Of a DNA stretch of 64,000 bases, positions 1-64,000 are shown one piece after another. Made by a program: the position numbers and the translations under genes. The number at the start of each line of letters is the position of its first letter. Position 1 is the first letter of the stretch. The notes under the pieces are model-generated. The model worked only from the letters and a program-made list of their open reading frames with translations, made no database searches and was not told where the DNA came from. Source of the DNA: Juglans regia (taxonomy: Eukaryota; Streptophyta; Magnoliopsida; Fagales; Juglandaceae); contig NC_049904.1 of assembly GCF_001411555.2 (NCBI RefSeq), forward strand, positions 27,231,370 to 27,295,369. The letters run 5' to 3'.

Positions 1-180
1 TACATCTGAGTCGGCATTTAGCACAAGAGACCATGTCTTGGATCCATTTAGGAGTTCTTTGGCTCCTAGAACTATAGCGGCTCTTGTGTGTGCGCAAAAC
101 TAGTTGAAGTCACTCCTATATGCTTGAGTCAAAATTATTCGGATACCATTGATTATGCGGAGAGCTATAAGTTAGACTCA
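1..180 (+). mobile_element. hAT transposase C-terminal fragment (pseudogene, cut by window edge)
   Basis: The first 180 bases translate, with a stop and a frameshift, to the dimerisation tail of plant hAT transposases: a SESAFS-like motif, then VLDPFRSSL, then ALVCAQN. These are the usual landmarks of the hAT C-terminal domain (RICESLEEPER/Daysleeper group). An in-frame TAG replaces the tryptophan that normally follows AQN, so the copy is dead. The rest lies outside the window. Confidence 0.75.
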
Positions 181-845
181 GGTAATGTATTTAAAGATTT
201 CTTAAGTTGTTATATATGTTAATTTTGATATTTTGTGATACTAACCTCCTATACTTTAACATCTTAATGTAGAATTAACCACTTGTATGGCCAGCTTACT
301 TCTTGAAGATGATTGACAATTTGACAAATTGAGGTTTGAGTTACTATCCAATAATCCTTTAATTTATTTTATATATGAATCTATCTTTAGGAAGTCTGTA
401 ATTTTAGGAAGTCTGTAGTTTTAGGAAGTTTTGGTTATTACTTATCATTTCCTATTATTTTTCAAGGGATTATTGAAACTTTGTGTTATAGAGATTTGTG
501 CATTTTAAACCTATGGTTCAAAATCCCAAATCTTTTAGTGTGTATGGTTTGGGTATTTCTCAAGTGACAAAAAATGAGGTGGGCAATTATGAGTCTTTCC
601 TTTTAAAATGGATAAGATCTAAAGATTCTGAGTAAGGATTTTACCTTTATTTATTTATTTATTTATTTTTACAGCTTTCCATTGTTTGCTATTTTCTTGG
701 AATTTTACCGAGTTGTTAAAGCTGTTCTTATTAGTAAGGCTGTTGATTAATTAGGTTTGTTGGAATTGGAAATAGAAATTTGAACGATCTTTCTCATCAA
801 TTAGAGACTTCATCGCAGCATTAATTCCTATTTTTCCCACCTTGT
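181..845. other. AT-rich non-coding stretch
   Basis: No coding pattern seen. A short tandem repeat of 17 bp (2.6 copies, built on TTAGGAAGTCTGTA) lies at 387-430, and a related word recurs near 1,097. TTTA-type low-complexity sequence lies at 648-672. Confidence 0.6.
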
Positions 846-1028
846 TTAGATCGCCATTTGTTGCATCTCTGATTTTATGGTTTTCAGATATTTCTCATGG
901 TCTAACTGAACCATTGCCTTTTCGTTCATCAATAGGTCAGCAATCCACAAGAGTCCAAATTTTGAGTTGTGGAGCAAATCACCATTGAATTCTTCACATG
1001 CTTCACCAAGTTTGGAAATTTGTAACAT
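846..1028 (-). other. Unrecognised 60-codon open frame, possible exon remnant
   Basis: The minus strand is open for 60 codons with mixed, non-repetitive amino acids, including a GLLWIADLLMNEKAM segment. I do not recognise a family. No clear splice sites or partner exons were seen within 1 kb. It could be a captured exon or a chance frame in a transposon relic. Confidence 0.2.
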
Positions 1029-1377
1029 TTACTTTATTGTTGTTGGCAACATTTGTTGGGCATTTAAAGTTTGCAATTTAATTTATTTTGATGCATTTGG
1101 AAGTCTGTAATTTTTTGTTATTGCCTTAATAGGAACATTTAATTTGGTTTGCAGTTAGCACTTAGAAAATGTTGAATTTCTTTTTATTTTTTAATTTTTA
1201 ATTTTGATAGCATGTTACTATATTATTTGTTTTTAGTTAGTTGTATTTTTTGTTATAACCAAAAGTGAATTATTTCGTTTAGATTGTAATTTTTGAAAAT
1301 TTGAAATTTGGAAACCCACACAGTTTTTTTTTTATTTTTTATTTTTATTTTTTATTTAAAGTAGGCCAAATATGAAG
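1029..1377. other. AT-rich non-coding stretch
   Basis: T-rich and A-rich runs only; no gene or repeat boundary recognised. Confidence 0.6.
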
Positions 1378-2410
1378 TTAAAAAAAGATTAAAAAAAAGG
1401 TCCAAAATCTGATTCCGCTCTGACAAGTCGAAGTCGGAGGTTGGCCATTCCAACTCTGATCCGGGTAGTGCTCAACCCTAACCCTATTCGCCACCCCTAT
1501 AGGCAATGGAAATAAAGATAAAAAATAGGTCGGAAGATTAGATAAAGTGCTCGTGATCACTGTGAGCCACCCCTTTCGATAGATACAGCCATTTCCACCC
1601 AACTAACTTCTCTCCACGTTCTCAATAACCCTGTCGTAAATAGCTCTAGCTTTAAAAGTTGTCCCAATAGGATGCCCCAATATTTCATAGGCAGAAAAGA
1701 TACTTTACAACCCAAGAGATCTACTAGGCTATTGATTCTAGTCACCACACCCACCACCATCATCTTAGATTTACCAAGGTTTACCTTAAACCTCGACACG
1801 GCTTCGAAACATAAAATGAGTGCTCATAAAGCTTGAATTTAGCCCAAATCCGCTTCACAAAAGAGAAATCTATCATCTGTAAATAAAAGATGTGAGATCA
1901 TGATAGATCCATTAGTACCATTATCCACCGAAAATCTTGCTAAAAAACTACCATCAACAGCTGCCTTCACCATCCTGCCAAGTGTCTCCATAACAATAAC
2001 AAAAAGAAATGGAGACAACGGGTCTCATTGCCACAATCCGCGAGAACTGTTAAAGAAACCTGCAGGGGTGCCATTAACTAACATTGAGAAGCGAGTGGTA
2101 GTAACACAATGTCGAATTTATGAAATCAACCTATCACTAAAACCACACCTCCTAAGTAAGTAAAAGAGAAAATCTTAATTCACATGATCATATACTTTCT
2201 CCATATCAAACTTGCATAGAATACTTGGTATTCCTTTCTTCAACCTATGATCCAAGCACTTATTGGCTATAAGAACTGAGTCAAGTATCTCCGAACAAAA
2301 GCATTATGAGGTTTTGGAATAATTTGCTCCATTACCAAGTTTAATCGATTAGCAAGAATTTTCGAAATAATTTTATAAACTCCACTCATCATGCTTATAG
2401 GAAAAAAATC
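1378..2410 (-). mobile_element. LINE (non-LTR retrotransposon) reverse transcriptase fragment
   Basis: Read on the minus strand from about 2,410 down, the translation follows the plant L1-type reverse transcriptase in order. It starts with a segment like SGVYKIISKILANRL and then has a decayed LDMEKAYDHVNW-like segment. Next come PLSPLLFVIVMETLGRMV and an SHLLFADD-type catalytic loop, here changed to LLFTDD. It ends with the segment around KVNLGKSKM and the [17 protein letters not shown] segment typical of the RT C-terminus. Several stops and frameshifts break it into three or four frames. No endonuclease, RNase H or poly(A) tail is attached, so it is an internal fragment of a dead element. 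Confidence 0.85.
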
Positions 2411-2437
2411 AAAATTAATGAAAAAGAAAAATGATCG

Positions 2438-2751
2438 TTCGATATATCATATAAGTCTTTCCATGCAGGTTGATGGATTTGAACAGGATAAGAAAGTGGT
2501 TGTTATTGCGGCAACAAATTGAAAGCAAGACCTCGATCCTGCTTTAATTAGGTTAGTTGGAGCACATTTTCCCCTTGTAGTTGACAAGTGTACCGAGATC
2601 TGTCTAGAATATGTTTTAACTTTTGTTTTATCTATGTTATTTCAGTCGCTTTGATTCAATGATTACTTTTGGCTTACATGATCGGCAAAATCGTCAGGAA
2701 ATAGCTGCTCAGTTTGCAAAGCACCTAACAAAAAGTGGATTAGAAGAATTT
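2438..2751 (+). pseudogene. Duplicated fragment of the AAA ATPase gene (exons 11-12 with intron)
   Basis: This stretch matches 8,338-8,650 nearly base for base. It covers the end of intron 10, exon 11, the whole of intron 11 and most of exon 12. Because the intron is kept, it is a DNA-level copy and not a retrocopy. It has decayed: the sensor-1 arginine codon CGA is TGA (stop), and LPD reads LHD, among other changes. It stops abruptly inside exon 12 and is followed by a 31-bp repeat of its own intron. Confidence 0.95.
2581..2611. repeat. 31-bp exact direct repeat, first copy
   Basis: Identical to 2,750-2,780. The second copy sits exactly at the broken end of the duplicated AAA fragment. It carries ACCGAG as in this duplicate, not ACTGAG as in the parent intron at 8,480, so it was copied from here. 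Confidence 0.9.
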
Positions 2752-2780
2752 GACAAGTGTACCGAGATCTGTCTAGAATA
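2750..2780. repeat. 31-bp exact direct repeat, second copy (filler-like)
   Basis: Exact copy of 2,581-2,611 joined to the truncated exon 12 of the duplicate. This is the pattern expected of templated filler DNA at a repaired break. Confidence 0.85.
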
Positions 2781-3160
2781 AATTCAATGTATAGTGCAGA
2801 AGAAATGTTGTTATAAATAAGTAATTTTATTATTCATTAACTCCAAATATCATATTTTATTTTTATTTTTATTTTTATTTTTTATTTTTTTTATTTTTAA
2901 ATTAATTAATTTTCTTTACTCATCGTTCATAAACAAAAATTTAAAAAATTATATATAATTTGCGGTATGATAATAATGAGCAATTGTTGTAAGTTAAAAG
3001 GCATAGAGGGTGTGTACACAATACTTAAAGTGTGAACACGGCTTAGACCTCGTGTTCACCGACTGACCCACCCAGCGGTGCCTCCCGCGCCACGATCCCG
3101 CACTCATAAACAGGGAGACGAAGAGAGAGAGATCAATATTACCAGAACTCATAAGCATCC
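2781..3160 (+). promoter_or_regulatory. Upstream and 5' leader region of the AAA ATPase gene
   Basis: AT-rich to about 2,960, then a GC-richer part (3,040-3,110) just before the ATG at 3,161. No convincing TATA box was found. The region must hold the promoter because the LINE and pseudogene debris begins directly upstream. Confidence 0.45.
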
Positions 3161-6100
3161 ATGGCGGTTTTGGGGCGTCTTGTGAGAATGGCTCGGGCAT
3201 GGCGTGCTGTTGCCTCACCGAAAAACGTAACCCATCGAAGTCCTTGTTCGCCTGTCCTTCCTCGCCGCTTTTACCACCGTGCGCTTCCCTCCCTCTTCAC
3301 CTCGATCATTTTTGTTGATTTTTTTTTTTTTTAACTTATGTTTATAATTTTCGTTATCCGTGTGATTTTAACGCCCATTTTGTGTTTGAAATTGTATTTA
3401 AAAAATTGCATCTTTTGTTTTTTCGTTTCGAATTGGTTATGCAAGAAGCCGGTTGTGCCACTTGACTCTGTCACACTCACACTTGTAGATCACACTGAGT
3501 TTCTACTAGATATGGTGGCTTTGCGTATTTTTATACACTTGAAAGTGTTATAGGTTCAGTTAAAGTAATGTTCAAATTTTTTCACATTGTCTTAATTCTC
3601 TCTGCTTTTATTGAATAAGATGCTGATTATTGTTATATAATTGGTAATTTTATAATTAGTAGCGAAATATGTAGGGTCTGCTGAGCACCAGAGTCATTCT
3701 AATGCATCTGAAGTTCTACCACACAGATCGGCACCTGATGCTTGGAGACCGTATTCTATATTTCCAGCCATTTTGGCTGGTTTGTTTGGAGTTGGAGTGC
3801 TAGACATGGCTTACTCAGATGGTGATGAGGTTTGTGTAAATTAATTTCTTTTCATGTGTTTCCTTTGTTGGTAATAAGACATCAACAGCAAAAATGTTCC
3901 CTCGATCTATCATTTTCATTTAAAAAAAAAAAAGCAACTAGTGCTGCACGAATTCCCCGTTTGTATGTGTGTGTGTGTGTTTTTGCGTGAGTTTCTTGAC
4001 ACTTGTGCACTCCACGAGTACTTTCTATGTTGAAGCTGCATTTTTTGAATTGATTTACTGTGAACTTAGCTTTCTCCAGGTTCCTGCCAAACCTCCTTTG
4101 CCATCAGAATCTTCTCCAGGGCATGTGGACTTGGAGGAAATTGCCAAGAGAGAAAGACAGCGGATTGAAGAGTTGCTTAGAAGTAAAGGAATGCAACATG
4201 GTTATTATCCCCGCTTTACTGTTGCCGTTAAGGGCCAACAGGTTGTTGCATTTACTCCTATAGAATATTAGGGCTTTAAGTGTGGGTTATCTAACGCTGT
4301 CTGTTTAATACTACTTGTAAACTCATTTAGCTGTAAGCGTTTATATTTCTTTAATCTTGGGGAACATAAAATATTACTAATGTCGAAGGAAAAACTTAGT
4401 TAAAAAAGGAATTCTTCTACTCCCACTATATCATGAGATGCAAAATTCTTATCTTGGAGTCATATCATGGCAAAGCCATCTTAAATTGCTTCTCTAAGAT
4501 TACTTATAAAAAAAAACTGCTTCTCTAAGATGACCACTTTCTTTGAGATCATCTCTTATCCCTTCAACTTTGTATCTAGTTAATTGTTGGAAGTGAAGTC
4601 TTTGGTAAAATTTATATGAGGTTGAAATACATTCTCTTTAATTGCAAAGTAAGTCTTGACATGGTTTCTTTTCAAGTAAAATAGCAAGAAAAGCTGTTGG
4701 CAGATTTTATGCGTTTGATATAGATTTTTTTTCAATTTTAACTCAAGTTTAAATGGCAGAAATCATCTATGAGAGAGTTTTTTCCTTTTGTGTAAAATCC
4801 ATAATATGGAAGTATTTCAAGATATATTTAACATAAGCATATGTTGCATTATAGGTCACCATCAAATTCCAAGTCCCTCCTGCTTGTGAAGTTTCTCAAA
4901 TGATTGCAAACCTTGTTTCACATCTTGGAGTGAGAGTTGAAGACCGTGGTGGTGGTTCAGATATGTCATTGCGTGTTTGGGACAGGTGAGTTAGCATTAA
5001 GTGTCCTTCAGTTTTCTTTTTGCCCTTATTAATTGTGAGCTTTGGCCCTATGTCGCAGTCAATTAAATGATTGTATCTGTGTTTAAGTCATGGGCATTAG
5101 TTGAAGTGTATTAAATAATGTTTTCTGGTGACTGATTTATTGCAGTGCAGTTGCTTGGCAACTAACACTTACTCATCCAGAGAAAAAGATGGAAATTAAA
5201 GGGAATGTGGGGGATTCAAAAGATATAAATTCACATGATGGAGATCTATGCATCCTCATATTTCATTCGCTCATTAGCTCAGAAAAAGCTGTTAGTAGTC
5301 ATCTTTCTAGCTGATGAAACCATTATTCTACGACGTTTCTATCTCTGCTTTCTAGCATTTCTTATATATCACAAATAAAAAAAAAATAGTCAATTATGAG
5401 AAATTCTTAGTGGTTAGCATAACTTGCAGGAAATTGAATTCATGAAGAAAGGGAGCTTGAGCCCCAAAGAGCTAGATGCTTTGGTATCTGTTTTAGAATT
5501 AGCTGGTGGAAAGTTGAAACAAAATAAGACCTTAGAAAGAAAACCCAGGGAAGGTAATGCAATGGTGCCGTCTGCAGAAAAATCAGTTGCTAGTCTTGAG
5601 TCCATGGGAATTAGAATATATGGACTCAATGAAGCCCGTGGTTACTCCTCAAACAGTGAGATATCATGGGACACTATTGCTGGATACAATCAGCAAAAAA
5701 GGTATGCGAGGACTTGGGTGTGTTGCATTCATTGTTGTTACTTTTTTATTCAAAATTTGTACCCTATTCTGTTTGTAACAGGCAATGAAAACTTGAAGCA
5801 CTATAATCATAATGATGTAGGATCTCATGGCCCATGTTTAAGAATATGCAACCAGTAACAAACATATTCAGTTATTTGCTTTTTTAAGAATTATTTTTCT
5901 TCTAACAATTTGAAGTAGATTATGGCTGCTGATTCACATAATGAATTATATAGATAGCAATGTGATGTAGAAGTTTAAATGAGACAAGAGGTAGAGCAGA
6001 ATATTAAGAGAATAGAGAAGAGAAAAGAACGAGAGAGGAGGGAGGGAGGAGAAGAAGACAATCGGGACTGAAGGGGGCGGCTAGCGCATCAGTTTTTCCA

Positions 6101-9100
6101 TTCAAATCAACTGACTACAAAATTCCTTCAAATGTCTTTAAGTAGTAGGGCAACACAAACCCTAAATGAAATAACTAACACATTAATAAAATGACAAAAA
6201 TAGAAAATGTCTTTAAGTAGTAGGGCAATACAACCCTAAATAAAATAGACAAAACATTAATAAAATAACTAAAACAATAATAGAAGGAGATGTCCTCATC
6301 ACAATGTTTTGGAGTGGCATATCTTGGTATTCCATGTGGGGCAGGTTGACTACATCTCTACATGCATTGAAAGGATTGGGTGTACCCTGTACTATCAGCC
6401 AGTAAAACTAAATCAATTAAGAGTCTGTTTTAGTTTGATAATTCATTTATCCATTTTCTTATGATCTCGACCAAAGAGTGCATGTGTGGTCAATATGTTG
6501 ATTGAATTTATTTGTGCATGTATTCTTTGCTGTGTATTCTATCCTGTTAACATGTTTACACAGTATGTCTCTTAATCAGTACATCTCTTGTTTTTGTTTG
6601 GTACATTTGTTTGCTGTTTAGATATGTTTCTCTGTATGCAAGTGATGATGTATCCCTATCTTTGATTGTTGCTTGTCTAGAGAGATAGAGGATACAATAC
6701 TGTTGGCTCTGCATAGTCCTGAAGTATATGATGATATTGCTCGCGGGACCCGGCGCAAGTTCGAGTCAAACAGGCCTAGAGCTGTGCTCTTTGAAGGTCC
6801 CCCAGGTATGCCCTTTTATCCATAAAAGGCTGGTGAGTTTGAATTGATCTACTTGTATATATACAGAATTCTTTTCCCCTCCTGATCAGTTTTATAAAAT
6901 GTTGTGACAAGTCTTTTGTAGATGCATAGAAACTAAAATGAGCTGGGCACAAAGGCATCCAAATTAATTTCATGGGAAAGAGAAATAAAGGAATAAGCTT
7001 TTTAATTGGACCTGTGGATATGAAAAAAGTATGGTTAAATTGGACAAAAGTAATCTTCTCAACTTGTGAAGCCTATTTTTTTCTTCTCCCTTTATTTTCC
7101 CGGGGACAATTTATTAAAACACCAGTTGCTACATAGGATTTTGATGCATATGTCAGCATATCTTTTTCAAATACATTGAATTTGAAATGATTCTGCTTTT
7201 TGATGGGGGGGACTTGGGGACTCTCCCGCTTTTTTAACTTCATAAAACTCTACACCGCATTTTTTGGACTATTTTGCTTACCTTTTAAATTTGAAAATAA
7301 GAACTGTATTGACATGACTATTTTTCTCATCGCAACATTCAGATTAGATGCCAGCAAGCTTACTGGTAATGCATGTTCAATTTCAGGTACAGGGAAGACA
7401 TCTTGCGCTCGTGTTATTGCTAATCAAGCAGTAAGCTTTTTTTTGGGTGGAGGAGGGGGGATGATTATATTAGTGCCGTTAATCATTTGCCTAGGTGGTA
7501 GATAATTTTGAACACTTGCAAATGTGGCTTGCACGGGCACGTGGGTCAAATGCCTGCTTCTTTAAGCTAGAGCATATTGACAAATTGTCTGGATATGGAT
7601 GCACATGAAATCAAATCACAAGCTTTAAAAGATTTCCCACGGAATAGTTTAAGATTTTGATTGGTCACGGCAAAAGCTGAATCACTTTGTTTTCCATCTC
7701 TTTATACTTCAATTTTTGACGAACTGAGAATGAGCATGTAGCATTCTTTTGCAGGGTGTCCCTTTGCTATATGTGCCACTGGAGGTTGTCATGTCAAAGT
7801 ACTATGGTGAAAGCGAACGCTTGTTAGGAAAAGTGTTTTCACTTGCTAATGAGCTTCCTAACGGTGCTATCATTTTTCTTGATGAGGTAACTGAAGTTTT
7901 TGTTGCTTAACAATAGCTTTCTATATATTTGTGCAATGGATTATAGTATTCTTTGTGCATCATTCTTGCTTGTTCATTTTTATTGGGTGCACCTATTTGT
8001 TTTATTGTCTGGTTGTTTATATAGTGTTTAATTTCTTAGTAACCTAGCATTTCGATTGCAGATAGATTCTTTTGCTGTAGCTCGTGATAATGAAATGCAT
8101 GAAGCTACACGCAGAATCCTATCGGTGTTGTTGCGACAGGTGAATCTGGTTTTTCCATTGCTTTATGGCTTACACAGATACTTACGGACCATTTGGCATG
8201 TCATTCTAACATTAAAAGTCATTTCTAGAAGACTATAAAGAAAGGGTTTGCTCGGCTGGATATCCATGTCATGTTTTACTTTATGTTTAATATTATGTGG
8301 CTAAACTTCTTGGATGTTACACAGCTATTGCCATGCCTTCGATATATCATATAAGTCTTTCCATGCAGATCGATGGATTTGAACAGGATAAGAAAGTGGT
8401 TGTTATTGCAGCAACAAATCGAAAGCAAGACCTCGATCCTGCTTTAATTAGGTTAGTTGGTTCACATTTTCCCCTGTAGTTGACAAGTGTACTGAGATCT
8501 GTCTAGAATATGTTTTAACTTTTGTTTTATCTATGTTATTTCAGTCGCTTTGATTCAATGATTACTTTTGGCTTACCTGATCGGCAAAATCGTCAGGAAA
8601 TAGCTGCTCAGTATGCAAAGCACCTAACAAAAAGTGAATTAGAAGAATTTTCTGCAGTGACAGAAGAGTAAGTTTGACTTGTTACCATGTGATCCATTAA
8701 ACTTTTGGAATTCTCTAGTTTAGTTCGATCAGGCTTAATAGAGCCTTAAATTCAACTTGCCAATTATCTGCTTGCTACTATTTGTTTTTTCTTTTTTAAA
8801 GTTTCACCTCATTAATCTGCCAAGGGGAGAATTACACCATATATTTGCTTTTTATTATTCTAGTATTGAAATGGATGGAAAATAGTTTATGTTCTGTGGA
8901 TCTGGTGCACTTAAAATGTCATCCTGAAAGTGCATTCCCTTGTTCCAAGCCTTCTTCCCTCCGGAGCAGTATTTTGATAATTTAAAATCCTTAAAATACA
9001 TATTCTTGCATGTCACATCGAATTGCAAAAGGATGATCCTTTAGGAAAGTTTAGTATAATTTTTCCTTGTTTCTTTTATATAGTAAGAATCGCTCCTTAA

Positions 9101-9594
9101 ATTGAAATTGATCAGTCTGTGCCCTTTGTTCCTCAACTTGGCAAAACCATGGGATTGGCTGTATGCATTCCATGTGCGGGCATTATTGTTAATTTTCTTG
9201 TGACTTTTTCATCTGGCCCCTGCCATTTTAGAATGTCTGGAAGGGATATTAGAGATGTATGTCAACAAGCCGAGAGGTCGTGGGCATCAAAGGTAACAAT
9301 CGAGCTCTTTATTTTCCAAAAGAAATTAGACCCTCTTTTTTTTTCATTGTTTTATCTAAATCCCCATGGCATTGTTGGCAATCCCATCATGATTTCTGAT
9401 AGATAATTCGAGGACAAGCATGTAAAGATGGAGAAAAAGAAGGGTCTCTTCCACCTTTGCAAGAATACATAGAGAGTGCCATGACTCGGCGGAAGGCTTT
9501 ACTGAGTATTATTGCAGACCAAAAGATTCAAGACTCTAATCCTCTCAAAAAGAACCCTCAGCTGGATTTTATGTCGATGAAAGTGGTGGATTGA
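3161..9594 (+). CDS. AAA-type ATPase, probably organellar (14 exons, 606 aa)
   Basis: Exons: 3161-3278, 3675-3829, 4080-4241, 4855-4985, 5146-5290, 5430-5701, 6681-6805, 7387-7430, 7755-7886, 8062-8139, 8369-8451, 8545-8667, 9232-9292, 9403-9594. All junctions are GT-AG and in phase; total 1,821 nt with a TGA stop. The N-terminus (residues 1-40) is rich in Arg and poor in acid, like a mitochondrial presequence. A hydrophobic segment at about 65-86 could span a membrane, and a charged helix lies at 107-126. The single AAA module has Walker A GPPGTGKT (367-374, split by intron 7), Walker B IIFLDE (423-428), sensor 1 AATNR (468-472) and an SRFD arginine-finger motif (R483). I believe it is the orthologue of Arabidopsis At4g04180. 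No protease domain is present, so it is not FtsH. Exon 1 and its weak donor (C|GTGCGC) are the least certain part. Confidence 0.9.
5963..6301. mobile_element. Solo LTR in intron 6 of the AAA ATPase gene (339 bp)
   Basis: The sequence begins TGATG and ends CATCA and is flanked on both sides by the 5-bp target duplication CAATG (5,958-5,962 and 6,302-6,306). No internal retrotransposon region is present, so it is a solo LTR left by recombination between two LTRs. It contains a 75-bp direct repeat. It sits well away from the splice sites of intron 6. Confidence 0.85.
6130..6279. repeat. 75-bp direct repeat inside the solo LTR (2 copies)
   Basis: Copies at 6,130-6,204 and 6,205-6,279 share AAATGTCTTTAAGTAGTAGG and most of what follows, with scattered differences. 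Confidence 0.85.
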
Positions 9595-10057
9595 TATTTG
9601 GGTGATGGAGACAGGTTACATGGATAGCTTTGATATTTTTGTTTGGAGAATTTTTCTATTTTATTGTATTTCTTAATGTTTTTTGTAGGTGCATACGATT
9701 ACATATGATTGAACATACCTATCAAAAAAAAAAAAAAAAAACGTAGGATTGAACATAGAGTAACTCTGACTTGTTTTCTTACTATAAATAAAGCCAAAAA
9801 AAAAAAAGAGGAGAGAGAACGCCTTACATAACATTACCTATAAATGAGAACGGCAAACTCCCTTTGATGTCAATGGTCTTTTGGTGTTTGTGCCTTTCTT
9901 ACGAAGATGTTAGAGAATACTTAACATTACACGATACTATTTTTCATCTTAAATATTCTATTTTTAATCACATTTTCGAATGTGACAATGACCAAGGGTA
10001 ACAAGATTTATAATGGGGATAACATTTCTTTCTTATATTCCTAACTTTCATTTAACA
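9595..10057 (+). other. 3' flank of the AAA ATPase gene
   Basis: Probable 3' UTR to about 9,720, followed by A-runs at 9,724-9,741 and 9,796-9,807, then unrecognised AT-rich DNA up to the hAT terminus at 10,058. No gene seen. Confidence 0.5.
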
Positions 10058-10229
10058 TAGGGGTGGGCAAAAATTTCGCACATTCGAACTCCGTTTGAGC
10101 TCCGACATCATTTCGACTCTAGCAGAATTAGAGTTTTCGAAAGTTGGAGTCGGAGTAAGTCTGACTCCAGTTGGAGTCTGAAGCCCACATAATCACAATG
10201 ATAGTTTATTTTTTAAATTTGACATAATC

Positions 10230-10262
10230 AAAACGACATTGTTCAAGAAGAACGACGTCGTT
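10230..10262. repeat. ACGAC/GTCGT motif pair in the hAT 5' region
   Basis: A 12-bp perfect palindrome AACGACGTCGTT (10,251-10,262) lies 10 bp after an imperfect AAACGACATTGTTC word. It resembles the palindromes of the copia leader at 39,694-40,112. Confidence 0.6.
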
Positions 10263-10638
10263 TCATTCAAAATGGGGTTCAAAACGCAGGACCCTCTACT
10301 TCCCCCCTCACTTTCACAATTTCTGTTTCGCACTTTGCACCTCTCCTCTCCACAACGCCTTGCACCTCTCCTGTATACATTGTGCTTCACCTCCCTACCG
10401 TCGCGAGCCAAATTCCGTAGTTCATTAAATCACAAATCATTTGTAAGTTCATTCACTAACTCTTTTTTTTTTTTTAAATTTTAGTGTTCCAAAATCCTTA
10501 AATTGTCACATTGTGGTTTCAAATTTGTGAAATGTGTATGATTTATTGTTTGTATTTCATTGATTTCGATTTTTAGGTTGTTAAATTTAAGAATTGAGGA
10601 TTTAAATTTTAGAAAAATCATGATTTTTTGTTCCAGAC

Positions 10639-11214
10639 TAGGGGGGGCAACCGGGGCCCGCCCCCAGCTACCCTGCCCCCGCATAGGTGGGCAGGCTACC
10701 CCGCAACGCCCATGAGGGGTTGAGGGGCGGGCTGACCCCAACAAGGCCCCACCCCGCCTCGCCCCCTGCTCCGTACCCCTCCCATATTTAATATAAAAAA
10801 TTATTTTTTAATATTTATATAAATAATTTAAATAAATATGTTGTATTTAGATTTATACAAATTGTTAAAAACTTGAAGTTGAATTCAAGTTAATGGATTG
10901 TCTTAGCCTCCTATTTAAAGGTTGGCCTAGGAGACTAAGGGAATCCAAAATATAACTCTAATGAGTTTATATTCTTTTTGAATGTATAAATTTTAATTTA
11001 TAATTTAAATTATATTATATTATAATTTGGGTCTAAAAAAATAATTTATAGACCCAATGGGTTATTGTGTTGAGCGAGGAGCGGGGTGCAGTTTCAACCC
11101 TACCCCATAATACCGGGGCAGGGTTGGAAATCCTCCCCCCCCCCCCTTTCATGGTGCGGGGCGGGGTTCGAGGGTGGATCCACCCCACCCCGCACCATGC
11201 GGGTAGCACCCCTA
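10639..11214. mobile_element. hAT-type MITE, 576 bp, nested
   Basis: The ends are inverted repeats: TAGGGGGGGCAACCG on the left, and on the right the complement of TAGGGGTGCTACCCG. Flanks are an 8-bp target duplication with one mismatch, TTCCAGAC (10,631-10,638) and TTCGAGAC (11,215-11,222). Both subterminal regions are very GC-rich around an AT-rich core, and no transposase is encoded. This identifies a non-autonomous hAT element inserted in the older hAT copy. Confidence 0.9.
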
Positions 11215-11266
11215 TTCGAGACAATGTTCACTCGATGCCCGCTCAAGTTTGGCTCGAGTGTGAAGT

Positions 11267-11455
11267 TCGAGTGTGGCTCGAGCGAATTTCATACAAATTA
11301 TTCCCTCGAGCGTAGCTCAAGCGTACTTCACAAATTTTGTTCGCTCAAGTGTAGCTCAAGCAAACTTCACAAAGATTATTGGCTCGAGTGTAGATCGAGT
11401 GAACTTCACACAGATTGTTCACTCGAGCCTTCACTCGAGTGTGGTTCGAGCAAAC
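11267..11455. repeat. 39-bp tandem array (4 full units plus a partial)
   Basis: Units start at 11,267, 11,306, 11,345 and 11,384, each exactly 39 bp, followed by a degenerate partial unit. Each begins near TCGAGTGTGGCTCGAGCGAA and contains one or two CTCGAG-like words. Because 39 is a multiple of three and stops are absent, two frames stay open across it and translate to 13-residue repeats. No known protein is recognised. Confidence 0.9.
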
Positions 11456-11621
11456 GTTAAGTTTTTGTGTTTTCTTTATTTTTAAAACCACAAGCATGAC
11501 TAGACACATATGTTTTTCCTTTTCAATGTTTTTCCAATGTGTAGATAATTTTCATAACATGTTAAATGACAGTTGTTAATTATTTCAGTTAATTTTTTAC
11601 CAATGCTTCACAAAGCAAACT

Positions 11622-13760
11622 ATGAATACTACACCATCTCGTCGTGATTCTTCACAAGAGGATGACGCACAGCCGTTGGCATCACCGACAGGTACTTTGG
11701 GCCGTAGACATCCATCTAGAGAAACTACCTCATGTGCAAATAGTCGAGTCATAAAACATCTAGAAGATGATATGTTTAATGAGGAGGAGGGGTTAATGAA
11801 TGTTAAGGCCGATTGACCAGCACGACCTAGTAAAAAAAAGTTGTGGAAATGGAAATATTTCACTAAAATTTTCGATGATCGTGAAAACCGGCAGGCTCGA
11901 TGCCACTACTGTGGGCAACTATTTGGTTGTTATTCGAAGAAGTAAGGCACGTTAGTATTAATAGCACATCTTACGGGCTGCCAGCGGTATGAGATATACA
12001 AAGGGTTGGTGGCAACTAATCAGACAATGCTGAGTTACAAGACTTTTACGGTCACTAATGGCAAGCAAATTAAGAAATTGTCAATCCCTCAATACAATGA
12101 GAAAATATTGAGGGATGTTCTTGCAGAGATAATCATCACTGATGAGATGCCTTTTACCACGGTTGACAAAGCAAGCTTCTGCAAATTTGTGCATACTTAA
12201 TAGCTACGATCTCTCATGCCTTCACGATATACTGTGATGTGCGATTGTTTGAAGAGACATGCCAAGGAGAAGGCAACGATGAAGGAAATGTTTGTTGCCA
12301 CTAGACAGAGTGTCATTTACGACTAATACGTGGACCTTCATACAAAATGTGGGCTATATGTGTATTACAGTCTACTTTATTGACAATGAGTGGACATTGC
12401 AAAAGGGGATTATTCGCTTCAAATAAATTGTTAATCACAAGACTTCATCAATTGGCAAGGAGATGGATGACTATATAAAGGATTGAGGGATCAGAAAAGT
12501 GATTTGTATCACGATTGACAATGCCAGTGCGAATGACACTGTCATTGATTAGTTCAAGCGGAATACGACGATAAAAGAGGATATCATTCGTGAGCACCAG
12601 TTTAACCATGTTCGATATTGTACTCATAGTTTCTGAGGGGTTGAAGGAGATTGATGATTCTATTACTAAACTCCGAAACCTTGTTAGATATGTGAGGGCT
12701 TCCCCACAACAGCTCCGCCAGTTTAAGGCAATAGCCGAATAACTTGAGATATCATGTTTCAGTATATTGCAACTAGACATTCCAACTCGATGGAACTCTA
12801 CATACATGATGTTGGATGTAACGCAGAAGTACCAAAGAGCGTTCGAGCGAATGGAGGTTGAGGATGGGGGCATGAGGTATGCTTTGTTGGAGTCAGTTGG
12901 GGGGAGAAAAGGGCTTAGTGCGCCAGACACAATCGATTGGGCTAATGTCAGGTATTTTGTTCAATTGTTGAAGTTATTTTATGACGTAACTATGCGGATA
13001 TTTGCAACAAAATATCCTACTGCGAACATATACTTCAAGGAGCTCTCAGGGTTTTATGACCACTTGCAACAGAATTATACTGACAGTGTGAGTTTGTTGA
13101 ATGTTATGGCTATGAGGATGAAATATAAATATAATAAATATTGGGAGATGTTGATAAGATAAATAGATTATTATTTGTGTTCGCGATCTTTAACCCTTGA
13201 TATAAGTTGGCGATTGTAAAATTTTAGATTAGGGATATTCTCGGTGACAAGTTCATTGATCAGTTTATTAGAGAGCTTAAATGTGATATTGATGATTTAT
13301 ATAGCTATTACAATAGTAGTGGTCAGTCTTTAACCGAAGGTGGTAGCTCCTCACGCCTGACCGGCTCGACATCTTCCTTAAATGACACACATGCACACAA
13401 CTCAAATGTTTTGATGCTACAACGATATCATCAAAATCATGTATTGAGAAATATTATGCATTGTAAGTCTATCTGAGCTTGAACGTTACTTTATGAAAGA
13501 TGTCGAAGCACCTAGTAAAACATTACAGATATTGACTTGGTGGAAGGTGAATTTTGGCAAGTTTCCAATCCTTTTACGAATAACCAAGAATGTACTAGCA
13601 ATTTCTATAACTATGGTTGTCTCGAAGTCGGCGTTTAGTATCGAAGGTCGTGTTTTGGATGCTTATTGAAGTTCATTGTCTCCGACCACCATCGAGACCC
13701 TCGTTTGCACACAGAACTGGTTAAGTTCAACTCTCATTAGAGTAAATTTCGTTGATGCCG
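11622..13760 (+). pseudogene. hAT transposase pseudogene (BED finger, central and dimerisation domains)
   Basis: In order on the plus strand: an N-terminal low-complexity part, and a BED-type zinc finger around 11,860-11,990 with the RCHYCGQLF segment and a downstream H-x5-C pattern. Next come a decayed catalytic core at 12,300-12,640 and a segment starting LDIPTRWNSTYMMLDV at 12,770. The C-terminal dimerisation region (13,500-13,740) contains WWKVNFGKFPIL, SAFSIEGRVLDAY and CTQNWL. This matches RICESLEEPER/Daysleeper-like transposases. Many stops and frameshifts (for example at 11,815, 11,943 and 12,198) make it non-functional. The protein would bind terminal repeats and cut them. Confidence 0.9.
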
Positions 13761-13910
13761 AGAGTTATAGGTTTGAATCGGATAACTTTATAGTTTTAAA
13801 TGATTATTTACATAATTTTAATTTTTTTCATTATTTACTTTATAATTTATATAATTTTGTAGACCTAGCTATGAACTGCAGACTAATTGTGGATGACTGA
13901 GACAGACACA

Positions 13911-14324
13911 TCATGAGATGGAGAACCCCCTGACCTCTCATTGGTGAGAAACTCAATATCATAATTACTATCATGCAAAACTCGTCAGAGTTAAAAAAAA
14001 ATTTAAATAAATATTAGAAAGACATGAAAAAGTTAAATTTAAATGATGATTTAAAAAAAAAAATAATAATAAGATGCATTACACTTATCTAGCCTAGCTG
14101 TTTCTTAATAAAAAATAGAAAATGTCTTGTTTATTTTTATAAATTTTTTTATTTTATCTAATGTCATCTCATTTAATTATTATAATTTTTTTAAAATTTC
14201 ACATAAAATTTAATAAATAATTTAATTTTTTTAAATCTTAAAATAAAAATAATATTAAAAAAATCTATTTTAATAATATTTTATTTAAAATTTAATTTTT
14301 AGCTCAACTAAATCAAATAACACT
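13911..14324. mobile_element. AT-rich DNA with a decayed GTTTGG-family MITE
   Basis: 14,112-14,335 follows the internal order of the MITE family described at 25,392 (ATCTCATTTAATTATTATAA, then AAAATAAAAATAATATTAAA), but the ends are eroded. The part before it shows nothing. Confidence 0.5.
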
Positions 14325-14690
14325 TAAATATTTTCTCTCTTTTTACAAGCTGCATACACAAAGAACTATTCTTTTGTCTCTACTGCAACAAAATGCCACA
14401 TGAGTGGGACAGCAGGATGCCATCAGGAGGAGAGAGAGAGGAAAAAAAAAAAGAAAAAAGGACAGCCTCGCAAATCCGCGTAGAATGGAAGGACCTAGAG
14501 CCTTGAACATGATGATTTGATGGTTCGGGGCTCGGTCAGAACACCCATGGCATGGCTCGGACTACGTACATGACTCATAGGACTAGGCATTGGGTTTCAC
14601 CACCATGACAGCCAAGTTCTTGACTTTGGTATTTGGGTCATATTTTTTAGATGATTTCAAAAAATATGTATTAAATAAAAATAAATAAAT
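14325..14690. repeat. Segmental duplication, copy A
   Basis: Shares with copy B (15,860 onward) the words GCAACAAAATGCCACATG, AGAATGGAAGGACCTAGAGC, GATGGTTCGGGGCTCGG, TACGTACATG and TTGGGTTTCACCACCATGA, in the same order. It is uninterrupted here. Confidence 0.85.
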
Positions 14691-14904
14691 AATAATATGA
14701 TAATAATATTATAAATAGATAATCTTAAATATAATAACAATTTTTATTAAATTTAAATTTCTCAAATTAAAAATCAAAATTAAAATTAAAATTATTTTAT
14801 TTTATTGATAACTTTATCATTTTTCAAAATAAATACAATTAGCAATTATCAATGTGATAACAGAGAGGTGTACAGAAGATGCATAAATAAATAATACTGA
14901 ACCA

Positions 14905-15115
14905 TTTTTATTTTTATATTATTTTTATTTTATCCTATCTAATTATTATGATTTTTTTTAATTTTTATATAAAATAGAATGATTAACTTAATTTTTTAAA
15001 TTTTAAAATAAAAATAATATTAAAAATATATATTTTAATAATATGATATTTTAAAATTTTGTTTTTATTTTAATTCATCTCATTCAATGAAAATAAACTA
15101 AACCTAAAAATATAT
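14905..15115. mobile_element. GTTTGG-family MITE (decayed)
   Basis: Follows the family core order (AATTATTATGATTTTTTT, then AAAATAATATTAAAAATATA, then ATTCATCTCATTCAATG). Ends are imperfect. Confidence 0.55.
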
Positions 15116-15164
15116 GTGGACAAATCTGTGTTTTAATCATTGGTAAGATTCGTGAGTTTAGTTG

Positions 15165-15340
15165 CCAAACTCATCTCAACTTATTTTAACTCATCATTAT
15201 AATTTTTTTAAATTCTAATACAAAATATAATAAACAATTCAACTTTTTCAAATCTCAAAATAATAATAATATTAAAAAATAATATTCTAACAATATTTTA
15301 TCATCTCAACTCAACTCACTTCAACATCCAAATACAGGAT
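15165..15340. mobile_element. GTTTGG-family MITE
   Basis: Good copy of the family: CAACTCATCATTATAATTTT, then TCAAATCTCAAAATAATAAT, then ATCTCAACTCAACTCACTTC and a CATCCAAAT end. Confidence 0.8.
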
Positions 15341-15859
15341 ACCTACAATTTTCACGTGGCTTTTCAAATGGCAACCAATCAATTGAAAAATTATATTACC
15401 ATTTTTACATATTACATATCATATTTTTATTTTTTATTATTTTATTATTAAATTTGTGGTATATAAATAATGAATAGAATAATTCAATAAGTTTATAAAA
15501 AATAAAATTTAAAAAATTTAAAAGTTAAAAAAAAAAATATGATGTATAGTATATAAAGATGATGATTAACAAAGAATGCAATTATGCAATGGGGGGCACT
15601 CACCGGTAATTGACAACTTTTACTCCATGTGTAAATGGGATTCAAATTTACTGAAGTTATAATTTCATTTACAAACAAGGTTACGAAAAGATTCTGTTGG
15701 GTAGTGGAGTGTTTTGAGAAGATTCTACTATTATTTTTTATTTACTTTTTATTATTTCTTATTATTATTTAATATTTTATTATTACATTTTTATTATTAT
15801 CCATAAAATATTTGAAATCATCTCACTATCCTGTAACTTTAATAACAAAACATAAAACT
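15341..15859. other. AT-rich non-coding stretch
   Basis: No coding pattern. A short GC-richer patch near 15,590-15,650 is unassigned. Confidence 0.6.
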
Positions 15860-16027
15860 TAAATATTTTTTTTTTCCTTTACAAACTGCAAACACAAAGA
15901 ATTTTTATTTTTTTGGTTCCTTCAGCAACAAAATGCCACATGTAGGAGTAGGACGACAGGAACCTTGCAAATCCGCATAGAATGGAAGGACCTAGAGCCT
16001 TGAACAGGATGGTTCGGGGCTCGGACC
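15860..16027. repeat. Segmental duplication, copy B, first part
   Basis: Corresponds to 14,325-14,540 of copy A and is cut at GGCTCGGAC by the gypsy element that begins at 16,028. It resumes at 21,474. Confidence 0.85.
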
Positions 16028-16489
16028 TTACAAGCATAAACCAAAACATAGGAAAGAAACATTCAAATCAAGAAATGAATGAGCAAGATTTCATTATGAA
16101 ACTTGCAGAGAATCTTCGAGAGATTCTCAACCTCCAAAGACAATTCTTCAAATGATTAATCAACAACTGAAAAGCATCACCAGCACTGCTTATATACTCG
16201 CAGTCTGAGATGGAAAAACCAAAACGCAAACAACAAAGAATAAAATGCAGCTACCAAAAACTACAATATTCAAAACACACCGTTTCATTAAACTCATCCC
16301 ATTAAACGCTACTGCTTGCACGCCGAACGACACCCAACATTAAACCTCCAAAACTCCCCGTTTTATTAAAGCCCCCATCCTGTTATTACCGTTATTACCT
16401 TCTCTTGAATTCCTTATGCAACCAAACCTTCTTCAGCCTTTATAAGGACACTACAGTTCTTCAAGACCAGCCACAAGGCACCCGTGACA
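16028..16489 (-). repeat. 3' LTR of the gypsy element (outer end deleted)
   Basis: Matches 21,012-21,473. Its inner end reads TGTCACGGGTG on the minus strand. Compared with the 5' LTR it lacks about 43 bp at its outer end. Confidence 0.85.
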
Positions 16490-16508
16490 ATCCCTCCTTC
16501 TTCAAGGC
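16490..16508 (-). promoter_or_regulatory. Polypurine tract of the gypsy element
   Basis: The minus strand reads GAAGAAGGAGGGATT directly before the 3' LTR, the expected place for plus-strand priming. Confidence 0.7.
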
Positions 16509-16509
16509 C

Positions 16510-18620
16510 TTGCCCACAAGGCACCCATGACAAATATTAAAGGATTGTGCCCAGTAAATGTGGATACAATGATTTGAGCTTCCCTAAAATTTTCCTAAGA
16601 ACTATCTTCAAGAGAAGCACCTAACCATTTTACCAAGACTTCAGTGGAGGCTTGATTGCCCAGTTTCTTCATTCTTCTGTCAAGAATCAACTCAGGTTCA
16701 AGTTGGATACTACCTTCACTATCTACTGGTGGTAATGTGGGTAAGGGAGAGATCTGGTCACCAAGCTTTTCTTCAAAGAAGAAACATGAAAAACAGGATA
16801 TGTCTTGGAGGAAGAAGGTAAGTCCAACTTATATGCTATTGTCCCTATTTTCTGTATGACCTGGAAAGGTCCATAATACCTTCGAGCCAATTTCATATTG
16901 TGCCTCATAGCCACGGATTTCTATTTAAAAGGCTACAGCTTCAGAAAAACCCAATCCCCCACTTGGAAAACTCTCTCAGACCTTTTCCTATCAGCATATA
17001 ATTACGTCATTTCTTGAGCCTTCCTCGAGTTTTCCTTCAAAAGGGACAATACTTCCTCTCTAGAACTCTATTGGTGATCCACTTCAGCATTTGCAGTGGT
17101 GCCTGGAATATAAGAAAGCAACCGAGGGGGTGGAATTCCATATAAGGCCTGAAAAGGTGAAAATCCAGTGGATGAGTGTACAACAATGTTATAACACTAT
17201 TCTTCCACTGGTAGCCACTTACTCCAGCTTTTTGGCTTAGACCCTACATAGGATCTCAAATAACCCTCCACACATTTATTCAAGGCTTCAGCATGGCCAT
17301 CTGATTGTGGATGATATGCTAAGCCAAAAGCCAAAGTGGTTCCCTACATTTTAAACAAGTATGTCCAAAAAATCCTAGTAAAGATTGTATCTCGATTAGA
17401 GACAATAGTCTTTGGTAGGCCATGGAGCTTGAATACACAAGTAAAAGAAAACCTCAGCTACTCTACTGGCTGTATAAGGGTGAGCTAATGGAAAAAAAAA
17501 ATGCCCAAACTTTGTCACTCTGTCCACCACAGTCAAAATGACAGTTAGTCCATTTGAACTAGGGAGACCCACAATAAAGTCCATGGCAATGTCAAGCCAA
17601 GGACTTTGAGGAACAGGCAAAGGTTGAAGTAACCCTGTAGGAAGTACAGTTTCATGCTTGTTCACTTGATAGATCTGGCACTTCCTAACCAACCTTTTAA
17701 TATCCTTCCTCATGCTTGGCCAAAAAAAATTCATCTTAGCCTTTTGCAATGTTTTATGGTAGCCTTCATAACCTGCTTCTGGGCTGTGATGAATATGTTG
17801 CAGTACTTTAGCATGAAATGGTGATGAAGGAACTATCACCAATTTCCCTTTCCTGAAAAGGAGACCCTGCTGTAAAGAGAATTCCTTAGGAACTTGCTAC
17901 CCTCGCTGCAAAGCCACAACTAGATTAGTTATGTCACTAGAAAAAGCATAACTTTGTTTAAGTTCTTCTAACCACAAGGGAGTGGGAAATGAGATAAGAG
18001 CCAATTTAGCTGAATCTTCTTCAGACTTTCTGGAAAGTGCATCAGCAACTTTATTGTCCCTGCCCCTTTTATATTCTACACGAAAATCATAACCCATGAG
18101 CTTGGAGATCCACTTATGTTGAGCTTCAATGGCCACTCTTTGCTCTAACAAGTGCTTCAAGGCCTGTTGGTTAGTTTTAATCTTGAAAGACTGACCCAAC
18201 AGATATGGTCTCCATTTCCCCACTGCACACACCAGTGCCAAGAATTCATTTTCATAGGTAGACAAAAAAAAATACTTTTCCTTTTAAAGCTTTACCAAAG
18301 AAAGCTATTGGTTGGCTATCTTGCATCAATACAGCTCCTAACCCCACCCCTGAGGCATCACACTCAATAGTAAATTCCTTAGAAAAATTGCGGAATCTTA
18401 ATACAGGAGGACTTGCAACAACAAATTTCAACTCTTTAAAAGCCTCTTCAGCTTCAACAGACCACACAAAGGAGTTCTTTTTCAACAACATTGTTAATGG
18501 GGCAGCTATAGAGCCATAGTTCTTGATGAACTTTCGATAGTAGCCAGTAAGGCCCAAAAATCCCCTTAATGCTTTCACTATTTTAGGAACAGGCCAGTCC
18601 AACATGGAAGAAATCTTTGT
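16510..18620 (-). pseudogene. Gypsy pol remnant: RNase H, integrase and C-terminal part
   Basis: From right to left: the end of RT and an RNase H segment with [18 protein letters not shown] (about 18,350), and an RNase H continuation with SKLMGYDFRVEYKRG and DALSRK. Integrase follows, with a zinc-binding part changed from the usual H2C2, and DFIVGLP then VVDRVTKFGHF at about 17,550. Last is a C-terminal segment at 16,723-16,914 with YYGPFQV and YPVFHVSSLKK, the usual end of the gypsy integrase. Several stops and frame changes separate these pieces. Confidence 0.9.
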
Positions 18621-19350
18621 AGGATCTACCTTTACTCCACCTCAAAAATAATATGTCCCAAGTAGTCTACCTCAGTAACTCCAAATTTACATTTAGATTT
18701 TTTTGCAAATAATGTGTGCTACTGTAAAACAGATAAAACTGACTTCAAGTGATCAAGGTGTTCACCAAAATCTTGGTTGTAAACCAAGATATCATCAAAG
18801 AACATCGAAAGAAACTTCCTAAGGAAAGGCTTGAAAACATGATTCATCAATCCTTGAAAGGTGGCTGGTGCATTAGTAAGCCCAAAAGGCATTACCAAGA
18901 ACTCATAGTGACCGTCATGAGTTCTAAATGTTGTTTTGGGAATGTCCTCTTCTCTTACCCTTATTTGATAATAACCTAATCTAAGATCAAGTTTAGAAAA
19001 AAACTTAGCTCCATAAAGTTCATCAAGCAACTCACCAATGATAGGGATTGGAAACTTGTCCTTGATAGTTTATTGGTTAAGGGCTCGATAATCCATACAC
19101 ATCCTCCAACTACCATCAGCTTTTTTAACAAGTAAGACATGCAAGTAGAATGGACTCTGGCTTGGCCTTATAACACTATTTGTTAACAAGTCATGCATAA
19201 TTTTTTCAATTTCAGATTTTCAATAATGAGGATACCTATAAGGTCTCACTGAAATCGGTGCACAACCCTCATTCAACACAATCTGATGGTCAAAGGCTCT
19301 AAGGGGTGGCAACCCCACTGGTTTATCAAACACTGAAGAGAACTGCTGCA
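18621..19350 (-). pseudogene. Gypsy reverse transcriptase remnant
   Basis: The frame 18,719-19,030 contains [34 protein letters not shown] and the catalytic box as FFDDILVY, where gypsy elements usually have YIDD or FFDD. The part upstream (19,031-19,350) carries the start of RT in a second frame with stops. It once copied element RNA into DNA in virus-like particles; it is not functional now. Confidence 0.9.
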
Positions 19351-19369
19351 GAACTTCTTCCAATTCAGG

Positions 19370-19932
19370 CTAAACCTCCACCTGCTTTACCTCAGGTTCA
19401 ATTGCCACCAACTGTAATAACCAACATTGCTTCCTAACAGAAGAAGATTTAAGGACATTAACACCAGCTTCCCATTCTGTTATATGAGACATAAGACCTT
19501 TCAAGATCAGTTTCTTCCCACACAATTCAAACTGCATTGACATATCAGTAAAGTTCCATTGGATAGGATCCAATGTTTTCAGCCACTGCACCCCTAAGAC
19601 AATGTCACAGCCCCCTAACTTAAGAACATGGAAAGGAACCAGAAACTTAGTTCCTTGGACACTTACCAAGTCTTCACATCTGCCCTGACTAAGTATTTTA
19701 GTACCATCTACCACTTTCACATGAAGAGCCTCATGCTTAATTACCTTTAAATTTGCACTTCTACCACCATTAGATCCAAGAAATTATGAGTACTCCTTGA
19801 ATCCACAAGAATCTCAACAGAAGATGAGCTAATTTTCCCTAACAATTTCATAGCATTATTATTGATATATCCAGAAATGGCATGGATTGAAACTTCTAAC
19901 TCCTCAAACTCTTTCTCACTTTTTTCTTCCAA
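19370..19932 (-). pseudogene. Gypsy aspartic protease remnant
   Basis: The frame 19,747-19,932 carries the active-site region as VDSRSTHNFLD, where DSGSTHNF is expected, so the catalytic glycine is lost. It continues after a frame change at 19,370-19,720 with GGCDIVLGVQWLKTLDPI, the second conserved segment of plant gypsy proteases. Confidence 0.85.
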
Positions 19933-19944
19933 TTCTGGTGCCCA

Positions 19945-20928
19945 CTATGCCTCAGAACTACCAATTAACTCATGTTCAGCACTACTTGCCCCTTGTAAGT
20001 AATACACACTCGGATTTTTGCAAATGTGGTTGGGATTCCACTTTTCCTCACAGTGATAACACAATCTCTTCCTTCTTTTATCATCCATTTGAGAAGAATT
20101 TACCTTCTTCAAAGGAAACAAGTTCTTTTGACCTTTATTAGCAAGATCAGCAAGTGCCACATTATCTACTGGTCATTTATCAGCATAGTGATTATTGTGC
20201 CTTTAAGATTTCCTTGAAGACAGTACATGCTCTTCCTGCAACTTAGCCAGACTGAAAGCAGCCCCTAGGTTTAGTGAATTAAACATTTTTATTGGTATGC
20301 GAATTTCATCTTTTAATTCACTAATAAAGCAACTCATTCTATACTTCTCAAACAAGCCTTTCAACCGATTAGACAAGACCTCAAATTGTGAAGTGTACAA
20401 ACTAACTGAAATAGTCTGTTTCAACCTAATTAGAGCCTCCATTGGATCATCCAATGCTGATGGTCCAAACCTCACTTGAAAAGCCACCACCAAGGACTCC
20501 CATGAATTAAACTGTCCAACATCTAAGGCATTTTGGTACCACACCAATGCCTCCCCTTCCATATGGTGCGAATCCACCATTAACTTCTGATGGAAAGGTA
20601 TTTGCAAACAATCAAAATACTGATTAGCCTTAAGAGTCCAACCAGCAGGATCATTACCACTGAAATGTGAAAAATCCAATCTAACACTTCTCTGAAAACT
20701 ACCTCTCTCTTCATGATTCCTAAGTTCATGAGATACTTCTCTATCTCTACGAGCATTAACATTCATAGCATCAGCTAAAGATTTCAATATATCCGAAACT
20801 TGATCTAACCTTTCTGTTATACCAGAAATTGCTTGTTGATGATGCTCCAATTGTTTCTGCATGACTTCTTGTTGCCGTTGAGAACCTTCAATCTGACCTT
20901 TCAATGCTGCACACGTGCCATCCGCCAT
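19945..20928 (-). pseudogene. Gypsy gag remnant with CCHC knuckle
   Basis: The frame 20,203-20,928 is 241 codons from a likely ATG at 20,928. It has a coiled-coil start, then the retrotransposon gag domain with FSGNDPAGWTLKANQYF and SWESLVVAFQVRFG. After a frame change, 19,945-20,160 holds a zinc knuckle CYHCEEKWNPNHIC. It is a structural protein of the element particle. Confidence 0.9.
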
Positions 20929-20955
20929 CAGAATCACCGTTGCAAGGATCAACTA

Positions 20956-20967
20956 CGACTGATACCA
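20956..20967 (-). promoter_or_regulatory. Primer-binding site of the gypsy element
   Basis: The minus strand reads TGGTATCAG two bases after the 5' LTR end, matching the 3' end of initiator methionine tRNA. Confidence 0.8.
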
Positions 20968-20969
20968 CT

Positions 20970-21473
20970 TGTAAGGTTCCCTCAATATCCTACTGTAATT
21001 CAAGTAATTCACTCACAAGCATAAACCGAAACATAGGAAAGAAACATCCAAATCAAGAAATGAATGAGCAAGATTCCATTATGAAACTTGCAGATAATCT
21101 TCGAGGGATTCTCAGCCTCCAAAGATAATTCTTCAAATGATTAATCAACAACTGAAAAGCACCACCAGCACTGCTTATATACTCGCAGTCTGAGATGGAA
21201 GAACCAAAATGCAAACAACAAAGAATAAACGCAACTACCAAATACTACAATATTCAAAACACACAGCTTCATTAAACTCATCCCATGAAATGCAACTGCT
21301 TGCATGTCGAACGACACCCAACATTAAATCTCAAAAACTCCTTGTTTTATTAAAGCCCTCATCATGTTATTACCGTTATTACCTTCCCTCAAATTCCTTA
21401 TACAACCAAACCTTCTTCAGCCTTTATAAGGACACTACAGTTCTTCAAGGCAAGCCACAAGGCACCCGTGATA
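20970..21473 (-). repeat. 5' LTR of the gypsy element (504 bp)
   Basis: Matches the 3' LTR at 16,028-16,489 over its length with many substitutions. On the minus strand it runs from TATCACGGGTG (expected TGTCACGG) to ...CTTACA, next to the primer-binding site. Confidence 0.85.
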
Positions 21474-21523
21474 GACTACGTACATGGCTCATAGCATTGG
21501 GCATTGGGTTTCACCACCATGAT
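21474..21523. repeat. Segmental duplication, copy B, middle part
   Basis: GACTACGTACATG to CACCACCATGAT, continuing copy B after the gypsy insertion and ending at the hAT-type insertion. Confidence 0.85.
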
Positions 21524-21976
21524 TAGGGCTGTTCACCGACCAAAAAATAAATTCTAACTTGACCCTTTTTTTTTTCTATATTGATCGCCCGTTAACCGAT
21601 TACCCGATTTTTTGTTTTTTGAGAGATTTCTCCCAATAACCCAGTTCCAAATCACTAAACTAGTTCCAAACCACAATCAAACCCACGCAATAATCATCTT
21701 AAAATCGAAATCGGATGGAAAAACCTAGAAGAAAAAATCAGAAGAAAAACCCAGAAGAAAAGCCCGGAAGAAAAAATCGGATGAAAAAACCTAGAAAGAA
21801 AACACTGAAAAAAAATACTGAAAAAAAAAATCTTAGCTTTTCATTTCTAAAGCTCGCAACGACAGCCCATTGACGAAAATTTTCAAACGAATTGATTTGT
21901 ACGCACCTTTACAGATACGACACCATGGTCTGCAGACGAAGAAGAAGAAGAAAATGAGATGGTTTTCGATTGAGCA

Positions 21977-21979
<3 letters not shown>

Positions 21980-22038
<59 letters not shown>
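21980..22038. repeat. (GA)n microsatellite
   Basis: About 59 bp of uninterrupted AG repeats within the hAT-type element. Confidence 0.95.
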
Positions 22039-22041
<3 letters not shown>

Positions 22042-22255
22042 CACGGGATTATTACCCATTTCGATAATCGCTCTGTCTCATAAAATGTAAATTTTTTAAA
22101 TATAAAAGTTCAAAATTTAGAGAGGCGTGAGTGCCAGCTAGTTGGCACTTGAATTAGTTTTCAAAAGTTCATTAATTAATATTTAATAGCAACGTCCCAC
22201 ATAAGCTTTTACTTTTCCTTTTGTACGTTTGTTTTCTCTTGCACATAGTACGTGG

Positions 22256-22461
22256 CAGGTTTGGAGTGAGATAAGACACAAAATTCTTATCTCTTCTCAT
22301 TATTACATATTTTTTAAATTCTCATACAAAATATAATAAACAATTCAAATTTTTCAAATCTCATTTCAACTTTTTCAAATCTCAAAACAATAATAATATT
22401 AAAACATAATATTTTAAACTTTCAAACAAAATACAAAATTCACATCTCACCCCCAAACCTG
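22256..22461. mobile_element. GTTTGG-family MITE, subfamily 2, nested
   Basis: The ends read GGTTTGGAGTGAGA and TCTCACCCCCAAACC and are inverted repeats. The core shares AAAATATAATAAACAATTCA with the main family. It lies inside the 21,524-22,601 element. Confidence 0.8.
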
Positions 22462-22601
22462 ACTGAAAATGAACTGAAAATCAGAAATCGAAATAAGTTA
22501 AAAATGGGTAACGATTTTAACCGTAAACGAGTCGAGTTTTCAGGTCGGGTAAGTTCGAAAACACAGGGTGGGGCGATTTTGCGGTTTTTTTGTTCAGCCT
22601 A

Positions 22602-22690
22602 ACCATGATAGTCAAGTTCTTAACTTTGGCATTTGGGCCATTTCTATTTTTTTAGATGATTTCAAAACATATATATTAAATAAAAATAAT
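22602..22690. repeat. Segmental duplication, copy B, last part
   Basis: Matches 14,600-14,690 (CAAGTTCTTAACTTTGGCAT, then TTTTTAGATGATTTCAAAA). The match ends in AAATAAAAATAA. Confidence 0.85.
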
Positions 22691-23898
22691 TCTATAGGCA
22701 ACCGGCTACGTCCCCGCCATGAGGTGATGCAGTCTCGCGGCTGACATCAGCCAAATTATTTAAAAAAATAAAATAAAAGAACAAAAATCCAATAAATCAA
22801 ATATAGTTCTCGAAGCCCTTCATCTTTGACTCGTTGAAACTCCATCCCCATGAACACAGAAGCCATTGTCTTCCCTCTGCCCCATTGTCCATCGAAACCC
22901 CCAATCGTGGTCATCTTTTCCCATCATCTTTGTCTTCTCCATTAAAGTCACCGCCTCACAAAGCCAAAGCCCACGAAGCCCCTTCGTCTTCTCCACAGTC
23001 CGCCTTTGTCTTCTCTACGAATCCACGAACACCCACGAAGCCCCTTCGTCTTCTCCACAAAATCTCTTTCGTCTTCTCCACCTAGATCTAAAATCCCCAT
23101 CATGTTCGTATTCTCTAAGTACATGCATGCGAGAAACACAAATAATTGTTACTATTGATGCTATAATGATACTTAGCTCCAACATTTGATTGAGAACAAG
23201 TTAGTGCAAGGTAACCTAACTATTTCAGGTTGTTTCAATAGCTTTATTATTTGTGCTAAGTTTGCATGTGACCTACAATGCTAGTAAATGTATGGTTTTG
23301 ATCTTGGTTCTGGTATAAGTTTTGCAAAATGTGTAATTTGGTTTTGATCTTCGCGACTTTGTTGTTGCTACTATTTATACAATTGGAGTTTTAGGTGAGA
23401 TTTTCCTTTCATTGTTGTTTGTTCTCTCTGGTATTTTTAGACTTGATTTGGTATTTGCTACTGAAATTAGGAACTGTCATATGTTTCATATATAATGTTA
23501 AAATTTCTTATGTTGGCTATAGAATTTTTGTTTCTCATATACGTTGGCTAGTTTGGATTATGGGCAACTCACTCTATTGATCTCAAATCCTGGGTTTAGG
23601 AATGCTATAATTTTATGATTTGCAACAATCATAATCATCTTAGTGAGGTGATATAAATCTTCTCAAGTCTGTTAAATATGAAATAAGAGCCCAATTTATT
23701 TGCTCCATGAATTTAGAATGACTCATGGACCTGTAGAACATGTGCACTTTGATTAGCTCGTAAGCTTTTCACTTTGCTGGTTTACTTGTAGCCGTTTTTG
23801 AGGTGCTAGAAGCAAGTTCTATAGAAGTCATGAAAGCTATTTAATCCATATTGTTTTTTGGATTTCGCATGTAACAAATTATAAAACATCATCTTAGA
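22691..23898. other. 5' part of a GRF-finger-bearing repeat, non-coding
   Basis: Begins with a GC-rich block at 22,700-22,750, then CT-rich sequence with several GAAGCCCCTTCGTCTTCTCC repeats (22,975-23,085), then unrecognised T-rich sequence resembling introns. Frames in the CT repeats look spurious. Confidence 0.4.
22973..23085. repeat. Short CGTCTTCTCCAC repeats
   Basis: The words CACGAAGCCCCTTCGTCTTC and CTTCGTCTTCTCCAC recur at least four times at irregular spacing. Confidence 0.7.
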
Positions 23899-24330
23899 AT
23901 GTCATCATCATCAATGTCTTTTTCATTGTTTGCAAAACGTACTTTGGGACAACCACTCTGCTTCTGTAAGGTCGAAGCCACTTTGAGATATTCAAATACT
24001 ACAAGAAATCCAAGACGACCCTTCTTAGGGTGTTCAAAGTACAACACAGAAGTAACTACATCATTTGTACATCTAACATTTTTAAATTATAGTGATTAAT
24101 ATGTTGTACATCTAATATTTTTTATTTATGTATAAAATGATCAGAGATTACCATACTGTAAGTTTTTTAAGTGAGCAGATAGTAATCAAGAGATTGAGCT
24201 CCAATTTCAAGAAAGAAATAATTAATTGTTAAGGAAGGAAAAAGAATTCGAAAAGATACTCGACAATGTCAAAAAGATGAAGACTGAGTTCCGTAAGAGA
24301 AAACCAATCTATATTATGGCAAAATTTAGA
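23899..24330 (+). pseudogene. GRF-type zinc finger protein remnant
   Basis: From ATG 23,899 the frame reads a serine-rich start, then TLGQPLCFCKVEATLRYSNT and PRRPFLGCSKYN, the Cys-x-Cys...Cys pattern of GRF zinc fingers found in small plant proteins such as At4g04775. A downstream part at 24,150-24,310 carries the expected lysine-rich coiled coil (KEFEKILDNVKKMKTEFRK) but in broken frames. GRF fingers bind nucleic acid. Such genes often occur inside plant transposons, which fits the surroundings. Confidence 0.7.
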
Positions 24331-24468
24331 GAAAACCAAATGGAAAGCTAGGAAAACCAAATTTAGAGAAGGAAAAATATTGGGAGAAGCCACTGTTGGG
24401 AGCAGCCATTTTTGCATACCCTATGTGACATCATCTAAACCACACATCTCTTAAATTCGAAATTAGAG

Positions 24469-24603
24469 AGAGATGATGAGAGAGACAATGAGAGAGAGAC
24501 CGAGATGAGAGAGTGATCAAGATGAGAGAGAGCAGAGATGGATGAGAGAGAGACCGGATATGAGAGAGAGAGCGGAGATGAGAGAGAGATGATGAGAGAG
24601 AGC
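24469..24603. repeat. GA-rich low-complexity tract
   Basis: Irregular GAGAGA and GATGAGAGAG units. Confidence 0.9.
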
Positions 24604-24646
24604 GTCTGGTGCGTTTTGCACAAAAAAAAAATAAAAACAAAAGGAT

Positions 24647-24690
24647 GAGAAGCAGCCACATAGTGTGTGCAATGTGTGCACAGCTACAGT
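24647..24690. repeat. 44-bp motif shared with 58,034-58,078
   Basis: Both copies follow an A-run and read AGAA(A)GCA.CCAC.TAGTG.GTGCA..TGTGCAC..CTACAGT. Both lie at the edge of a region that looks like a captured gene piece, so this may be a terminal sequence of one transposon family. Confidence 0.6.
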
Positions 24691-24730
24691 AACTGCTCTG
24701 TAGCACTATTCTTTAGAGAAACTTCAAAAA

Positions 24731-25391
24731 ATTAAAAAAACTAAAAAACTACACCTTCTTTAACAATTAATTTATTTACATTATGGTTATCCTTTGTGAG
24801 AGGGTGGCAGCACCCTTATCAAAATGGTAAAAACAAAAAACAAAAATATTGATCTCAAATAAAAATCTCTTACATTTCACAAGTCAAGAAAAGTAATATT
24901 CAAAGAAACTTTACATGAACAATAATTCTATAATGAATGGAAGCCTTCATTGAAAAAGCAGCTTCTCAATGTTAATATGGAAGTCTCAGTGATGACAACA
25001 AATAGATGACCCTACTGAGTTCATACAAAGACATTAAAAACAAATTGTTGGAGCAATCGGTAAAAGGGCAAAGCTGTCTAATCTCTTTTCTTGATCTTGA
25101 TTTCTTTAGTGTAGACCCTTTGTAATTTTACTGAAAGGTTATTGAGTATCCCTAACAGCCTAACCTTTACATTGACAGTCTAATTTGCTTGTTTGCCATG
25201 ATTTTTCGGATGAAAATTTAAATTGCTTGGGACTAGGAAATGACTGATTTGAGTTCAGACAAAGAATATATTATCTAGTAAAATAATTGAGAAGTAAAGC
25301 AGACATTAAAAAGGGAGAACAAAGAATACATAATTTAACCTTTTTACATGACCTATTTTTGAAGTAATTGTTGGGATCACTCCCTCTTAGG
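24731..25391. other. Non-coding stretch
   Basis: No gene, repeat border or RNA gene recognised. Confidence 0.6.
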
Positions 25392-25582
25392 TTATGTTTG
25401 GATGTTGAAGTGAGTTGAGTTGAGTTGAGTTGAGATGATAAAATATTATTAGAATATTATTTTTTAATATTATTATTATTTTGAGATTTGAAAAAGTTGA
25501 ATTATTTATTATATTTTGTGTTGAAATTTAAAAAAATTATAATGATGAGTTGAGATGAGTTTGACAACCAAACGAAGCCATA
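25392..25582. mobile_element. GTTTGG-family MITE (best copy)
   Basis: Runs from ATGTTTGGATGTTGAAGTG through GAGTTGAGTTGAGTTGAGAT and an AT-rich core to GAGTTTGACAACCAAACGAA. The ends are inverted repeats, and no coding is present. I count 13 relatives in the window in both orientations. Confidence 0.85.
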
Positions 25583-25897
25583 TATCTCTCTTTATTAATA
25601 AATTTAATTTATCCATTAAAAAAAAAAAAAAGACATCTTTGATTCTTTGCTTCGGCAAGTAGTTATTCTTTTTTTCCAAAAAGAATAAAAGAATAAGAAG
25701 AAAATGTTAACAAAAGCAAAGCACAAATGTTTGGCCAAAAATTCGTTGAACTCGTATAAAGGCAAGCTAATTCATTGGTTCACTCGCATCGGAACTCGGA
25801 AGAGCTTGAGTTATTTAAAGATACATCACCAAAGCTCTTGAGCAAATTCGAAGCTCCTCCCTCCCCTCTCACGTCTCTCTTAGAATCGTAGAACTCA
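25583..25897 (+). promoter_or_regulatory. Upstream region of the PUX4-like gene
   Basis: A long A-run at 25,618-25,631, then AT-rich DNA, then a pyrimidine-rich leader (25,855-25,885) before ATG 25,898. No firm TATA box. Confidence 0.4.
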
Positions 25898-26052
25898 ATG
25901 GCGTCACGGGACAAGAAACCTTCCAAGCCCTCTAGCAGCATAGCCGGTGGCATACGCACGCTCTCCGATCTGACAGCGACTCAGATGGCCCTCAGCGACT
26001 CGGACAACGACTCGGATGGCCCTAAGGAGTACTATACTGGTGGCGAGAAGAG

Positions 26053-28800
26053 GTCCTCCATCTAAACCCTAGCTTTCATACACTATAAATCGAGTTTTCA
26101 TCTCCACTGATTGAAAATCGTACTTCCAGTTCTTTTATCTGTATTAGATCTTTGATTAGCATATTTTCCCTGTTCGAATAATTATGCTTTAATGAGCTTG
26201 ATGCGTTTTCTGGTTCAAAATGTTCTAATGACCTATTTGGTGGCCCGGGATATTTTGATTTTTAAGATAATATTGATGCAGTGAAGGTAAGTGATACATA
26301 TCGCTTAACTTTCAAGTGAAACGGTAAGAAAATTATGATTGTTTGAATTCGAGCTGTACTGGGAACTAATATGTGTAATTATTAAAGTTCATTAAGGGCT
26401 ACATTTACATGATTGGCTCAACTTAGAGATGCATGTTTGTCATCATTTTAATAGTGTTGGATTTTCTAGGTTCTTTGTACTGATTTATTAAATAGTAATT
26501 CTACGTATAACTGTGAAGTGTGTAATCGTTTTGAAAAAGAATGAAGTTCACTATTAAAAAATTAATTTTTTTTATGTGGTTCCTATATTTTATTCATTTT
26601 TTTCAAAACGATTCCATGACAGTTGCACAATTCACAGTTGCAAATATCTTTTCTCTTTATTGAAAGATACTGTGTATCAAGCTATATCACAATATAGAAA
26701 TGCTTCTTGTATTGCTAACAGCGTTCTCATCCGGTTCCATATCCTCCCTTTATAGACTCTATATTTTAGGGAAAAGTTTAGGGTTTGCACCCAAAACCTC
26801 TCTCTATTCAAATCCCTAAATTAGGGATGAGATTTTTGGATGCTAAAGTGGTTTCCCATATACTGTACATCCTCAATCGTGATTTTGGTTCTTGGTCCAT
26901 CATTGGTCCCCACGTCTTCTTCTTTCTCGACGGTTGGGTGCCTTCATTCGTATTACCCCTCCCTCGCAATGCAACCACCATCGACGGTGGCCTCTGCATC
27001 GGCAATTTTTGTAAGTCCTCATATCCCTCACTCTCGATTTTCTCCATAGCTGGATTCCCCCATTCTTTATCACACATTCTATTATGTTTTGGCTTCCTCC
27101 ATGGCTGGACTTTGTAAGAATCGGGATCCTTCATGGCTAGCCACTGAGCTTCTCTATCGCATTTCATTTTCGAGATCCCCCATGGCTGGACTCCATCATT
27201 CTCTCTCTCACAAATCCAATACGCTTAAAGTAAACTGTATGCTTTCATCTGAGATCTGTTCTTGGTTGTATGTATTTGGATTTTTTATATATTACATTGC
27301 ACTGAGATTTGTTCTTGCTAACTCATGACCCTAGTTTTTTTTGGATCTCCCATTTTATCTGCCATCCGAAGTTGCATTTGGGGGTTTCTCTGATCTTTGT
27401 AAGATATGGTTTCTTTGTTATTTGTGAATTAACTATGAGCTTTGTGGGATTCTTTGTTCTTTTTTAATTAACTATACCATTCGTAGCTTTTTTTTTGCAT
27501 TGAGATCTTTGTAAGCTGCATTTTTTCTACAGTAGCATTTGTTATTTGTGGGTTGCACTATTTCTGGTTCTGCACTATTTCTGAAATTGTGCACTGATGA
27601 GAGAAATTTCAATTATTGGTTTGTAATTGCTATTATATTTTACTTTTCTATCTATTGATTGATAACTTGCTATATGCTCAAATATTCAACTAGTAATGTA
27701 GAGGGTGTTTTGTTTAGGGAAGAAGTGTCGATTCTCCTTCATTTATTCATTTAGGGAAGAAGTATTTTGTTTTATAATTGAATTCATTGGAACATGTTTT
27801 GATTATATTTCTTTATGGTTTCAATCCCTGGAAATCTTGTTGGCAACCATTCCAGTGAGCATGTTTTATAATTGAATTCTCCAAGGAGCATGTTTTATGC
27901 TAATTTCCATATCTTTTATCATCTTTATCTTTCTTTTCATGCTGATTTCCACCTTTATCATTTAGAGCATGTTTCATTTTTCACCTTTATCTTTCTTTTC
28001 ATGTTGATTTCCATGTCCTTTGCTTTGTTGTTTTAATTCTCTCTAATCCAACACTCTTTTGCTTTGTTGTTTTCTTTCTCAATAATTATTGCTTCTCTCA
28101 TTCCCTTGTGTTTGGTTCTTCCTCTGTTGGGTCCTTTGTAGCGTTTGGTATCGATCAATAATTATTTCTCAAGGAGGCTGCATATCTAGTGTAAGGCTGT
28201 GATAATGGTTCTAATTTGTATTTGGGAGGTTAATTCACAAGTGTTAATGGGGCCCAATCGATATGGCAGAATAATCATAACCCGGATGGCCACCAAGTAT
28301 TTTGTGATAGTTTTTGCAAAAGGCAACTGGAGTTTAAGGTTTTGTAGTCATTTGAGATTGGGTTCCTATCTTACGCATGCTGTAAATAAAAAACCATTCT
28401 GAACCTCTTGGAACACACATTCTTTATGGAACCGGATGGGAAGGCTCTTATTTAGCATGATGATTCTATCGCTTTACTATCACTATTTGTTTCTTAGTAA
28501 CTAGGATTTATTCATGTGATCTTCATTTATTCGACACAAACATCTAGCATTATTTTCTGTTGTGATCATTACATTCTGACTTTCTGATTTCTGTTTCTAT
28601 GTTGTTATTCATTTTACATGCTGCTCAGTATTGGATTAGAAAATTCTGATTTAACCCATATATTGATTACCTCATTTCTGTTTTGACAAGGTATTGTGAT
28701 GTTTGCTTGTTGATTTCCTGCTGTTTGGATTTTAGAAGTTGAAGAAGCTGATTTTGCATGCTCATTTCCTACTCTAACATTTATGTGACAGTTCTATTTG
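26053..28800. other. Intron 1 of the PUX4-like gene, left part, probably transposon 5' region
   Basis: No gene recognised. 27,040-27,215 contains three loose repeats around CCATGGCTGGACT with ATTCTCTATCACAC-like words, spaced 70-110 bp. T-rich sequence follows. The whole may belong to the PIF/Harbinger element whose genes lie at 28,801-30,630. Confidence 0.4.
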
Positions 28801-28867
28801 TTCCTGTACAACATGCTGTAAGGCCCAAGGCAAGCTAGCAGAAGAGATTGTTGCGCTGAGGAAGCTC

Positions 28868-29164
28868 ATGCATACTCTTTTAGAGGAGTCACATGCTCAG
28901 GAGAAAGAACTTTTTCGGTTTAAGGTCGAGAATATGGAATATGATCGAAAAAGAAAGGAGAATAAAATTCGACAAGAGGACGAGAGACTGAGGTTGGAGG
29001 CCGAGAAACTAGAAATGGCTCGGAAGGAAGCGAATGAGAGAGTAGAGAGAGATCGATTGGAGAGAGATGAGCGAATAATGATGATCGATGTGAATAAATT
29101 GTGTGGACTGCAACAGAAATATTTCGTCCAACTTCAAATGGAAATCTACGGGAAACTCTTCTAA
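28868..29164 (+). pseudogene. PIF/Harbinger ORF1 (Myb/SANT-like) C-terminal coiled coil
   Basis: 98 codons, very rich in Glu, Arg and Lys (EARKEANERVERDRLERDER), ending IMMIDVNKL...QQKYFVQLQMEI. This end is characteristic of the accessory DNA-binding protein of plant Harbinger elements. The Myb/SANT part that should precede it is missing or not recognisable, so it is a 5'-truncated remnant. Confidence 0.65.
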
Positions 29165-29619
29165 TTAGAAAATAAAATAAAATGGAAATAAACAGATATA
29201 TACATCATGAAATTTATTTGTTATTGAGGCCAAGTATAATTTTATAATTTGTACAATTTCTTATTTACACTGAGATTGAGGTTGGCTATTATTGAGACTA
29301 AGACTGAGATTTTTTTATGGGGTTAAAACATCTATTCTAGAAGCATAAAGATGTCGCTTTATGGATTTTTGTGCATGGATAGAAAGAAAAAGGAAATTGG
29401 GCATTACAACTACTCAAAATATTATAGATAATGAATATATTACAATAACAATATGCATGTTCCAGAAAAAAATATGTTTAAGGGAATGGAAATTGGAAAA
29501 GCAGGAATATATAGTCACTACTAATCAGGAGATAAAATGATGGATTGCTACTAGTCTACATTTAGGAATACAATTGTCATTGATGTTCAATTAGATCTGC
29601 TTAGAGCTGATGATGTGTC
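29165..29619. other. Spacer between the two Harbinger gene remnants
   Basis: AT-rich, no coding pattern seen. Confidence 0.5.
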
Positions 29620-30630
29620 GAGTTGTCTCTAATTTATTTCATGATGACGCTAAATGAAGTCCATAAGTTAGGTTGTAGGATTGCGCGACAGTTCTAGAAT
29701 ATCATCATTAATTTGATCAAACTCAATGTTCAAACCTTAATTATCATCACGCTTATCTTCAATAATCATATCATGTAGAATAACTCATGCTTTCATTATA
29801 TTTATTAGGACCTTGATCTTGAACATTCGTGAAGGTCCACGAACGATTGTAAATCGTTGTTAGAGGAGCACGACCTCAGGCCAATTTCATGAAAATAAAA
29901 TCTCTCTAGCAAATTTATATCGTTATGTGAACTAGACAATCCAAAAAATTCATGTCATATCCAATGATCATACGAAACAACTGCTTCTAAAATAATAGTT
30001 AGTTCAAGACTGTGACCGGAGTACATGTATTTCCAGGCAGCAAGACAGTTTTTCACTTCCAATGCGTGCAATCAATACTTCTGAGCATCCTTGGGATTCA
30101 ACGTTGTTCACCAATCACGAGCAATCGAGCAATATCATTAGCATTTGAATACCACAAATATTCATTAGAAAAAATATTTACAATTGTCTGCACAAATTTT
30201 GTAGACTCTCAATTGCGGTGCTTTCTCCAATCCGTATGTATTCATCCATAAAACCACCAGTTACTCTGTATGCAAGCATTCTAATGGCAGCGGTTATCTT
30301 TTTGCATAGAAGATAAATCCAGTCTTTCAGCAGTATCTCTTCTTTGGATGAAATAGGGTTCGTAAGCCTCAACCTCATGTTGAATACAAATAAATAGCAG
30401 ACAACTCATTAGAAATCTCCTTTGAAAGAGATTCGAGGGATATACTGGTTCTTTTGCAAAGTAGTCGTGAAATAGCTGTTCATGCCCTTGAATATGATCA
30501 CGTCGAATATACTTACGACGTTGGCGGTTGCCACCACGCCTCGATGTTGATCCGTTATCGTCATTAAGAACAACATCCAACTCATTTTTAGATGATAAGT
30601 CAAGCAACAACTTGTGAAATAACGAACGAG
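29620..30630 (-). pseudogene. PIF/Harbinger transposase (ALP1-like) pseudogene
   Basis: Read leftward from 30,610: an arginine-rich start RRGGNRQRRKYIRRDH, then GHEQLFHDYFAKEPVY, FQRRDTAERLDLSS and KKITAAIRMLAYRVTGG. Next are DEYIRIGESTAIESLQNL, the first catalytic region (SIDCTHW), the second (SSSHNDINLLER), and a tail with MIIEDKRDDN. This is the domain order of ALP1-like/Harbinger DDE transposases, which cut and move the element. At least four frame changes and several stops are present, and the third catalytic acid region appears deleted. Confidence 0.9.
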
Positions 30631-31429
30631 CTATTTGATGAAGAGAGTGGAAGATGAGGCCAAAATTTGAAAATTTCTCTTTAAGATGAAATCAAACTTA
30701 GGTTCATGAGAATATGAGAATGTGAACGAAACCAAAAGCCCTATTTATACAAAAAAAATGTTGTCATTGAAGAAAATACAAAAAATGTTACCGTTAGAGA
30801 AATAACAACAAAAGTTAGCGTTGGAGAAAAGACAACAAATGTTACCATTGGCGGAAGGACAAAAAATATTGTCCGTTTGATGGAGGACAAAAAATGTTAT
30901 AGTCGTCACACGGAGAAGGTGTGTTACTGTTGGAGAAAGGAAAAAAAATATTACCTTTAGATAAAAGGACAAAAATTGTTACCGTAAGACAATGCAAATC
31001 AAATATTACCGTTATATATGCGGACAAAACATATTCAAAAATATGATTGCGTTGGAAATCACACATATTCAAAAAAAAATTATTTGTAATACTGTAATAA
31101 TTTAAAAAGTATTATTGTATCCGGGAAAAAATTTGCATAAAATGTTTACAAATTAGTATAATGTGATATTTGAAAACAAGAGGAAAATACAAAAGAGTTA
31201 GTAGTTAGGAATGGAAATGGAAGTGAGAGAAAAAACTAATAGAGAAAGAATAGAAAAAGTTATTTTAATAGAATATGGAAATGATAGGAAATGAGATGTA
31301 GAAGGTTTTTGAAAGATGGGTAAAATTTAAGATAAAATTTTAGGAATGGTATATTTTAATTAAAATTTAAGAAATTTTATAGGGAACCAGATGTGAATGC
31401 TCTAACATCTGTAATATTAAGAGCTCGTT
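30631..31429. other. Non-coding right part of the Harbinger region
   Basis: At 30,750-31,020 an irregular repeat built on GACAAAAAATGTTACCGTT recurs about eight times at 25-35 bp spacing. The rest is AT-rich. Confidence 0.5.
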
Positions 31430-31650
31430 TCGAATCAAAGAGTATTTCATCTTATCTCATCTCATCATTACAACTTTACCAAATTATCACACAAAATATA
31501 GTAAACAATTTAATTTTTTCAAATCTCAATTCAACTTTTTCAAATCTTAAAACAATAATAATATTAAAAAATAATATTCTAATAATATTTATTCAACTTT
31601 TAATTTTCATTTTAAACCATATCATCTCAACCCTAAATCCATACGAGTCC
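31430..31650. mobile_element. GTTTGG-family MITE
   Basis: Contains CTCATCTCATCATTACAAC, TCAAATCTTAAAACAATAAT and ATATCATCTCAACCCTAAAT. Its right end lies only 12 bp before exon 2 of the PUX4-like gene, so it may have disturbed that acceptor. Confidence 0.75.
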
Positions 31651-32522
31651 TAATAATTGCAGTGGGATGCTTGTCCAAGATCCCTCGAGGGCTAATGATG
31701 TGGATGCCATCTTTAATCTAGCTAGACAATTGGGAGCAGTTGAAGGGCCCATTGAACAACTTGGTCCTTCAAGCTCAAGCAACTTTACAGGAACTGGTCG
31801 ATTACTTTCGGGGGAAACTGCACAAGCTGCTCCTCGGCAGCTTGAGAGAGCTTTGTTCACAACATTGTTTTCTGGAGTAATGGTTTCACTGTAAATGATT
31901 GTCCTTTGAGGAGGTTGGACGATCCTGAAAATGCATCTTTCTTAGAGGTAATAATCACCATGGTTTTGAATTCTTTGAAAAACAAAAGAACAAGAAGAAT
32001 CAGAAACAGAATATTGCCCCCACGGGTTTCTGCTAGAGTCAAATGGATTCTGTTTATTTTTTCAGCATTTGTTAGTTGCAAAGAAAAGAAAAGAACTTGT
32101 ATTGCAGACTTAAATTTGGCATGCAGTCTTATCTTTCCCTGTTCGTACTGAGTTAATATGGATGAATTTGATAGTGATCCTTTAGATTGATGTTTAATAC
32201 TTGACTTTATGTTGTTGCTTTTTTCTGTTCACTGGGTAACCCCGGCATTAGGAGTTGGTTTCTCCCACTCTTCTACAAATTTTCATTAGTGGCCATGCTG
32301 TAGTTTTGATTCTGTTACATCTCTATGCAGAGTATCGGAAACTCTAAATGCCCTAAAGAGCTTGAACCTGCAGATAGGAGGTCCTCGGTTCATGTTAATC
32401 TGATATGAAGAAATGAGAACTGCCCTGTGAGTACTGTTCATTTATTTTGTTGCGTTGCTTTCTTTGTCATGATATGAGACCAGAGTCCAATTACGTGGTC
32501 TTACCTGGTAGAATTTTATAGC

Positions 32523-32783
32523 TAGTCGCTCGATGATTGTTGAAGCGTACACCTGGTCAGTGTATTTCAAAAGTGGAGTCGTAATGTATCTGTTAATGCA
32601 TCTATGTGCTCTCAAGAGCGATAAAATGTCATTGACTCTAGGTTCCAGTGCAGGATATGAAATATTATAGAATAATCACTCAATGATCATTGAAGTGTAC
32701 CCCTGGTCAGTGTATTACAATAATGAAGTCGTATTGCATCTGTTAATGCATCCATGTGCTTTCAAGTGCATGTCCTTGATATT
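32523..32783. repeat. 150-bp-period duplication in intron 3 of the PUX4-like gene
   Basis: Copies at about 32,523-32,625 and 32,673-32,783 share CTGGTCAGTGTATT, GTATCTGTTAATGCATC (one change) and ATGTGCT.TCAAG. The second copy runs almost up to exon 4. Confidence 0.85.
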
Positions 32784-33240
32784 TTATTTCATGCAGGATC
32801 CAGAGAGGCTCCATGTTCCATTTCAGTGTGTGGGGACACTGGGGAGAACTCTAGGTAGTAGCTCTGCTCCAGTAGTGACACCTGAGCCTACTGTTGCTTC
32901 CACCACACTCAACTCTGCTCCAACACCTTCCACAGGCCTGGTTGTGGATGAAGCATTGCCATCAACCTCCATTCAGCTTAGATTGGCCGATGGTACCCGC
33001 ATGGTAGCACATTTTAATTACCACCATACAATCAATGACATTCGCTCCTTCATTGATGCATCTAGGCCTGGAGGTGCAAGGAATTATCATCTTCAGATGA
33101 TGGGATTCCCTCCCAATCTTCTTGGTGATTCAACTCAGACAATTGAGCAGGCAAATCTCGGTAACTCAGTTGTTATCCAGAAATTCTGGCTGGCTTCAAT
33201 CAGATCTTTGCTCTCTGGTCATTACATTATAGGTATTTAA

Positions 33241-35327
33241 GAGAAGTGAACCAGTTCCATCTACTTGAGATAACCCTGAGTGTGTATTGAGAAGTCGAGG
33301 AATTGCTTGAAATCTCCTGATTTGACCATTTCTGTTGAAAATTAGAAATGAAATTGTGATTCATATTGCTTGAAATGCATCGAGCCTTTTTTTGTGGCAT
33401 TATTTTACTAGTTAATTAGTTTAGTCTTGCTGCTTTGTAGGACCTATTGTGATAATGGAATTGTAGTGAGCTTTTGAGATCCTGCTTTCTATTCATGTGC
33501 TCTTGCTACTGTGAACGAGACTTCAGTTGGGTCTGGACAAATACCTTTTATAATTTATGGTATTGGAGTTAAAAACGTAGTCCTGACGTGTAGGATATTT
33601 CCTATTGAAGCTTAGGAAACGACTGTTGTAAGACTGTTTTTTATGCAATCCAATTAGGAAACTGCATTTGAGGAATTTGATACAATTTCCTACGTCCTTA
33701 TCCTTCATGTGATCATAAGGGAAAGTATACTTTGGACAAAAGAGATGACAAAGGACTAACTACTTGAGGAGAGCAAAACCATCGAACTACCATTGCCCCT
33801 CTGGCCTTTATATACTGGCATGCAGTGAGCCACATGCACACGTCGAAATGGTGATCTGAAGTTGGTGATCAGTGATGGATCGACGGACAACTAGACTATT
33901 AGAGGTTTGTATAAAAATGCCTGGTCAAAAGAGGACCGAAAAGCATGGTTTGGAGGTGGTGCATGGCGGCCATGCTCGATGTGATGGTGAGTGGCTGCCA
34001 CACGCTAGTATTTTGTGGCGGCTGATGGTTGAAGATGGTAAAGAAAAGAACAACAATTCTAATTTTGTATACATAGAAAGCATGTAGTACTTAAGAGGAA
34101 TGAACAAAAAGAAGGGGGAGGGGGGATGGAAATAAGCCAGGGGAAACGGTCGGTTCTAGCTAGGGAGTGGCCGAGAGTAGTTTCTTCCTACACTATTAAC
34201 ACACAACCCTTCCAAAATTGATATCAGATTTGGGGTTTGGCTGTTGGCAGCAGTAGATATGCTAACTCCCAGCAATTCAGTTCCCCAGGGAGTTCGAGTT
34301 TTGGCTTGACATCAATTCAGTTCTACACCTCATGGAAAGTCCCGAGCGAGCCCAAACAATGTTTTTCTGCATTAACCCATGCATCACTCACTGGGCTGTG
34401 CCAATTAGTTGCTTTATTTGTGGGTTTTGTTTAAAATGCATGCCACACTTTTTACAAAACAGTGATTAGAGACACCATAATTGTCTGAAGGATGCTCTCA
34501 TGTAACATGATTTGCTTGACTTTTGAAACTCTCCTTTGTAACTAACTATCTCGTTCCTGTTCTATAGAAAATGAAAACTTTTTCACCCTCTCTCTCCTCT
34601 TTTCTTCCCCATCTAAAGACGACTACTGAAACTACAGGAAGTTTATATGCAATTTCAAGTGTGGATTAATGTGATGTTGAAACTCAAAGGTGCACAAAAA
34701 TGTTCATGCTCATGCTCGCATGGCTCCATGATATCGTTGATTGGAAAGGTAGGAGCCAGGAGGGCTGGAATTGGAAAGCTGGGAACCATATAGGGAGGCA
34801 TCTCACTCGCCCGAATAGTTTATCTCCATTCATAGTGGCATCGATTAGACAATAAATAAATAAAAGCGATACCATTGTCGGCCAAAAGAAGAAGTCTATA
34901 AAGGGAGTCATTTTAAAATGTCATGACTCAAGACACAAGATCCAGAGGCCAAGTTTTAGAACAAACAATAAGGTGTATTATGGTTGAAAATAAACCTTTC
35001 CTTTTATGCAAAGTTGTGAATCGAAGAGCAATATTGAGAGACAACATTAATTTAATGTGATTGGCACCCACTTTCCAATCAGTAGTGTCATCCCATCCAA
35101 AGTTCCTCAAAGTCAAATTAATTTGGATGGTTCTGCAATTCCTAAATCAAAATTATGATTCTTGGGATATTGACTTTTTTAGGTCTTGAATTCTATCTTC
35201 AAACAATATTTCAATATTTACTCACTTGTATTTAGTTTGATGATTTTAATTGAACCATGATACAAACACAGGCAAGTTGCACCACTTTCTCATGCGTCTA
35301 GTATCAATGGTTTTAATTTAGGTGTCG
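33241..35327. other. 3' flank of the PUX4-like gene and non-coding DNA
   Basis: Probable former 3' UTR to about 33,500. The rest has no protein pattern I recognise; open frames at 33,872-34,107, 34,237-34,434 and 34,684-35,116 look random. A TATA-like CTTTATATACTGG lies at 33,809, which could belong to an LTR remnant. Confidence 0.5.
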
Positions 35328-35715
35328 TTTGATAGTAAGTTGAGATGTGATGGTTTTAGATGAGTTGAATAAAATATTGTTAGAATTTTATTTTTTTAAT
35401 ATTATTATTGTTTTGAAATTTGAAAAAGTTGAATCATTTATTATATTTTGGGATAAAGACAAGATACAAAATTCTCATCTCATATCATCTTAACATTACA
35501 ATTTTTTCAAATTTTTACACAAAATATAATAAATAATTAAACTTTTTCAAATCTCAATTTAACTTTCTCATATCTCAAAACAATAATAATATTAAAAAAT
35601 AATATTTTAAATTTTTATCTAAAATCAAAAATTATCATCTCACTCTCCAAACTTACGTAAAAATTTAAAAAAATTGTAATGATAAGATTAATTGAGATCA
35701 CTTATCAATCTAAAC
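35328..35715. mobile_element. GTTTGG-family MITE interrupted by another MITE
   Basis: The outer copy begins GTCGTTTGATAGTAAGTTGAG and ends TTATCAATCTAAACGGG. Between its two halves lies a subfamily-2 copy. Confidence 0.75.
35452..35657. mobile_element. Subfamily-2 MITE nested in a related MITE
   Basis: From GGGATAAAGACAAGATACAA to ATCATCTCACTCTCCAAAC, the same type as 22,256-22,461. The outer MITE resumes with AAAAATTTAAAAAAATTGTA. Confidence 0.75.
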
Positions 35716-36104
35716 GGGATCTAATAATTTTAGTATATTTAAGTCTCGTACAGTCTCTTAGAAAGAAAAACGAAGATGATGATTTTTTATTTGAATTCTA
35801 AGTGTACCACTACCACACATTTTTTTTTTTAAATGAATTATAGGAGACTATGTAAGTTTTAAAATTGTGCAATTATTTTTTTATAGAATTAATATAATTT
35901 AATAAATAAGCTCTCAATGGAAGACAGGAATGCTTGGAATCTTGGATTGTGTTTGCACACATGCAATATTTGCAATGCGTACTTAATTGGACCAGCAACT
36001 GAAGTATTTGTTTGTTTCTTTGTTTCTCTAAAATGGGCATCCATCCCGTACTCCATTATTTATTATATTCATCCTAAATCATTTACTGCATGAGTTTCTA
36101 TAGG
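35716..36104. other. AT-rich non-coding stretch
   Basis: Nothing recognised. Confidence 0.6.
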
Positions 36105-36312
36105 TGGTTTGGATTCAGAGATGAATTGAAATAGATTGAAATGGTTTGTGAATAGTAGAATAAAAGTTAAATTATTTATTATATTTTATATAAAAATTTG
36201 AAAAAATTATTTTAAAATTTAAAAAAGTTGAATTATTTATTATATTTAGTGTGAGAATTTAAAAAAATTATAATGATAAGACGAGGTGAATTATAAATAC
36301 AAACGAGGCCTT
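36105..36312. mobile_element. GTTTGG-family MITE
   Basis: GGTGGTTTGGATTCAGAGAT at the left, AAATACAAACGAGG at the right, with the family AT-rich core. Confidence 0.75.
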
Positions 36313-36624
36313 AATATTTAATTTTTAAATAAATAGATATTATTAATGGCCAAAAACAGAAACCCAATAAAATAATTTAATATTCTTTATAGTAATGTCA
36401 GCGTGTCAAAATCAACTAGTGTTGCTTGAAAGAATGATTATCTCCATGTTATACACCACTCCTAACAGTACTGCCTAAATTAATGTCAATCTTTTTGGTG
36501 ATCCATTAATCGTAAAAGCATTGATAATCATTGATCTATTAGCCTAAGCCAGAGAAAAGGAGGTCTAAGATAGTCTCCAAGCATGTGATAATCATTGATA
36601 TCTTCCATATCTTCGAGATGGCTG

Positions 36625-36830
36625 CGTTTGGATCATAAAATACTCTCAATTCATTTCAACTCATCATTACAACTTTTTTAAATCCCAACACAAAATATAA
36701 TAAACAATTCAACTTTTTCAAATCTCAAAATAATAATAATATTAAAAAATAATATTCTAATAATATTTTATCATCTCAACTCAACTCAACTCAACTCGCT
36801 TCAACATCCAAACTCACCCATCTCCAAGAT
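36625..36830. mobile_element. GTTTGG-family MITE
   Basis: GCGTTTGGATCATAAAATAC at the left, four TCAAC repeats and TTCAACATCCAAACTC at the right. Confidence 0.85.
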
Positions 36831-39057
36831 GCCAATTTTTTTTCTTTACTTTTTTTTTTAATTACAATTATCTTGAAAAGTTATATTAAATTTTTTTTAA
36901 TTTTAAAATAAAAATTATGTTTTAACAATATATTAACTTTATAATTTTTTTACTTATTTTTTTTTTTATCATTTTCTAAAATTTCATAAAATATATTAAT
37001 TCAAATCGTTTTACTGACTAAAGCCCTAGTTGATTGTTTGGAACTTAAAAAATGAATAAAAGGAAAATCAAACGTGTTTTTTGGAGAGTAAAATCAAACA
37101 CTAAGATTACTTATTATCTTAAATCCGTAGTTTTTAGTCTCATTTGCTTCTTTAAAAGATCATATTTGAAATGTGGTCATATTAATATGATTAAAAATAT
37201 TTTATTTATTTTTTCTAAAACATAGATAATGAGAACAGGGCTCGGTCTTGGTTTGACCGAAGTTTGCTGATCACAACAGTATCTTGAAGTTGCATGCAAA
37301 GTTTGATCTACATATCTCACAAATATAGGAAAATGGTAGTATGATTATCAAATATTACCAAATATGTCAGGTCATATATTTTTATTTTATTTTTTAAATT
37401 TTTTTAAATAATTAAGAAAGTAACTATTAGTGAATTTATATATTTTTTTTTTCTTAATAGTTAAGAAAGTTTAAAAAATGTTTTAAGGAAAAAAAAAATC
37501 ATTTGTACTAACACATTTGATGGTTACATTTTGTAGCCACCCTAACATTTTACTCATTTTATTTTCTAAAACAATCAGATTGACAATTAAAATAATATTT
37601 TGTATTAAATGAACATATAGCAAAATAAATATTATCTAATTTTGACACTTTGATTATTTTTAGATCATTTTTATTTAAAAAATAATAAAAAATTAATGGA
37701 CAATATCTACTTGTTATAATGAAATAAAAAAGTGGTAAGTATAATTTTTCACACATTCAACATTTAAAGCAGAAGGTTGTCACATTAATTATTAATTGAC
37801 TTCGACGTACGTACTTACGTACAATAGTTGTTGCCGGATTTCGACAAATGTTTGCCACATTTATTGATTTTCACGGACAACAGTGGTTGCCGGATTTCCA
37901 ATAGATACGAACTAATTTGAGTAATAATATTTTCCCCAAAAAAAAAAAAATTTAATAAAATTAAAAGATATAGATTTATACGTACGGCATCAGCATGCAT
38001 GCATGCAGTGAATTTTGTGCGAAATGTGAGAATTGTTGCAAATGGAAATATTTGATCTGATCAGTCTCATGATGTGGTCGATCATGATGAGGAATCATAT
38101 GTAAACTAATAATGCATGAAATTTACTTATATATTCGCTAACTTCTATATATATATAATATAATTGCATTGATCAAAGCTTAATATAACCCGCGGCTCAC
38201 GCACACTTTCCATAATTAATTCCCCATTTATGTTAAAAGAAGATATTTGATTGATTTTTGTTAATTTCATAAAGAAATATTATATAATTAAGCAAGTTTA
38301 TAAATTAATATACTTTCTTATGGTATATTATTTTTTTTGTATAAATTAAATTTAACGTATAATATAATTTTTATAGCGTCATATATATAACAAAAATAAA
38401 TATTAATAAAAGAGGAATTTAATGATCATTTAGTTAATTATACCATTATAATAATAAGTAAATATTTTAATTCTTTTCACATATACCGGAATCAATACTG
38501 TTGTAATATTAGAAGGGCCGACGAGGACTCCACTGACGAGCAATGAGAAGTAACATTTTCATATAAAAAATGATTCAATCGTGTTTGTTCAATTGAAGAC
38601 CAAAGTAGGTGTGCCCATCTAATTGGCAAACAAAATGATTTACTTTAAAAGGGTATTTACTTTCCACTAATATATATAACTTTATTGGAAGGGGATTCAA
38701 GCACCACTATGAGGCAATATCTAATCTTGTTATTGTATATGACTGGACTATGATCTCAATTACGAGCGATATCATCCATCATCTCACTTATTTTAAAGAA
38801 TAAGAAGTTAGGAAAATACATCGTTTATTGAATTGATGCGTACACGATTTGACGTAATGGGCAACGACGATACAAGCTTACGACAATATCCCTTTAATCC
38901 AAATTCCCCCCTTCTCTACTGTCCTTTCATAATAGAAAAGATCCACCTCTATATTATTAAGTTTTGTTTAGACAGTTTATAATGTATTAGTTTTGTAGTT
39001 TCATATATAAAATAGTAGTTTTCTTGCGGAAAAAAAACTATATATATATATATAACT
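36831..39057. other. AT-rich non-coding DNA
   Basis: Long A/T runs and no coding pattern. (GCAT)n-type words occur at 37,990-38,007 and TA repeats at 38,146-38,161 and 39,041-39,053. The copia element is inserted right after the last TA repeat. Confidence 0.6.
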
Positions 39058-39214
39058 TGTTGACCGATTCTTTCTCATGAAGACGTTTGTGAGTGGGAGT
39101 CTATCATCTTAAGAGTCCTTTAAGTGGTCAAACACTCCTCCATTCAATTTAAATTGATCCCATGAAAATAGGATCACGTGGGACACGTAAACCCGAAATT
39201 TGATGGGAATTTCG

Positions 39215-39224
39215 GCTATAAATA
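39215..39224 (+). promoter_or_regulatory. TATA box of the copia promoter
   Basis: CTATAAATAC in the LTR. A start some 30 bp downstream would make the AUG at 39,351 the first in the transcript. Confidence 0.75.
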
Positions 39225-39350
39225 CATGTGTTTGGTCCCCAAACTCACTCACTCAATTCCCTTCGGTAATACACCATCTAAATAGAGTAGAGAAGAGTTT
39301 GGAAGAGCCAAACACAGTGAAAACCGAAACTTTTTCAGTGAATTGCATCA

Positions 39351-39360
39351 ATGGCTGGAG
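39351..39360 (+). other. Predicted first coding exon of gag, inside the LTR
   Basis: ATGGCTGGAG followed by the strong donor GTAAGA at 39,361. These ten bases give three codons plus one base. A splice to 40,977 restores the gag frame exactly. Confidence 0.65.
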
Positions 39361-39444
39361 GTAAGATTTCTTGGCATTAAACCCTTTAATTCTCGTTTCT
39401 AAAGTGTTATTCCGCATTAGAGAATTTTATTTAAGTCTAACAGT

Positions 39445-39456
39445 TGGTATCAGAGC
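39445..39456 (+). promoter_or_regulatory. Primer-binding site of the copia element
   Basis: TGGTATCAGAGC two bases after the 5' LTR, complementary to the 3' end of initiator methionine tRNA, the usual primer of plant copia elements. Confidence 0.95.
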
Positions 39457-39693
39457 ATTAAAATCCTCTGTCTTGATGTTTAAATACAAAAACCCGAGTT
39501 CCTCTGTTTTTTGGCCGTGAATTGAAAATTTTTTTTGGGTTTTGATTTTGGACGTTTTTAATTTGAAAGAAGTTTAGAAATCATATAGAAATATTTTTTC
39601 TAAGCTTTCTGTGATTAAAAACATCATTTTTGACGTGAAAAAACACTGTAAAACGCGAAAATCGCGCTGCGTCTGGAGGTAGAAGACGACGCG

Positions 39694-40112
39694 AACGACA
39701 TGTCGTTTTCAGGCTTGTTGAAAACGACATGTCGTTTTGGCAGCTTATGTTTCATTCGGTTCTGCTAAACGACAGGTCGTTTTCAACTTTGATGAAAACG
39801 ACATGTCGTTTAGCATTAGGTTCTCTACTCCCGTATACCGCTAAACGACACGTCGTTTTCAATTTAATGAAAACGACATGTCGTTTTACTTCGAAGGCCG
39901 TTCAAGTGTAATGACAAAAACGACACGTCGTTTTTCAATTGATGAAAACGACATGTCGTTTTATTCGGTAGTCGTTTATCAAGCCTGAAGGTAAACGACA
40001 TGTCGTTTTGAGTTTCAGTAAAACGACATGTCGTTTAGAGGCTGTCTGTGTTTTAAGAAATGGGCAAAACGACACGTCGTTTTTTCATTCTAGAAAAACG
40101 ACATGTCGTTTA
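39694..40112. repeat. Array of 12 palindromes AACGACAYGTCGTT in six pairs
   Basis: Palindromes start at 39,694, 39,721, 39,767, 39,795, 39,843, 39,870, 39,916, 39,945, 39,993, 40,020, 40,066 and 40,094. Within a pair they are 27-29 bp apart, and pairs start every 73-77 bp. Eight are perfect (ACATGT centre); the first of pairs 2, 3, 4 and 6 has a changed centre (ACAGGT once, ACACGT three times). The sequences between pairs are not alike, yet their lengths are. In RNA each palindrome can fold on itself or pair with another copy. Confidence 0.95.
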
Positions 40113-40976
40113 CTTGGTGCAAAAAAAAAAAAAAAAGTAAATTTTTTTTTTTCCCATTTTTAAATGGGTTGAATAGTGGGTTTTTGGGTTTATGCCCATT
40201 GTGCTTATAATTTTTTATTTTTATTTTTAATTATATGCATTGAGGATATTTGTTTATTATGCTCATATTTAGTTTGCATAAATTGATTAATTTTTGCTTT
40301 TTACATGCAATTTTTGATGAGTATATAATTTAGAGCATGGATTAAATGTTATGCATAATATTATAATCTAGATTGTGCAATATTTATGCTTATATTATGA
40401 ATCTTTTGTGCATAGTTATAACATGTGAGTATTAGTTAAAATTATGTAATTCATAATATTAAGCTAGTCTTATGCAATTTAAATGTCTAGTGATCCATAT
40501 AGTTTTATGTTAATTAGAGAATAGCCACAGCATCTTTAATTAAGTAAAATTATAATGATTGATTAGGATCACATAAGGAATATTAGACATTAATTGTAAT
40601 TAATTATACATAAATATAATAAATTTTATCCCACAGGAATTTTTATTATATTTATATTATTAATTAGGATAAAATATCAAGTTATTCATAAATTACCCAC
40701 AGGAATTATGAATGAAGTAAATAATTTGATAGTTTTATCATAAAAGTCTAAGATAGAATACACATGAAATTCATAATATATCCTTTAGAATTATGAATTA
40801 AGTAATAATATTGATAAAATTCTATCATATAGATTAATTGGATCTACTGGTATTAAAATTTAGCCCACAGGCAATTTTATGTCCTTAGATTCAATTTTTA
40901 GGCATGATTTACATTGGTAAAACATGAATATTTATTTAGGCCTCAATTTTAACATAAACATGTAATCTATATGCAG

Positions 40977-41512
40977 TTTCACAACCTACAAATTTCTCTG
41001 ATATTCGTTATGATATCCCTGAACTTAAGGGAGATAACTATAAGGTCTGGAAGGAGAGAATTCTTCTTCATTTAGGGTGGATGGATATAGATTATGCTAT
41101 TAGGAAAGACGAACCACCAGCTGTAACTGATACCAGTAATGCAGCAGACATCGCACTTTATGAGCGATGGGAGCGATCTAATCGCCTAAGCATGATGTTC
41201 ATTAAGACTAGAATATCAGCTGGTATTCGTGGTTCTGTCGATCAGCATGAAAAGGTCCGAGACTTGCTAAAAGCCATTGATGAACAATTTGTCACTTTAG
41301 ACAAGGCTCTAGCAAGCACCCTAATTATGAAGTTCTCATCCCTAAGACTCACCAGTGTGAAAGGTGTGCGTGAGCACATCATGCAAATGAGGGACAATGT
41401 GGCTCAATTGAAGAAACTCGAGGTTGAAATGTCGGAGTCCTTCCTAGTGCACTACATCCTGAACACACTCCCGCATCAATATGGACCCTTCAAAATCTCT
41501 TACAACACATAA
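40977..41512 (+). CDS. Copia gag (main exon)
   Basis: Open from the predicted acceptor at 40,977 to TAA at 41,510-41,512, about 178 codons. It contains the gag core of plant copia elements: an L-K-G-D-N-Y-K-V-W motif near the start, FIKTRISAGIRGSV, and a long helix with LKKLEVEMSESFLVHYIL and LPHQYGPFK. Without splicing only the AUG at 41,081 is available, which would remove the conserved N-terminal motif. Gag forms the element particle. Compared with relatives the frame stops too early: two bases seem to be missing at 41,505-41,510, and the sequence continues in the pol frame. Confidence 0.9.
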
Positions 41513-44500
41513 GGATAAATGGTCAATTAATGAACTCATGACCATGTGTGTTCAAGAGGAAGGGAGACTGATGATGGAACAGGGTGAAAGTGCAATGCTG
41601 GCAACGCATGGAAAGGGCAAAAATCAAGCCAAACTGAAGGGAAAAGGCAAAATACATCCGCAAGGTGGTATTAAGAAAGATTCCAAGTGTTTCTTCTGTA
41701 AAAAGAAGGGACACATGAAGAAGGAATGCGCCAAATTCCAGAAATGGCTTGCAGACAAAGGTAATTCGACCTCACTTGTTTGTTATGAATCTAATATGGT
41801 TAATGTCAATATTAACACATGGTGGATTGATTCTGGATCAACAATCCACATTTCGAATTCCTTGCAGGGTTTGCAAAACCTAAGGAAGCCAGTGGGAAGT
41901 GAGCGAAGCATCTTATCAGGAAACAAGATGGGCTCGCATGTGGAAGCTGTTGGAACTTGCTATTTAATTTTATCTAGTGGTTTTGTTTTAAAGTTGGAGA
42001 AGACCTTTTATGTTCCAAGTTTTTCTAGAAACTTGATTTCAGTTTCAAGACTAGTACCTTTTGAATATTCCTTTAATTTTTCAAATTCATCATTCAGTTT
42101 ATTTTATAAATCTGATTGTGTTGGGAATGGTACTTTGTCTGATGGTCTTTACTGCATTAATTTACAAAACAATACCACTTATGATTCAATGCATGTTCAC
42201 ACTGGCACTAAAAGATGTGTTATTAATGAGGATTCCTCTAAATTATGGCACCGGAGATTAGGCCATATCTCCCTAGATAGGATTAAAAGATTAGTAAATG
42301 AAGGGGTACTTAATACTCTAGATTTTTCTGATTTTGAGACTTGTGTGGACTGCATAAAGGGAAAGCAGACCAACAAGTCAAAGAAATGTGCCAATAGGAG
42401 TTCAGACATATTAGAGATCATACATACTGATATATGTAGTCCAGACATGGACTCATATGGTCAGAAATACTTCATCTCTTTTATAGATGATTACTCACGA
42501 TATATGTATCTCTACATGCTTCATAACAAGAACGAAGCATTAGATGCCTTTAAAATCTTTAAGGCTGAAGTAGAGAAACAATGCGGTAAACAAATTAAGA
42601 TCGTGAGATCAGATAGAGGTGGAGAATATTATGGTAGATACACTGAGAATGGACAAGCACCTGGGCCATTTGCAAAGTTTCTTCAAGAGCATGGGATTGT
42701 TGCCCAATACACCATGCCTGGTTCACCGGACCAGAATGGTGTAGCAGAAAGAAGAAACCGAACATTATTGGACATGGTGCGGAGTATGCTTAGCAGCTCC
42801 AATCTTCCTAAATCATTGTGGGCTGAAACACTTAAGACGGCAGTGTATATATTAAACCGAGTTCCAACCAAGGCTGTTTCTAAAACGCCATTTGAATTAT
42901 GGAAAGGTTGGAAACCGAGTTTGCGACATATGCGCGTTTGGGGATGCCCGTCTGAGGTGAGAATTTATAATCCACAAGAGAAGAAACTAGACCCAAGGAC
43001 CATTAGTGGGTATTTCATTGGATATGCTGAAAGGTCTAAAGGTTATAGATTTTATTGTCCATCTCACAGTACTAGGATTGTGGAATCAAGAAATGCAAAG
43101 TTTCTTGAGAATGACTTGATCAGTGGGAGCGATCAAACCAGGAACATAGTTCCTGAGAATGATCATTCAGAATCTCAACCTTCCACTTCAAGTGATAGAT
43201 TGGTTATTGTTTACAACACCCCTCAAGTACCAACTGGTGTTGAACTACCAATCATTGAAGTTCCACAAGTTGCTAACGACACTCTAGTAGATCAGGTAGT
43301 TCAAGAGTTGCCAACAACTTTTGAACAACCAGTTGAACCACATACTACTTCTCAGGAAGATGATGGTGCAACATTAAGAAGATCTGTTAGAGCAAGAAGA
43401 TCAGCAATTCCTAGTGATTATGTTGTGTATCTGCAAGAATCTGACTATAACATTGGAGCCGAAAATGATCCCGAATTATTTTCACAAGCCATGAGTTGCA
43501 AAGAATCAGAATTATGGTACAATGCCATGAAGGAAGAGATGAATTCCATGAAGAGTAACGAAGTCTGGGATCTTGTTGAGTTACCTAATGGTGTAAAAGC
43601 CATTGGATGTAAATGGGTCTTTAAAACCAAAAGAGACTCATTAGGCAACATTGAGAGATACAAGGCAAGACTCGTTGCTAAGGGATTCACTCAGAAAGAA
43701 GGAATCGATTACACGGAGACTTTCTCTCCCGTATCTAAGAAAGATTCCTTGCGTGTTATTTTGGCATTAGTAGCCCATTTTGATTTTGAATTGCAACAAA
43801 TGGATGTGAAAACAACATTTCTTAATGGAGATCTAGAGGAGGAGATTTACATGAAACAGCCTGAAGGATTCCCCTCTAGTGATGGTGAGCAATTGGTTTG
43901 CAAGCTTAAGAAATCCATATACGGTTTAAAACAAGCATCTCGCCAATGGTATTTGAAATTCCATAATGTAATTTCTTCATTCGGTTTTGTAGAAAACGTT
44001 ATGGATCAATGTATATACCAGAAGGTCAGTGGGAGTAAAATATGTTTTCTTGTTTTATATGTGGATGACATTTTGCTAGCAACCAATGATAAGGGTTTGC
44101 TGCATGAAGTGAAACAATTCCTCTCTAAAAATTTTGATATGAAGGATATGGGTGAGGCATCTTATGTCATTGGCATTAAGATCCATAGAGACAGATTTCG
44201 AGGCATCTTGGGTCTGTCTCAGGAAACCTATATTAATAAATTTTTGGAGAGATATCGGATGAAGGATTGTTCACCAAGTGTAGCTCCCATTGTGAAGGGT
44301 GATAGGTTCAATTTGAATCAATGCCCAAAGAACGACCTTGAAAGAGAACAAATGAAGAACATTCCATATGCTTCTGCTGTCGGAAGCCTAATGTATGCTC
44401 AGGTCTGTACAAGACCTGACATTGCATTTGCTGTGGGAATGTTAGGACGATATCAGAGTAATCCAGGTTTAGACCACTGGAGAGCTGCAAAGAAAGTAAT

Positions 44501-45038
44501 GAGGTACCTTCAAGGGACCAAAGAATACATGCTTATGTATAGACGAACGGACAATCTGGAAGTAATTGGCTACTCAGATTCTGACTTTGCTGGCTGTGTT
44601 GATTCACGCAAATCAACATCAGGATACATATTTTTGATGGCCGGTGGAGCTATATCATGGAGGAGTGCCAAGCAGACTTTGACTGCCACTTCTACTATGG
44701 AAGCCGAGTTCGTCTCTTGTTTTGAGGCCACTTCACATGGTGTATGGCTTAAGAGTTTCATTTCTGGGCTTAGAATTATGGATTCAATCTCTAGGCCATT
44801 GAGAATGTATTGCGACAATTCAGCTGCTGTTTTTATGGCTAAGAATAACAAAAGTGGGAGTCGGAGTAAACACATCGACATTAAATATTTAGCCATAAGG
44901 GAACGTGTTAAAGAAAATAAAGTGGTCATTGAGCACGTATGCACTGAACTAATGATCGCTGATCCTTTGACTAAGGGCATGCCACCGTTGAAATTCAAGG
45001 ATCATATAGGGAATATGGGACTTGGTTCCATTATGTAG
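41481..45038 (+). CDS. Copia pol polyprotein (nucleocapsid knuckle, protease, integrase, RT, RNase H)
   Basis: 1,185 codons without a stop, ending TAG at 45,036. In order: zinc knuckle CFFCKKKGHMKKEC (residues 70-83), aspartic protease DSGS (117-120), and integrase with HHCC (H257, H262, C288, C291). The DDE residues are D317 (HTDICSP), D378 (SDRGGEY) and E423 (GVAERRN). RT starts near residue 705 (KWVFKTK) and has its YVDD box at 860-863; RNase H is near 1,030 (SDSDFAGC). The order protease-integrase-RT-RNase H defines copia. All catalytic residues I can see are kept, so the enzyme part looks intact. It overlaps gag by 32 bp in another frame. Its own first ATG (41,481) is probably not a natural start. 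Confidence 0.95.
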   Translation: MDPSKSLTTHKDKWSINELMTMCVQEEGRLMMEQGESAMLATHGKGKNQAKLKGKGKIHPQGGIKKDSKCFFCKKKGHMKKECAKFQKWLADKGNSTSLVCYESNMVNVNINTWWIDSGSTIHISNSLQGLQNLRKPVGSERSILSGNKMGSHVEAVGTCYLILSSGFVLKLEKTFYVPSFSRNLISVSRLVPFEYSFNFSNSSFSLFYKSDCVGNGTLSDGLYCINLQNNTTYDSMHVHTGTKRCVINEDSSKLWHRRLGHISLDRIKRLVNEGVLNTLDFSDFETCVDCIKGKQTNKSKKCANRSSDILEIIHTDICSPDMDSYGQKYFISFIDDYSRYMYLYMLHNKNEALDAFKIFKAEVEKQCGKQIKIVRSDRGGEYYGRYTENGQAPGPFAKFLQEHGIVAQYTMPGSPDQNGVAERRNRTLLDMVRSMLSSSNLPKSLWAETLKTAVYILNRVPTKAVSKTPFELWKGWKPSLRHMRVWGCPSEVRIYNPQEKKLDPRTISGYFIGYAERSKGYRFYCPSHSTRIVESRNAKFLENDLISGSDQTRNIVPENDHSESQPSTSSDRLVIVYNTPQVPTGVELPIIEVPQVANDTLVDQVVQELPTTFEQPVEPHTTSQEDDGATLRRSVRARRSAIPSDYVVYLQESDYNIGAENDPELFSQAMSCKESELWYNAMKEEMNSMKSNEVWDLVELPNGVKAIGCKWVFKTKRDSLGNIERYKARLVAKGFTQKEGIDYTETFSPVSKKDSLRVILALVAHFDFELQQMDVKTTFLNGDLEEEIYMKQPEGFPSSDGEQLVCKLKKSIYGLKQASRQWYLKFHNVISSFGFVENVMDQCIYQKVSGSKICFLVLYVDDILLATNDKGLLHEVKQFLSKNFDMKDMGEASYVIGIKIHRDRFRGILGLSQETYINKFLERYRMKDCSPSVAPIVKGDRFNLNQCPKNDLEREQMKNIPYASAVGSLMYAQVCTRPDIAFAVGMLGRYQSNPGLDHWRAAKKVMRYLQGTKEYMLMYRRTDNLEVIGYSDSDFAGCVDSRKSTSGYIFLMAGGAISWRSAKQTLTATSTMEAEFVSCFEATSHGVWLKSFISGLRIMDSISRPLRMYCDNSAAVFMAKNNKSGSRSKHIDIKYLAIRERVKENKVVIEHVCTELMIADPLTKGMPPLKFKDHIGNMGLGSIM

Positions 45039-45324
45039 TTTTCCATTGTATGAACAATGTTATTTTTATGAAATTCTTAATCATTTTGATGATCTTTTCT
45101 CATATTAATGTGCACCTTAATTTATTTTTGAGAAAATTTATCTGTATTGGACCAAGAATAAACATAGGGTTTATTCATTAAGAGATTGTTCCCACATAAA
45201 TTGCAAAGAATGAATACATAGTAATACATGGAAGGTAATACTCGTCATTAGAGGACCTATCGCCATGATTCATGTATTTATTACTTAAATGAAGATTATT
45301 GATGGGTTTAAGATCAGGAGTTTT

Positions 45325-45339
45325 GATCAAGTGGGAGAA
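45325..45339 (+). promoter_or_regulatory. Polypurine tract of the copia element
   Basis: ATCAAGTGGGAGAA directly before the 3' LTR; AAGTGGGAGAA is the usual plant copia form. Confidence 0.85.
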
Positions 45340-45724
45340 TGTTGACCGATTCTTTCTCATGAAGACGTTTGTGAGTGGGAGTCTATCATCTTAAGAGTCC
45401 TTTAAGTGGTCAAACACTCCTCCATTCAATTTAAATTGATCCCATGAAAATAGGATCACGTGGGACACGTAAACCCGAAATTTGATGGGAATTTCAGCTA
45501 TAAATACATGTGTTTGGTCCCCAAACTCACTCACTCAATTCCCTTCGGTAATACACCATCTAAATAGAGTAGAGAAGAGTTTGGAAGAGCCAAACACAGT
45601 GAAAACCGAATCTTTTTCAGTGAATTGCATCAATGGCTGGAGGTAAGATTTCTTGGCATTAAACCCTTTAATTCTCGTTTCTAAAGTGTTATTCCGCATT
45701 AGAGAATTTTATTTAAGTCTAACA
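45340..45724 (+). repeat. 3' LTR of the copia element
   Basis: 385 bp, two differences from the 5' LTR, followed by the TAACT target duplication. Confidence 0.97.
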
Positions 45725-46151
45725 TAACTTTAATTTAAATTAATTTTTTTTTTTTTTAAGTCTAGTTTCAGTGTGATCTCTCTCCATAGTCCATACTCTA
45801 GTCTCTCTTGCCGAAACACCCACAACAAACCATCCTCTATTTTTTCTTTATGTTTTCACAGGAGTACTGGAGACTACTCTTGGCTTCTGCATCCTCGACC
45901 TCCCTTCCATATTTTTATATATATATTTTTTATTATTTTTTCTTCTACGTTAAATATTCGACCTCCCTTCCATATTTTTATATATAAATATTTAAAAATA
46001 ATTTTATCTCAAAATGAGATAAAATTATTTTTATATCAAAACGAGACCAGCACGCAGACTTCAAAGTGTTATTACGTGCATATCCGAAGAGTTATTAGTT
46101 GAAATGCACTAAAGATTTACTGACCTAAAAATCTCTAAGATCAAACAATAA
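45725..46151. other. Non-coding DNA right of the copia element
   Basis: A 28-bp direct repeat built on TCGACCTCCCTTCCATATTT at 45,896 and 45,958. No gene seen. Confidence 0.55.
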
Positions 46152-46350
46152 GGCTTCGTTTGGATTTTAAACTAATTTCAACTCATCTCAATTAATCATT
46201 ACAATTTTTTCAAATCTCAATACAAAATATAATAAACAATTCAACTTTTTCAAATCTCAAAATAATAATAATATTAAAAAATAATATTCTAATAATATTT
46301 TATCATCTCAACTCAACTCAACTCAACTCACTCTAACATCCAAACACAAC
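46152..46350. mobile_element. GTTTGG-family MITE
   Basis: GGCTTCGTTTGGATTTTAAA at the left, TCTAACATCCAAACACAACC at the right. Very similar to 36,625-36,830 and to the complement of 25,392-25,582. Confidence 0.85.
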
Positions 46351-46974
46351 CTAAATTCAACTTTGTACAACTCGCTACATGAGTATCCAGCATAGTAATA
46401 GATCATTATATCAAAATTCTCATTCAAGACTGTTGTATTAATTCGACTAAAATTGCAGGAAATAATAAATCGGTCTGAAAAATCTATTTTTGATATGTGA
46501 TGTGTTGGTTACAACCGGCAATTATCAACAATATATTCCACGTCATTTTCAAATAATATATATATTATATATATAACTTTGGCTCAGAGAAAACTGATCA
46601 TAAATTAGTAAAATGTAGATAAAATAAAATAAAACTTTGAAACTGATAGCAATGAGCCCCTGACACACTAATCATGAAAGGTTGAGATGGATGTAATAAA
46701 TAAATAAATAAATAACTTTGTGAACTTTATTTATGTTAAATTATTAGTAGTAGCATAATGTTTATATTCCCTCTCCATCAATCCCTTGTATTCAATCAAT
46801 CTACTGTTGATGGACACGACGTAAAGTGAATCAGGTCACCCACCCTCTTCTTCATACTTCAAACCAGTGACGTCTCTCATCAACTGTCTCCCCTTTGCTT
46901 TTGCTTTTTTTCTTACGCTGTTTCCATCATGGAATTGGACTCTCTCTCTCTCCTCTTGGTTTGGGACATAAGTG
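46351..46974. other. Non-coding stretch
   Basis: Nothing recognised; an (AAAT)n-type repeat lies at 46,695-46,714. Confidence 0.6.
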
Positions 46975-47182
46975 TACTTAGATTGGATTTTGATATTGAA
47001 ATGAGTTTAATTGAATTGAGTTAAGATGATAAAATATTGTTAGAATATTATTTTTTAATATTATTATTATTTTAGAATTTAAAAAAATTAAATTATTTAT
47101 TATATTTTATATTAGAATTTGAAAAAATTATAATGATAAATTGAGATGAGTTGAGAGATGTTTGTCATCCAAACGAAGCGTT
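46975..47182. mobile_element. GTTTGG-family MITE
   Basis: Contains the family run GATAAAATATTGTTAGAATA and the end GTTTGTCATCCAAACGAAGC. Confidence 0.8.
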
Positions 47183-47439
47183 ACACTTACCGGAGTTACA
47201 AAATAATTATAAAGGACTAAAATCTGGACACAAAAAGATCTAAAGATTTTAAACAATCGACAAATAATCTAGGATTACATATAAATCAACAATAAAGCAT
47301 ACCTATAAAAATATGAAAAATAACCTGCAAATAAACATTAGTTCACACCAAAAAGAAAATAATCTAAGAAAAACAGATGCAATTAAACAATTATCTTACT
47401 ATAAAATTTGCAAATAAGAAATTTTAATTCTGTTCATAC

Positions 47440-47775
47440 AAAGAAGATTCTGCAACTTATTAGGTAAAATATCTCTATCTTCAATTTAGTCTATGTTTAA
47501 ACTCTTAGCTCATTGCTTAGTTAAAAAATCAGTCACAATATTTTCTTGACGAAATACATGACTCACTCTATAATTCATGCTTCCTCGGCAAATCTGAAGC
47601 TCGTCCCAAAAATTCTCAATATATCAAATATTACATTTTTTCCTATTAAGTCATCTAACAAGAATATAAAAATCTGTCTCAATGTAAATTCGATAAAAAT
47701 TGAGCTGACGCATTTAACTACCTCTCAATCCCCATCAATCATCAACATTAACTCATGCCTTTGTAGTTGCCTGTA
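47440..47775 (-). mobile_element. LINE RNase H-domain fragment
   Basis: On the minus strand the frame reads IYIETDFYILV, then ENFWDELQICRGSMNYRV, then SHVFRQENIVTDFLTKQ. These are the ET/SD catalytic start and the H-x-x-R-x-x-N-x-x-A/T-D end of the RNase H domain found at the C-terminus of plant L1 elements. Stops interrupt it. It is not part of the LINE fragment near 2 kb. Confidence 0.8.
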
Positions 47776-47939
47776 GGCGCTAAAAACACGTTTAATTTGC
47801 ATATTAATTGATCTTTGCATGTTATATTTTTGTGTTTGGCTAACTTTCGGTAATCAAAATAGTTAGTGTTTGGCTTTTGTACTTTTACTATGGTATAAAT
47901 TTTAAGCTTTTGTGTGTGGAGATTCACAAGTTTTAGGCC

Positions 47940-48118
47940 GATGAAATGAGTTAAGTTGAGATGAGATGAAAGTTGAATAAAATATTATTGTTAAAATATA
48001 ATTTTTGTTTTAAAATTTGATAAAGTTGACTTTTTTTATTATATTTTGTGTGAAAATTTAAAAAAATTATGATAATTAGATTAGATAAGATAGTTTATAT
48101 AACCAAATGAGACCCTAG
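47940..48118. mobile_element. GTTTGG-family MITE (decayed)
   Basis: GAGTTAAGTTGAGATGAGATG at the left, the family core, and ATATAACCAAATGAGACC at the right. Confidence 0.65.
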
Positions 48119-48650
48119 TGAAAAACAACAAGCTGCACTACAACTTCATACAAAAAAATTTAGAAAGAGTCAAGTTCAACACCTAATCGAGAAGTTGGGG
48201 AGAGCCTGGAGTCGGATGCGGTGAAAATCTAAATTTTACACTCTTTAATAGCACAAAACCACACCAGCTTTCTTTCTTTGTTACAATGGATGCAAACGCA
48301 ACGCATCTCAAGCTCTAAAGACCGTCCTCTCAAGCACTCTCTCCTTCGTCTTCGCTCGCTCTCTCTCTTCTAAAACACATCTCATCGGTCTCTCTCTCCT
48401 CAATGAGTTAAATCTCAACTTCTGAACAGACTCAAGATTAAACTTTAAATTTAACTATATGAAAAATCTTGTGTAAAAATGGCGTGCCAAGAAAATGTTT
48501 GGATGTCAAGAAAACGTGTGTTAGTAAAAGGAATTGAAGTTGCGAAACTAAGATTTTGGATAACATGAAAAACTTGGATTTCATATATGTTAACATCGTT
48601 TCGTACGTCTTTGGGCCAAGTTCCAGCAACTTAGGTCTTCTGAAATGGGC
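48119..48650. other. Non-coding stretch
   Basis: CT-rich patch at 48,320-48,400; otherwise nothing recognised. Confidence 0.55.
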
Positions 48651-49174
48651 CTGTGAAAATAGAGAAGAAGGTAACTAGAAGAGTGTGGTCTTAAGGTCGG
48701 CGAGTTTCCGATGTCAAAGTCAGCAAAGCCTCTTGAAAGTTTGTAAATAAGTGAGAGAGTCTAAGGATCAGAGCGTTTTTCTCGTACATAAGAGTTGCTA
48801 TTTATACCAAGAGTTTGGGGGGACAGATCGTGTCTGCCCTAATGAAGTCCGTGTCCTTTGTACTATTTCTTTTGTCAGAGTATTTTAATACAACGTGGCT
48901 CTACGACGACATCATTAATATGGCGTGTAACTCGGGTAGTAGTATCGTTAATGCGGCTTGATTCCCCTATTTGCCTCACCCTGCTAGCTTCTTTGGTGAT
49001 CTGTCGATGTCTTCCAAGTTAGAGGATTGAGGGTTCCCCTTACTTTCTGCCCATTACACGAACAAGTACTCAAGGATTGGACACTGTTCGAGGGGGGTCT
49101 CCAGGTCGGCGAGTCTCATCCCCTACAATACGCTCCCTCATGGTGGTTTCGTCTAGGGAAGTTTACCTGTGGGT
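48651..49174 (+). mobile_element. LTR-like fragment, possible solo LTR
   Basis: GC content rises sharply above the flanks. It starts TGTGAAAATAG and contains a TATA-like GCTATTTATACC (48,809) followed by GTTTGGGGGGACAG, an arrangement common in gypsy LTRs. GGGCC occurs just before the proposed start and again near 49,175, which could be a 5-bp target duplication, but the right end is not a clean CA. No coding region. Confidence 0.45.
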
Positions 49175-50535
49175 CGGGCCAAAAAATCTACTTATTTTAG
49201 GCTGGACCTTCGCTTTCCATTACCTCAATTGTCATTCTCAAGCCCTCTAGAGGGGAGCTCCTTACAATATACAAACTTCATATTTTTTATAATTATTTTT
49301 ATGGTTTTCTTTATAGGTATTCAAAGATTTTCTTTGATTTTCTCAGTATCCAAACAAATAACAAGTAGAAAAACCTAGAGCTAATAAATAAAATTAACTG
49401 ACACAGAATCGAAAATTAAAGAGGACCTATGATGAGGTGAAAATTTAAAAAAAAAGAAGAAAAATTTCTTGTTTCCATTTCCTTTCTCTCTCCTACTGTA
49501 AGAAATCTAAACGATGTAAGAAACTTTAACATGGGACTGAGAATAAGCAGGGAAAAGTGTTAACAAAACACAAAAATTAATAAATTAGCTAATAAGTATA
49601 TAAATATCTTGAACCCACTCTTGGAGAGAACATGCGGGAGAGTTGAAACTTACAGTAAAATTGGGCGACATTTACATGGGCACGGAAGAGAGATGCAAAA
49701 CCTTCTTTCTTTCTTTGAAAAAAGAGAACTGATTCGATAGATAATGTAGATGAGCGATGGATTGAGTTAGCTTGTACTTATTGGAACTGTCACTCTCTTG
49801 CTAGCCCAGCCAAAGCCTGTGAAGATCTGGTTTGCTTACAAAGAGTGCTCTTGGTTAGTCTGATAGGTTAGGATAGTTGGTACGTGACATTGCATGAATG
49901 AGCTGTCTGTCCACTGCCTCGATATATATTATGAGAAAATATATATTGCAACCTACTGTGTGTTGCAGCTGCACTGCAGCACACTCCACTGATTGAGTGT
50001 AAAAAAAAAAAAAAAAAAACACAGTACGGATGTGCTGCGACTACGGACTGATGTCCAGACTAACTCATATATTATATGCTTGGGACACTTCCCATTTCGT
50101 GTATTTCCTCATTTTCGGACACCACCAAATAATTCCACTCTTTGCAGGCAGTAGTATATATGCTCAACTTTATAATTTTTCAATATATTAAATTCCTTGG
50201 AGTACCTTATCTAAATATTTCCCTTTATGATCTTATGCACCATATCTTTGAACAATTACAAATATATAACTTTATATTTCCTTCTTATTTTTAGACTTTT
50301 TTTTTTAATCCTAAATATCTCTTTTAAACAAATCACACTTTTATCAAATTCTCTTTATATAATATTGTAATAGTAAGTAACCACGTGATATGATATATAC
50401 TAAAAATGAAATAAATGCATAAAATGAATTATAATCTCATATTTATTATTTTCTGCGTAAATCTCTCGAACATGCTAAACGGTTTTTTGGTATTTTAATT
50501 TATCTCTAAAGAGTAAAGATAATTGCTTGCAACTC
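49175..50535. other. Non-coding stretch
   Basis: No gene recognised. An A-run of about 18 bp lies at 50,001-50,019 between GC-richer words containing GCAGCTGCACTGCAGC. Confidence 0.55.
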
Positions 50536-50730
50536 TTCGTATCATCTTAACTTATCTTATTTTTTAAATTCTCACAGAAAATATAATAAACAATTCAACT
50601 TTTTCAAATTTCAAAATAATTTTTTTAAATTTCTACACAAAATATAATAAATAATTTAACTTTTATTCTATTATTCACAAACTATCTCAACTCATTTCAA
50701 CTCATATCTGAATCCAAATCACTCTTAATG
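50536..50730. mobile_element. GTTTGG-family MITE (decayed)
   Basis: Family core AAAATATAATAAACAATTCA and an end resembling the 36,105 copy (TCAACTCATATCTGAATCCAAA). Confidence 0.65.
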
Positions 50731-51740
50731 ATATACTTGTAATTTTTTTATAACTATTTTATAATTTATTGTAAATTTTTTATAATTTATTTTAAATTAA
50801 TTAATATAATCTCATCATTTTATTAAAAAATAATTTTAATTATATATGTATAAAATTGTAAAACAATTATAAACTAATTGAAAATTGATATTTTGCTTTC
50901 TTTAAACTTTTCGTGGAGGCAAACCTATGCATGAGGCTCCTACCTTTTTGCTTATGAGAAAAAAAAAAAGTACGTTGGGATACAATATTAATGGTGGAGA
51001 AGTGGCAAAATGCTCTCAGCATCAACACACATACGGCTTTTAATGAGAAAGTAAAGCTGCAGGCCGTAGAGGGTAGGCCAGAGAGAGGGAGAGGAAGAGA
51101 CATTCGGACTGTCCCACTAACTTTACCAGCTTTTCTTTTTCAAAAATTCACTCTTCGTAGCCACACTGCTTACAAAAACCGTTAAAATCGGCCGGTACGA
51201 TGCGGACCGATCGACCGAGTACGCAATCGACCGAAATTGACAAATAATCGATCAGTCCAGTTTCAGTTTGAATGTGATATTTGATTATTTGTTGATATTT
51301 TGTTGTGAGATCTTAAATTTGTGAAATATTTTTTTATGGGAGTGAAACCGACGAGAACACCAATGAATCGAGGGTAATCGTTTGAAATTACGCCGGTTGA
51401 TTTTACTCATTTCATCTTTCGATTTTGGTCGGTATCATCTCTTAAAAAAGATTTTGGTGCGATTTCAGTTTTGGAATTGCACCGATATGATCTGTTTTCA
51501 CCCTTAATATTATACATAATTTTTATTTTTTTATTTTTTTTAATAAATGTGTTATATGAATTATGAGTAGAATAACTCAATTAGTTTAAAAAATATAACT
51601 AAAAAAATTAATAAAAAATAAAAATGAGTAAGGCATAAAGAGATGGTAAATACCAATAAATCCATACATCAACCCATTGTTCTTAACACTACGTATCATT
51701 TTTTTTCCTACATGTGAAACTAGTGATTAGAAGAAAAAAA
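50731..51740. other. Non-coding DNA
   Basis: 51,186-51,505 has CG-rich words (GACCGATCGACCGA) and ends TTTTCACCCTTA, suggesting an unclassified hAT-type fragment. No coding seen. Confidence 0.4.
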
Positions 51741-52085
51741 ATTCTAGACATAAATCACACATCCTACACACTATTTAAAAATATATAATTTTATTTTTTT
51801 ACTCTAATATTTCATATTGAATTGAAATATAAAATATAAGGATAAAAGAATAAAATCATATATTCTTAAAGAAAAATTTTAAATATAAGCCTCACACTCT
51901 GCACATCCATTTAAAAATATGTGATTTTATTTTTTTATTCTCATATTTCATATTGAATTCAATATGAAATATGAGAATAAAAAAATAAAATCACATATTT
52001 TTAAATGGATGTGCAAGATGTGAGGCTTATGTGTAGCACAATTCATTCTTAAATAGTGTATAGAGGTGTGGGGCTTTTGTGCATT
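51741..52085. mobile_element. Compound foldback element of two hairpin units
   Basis: Two hairpins of one family lie side by side: a decayed one at 51,745-51,885 and a perfect one at 51,880-52,035. The outermost arms (around 51,749-51,780 and 52,050-52,080) also pair with each other through ACACACTATTTAA / TTAAATAGTGTAT. No coding. Confidence 0.75.
51901..52014. repeat. 114-bp perfect palindrome (57-bp arms)
   Basis: Centred on GAATTC between 51,957 and 51,958. The left arm from 51,901 is the exact reverse complement of the right arm to 52,014, with no loop. With one or two mismatches the arms extend outward through ATAAGCCTCAC to about 51,883 and 52,032. Confidence 0.97.
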
Positions 52086-53007
52086 ACATGTCATAAAAAT
52101 AAATAAATAAATAAATAAATAAAGAAAAAAGGTTCATTTTCGAAATTGAGAAAGAATAAATCTTGGTAGAAGCTACTGTTTCCTGCATCCAAATGGCACA
52201 CATGACGTGTCCCCCTCCCCTCCCCCCCCCCCAAACGAAGCAGCCATTTTCATTTTGAATTTTCATTTCATCCATTTCGTTCCTCTCCCTCCAACCCCCG
52301 CGTTTCTTTCTTCCTCCCTCCCGGTTTCTTTCTTCCTCTTCTATTTTCCCGTTTCTTTCCTTCTTCTCCCCCACCCCCCGGAACTCCTTTGCAACGTGAT
52401 TTCTCGAGAAGCCCTGCACTGTGATTTCGAGTTCCTCTGTCCTGAGATTTCGAGTTCCTCCCCCGAAGCCTCGAGCTCCTCTGCAGTGCAATTTCAAGTT
52501 CGTAGGTGATTTCTTCTTCTTCTTCTTCTCTATGATTTTTTCTTCTTCTTTAAGGTTTCTTCTTCTTCTCTGCAAGTTCGACACACTCAGATTGAAGCCC
52601 TCAATTCACCGACGCGAAGCCCTCGGATATGCAGGAGGGGTAATGTATAGTTTCTTGTAAATAATCTTCTTCAAGTTCTTCCATTTATTACTCATTTTTT
52701 CTCTGTGATTCTAGGGTTTAGTCATACATTTATTTTTTTTTCTCTGTGTTTACAGCATCTCTTTTTTCCTCTAGGGTTTAGTTAAATGAGCTGTAAGTTA
52801 ATGGTATTTTGCTAGAAATTAATGAGGTTGTTTCTGGATGATGCATATCTAGTATTAGCTAGAGATTAAAGGTTGCATTCTATCCTGGCTAGTTTTAGAT
52901 TACTGGGTTTAGTCATACAATTATATATTACTGCTTGTTTTGTTGATGTGATTATGTTCTGTTTCTGCTTAATTTTCAAAAAAAAAAATTTTGTTTTTCA
53001 TTTTCAG
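52086..53007. other. Pyrimidine-rich leader-like region before the RING-CH pseudogene
   Basis: C- and T-rich to about 52,600, then T-rich. It looks like a promoter and leader, but the first RING-CH exon is not recognisable. Frames here on either strand follow base composition, not protein families. Confidence 0.4.
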
Positions 53008-54234
53008 TTTGCACACAGAGATTGCATACAAAGGTGGTGCAATGAGAAGGGGAACACCACTTGCGAAATATGGTTCAAATTTATCTTATTCAAAAGGAAT
53101 TGATTTTGGGTTCTTTTTTTTTTTCTTCCCTCTGGTGTCTGGTGGGTGGAAGGTTTGTCTATTGTGTTGGTGTGTGCGCTTGTTTTTTCTCCTTTGGATT
53201 TTGTTTAAAATGTATCGCTCGGTTGTATGTTTATGTATTTTTGTTCTTGAAATTCAAAGTAGCTGGGTCTTTTTAGTTCTTGCTAAAACTAGTTTTGTTC
53301 AAAACATGCTTTGCAACTAATCATTCTGTTAACATGGGGCTAGTGTTTCTTTTTTTATTCTCCCTTTTTCTGGACAAATATGATAACAAAAAAGGAAAAA
53401 AATGGTCAGAGTGGGGCTTTCTCTGCATGCAGATGACATGAGTTGGCTGCACTTTTCATGAAATTTGCACTCTTTCTACGTCCTGATGACTTTGCTGAGA
53501 ATAATTACAATCTGTTAACTTGGGAATGGTTGCAATTTTTGAAATGTGCACCCTTTGACTAATCCAATTTGTCATTTCTTCTGTTGTTTTCCCGTAATAA
53601 GTAACACCATTAACTAGTTAATCCATATGAATACAAACATTGTTAACAGAGAAAGCATGCAAATTCCAAGAAGAGAGCAAGAGGCGACGAATCCAGGATT
53701 AGGGACAATGAGCGAGTACTCACAGTGCACGTCTGTTGCAGATAGAAGTGCTTCTTGCTGCCAATCCTTGGGCTAACAGTAAGTTTGTTTTTTATTCAAA
53801 ACCTCTTAGGTTCCCAAATGGTGACAAATGTCATTGTGGTCCAATGTTTATTGTATAGTTGTGATCAATTTTGCTATGAAAACTCATACTGAGCTGGACT
53901 CAGGAAAATGTGGAAATAGTAACAAAATTAGGTACTTAGTTGACCATCTCCTTGCCATGCAGCAGCCCATATTAGTAGTTGTAGAGGTGCATTGACCTAA
54001 ATACATTAATAACAAGTGCATTCAGACTGTCCAATGATCAATCATTTGGGCGGTTGGGGCCACAATCCCACCAGTACTTTGAAAATTTCATCTGCAGTTA
54101 TTGTGTTCATGATGTTCATTTACAGAGTTATGTATGTGACAATTTGTTGATTGAATTTGTAGTTTACAGTCATCTTGCTTGTGAGACATTTCTTTGATTT
54201 GCTTAATGGTGGAACAGAAGATTTACCAAATTGA
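53008..54234 (+). pseudogene. RING-CH (MARCH-type) E3 ubiquitin ligase pseudogene, three exon remnants
   Basis: Exon remnants at about 53,008-53,076, 53,650-53,778 and 54,163-54,234, each with AG and mostly GT borders. The first gives [16 protein letters not shown] then TCEIW, the second half of a RING-CH finger whose last cysteine is replaced by tryptophan. The second ends in a serine- and cysteine-rich segment, SVADRSASCCQSLG, then a stop caused by a one-base loss. The third gives FTVILLVRHFFDLLNGGTED, a membrane segment typical of plant RING-CH proteins, then TGA. The first half of the finger is missing. Intact relatives are membrane-bound ligases that pass ubiquitin to target proteins. 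Confidence 0.75.
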
Positions 54235-55226
54235 GATTATTGTTGTTATTTTTTCCGCTTACAGGCGGTGATGAAATCGACGCGTCATCAGCTAGAACAA
54301 GAGTTATTGCTTGAAGAGATAACAAGGTTGGAACAATTGCCATCATACAGCCTTCTTTCCCAATAGTGTTACAGTTCTCAGATTTAACATAATGGCATTT
54401 AACGGCAACATTCGAGACACTTGTTCTTGTGACGGCAAGATTTATCGCATCGTTGGAGACACTCGTTTTTATGTATATGGTATATTGTATATGGTATATT
54501 GCTTCTCGTTTCAAATATTGCTTGATTTCACCACAGCATGTTACCATTTGATTTCGCAAAGGGTAGGTTTCCAGAGTTTGTAAGGCTGAGAAGTACAAAA
54601 AATTATTTCAAGCAGGAAGTTTAAATGCTGAATGTATATTTCTCCACAGTTGACTTCCCTAAAACATTTTTGCAATTTCAGAACGTTTGGGCACCAATGT
54701 GGGATTTGTTTTGAATAAATGGCGGTCTCTTAGTGCCTTCTTGGGCACCAAAATGCAAAGAAACCTCATTTTACATGTATTGTTTTTGGGCACCTAAATT
54801 ATGGTTAGGATGTTCTCAGCCAGTGTATGAAATTCGAGTCCTCTGTTCTCTTTTTGAGAAATATGTACTATTCTCAGTGAGATTGTCTTGTAAATCGTCA
54901 TCTGCAATGGTAAATGAATGAGAATTTAAGTGGCTTGTTGGAAAGCTCCAGATGACACATTGGTGCCATCCGTACAGCATGTCCACATTTCTCCCAAGTC
55001 TTGTTATCATCCAATGGGTTAAATCAATCCATCCATCCATCCGTGCAAACCCACATCCAACTTTATATAATAAATATCGTTACATTAAATGATAAGCAGC
55101 AAGTCTAATGTTCTAAGGAAATAGGTATGACCCAGCCAGGTCAAAACTTCATAACTAGCTTCTCAAAATAGTCTAACAACAAATGAAAATAGGACGATGG
55201 GCATCAAGCAACTTAATCAAGCATTT
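54235..55226. other. Non-coding stretch
   Basis: A short (CATC)n repeat lies at 55,026-55,041. Possible 3' UTR of a minus-strand gene at 54,900-55,226. No other feature. Confidence 0.4.
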
Positions 55227-55337
55227 ACTCATAGATCCAAGGGTGTAGGCTACTCCCCCAGTTAGCAGGGCCTTCGGGGAACCAAAGAGCAATTTCTTTG
55301 CACTTCCAACCCAATAACTTTCGTAAATAACATTCCT
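55227..55337 (-). CDS. Possible last exon of an unrecognised minus-strand gene
   Basis: A clear acceptor (TTTGTTTGCAG on the minus strand) is followed by 36 codons in one open frame: a start [19 protein letters not shown] and an end SLHPWIYE, then TAA. The composition is protein-like and rich in aromatic residues. I do not recognise the family. Whether it belongs with the Mpv17 exon 0.9 kb upstream is unknown; the known Mpv17 C-terminus does not look like this. Confidence 0.4.
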
Positions 55338-56263
55338 GCAAACAACGTAGCTTCAACATCAGATATTTAGAAATCCCCTAGTATCATTATCAATTATTAG
55401 CATAGAATCGGTCATTTTTCACTTTCCATTTCTTTGCGGCATATTGGTTTTTTCATGGTTGAAAACAATTCATCCGAAGATACTAAAAAGAAATAGGAAA
55501 CTAGGCATAGAGTGTTGTGACCAAAAAGTGAAAACAGAGGCTCTTCAACTCATAATCTGTGTTTCTAAATAATTGTGACTAGTAGATAACTCATCCAAAA
55601 CAGTACTTGCTACCTCATTTCTTTAGGCTAACAACCACAGTTGAAAAAATCTGTTGACACCAGAGCCAAACCAAGTGGATAATAAACATTAATAACAGCA
55701 CCAGAAATAATCTTTCACCCAGTTGTCACAACATTCTTACCCTCCCAAGCCATATTGAAAGATGAAGGAATTCCATTTTCTACAGATGAAAATTCCCAAC
55801 CCAACCAAGAAAAGAAAATTGCATGATAGATTAAGCTTATACATTTTTAGATCATTCAGCCAATAAATTCTCTATTATTTTTTAAAACTCTCATCAACCA
55901 AACACTAGATATATATAGACAACATCAACACTTTACATAACAAATGAAAACCCAGAAAGCCACTTCAGATTTATCGAAAAAGAGCAAAATCACTGGCTTG
56001 ATGAAACAGGAAAAAAAACTTTCATTTCCTTCCCTGCAAATCCCCCAACAACCATAACATAGAAATCCCTCTTACTGTTACTTTCATCCAGGACGTGGCA
56101 TCCTAGACTCATTTTAGGCAGTTACGAAAGCTAAACTGAAAGTTTTCTATCCTAACTTCTAGTTGGATAATTAGGAAGATATGAGTACAGAAAGTCATTA
56201 ATCTTTAAAACACCTCACAAAGAAATACCAGATATCTATAGTTTTGTTTGGTTGAAAGTGTAC
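55338..56263. other. Non-coding stretch between orphan exons
   Basis: No exon with family resemblance found on the minus strand, although further Mpv17 exons would be expected here. Confidence 0.5.
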
Positions 56264-56351
56264 CTGACAGATTAAATCTCCAATTAAAGTTAAAAGTGCA
56301 GATGTTAGAGCTTTTGTTGACACAGGATACTTTGCAAGAAGAGCCAAATAC
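56264..56351 (-). pseudogene. Orphan exon of an Mpv17/PMP22-family membrane protein
   Basis: 88 bp on the minus strand between a good acceptor (TTACAG) and donor (CAG|GTACAC). It encodes YLALLAKYPVSTKALTSALL then LIGDLICQ, which matches the first conserved block of Mpv17/PMP22 proteins (peroxisome, mitochondrion or chloroplast membrane channels). The first coding base completes a split codon, as in the family. Exons encoding the rest of the protein were not found on either side, so this is probably a gene relic. Confidence 0.7.
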
Positions 56352-56965
56352 CTGTAACGTGAAGTTCATCTTGGAATTAATGAATGTGGACCATACTGGA
56401 AATCCCAAGTATAAAGGATAAGGCACCGAATGATCAGCACAAAACTCTACTTAGATTTTACTCTGTATGAAAACTAGAAAACAAACCTGACGAGAAAAAT
56501 CAATAGGAGCATTCAATAAAATTACTTGTCTAAAAAATATGTAAACTTATCGCACCATATAATGTGAACATCTTGTTAAAAGTAGTCTGCCAATACTAGT
56601 TCATTAAGTATCGTATATTTGCCACCACTTCATCTCAATTCATTGGCCACCTCCTAAGGAATTTCTCTTTTTCTTCTGCCAAAAAAAAAAAAAGACTCAT
56701 TTGCAGGTGACAAGTGAATTGAGGATCTTCAACTTTCATTCTAAACTATTACCTTGGCGAGGGAAGGGGAAGAGAAAAAACCAGGGAAGTTTGAAATGGA
56801 AACAGAGGGAGAGGAAGAGAGAAAATCAAGCGGGCTGTGAGTAGTAAAAAAATTAAATAAATAAAAAATTTGAGGTTCTTTTGAGTTGGATAAAGTGTTG
56901 GATATTTCATGCAACCAGTTAGGTTCACACTCGATTGATGAACATGGTATCTGTGTTCATCGCCT
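56352..56965. other. Non-coding stretch
   Basis: A-run at 56,682-56,694; purine-rich at 56,760-56,840. No gene recognised. Confidence 0.5.
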
Positions 56966-57181
56966 TTGTGTCATACAGAAGAAATTGATTGGGTTCGTGA
57001 TGAAATGGTGACTGGTGATGTCAACCTGGCAAATTATTGGGAAGCTTTTGTAATATTTAGAGGCTTGAGCTTGACACAGTTAGATATTGTGGGGAATGCA
57101 GTCGCTGATGAAAAATTAAAGTCATTTTTGGTCAAGATTGTGCCTACGCTGAAGTGGTTAGATGGTGGAGAATTGCATTAA
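56966..57181 (+). pseudogene. Leucine-rich-repeat-like exon fragment
   Basis: A 71-codon frame whose second half, from an AG at about 57,062, reads LSLTQLDIVGNAVADEKLKS then FLVKIVPTLKWLDG. This has the L-x-x-L-x-x-x-G-N pattern of a leucine-rich repeat and its cap, resembling the LRR part of plant AIR9-like proteins. The first half is not recognised. No neighbouring exons found. Confidence 0.45.
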
Positions 57182-57540
57182 ACTTGTTGGAGAACCATTT
57201 ACTTTGGGATACGAATTAATACAATCCATTAAACTTGTTGGAGAACCATTTACTTTGGTATACTGATCCCGAACATGGGACATATTTTTTCCAGTTATGT
57301 TAGCTTGTACACTGCCATTAGTAAACAATGCTTGCTTGCATCATACAAGGAAAACAAACATTGAGAGATAGGAAATGTTTCTGAAAATAAAAGCATAAAA
57401 AAAAAAATGATGTCCATTAACTTACCACAAAATGTGCCTCAATAATAGCAATGCGCACGCACAAGAGCAGTTACGAACCCTAATTTTCTGGAAAAGCATA
57501 CCCATCTCAGAAAACACAAAAATCACATCTCGATGTACAC
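57182..57540. other. Non-coding stretch with a short direct repeat
   Basis: AAACTTGTTGGAGAACCATT occurs at 57,180 and again at 57,231 (51-bp period). Confidence 0.8.
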
Positions 57541-58100
57541 ATGAAGAACATAGCATGTACGGATGGGAAAATGGTACTACAATATTTACCTAGCAAACCA
57601 TTTGGCGAAACAGAGCACTCAGTCCCGTCGCTGGTTTGGTCCGTTCAATCAACTCGCGGGGAGTGGTGGCACTGGGCAGACGTACGAGCGTCGCGATTTG
57701 GCCCTGAACAGAGAGACGCAGTCGTGAGCTGGCACTGGCAAGAGGAAGCTGATGGACGTGGGTTCGTGGCGAGGAAGGAGGGTTCGCATGATTCAAATCT
57801 TGTTTGCTCCGTTCAACGAGCTCGAGGGACAGTGGAGGCGCTGGGCAGACGGAGGAGCGCCGCTCGGTGGCACTGACGAGAGACGGCGTCGCCGGGAGGT
57901 GCTGGGTTGTGGAAGCAGACGTGGGTTGCGAAGGAGCAGGGTGCTTCGCGGGGGAATGAAAATACATTCAGATTTTCAAATTGGCACGTTTTGATTTTAA
58001 ATTTCAAAAAAAAAAAAAAAAAAAGAAAAAAGGAGAAAGCATCCACGTAGTGAGTGCATTATGTGCACCCACTACAGTGGATTCTATATAGAAGGACTCA
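57541..58100 (-). mobile_element. GC-rich insert with an A/T-run and shared terminal motif
   Basis: Open on both strands because it is GC-rich, but no protein family is seen. It holds an imperfect internal duplication: on the minus strand, CGTCTGCCCAG then TTGAACGGA.CAAAC occurs twice, about 190 bp apart. An A-run (58,007-58,024) and the 44-bp motif at 58,034-58,078, shared with 24,647-24,690, mark its right edge. Confidence 0.45.
58034..58078. repeat. 44-bp motif shared with 24,647-24,690
   Basis: See 24,647. About three quarters of positions agree, including GTGCA and TGTGCAC in the same spacing. Confidence 0.6.
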
Positions 58101-60109
58101 TTGAGAAAACCTCCCACTCCCCCGCGTTCGTGGCTTTTCTTCACGTTTGCCCAGCACCCCGCCATCTCCAATTTGTGGACTCTCTTCCGTAGACTCTAGT
58201 CCTTTTTTTTTTCCTCCCTTTTTGATCTTCCGAAATGGGCTTAAAGCTAGAAACAGAGCTTAAATCCTCCAAGAATCACAAAATACATCGGAGGAGGAAA
58301 TGCCAGATGAAAGTTGGGGTTTTTGGGTTTTTTGGGGCCTTTCTAATGATTGCATCCATAAAACTAGGATCCAATCCAAGACTAGCAAGATTGGGATTTT
58401 CATTGGCAGCATCAGGGGATGAGACGACAATTTTCTTTCTAGACGAAAGCTTGCTCACGGAGATGAAGGCAGAGGTTGCGGACGAAAGCTTGCTCATGAA
58501 AGCTTGCTTGGGTATCTCTGTTGCCGACGAGAGCTTGGGCAAGAGAGGCTTTTGCTGAGAAAGCTTGGGCGACTCAGAAGACGAGAAAGGAACACGATGA
58601 GATCGGTGATTACAAGAGAGGAGCTACACGATGAGAGGAAGGCCAGCGTTGAATTCGTGCACGCCGAGATGAAGCATGAGCAGCGAAGGAGATGACAAGG
58701 GGAGGAGAGGAGGTGTCGGGTTCAAAGAGAAGATCGAGTCTTGGGGCTGCTTGGCTTCACAGAGAAGAGGGGATGAGAGGAAGTGTCGGGCGAATTGTTT
58801 GAGTTTGGGGCAGAGTCGGTTCATTTTTCAGTGAACCCGTCACATAGGATGTGGGGGTGTGAAATTAGTAAGCCGGCTGATGAGAAAAGTTTTCATAAAC
58901 TCTCTTTTCTTCATCTTCAACCTCTCTTTTTTCTACGAGTGTTAGAGATAAATTATTATAGTAGTACATATTTTCTATTTATTATATGGTTACTTCTAAT
59001 TCTCTATTTCTTTTTTTAAAATTTGAGAGATGTATAATCTATATGATGCCACATTATATATATAAAATAATTACTCTCAACAATAACTTTTATCTAAATT
59101 TATTCTTTTTCTAAACACAAATCGCTATAATATTATTAGCATTGGATTGGTCCAAGACCTTTTAGAGCTCGTTAATGTTATTTGGTAAATTTTATCTAAT
59201 TTAACATTTTTTTAATCTTTTGTCTATATTCAAAATCTCATTCATTATTTATCTAAATTTTATATAATAATAAAATATTATTTATTTTTGACTTTTTTGT
59301 TATTTTTTTAGAAATTTTTCTTTCATATGTTGCATATCAACTAGTTATATTTTTAATCAAATAAAAAATCTATTTTATTTTAATTATCATACTATACTAT
59401 GCATACTTTTTGATGATTTCATAATTAATAATTTAATAACATAACCGTAATATCATTCATTTTAATTAAATTATTATTATTTATTTATATTTTTAAATTA
59501 AACTAATCACAAAGTTTGAACACATGTCTTATCCCATTTGGATTGGAGGAGATATGGAGAAAAATAAAAGAATTTGTAGATGTCTAATCAATTTTGTGTG
59601 AGGAATGAGAAAAATAACATAACTGTTAACGAAGAGAGAAAATAAACTTAAAAAGTGAATATCCTAGTTACTGTTCATATACATATAGGTTGAGCTATTG
59701 TAGCTAAAAGCTTAGATAGCTATTGGATACAATACATATGATTTGTGGGTTTAATTAGCCAAAACTTGACATCTTTGGATAATTTGGTACTCCAATACCA
59801 ATGCTCTTAGATGTTCGTACCAATATGGTGTCGTGTTGCTGATTATATCCCCCCATAATATTATCATTTTCCAAATAAATATTTTTAGTTTTGAACAAAA
59901 TTATATGAAAGGAAAGTTTATTGTTCCCCTTGTCTATAAGAATATATATAAGACTGAAAATTTGGTGAAAAATATTTGGATTTTATGTTATAGTAAAGAA
60001 AAGTTTTTGACATTTATAACAATTACAAATAGCTTCAATTATAATATCAATTAATACCTTTTAGACATAAATTAATTGTATAATTTTGTATCGTTAAAAA
60101 TAATATCGA
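58101..60109. other. Non-coding DNA
   Basis: 58,235-58,558 is an open frame with three GACGA.AGCTTG repeats and no recognised domain; I do not call it a gene. 58,880-60,109 is AT-rich with nothing recognised. Confidence 0.45.
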
Positions 60110-60700
60110 GATTTGTTAACGCCGTGTTTCATATGCCTAGATAAGGTCTTAGCAACTAGAGTTGAGGTCTTTACATGCAAATACAAGGGAAAAAATGGGC
60201 TCGGTGTGGTCCTAAAAACCTCTAATACTTAAGTTAGTCTCTTCGTATGTATAGTAATGGCTGGAGCATCCCCGAAAATCAGAGAGTTTTTTGTACTCAG
60301 GATGTAGCTTTTATATGAAGCTCAAAGGGAACATTATGTCCTTCGTGTCAAGGTCAAGCCGTCCCGCCCGCATCTATTCTGATTGGGGCATTCAATGTGA
60401 CGTGGTGTTATGAGACATAGCTTTTAATGCAGTGTAGCTCCTAAGGTAGTGCATTTAATGTTGCTTAGTTTCCAGGGTGTGTCTTACTGGTGGGTGAACG
60501 ACGCGATCACTTCTACTCCCCTCCCCCGGCCTGAGAATGGTGGGTTGCCCACGTCTCCCGTTTGCCTGCTGACACAAGTCCTTTAACACTAAATGTAATA
60601 GGGGATGTTAGAGTTGGCACGTTCCACCTGTCCCCCGTAGACTTGTTTCTCATACTGAACACTTTTTTAATCTGATACAACTTAAATGGTTGGAGCCTTC
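60110..60700. mobile_element. LTR-like GC-richer block
   Basis: GC content well above both flanks, with a TATA-like CTTTTATATGAAG at 60,309 and short GC-rich words of the kind seen in gypsy LTRs. Ends and target duplication were not found, so this is only a likely fragment. Confidence 0.35.
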
Positions 60701-61199
60701 GGACAGGGTGTTGGAGGGGAATGCTTGGTCGAGATGGGCCTCACCACCCGGCCCAAGCCCAACTAACATGGGCTGTTTCAATTCTAATAATAGGTTTGAA
60801 GTATGAATTGCAACAAAATAACATGATGAGAGAGGTAGGACATTTTGGAATTTATCTCTTTGCATGTGCTTTGAGATGTGCCAAATCTCAAAGTCTTGAG
60901 CTTTAATAGAACGGAGTGGCTTGATGAAAATGTCTTTATATATATAATTATTCTGAAATTTTTAATTATAGTGTTGAGTAGGGAATACATATTTATACAA
61001 TATGATTGTATGTTTCTTTGTTTTTATAATGATTTGATGGAGATTGGGGCTACAAATTTAATTTCATATGAAAATATAAATTAGGGGAAGTGACAAAATA
61101 CACAATCAATTCACAAGAAATATAAAGACATCAAAATCAAAATAAAAGAAATTTAAGAAAACTTATATTTTATTAAAATTGAGGATATTTATATGAATT
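60701..61199. other. AT-rich non-coding stretch
   Basis: Nothing recognised. Confidence 0.55.
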
Positions 61200-62076
61200 C
61201 GAATTATAATAGCTTCGGGGAGAGAGATTGGGAGGTAGAACAAGACAAGCAAAGTGCGAATATTAAATGAGTGGACTGATTGCTATCAAACCCCTGTAGT
61301 CACAAGAAAGAAAGGGTACGGTGTAGAGAGAGAGAGAGATTCCAAACCCAAAATCCTTACCCCTGCCGCTCCGTCTCTTATAGCAGCAGGTGATCGATCT
61401 CTTTGGCTCTTCCTCGATTTGATCGGTCCTCTTTCTCTCTCTACGAAACATATAATTTTCTCTCTCTTTGTTCTTTTGACAGTAATGGCAGTGCATCAGT
61501 GGCAGTGCAATAAAAGAGTGGAGAGTTCTCATTGGGAAGGTAAAGCCCTGCACCTGTGCCTCAATACATTTACATGAGCCAGCGCTCCTCCTTATAACTT
61601 CTCTCCTCGTCTCTCTGCCTACTCCGCGTGCGCTCTGTGCACACATATGAATCCCTCTCTCTCACTCCACTTTCATAGAAGCTCTTGCATAGAGTTTCTG
61701 TGTTTGTGTTTAGAGAGAGAGAGAGAAAGAGAGTGTTAATGCTGTCTCCGAGAAGAAAGATAGAACACCCATTTTCCAAAGGAAATCTGAGCAGCCTTTG
61801 CCAGACCAGCCCAGGAGTGCAAAACCACCACTACTACTACTTTAATACCTAACCACACTATCACTATTTAGGATTTCCTGCAAAAAGCATGAAAGTTGAA
61901 GCATAAAACCCGGGAGAGGCCTGGAGAAACGACCTTCTTTAGAGCTAAAAGATTGCATGAGAGAGAGAGAGAGAGACAGCCGGGGGGGAAAGGAGGGGAG
62001 GTGTTTGTGTTACATATAGCAAAGCCAAGTGAACTAGGTTTAGGATAAGACAGTGTGGGGGAAAAAGATAGAGATT
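61200..62076 (+). promoter_or_regulatory. 5' region of the KNOX gene with GA repeats
   Basis: CT- and GA-rich, with (GA)n runs at 61,325-61,339, 61,711-61,731 and 61,960-61,975. BASIC PENTACYSTEINE proteins are known to bind such GA runs and to control KNOX genes. The long pyrimidine- and purine-rich leader right before ATG 62,077 is typical of these genes. Confidence 0.55.
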
Positions 62077-63087
62077 ATGGATAGTGGTTCTAATGGAACT
62101 TCTTGTATGATGTCTTTCGGAGAGAACAGTTATGGTTTATGTCCAGTGATGATGATGCCTCTAATGTCTTCTCATCAAAGCCACCACCACCATAATCCTA
62201 ATGCAGACGCTAACAGTTTAATCCCTTTACCTCCCACCAACAATCACGACCAGAATCGAAACCGCAATACTGATAACAGCTCCGCCTTCTTTCTTCATGA
62301 CCAGACCAATAATAGCAACACTGGCTGTTATTTCATGGAGAGCAACACCAACATGAACAACCACGAGAGCAGCAGTTCTGCTGAGAAGGTTAAGATCATG
62401 GCTCATCCTCACTACCAACGACTCTTGGCTGCCTATGTCAATTGTCAAAAGGTAAAAAGAACTCAAATTTTAACTCGAATTTCCGTGATTAACACCCATC
62501 AACCCAAAACAACAACGCTCTCCCGACCTTTAGCTAGAGCTTTGCTCCCATGTCTTTCTCTTCTTTGTAGAAAGCAGACAAATCCATGTAACCCAGTACC
62601 CAGAAATGATTGATAATCGTTTTTAATTTGCATGTGTCTTTGCCAAAGTTGGATCTGAAAACTATAATCTATATACACAACATTGAAGCTCTTTTGTTTT
62701 CTTTTCCCACCATGTTTTAGACTCCCCAGGAGAAAGAAAAAGTGAAGTCAAAACCCTTTCAAACAAAATAATAAGAGTCTTTTAGTTTTGCCTTTTTTAC
62801 CTGGCTCCCAACATATTTCCTCGTGAGGTGTTGAACAAAACAGGTCGGGGCACCGCCTGAAGTGGTGGCAAGACTGGAAGAAACGTGTGCTTCAGCGGCG
62901 ACAATGGGCCACCCAGGCACGGGTTCCATCGGTGAAGATCCGGCGCTGGATCAGTTCATGGAAGCCTACTGTGAGATGCTGACCAAGTACGAGCAAGAAC
63001 TTTCTAAACCCTACAAGGAAGCCGTGCTTTTTCTCCAAAGGATCGAGTGCCAATTCAAAGCCCTCGCTGTTTCTTCTTCAGATTCGG
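62077..63087 (+). CDS. STM: Class I KNOX homeobox protein, SHOOT MERISTEMLESS type (5' two exons)
   Basis: Exon 1 62,077-62,451 (125 codons) and exon 2 62,844-63,087; GT-AG borders; 206 codons plus one base, then the gene leaves the window. The start MDSGSNGTSC and the following LCPVMMMPLM run match STM proteins. After a His/Asn/Ser-rich stretch comes KNOX1 (HPHYQRLLAAYVNCQK, residues 110-125, continuing VGAPPEVVARLEE). KNOX2 begins at D157 (DPALDQFMEAYCEMLTKYEQ, then KEAVLFLQRIECQFKAL). The ELK and TALE homeodomain must lie beyond the window. STM keeps shoot meristem cells undifferentiated, acting in the nucleus with BELL partners through these KNOX domains. The ATG at 62,077 was chosen over an upstream GTG because it gives the family N-terminus. 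Confidence 0.93.
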
Positions 63088-63429
63088 GTGACTACCTTGA
63101 TCTCTCCTTGTTAATTAATCTACACATCTAGCCAGCCATCTTAGAGAATTTCTTAATATTAATACCTTTTCATTTCTTGGATTTTCCATATGTTACCAAC
63201 CTGCAGCCATGCATGTATTTGTTCGAAAGAACATACGGATTCAGTTTAGCGTTGGCTATTTGCTATATGGAACAGATGCTGTTTCGCAAAGTGGCTACTT
63301 TTATTTTTCCCCTTTTGAAGCTCTTCTTTTCAGTGCCTGTTTCTTCTTTTATATTTTTTAGTTCGCATCTGCATATTTGGATTTTGGACAGTTTTAGATA
63401 ATAGCTAGGGTACCAGAGGGGTTATATGG
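63088..63429 (+). other. Intron 2 of the STM-type gene, first part
   Basis: Begins GTGACT. T-rich, nothing else recognised. Confidence 0.6.
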
Positions 63430-64000
63430 ACCGAGTGGTACATGTTGTGCAAAAAGACACACCAACGAGGACAAACTAAACTAAAAGCAAGCACGATGAA
63501 GCACATGACACACAATATACGTGGTTTGATAAATTGCCTTTGTCTACTGAACCGTAGAAATATTATTAACTAGAGGAGATTACAATCACTTAATCTCAAC
63601 TCACACTCTTTAGGACTGTTTGCTCTCTCACATAATATGCACTCACTTGACAATTATTCTCTCTCAAAATATGCCGAAAGTTGTACAAAACAAGTCAAAT
63701 ATAACATATTATAGCAAACGGCTATGGAAACCCTAATCTAGCAAAGATTATGTTTTTTGCTCGAGCGGTGTTGAGAGCGTGCATCGAGCGAACAACCAAT
63801 CAACATTGGCTCGAGTGGGACTTGAATGAATACTAGGGTTTGTGTCTCGCTCGAGCCCATTGTCGCGCGAGACTTGAGCAAACTCACGGGTTGAGTTTTG
63901 CTCGAGCCCATTGTCGAGCGCATCTTGAGCGAACTCACTGGTTGAGTTCTGCTCGAGCGCATGTTGAGCAAACTCTCCGTTTCTTAATTTTCAGCTCCAA
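63430..64000 (-). mobile_element. Retroelement-like insertion in intron 2 (cut by window edge)
   Basis: Contains ACGTGGTTTGATAAATTGCC and CTACTGAACCGTAG, words I know from plant LTR retrotransposons in a form like ACGTGGTTCGGTAAATTGCC. It is followed by a CTCGAG-rich tandem array. Neither end is certain, and the right part lies outside the window; strand is a guess. Confidence 0.4.
63799..63990. repeat. 51-bp tandem array of CTCGAG-rich units
   Basis: Units start at 63,850, 63,901 and 63,952 (exactly 51 bp apart), each CTCGAGC.CAT.GT.GCG then TTGAGC.AACTC then GGTTGAGTT. An older degenerate unit precedes them. It uses the same words as the array at 11,267-11,455. Confidence 0.85.

Follow-up and report, generated by a model that had tools for sequence, protein, structure and literature searches.

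What keeps a regular array of short palindromes in the leader of a plant retrotransposon? In a 64,000-nucleotide stretch of Juglans regia DNA, analysed at its full length and called here the window, a sequence-only reading had noticed twelve self-complementary words in six pairs and proposed that both the words and their spacing are under selection; RNA hairpins for genome dimerisation and packaging, a repeated protein-binding site and a hairpin source of small RNAs were suggested as roles. We compared the array with its relatives elsewhere in the genome and, among these three roles, the evidence leans towards a site that would be read by a protein.

Structure of the array

The array (39694..40110, forward strand) is formed by twelve AACGAC-NN-GTCGTT dyads in six pairs, that is, twelve copies of the word AACGACA(T/C/G)GTCGTT starting at 39694, 39723, 39768, 39797, 39844, 39872, 39919, 39947, 39994, 40022, 40068 and 40097. 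The word-to-word steps (29, 45, 29, 47, 28, 47, 28, 47, 28, 46 and 29 bp) alternate between two sizes, 28-29 bp within a pair and 45-47 bp between pairs, and the distance from pair to pair is 74-76 bp. The twelve palindromes in six pairs are thus present as first described, and these distances fall within the 27-29 and 73-77 bp given at that time. It also holds that the centre is changed in the first member of four pairs (words 3, 5, 7 and 11), the six second members being perfect.

When up to three mismatches were allowed, we counted 24 strand-matches in the window, corresponding to 12 places, every one inside the array, against 5.57 matches (sd 3.11, largest 16) in 100 shuffles. Within the window, dyads of the form AACGAC..GTCGTT are found in the leader only. 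Genome-wide (571 Mb), exact AACGACAYGTCGTT occurs 635 times on the forward and 660 times on the reverse strand, and the reversed control 40 and 39 times. The short within-pair spacers have TTCA...TGAA-like ends in common, and in the example at 39708..39722 (forward strand) these ends are complementary; the long between-pair spacers, for instance 39737..39767 (forward strand), show no excess constraint. A literature search for ACGACATGTCGT returned no paper, and the pair pattern had 0 matches in IMG/VR.

The element that carries the array

On the forward strand, two LTRs of 385 bp (TGTT...AACA) lie at 39058..39442 and 45340..45724, flanked by the target-site duplication TAACT at 39053..39057 and 45725..45729. 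The LTRs differ at 2 positions in 385, 39214 and 39329 only, and with this intact duplication the element is young. Directly behind the left LTR, at 39445..39456 (forward strand), we found a primer-binding site (PBS), TGGTATCAGAGC, which we take to be of the initiator-Met tRNA type and which has an identical location in 31 close copies. The pol reading frame (41463..45038 from stop to stop, forward strand) contains gag-pre-integrase, integrase and RVT_2 domains, and in a domain search the integrase precedes the reverse transcriptase (rve 318-422, RVT_2 699-945). By its domain order, two LTRs, target-site duplication and PBS, the element is a Ty1/copia LTR retrotransposon, and the copia leader proposed as the setting was right.

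A predicted second gag exon, V-SQPTNFSDIRYD..., extends over 40977..41512 (forward strand), its frame being closed by a stop at 41510-41512. In the window's copy gag and pol are in different frames, at a place where relatives (e.g. P0009) read through, and this copy is probably non-autonomous despite its near-identical LTRs. We found no further ORF of at least 200 aa between the LTRs.

The best protein matches of the reverse transcriptase region, which come from annotations of Fagus, Xanthoceras and Vitis, are 93-95% identical to it; this may reflect either horizontal transfer or strong constraint. Among metagenome proteins, P0014, P0016, P0024 and P0055, labelled 'transposase InsO family protein', resemble plant Copia polyproteins of the same family.

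The array and the PBS in a predicted leader intron

From the conservation of an ATG and from Fagus gene models, we predict a first gag exon within the LTR, ATGGCTGGAG (39351..39360, forward strand), encoding M-A-G. It would be followed by a leader intron, GTAAG...TGCAG (39361..40976, forward strand), with the donor ATGGCTGGAG/GTAAG inside the LTR and the acceptor TATATGCAG/TT ending at 40976. In the predicted join, exon 1 gives MAG and exon 2 gives VSQPTNFSDIRYD. The intron so predicted holds the PBS and the whole array, and consequently only unspliced RNA would carry them.

We surveyed the splice sites in 42 elements, 41 of which were aligned in each stretch. The LTR ATG is conserved in 40/40 aligned copies, the donor G in 39/40 and T in 40/40, the +5 G in only 27/40, and the acceptor A in 41/41 and G in 38/41. 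Exon 2 has no ATG before GWMDID, and 7 of the 14 relatives compared start at GWMDID. Of 187 relative proteins, 55 contain the stretch upstream of GWMDID; twelve of these have MAGVVQPANFSD, located at residue 1 in 11 and after 11 residues in one, and all twelve are models from Fagus sylvatica. One Silene model begins MAGAILPW, and the remaining 42/55 start or are joined otherwise. The Fagus gene models beginning MAGV match the predicted exon 1/exon 2 join. Without splicing, the LTR ATG opens 7-23 codons in 38/39 copies and 64 in one.

The element resembles BARE, a plant retrotransposon in which translation and replication use distinct RNAs and one of the classes is spliced (excerpt of PMC3735527), except that splicing is here a prediction. 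In BARE, according to the same excerpt, a 104-nt intron is spliced to give Gag alone (PMC3735527); the intron predicted in the window, in contrast, would remove the PBS and the array and join the LTR start codon to gag.

Arrays elsewhere in the genome

An exact-match listing spanned C1 together with the initial 22 Mb of C2, and all 16 clusters listed there were taken; 13 of them match the window's leader beyond the array, and three (L009, L013 and L018) do not. A search with the window's leader gave at least 134 candidates, of which 40 were scored, the best match of each having at least 92% identity. With a diverged leader (L017) as query, at least 139 candidates were obtained, of which 40 were scored, at places that partly overlap those of the window-leader search. 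We retained 62 distinct arrays, namely the window, 12 exact-match clusters, 29 window-leader places and 20 L017-leader places; L006 (a duplicate of L028) and L022 (the window itself) were left out.

Between 6 and 15 words were parsed per array, and exactly twelve in 34/62. Of the 648 steps in the 62 arrays, 339 measure 26-31 bp, 300 measure 44-51 bp and 9 have other lengths, a table biased to regularity as words were chained to a neighbour by 26-32 or 42-52 bp and isolated words were dropped; three doubtful words give steps of 16, 17 and 22 bp in L075, L081 and L078. The arm sequence is identical across all subfamilies seen, with no drift to other palindromes; the parser sought one word only, and 639 of the 648 steps are too short to hold an unseen word.

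In L008, the LTR and PBS stretch is found twice in tandem (434-975 and 985-1526) before a single array. When L007-L021 were compared with window positions 39058-41600, the pre-array leader was 20-36% different between subfamilies and the 600 bp behind the array 6-14%; L016 and L020 are 38-40% different behind the array, where they are probably not alignable, and L006 and L008 are closer copies. The contrast between leader and downstream sequence suggests either 5'-module exchange by recombination or a stronger constraint behind the array.

Selection on the palindrome arms

Proving selection on a non-coding array of a transposable element is hard; here the decayed copies provide a neutral yardstick in the same sequence, which reveals base by base what was retained. 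We used 31 close copies (the window, L023-L051 and L008, with L022 removed) and took singleton variants as mostly post-insertion decay and variants shared by at least two copies as mostly inherited from active parents.

We observed 28 singleton and 2 shared variants in the 144 columns of the arms, as against 22 and 21 in the 122 columns of the long-spacer core and 40 and 37 in the 250 columns of the pre-array leader (Fisher p = 1.0e-4 and 3.6e-5, respectively, to be read as guides since the copies are related). Per column, singletons are about as frequent in the arms as in the core (0.194 vs 0.180), whereas shared variants occur in the arms at roughly one-twelfth of the core's rate (0.014 vs 0.172). 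The centre has 2 singleton and 3 shared variants in 24 columns, the long-spacer flank 6 and 9 in 40, the short-spacer loop 8 and 5 in 39 and the region behind the array 90 and 43 in 854. From this last region, which is also poor in shared variants, the arms differ with p = 0.05 per column. A constraint on the short-spacer flank was considered and rejected, as its 48 columns have few shared variants (2) but few singletons too (3), and the ratio shows none.

Whole palindromes have 30 singleton and 5 shared variants, and their contrast with the sequence behind the array is weak (p = 0.04 for all columns, 0.23 for non-CpG columns). In non-CpG columns, singleton and shared variants number 12 and 2 in palindromes vs 34 and 33 in spacers (p = 0.019). 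In CpG columns, palindromes differ from the pre-array leader (p = 0.006) and show no contrast with spacers (p = 0.15). The two shared variants of the arms are G12-to-A changes at a CpG; each occurs in two copies, and they may be recurrent.

In pairwise comparisons among 38 arrays (703 pairs), the arms diverge by 0.105 at most where spacers reach 0.445. The arm/spacer ratio is 0.53, and not 1, in the closest pairs and 0.24 in the farthest; some close old pairs have equal rates (L017-L021, 6/109 and 9/170; L015-L016, 15/125 and 23/189). These data support the conclusion that the dyad arms were kept by selection while the element was active, the centre and the spacers being free. The selection on the palindromes that had been suspected is thus borne out, with post-insertion decay as an internal control, and the comparison of substitution rates proposed at that time, run on the 31 copies and the 703 pairs, gives an excess conservation in the palindrome arms.

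Origin and spacing of the array

The two other elements of the initial proposal did not stand. The spacers had been described as unlike each other, which was held against plain tandem duplication. The short spacers share their ends, and the likeness among long spacers exceeds that of shuffled ones in 11/11 arrays tested (identity 0.55-0.64 vs 0.53-0.56); the window's own are the weakest (0.55 vs 0.53, reached by 4/200 shuffles), the other ten arrays being matched by at most 1/200. In addition, orthologous spacers between elements are more alike than spacers within one array. Taken together, the two likenesses show that a 75-bp unit had already been multiplied when the subfamilies diverged, and by these comparisons the array is an old, degenerate tandem duplication of this unit whose spacers have since decayed.

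Selection on the spacing is unsupported. At 1.61 per 100 nt, shared indels are about as frequent in the spacers as in the adjoining leader (1.59), and the distance from PBS to array is equally constant (250-254 nt in 12 arrays). A spacing constraint was rejected, as the spacer indel rate equals that of the neighbouring leader.

Other carriers of the word

Of the three clusters that do not match the window's leader, L009 has a different Copia gag, with its best match to PF14244 and a weak one to PF14223, the family listed for the window's relatives. Upstream of this gag lie four words, at successive distances of 31, 31 and 42 bp. Compared as DNA, L009 and the window's element have no match outside the array, and the L009 spacers are not significantly like those of the family. 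The presence of the word among spacers not demonstrably related would favour a sequence-reading protein over mere base pairing, L009 being a single locus in which one 31-bp duplication could yield three of the four words.

L013 and L018 belong to another repeat family; over 386 bp of the sequence behind the array the two are 82% alike, and L013 has 3 words and L018 has 5. Their long spacers are family-like, and for this reason it seems that the array itself was moved there by recombination. L013 also contains a tandem repeat (2246-3205) whose unit is about 108 bp long.

A proposed site for a dimeric protein

Our first-ranked explanation, to which we give somewhat less than an even chance, is that the array is a cis-acting Ty1/copia module whose dyads are read by a sequence-specific dimeric protein, likely on DNA. 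We rank it first mainly because the word recurs in another lineage, at the single locus L009. Each dyad would offer two half-sites around a free 2-bp centre to the putative protein, and the repetition would provide many adjacent sites for it. Lying in the predicted leader intron about 250 bp behind the PBS, the module, of 6 to about 14 dyads and most often 12, would most likely act at the DNA level: downstream of the LTR promoter it would serve as an intronic platform for regulation or against silencing. Splicing of the leader intron would leave the Gag-Pol message without array and PBS.

The drift of the centre was followed in 452 dyads from 42 arrays. Exactly one of A7 and T8 is lost in 166 dyads and both in 1; among first members, T8 is lost in 144/226 and A7 in 2, and C11 to A, found in 14/226, touches the right half only. 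Such one-sided losses, which represent few independent events that many copies have inherited, agree better with a protein that reads half-sites than with a stem, since a stem needs both sides alike. The hairpin-like covariation of the inner flanks within pairs, given below, is unexpected for plain protein sites.

The proposed platform would be comparable, by analogy, to the target arrays of VANC and to the palindromic motifs of Sireviruses. VANDAL21 is a DNA transposon. Its arrays, bound by VANC21, consist of a motif multiplied by tandem repeats in introns and non-coding parts of the transposable element (excerpt of PMC5735166); likewise, the array is a short tandem-multiplied motif in intronic or non-coding sequence whose copy number differs between copies of the element. 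The VANDAL21 motif, YAGTATTAY, has one orientation and a known binder encoded by the transposable element (same excerpt of PMC5735166), whereas we saw no such binder in the window's element.

In Sireviruses, palindromic repeated motifs (RM), such as TTTTCGGACWTRTCCGAAAA in Osr9 and ACAATCGATTGT in Tnd-1, are found in LTRs and upstream of ENV, and the excerpted part of the source reports them absent from classic Copia (PMC2829016). The array is like these RM, present in 8-32 copies, in being a short CpG-bearing palindrome, some of them variable-centred, in non-coding parts of Copia; unlike them (as excerpted in PMC2829016), it sits in the leader behind the PBS, is paired and has two alternating spacings. 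Two Sirevirus features, a repeated LTR palindrome and multiple identical PPTs, are absent from the window's element: in this one element the LTR has four separate palindromic places (arms of at least 5), each single and none repeated, and we found a single GTGGGAGAA-like tract (45331), while no stretch of at least 8 purines occurs in 45039-45339. A literature search at the level of titles and abstract openings did not find an array of such kind in a Copia leader intron. Whatever reads the array, it offers a short, defined target for finding either a host factor exploited by plant retrotransposons or a signal by which a plant Copia element sorts its genomic RNA.

Possible pairing in the genomic RNA

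A possible but not a probable explanation is that the array acts in the unspliced genomic RNA, where pairs would fold as 18-20-bp hairpins and words would pair in trans for dimerisation and packaging near the PBS; splicing would strip this signal from the Gag-Pol mRNA. The location of the array between PBS and gag, inside the predicted intron, is consistent with it, and a single 18-nt palindrome has a predicted self-dimer energy of -24.0 kcal/mol. Ty1 dimerisation uses the palindromes PAL1 and PAL2 near the PBS (excerpt of PMC8396678), and, like them, the array consists of palindromes close to the PBS in the genomic RNA of a Ty1/copia element (PMC8396678; PMC5454406, both in excerpt). Yeast Ty1, as described there, has two named palindromes (PMC8396678; PMC5454406), whereas the window's element has twelve nearly identical words. 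Folding is strong (z -11.7), but strong folding is expected of any palindrome set, on both strands; we observed it on both strands in 9/9 arrays, and it is weaker with scrambled words, with a smaller drop in L010.

The inner flanks of the short spacers are complementary, with 3.09/4 Watson-Crick pairs in 57 distinct spacers vs 1.12-1.86 when slid. In 103 distinct spacers, a count that takes in related sequences, inner-flank pair 3 is Watson-Crick in 63 (38.5 expected, 0/2000 shuffles), with the base combinations CG 32, TA 29, TG 12, CA 10 and GT 6, and pair 4 in 55 (43.1 expected, 5/2000 shuffles); pairs 5 and 6 have no Watson-Crick excess. The outer flanks show no covariation and the long-spacer ends no clear one (best of six measures, 82/2000). 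The covariation of the inner flanks would support, short of proof, a hairpin within the pair, the distinct spacers not being independent.

Several observations argue against pairing. G-U combinations (18, 22.3 expected) are hardly favoured over A-C ones (11, 17.2 expected) in the 103 spacers; this asymmetry had been considered as a proof of RNA pairing at 13 vs 3 for pair 3 in 57 spacers, and was rejected as it faded to 18 vs 11. The check for compensatory changes, called for by the sequence-only reading, found none between the arms of a pair beyond shuffles (73 mismatches vs 72.8 shuffled), so that compensatory arm changes between pair members were rejected. The centre is mismatched in 144/226 first members. 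Self-complementarity gives 36 mismatches vs 39.6 shuffled (9/1000) in first members and 31 vs 33.2 (118/1000) in second members, an excess that we did not rely on because older copies decay at both CpGs.

An extension of this RNA explanation, which we consider doubtful, is that one splice would sort the RNAs: the spliced RNA would have the gag start without PBS and array, and the unspliced RNA, giving no Gag, would carry a multivalent module for dimerisation or condensation and packaging. If true, twelve nearly identical, evenly spaced self-complementary words would join genomic RNAs many-to-many, in a module present in genomic RNA only.

Improbable explanations: splicing control, small RNAs and minisatellite

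Improbable in our view is a control of splicing, in which the array would set the removal of the leader intron and hence the ratio of genomic RNA to mRNA. It agrees with the position of the array within the predicted intron, and this ratio would matter since unspliced RNA gives only 7-23 aa from the LTR ATG in 38/39 copies. That the array is a hairpin from which small RNAs arise, either tolerated by the element or exploited by the host for silencing, is very unlikely; hairpins are predicted, and palindromic-motif clusters of maize Sireviruses attract small RNAs (excerpt of PMC10760457, citing Bousios 2016), but such a role leaves the selection for words in active lineages unexplained. We likewise see scarcely any likelihood in a neutral minisatellite whose palindromes look conserved through gene conversion or slippage homogenisation, for which the variable number of parsed words and the tandem origin shown by faint spacer likeness can be cited, since the arms match the core in singletons and not in shared variants, and a homogenisation sparing words but not adjacent spacers is implausible.

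Other repeats in the window

Beside the element we observed an inverted repeat with 218-nt arms at 46149-46366 and 46966-47183, 82% complementary and 599 nt apart. A tandem repeat of 51 bp, in 2.5 copies, is found at 63849-63974 of the window.
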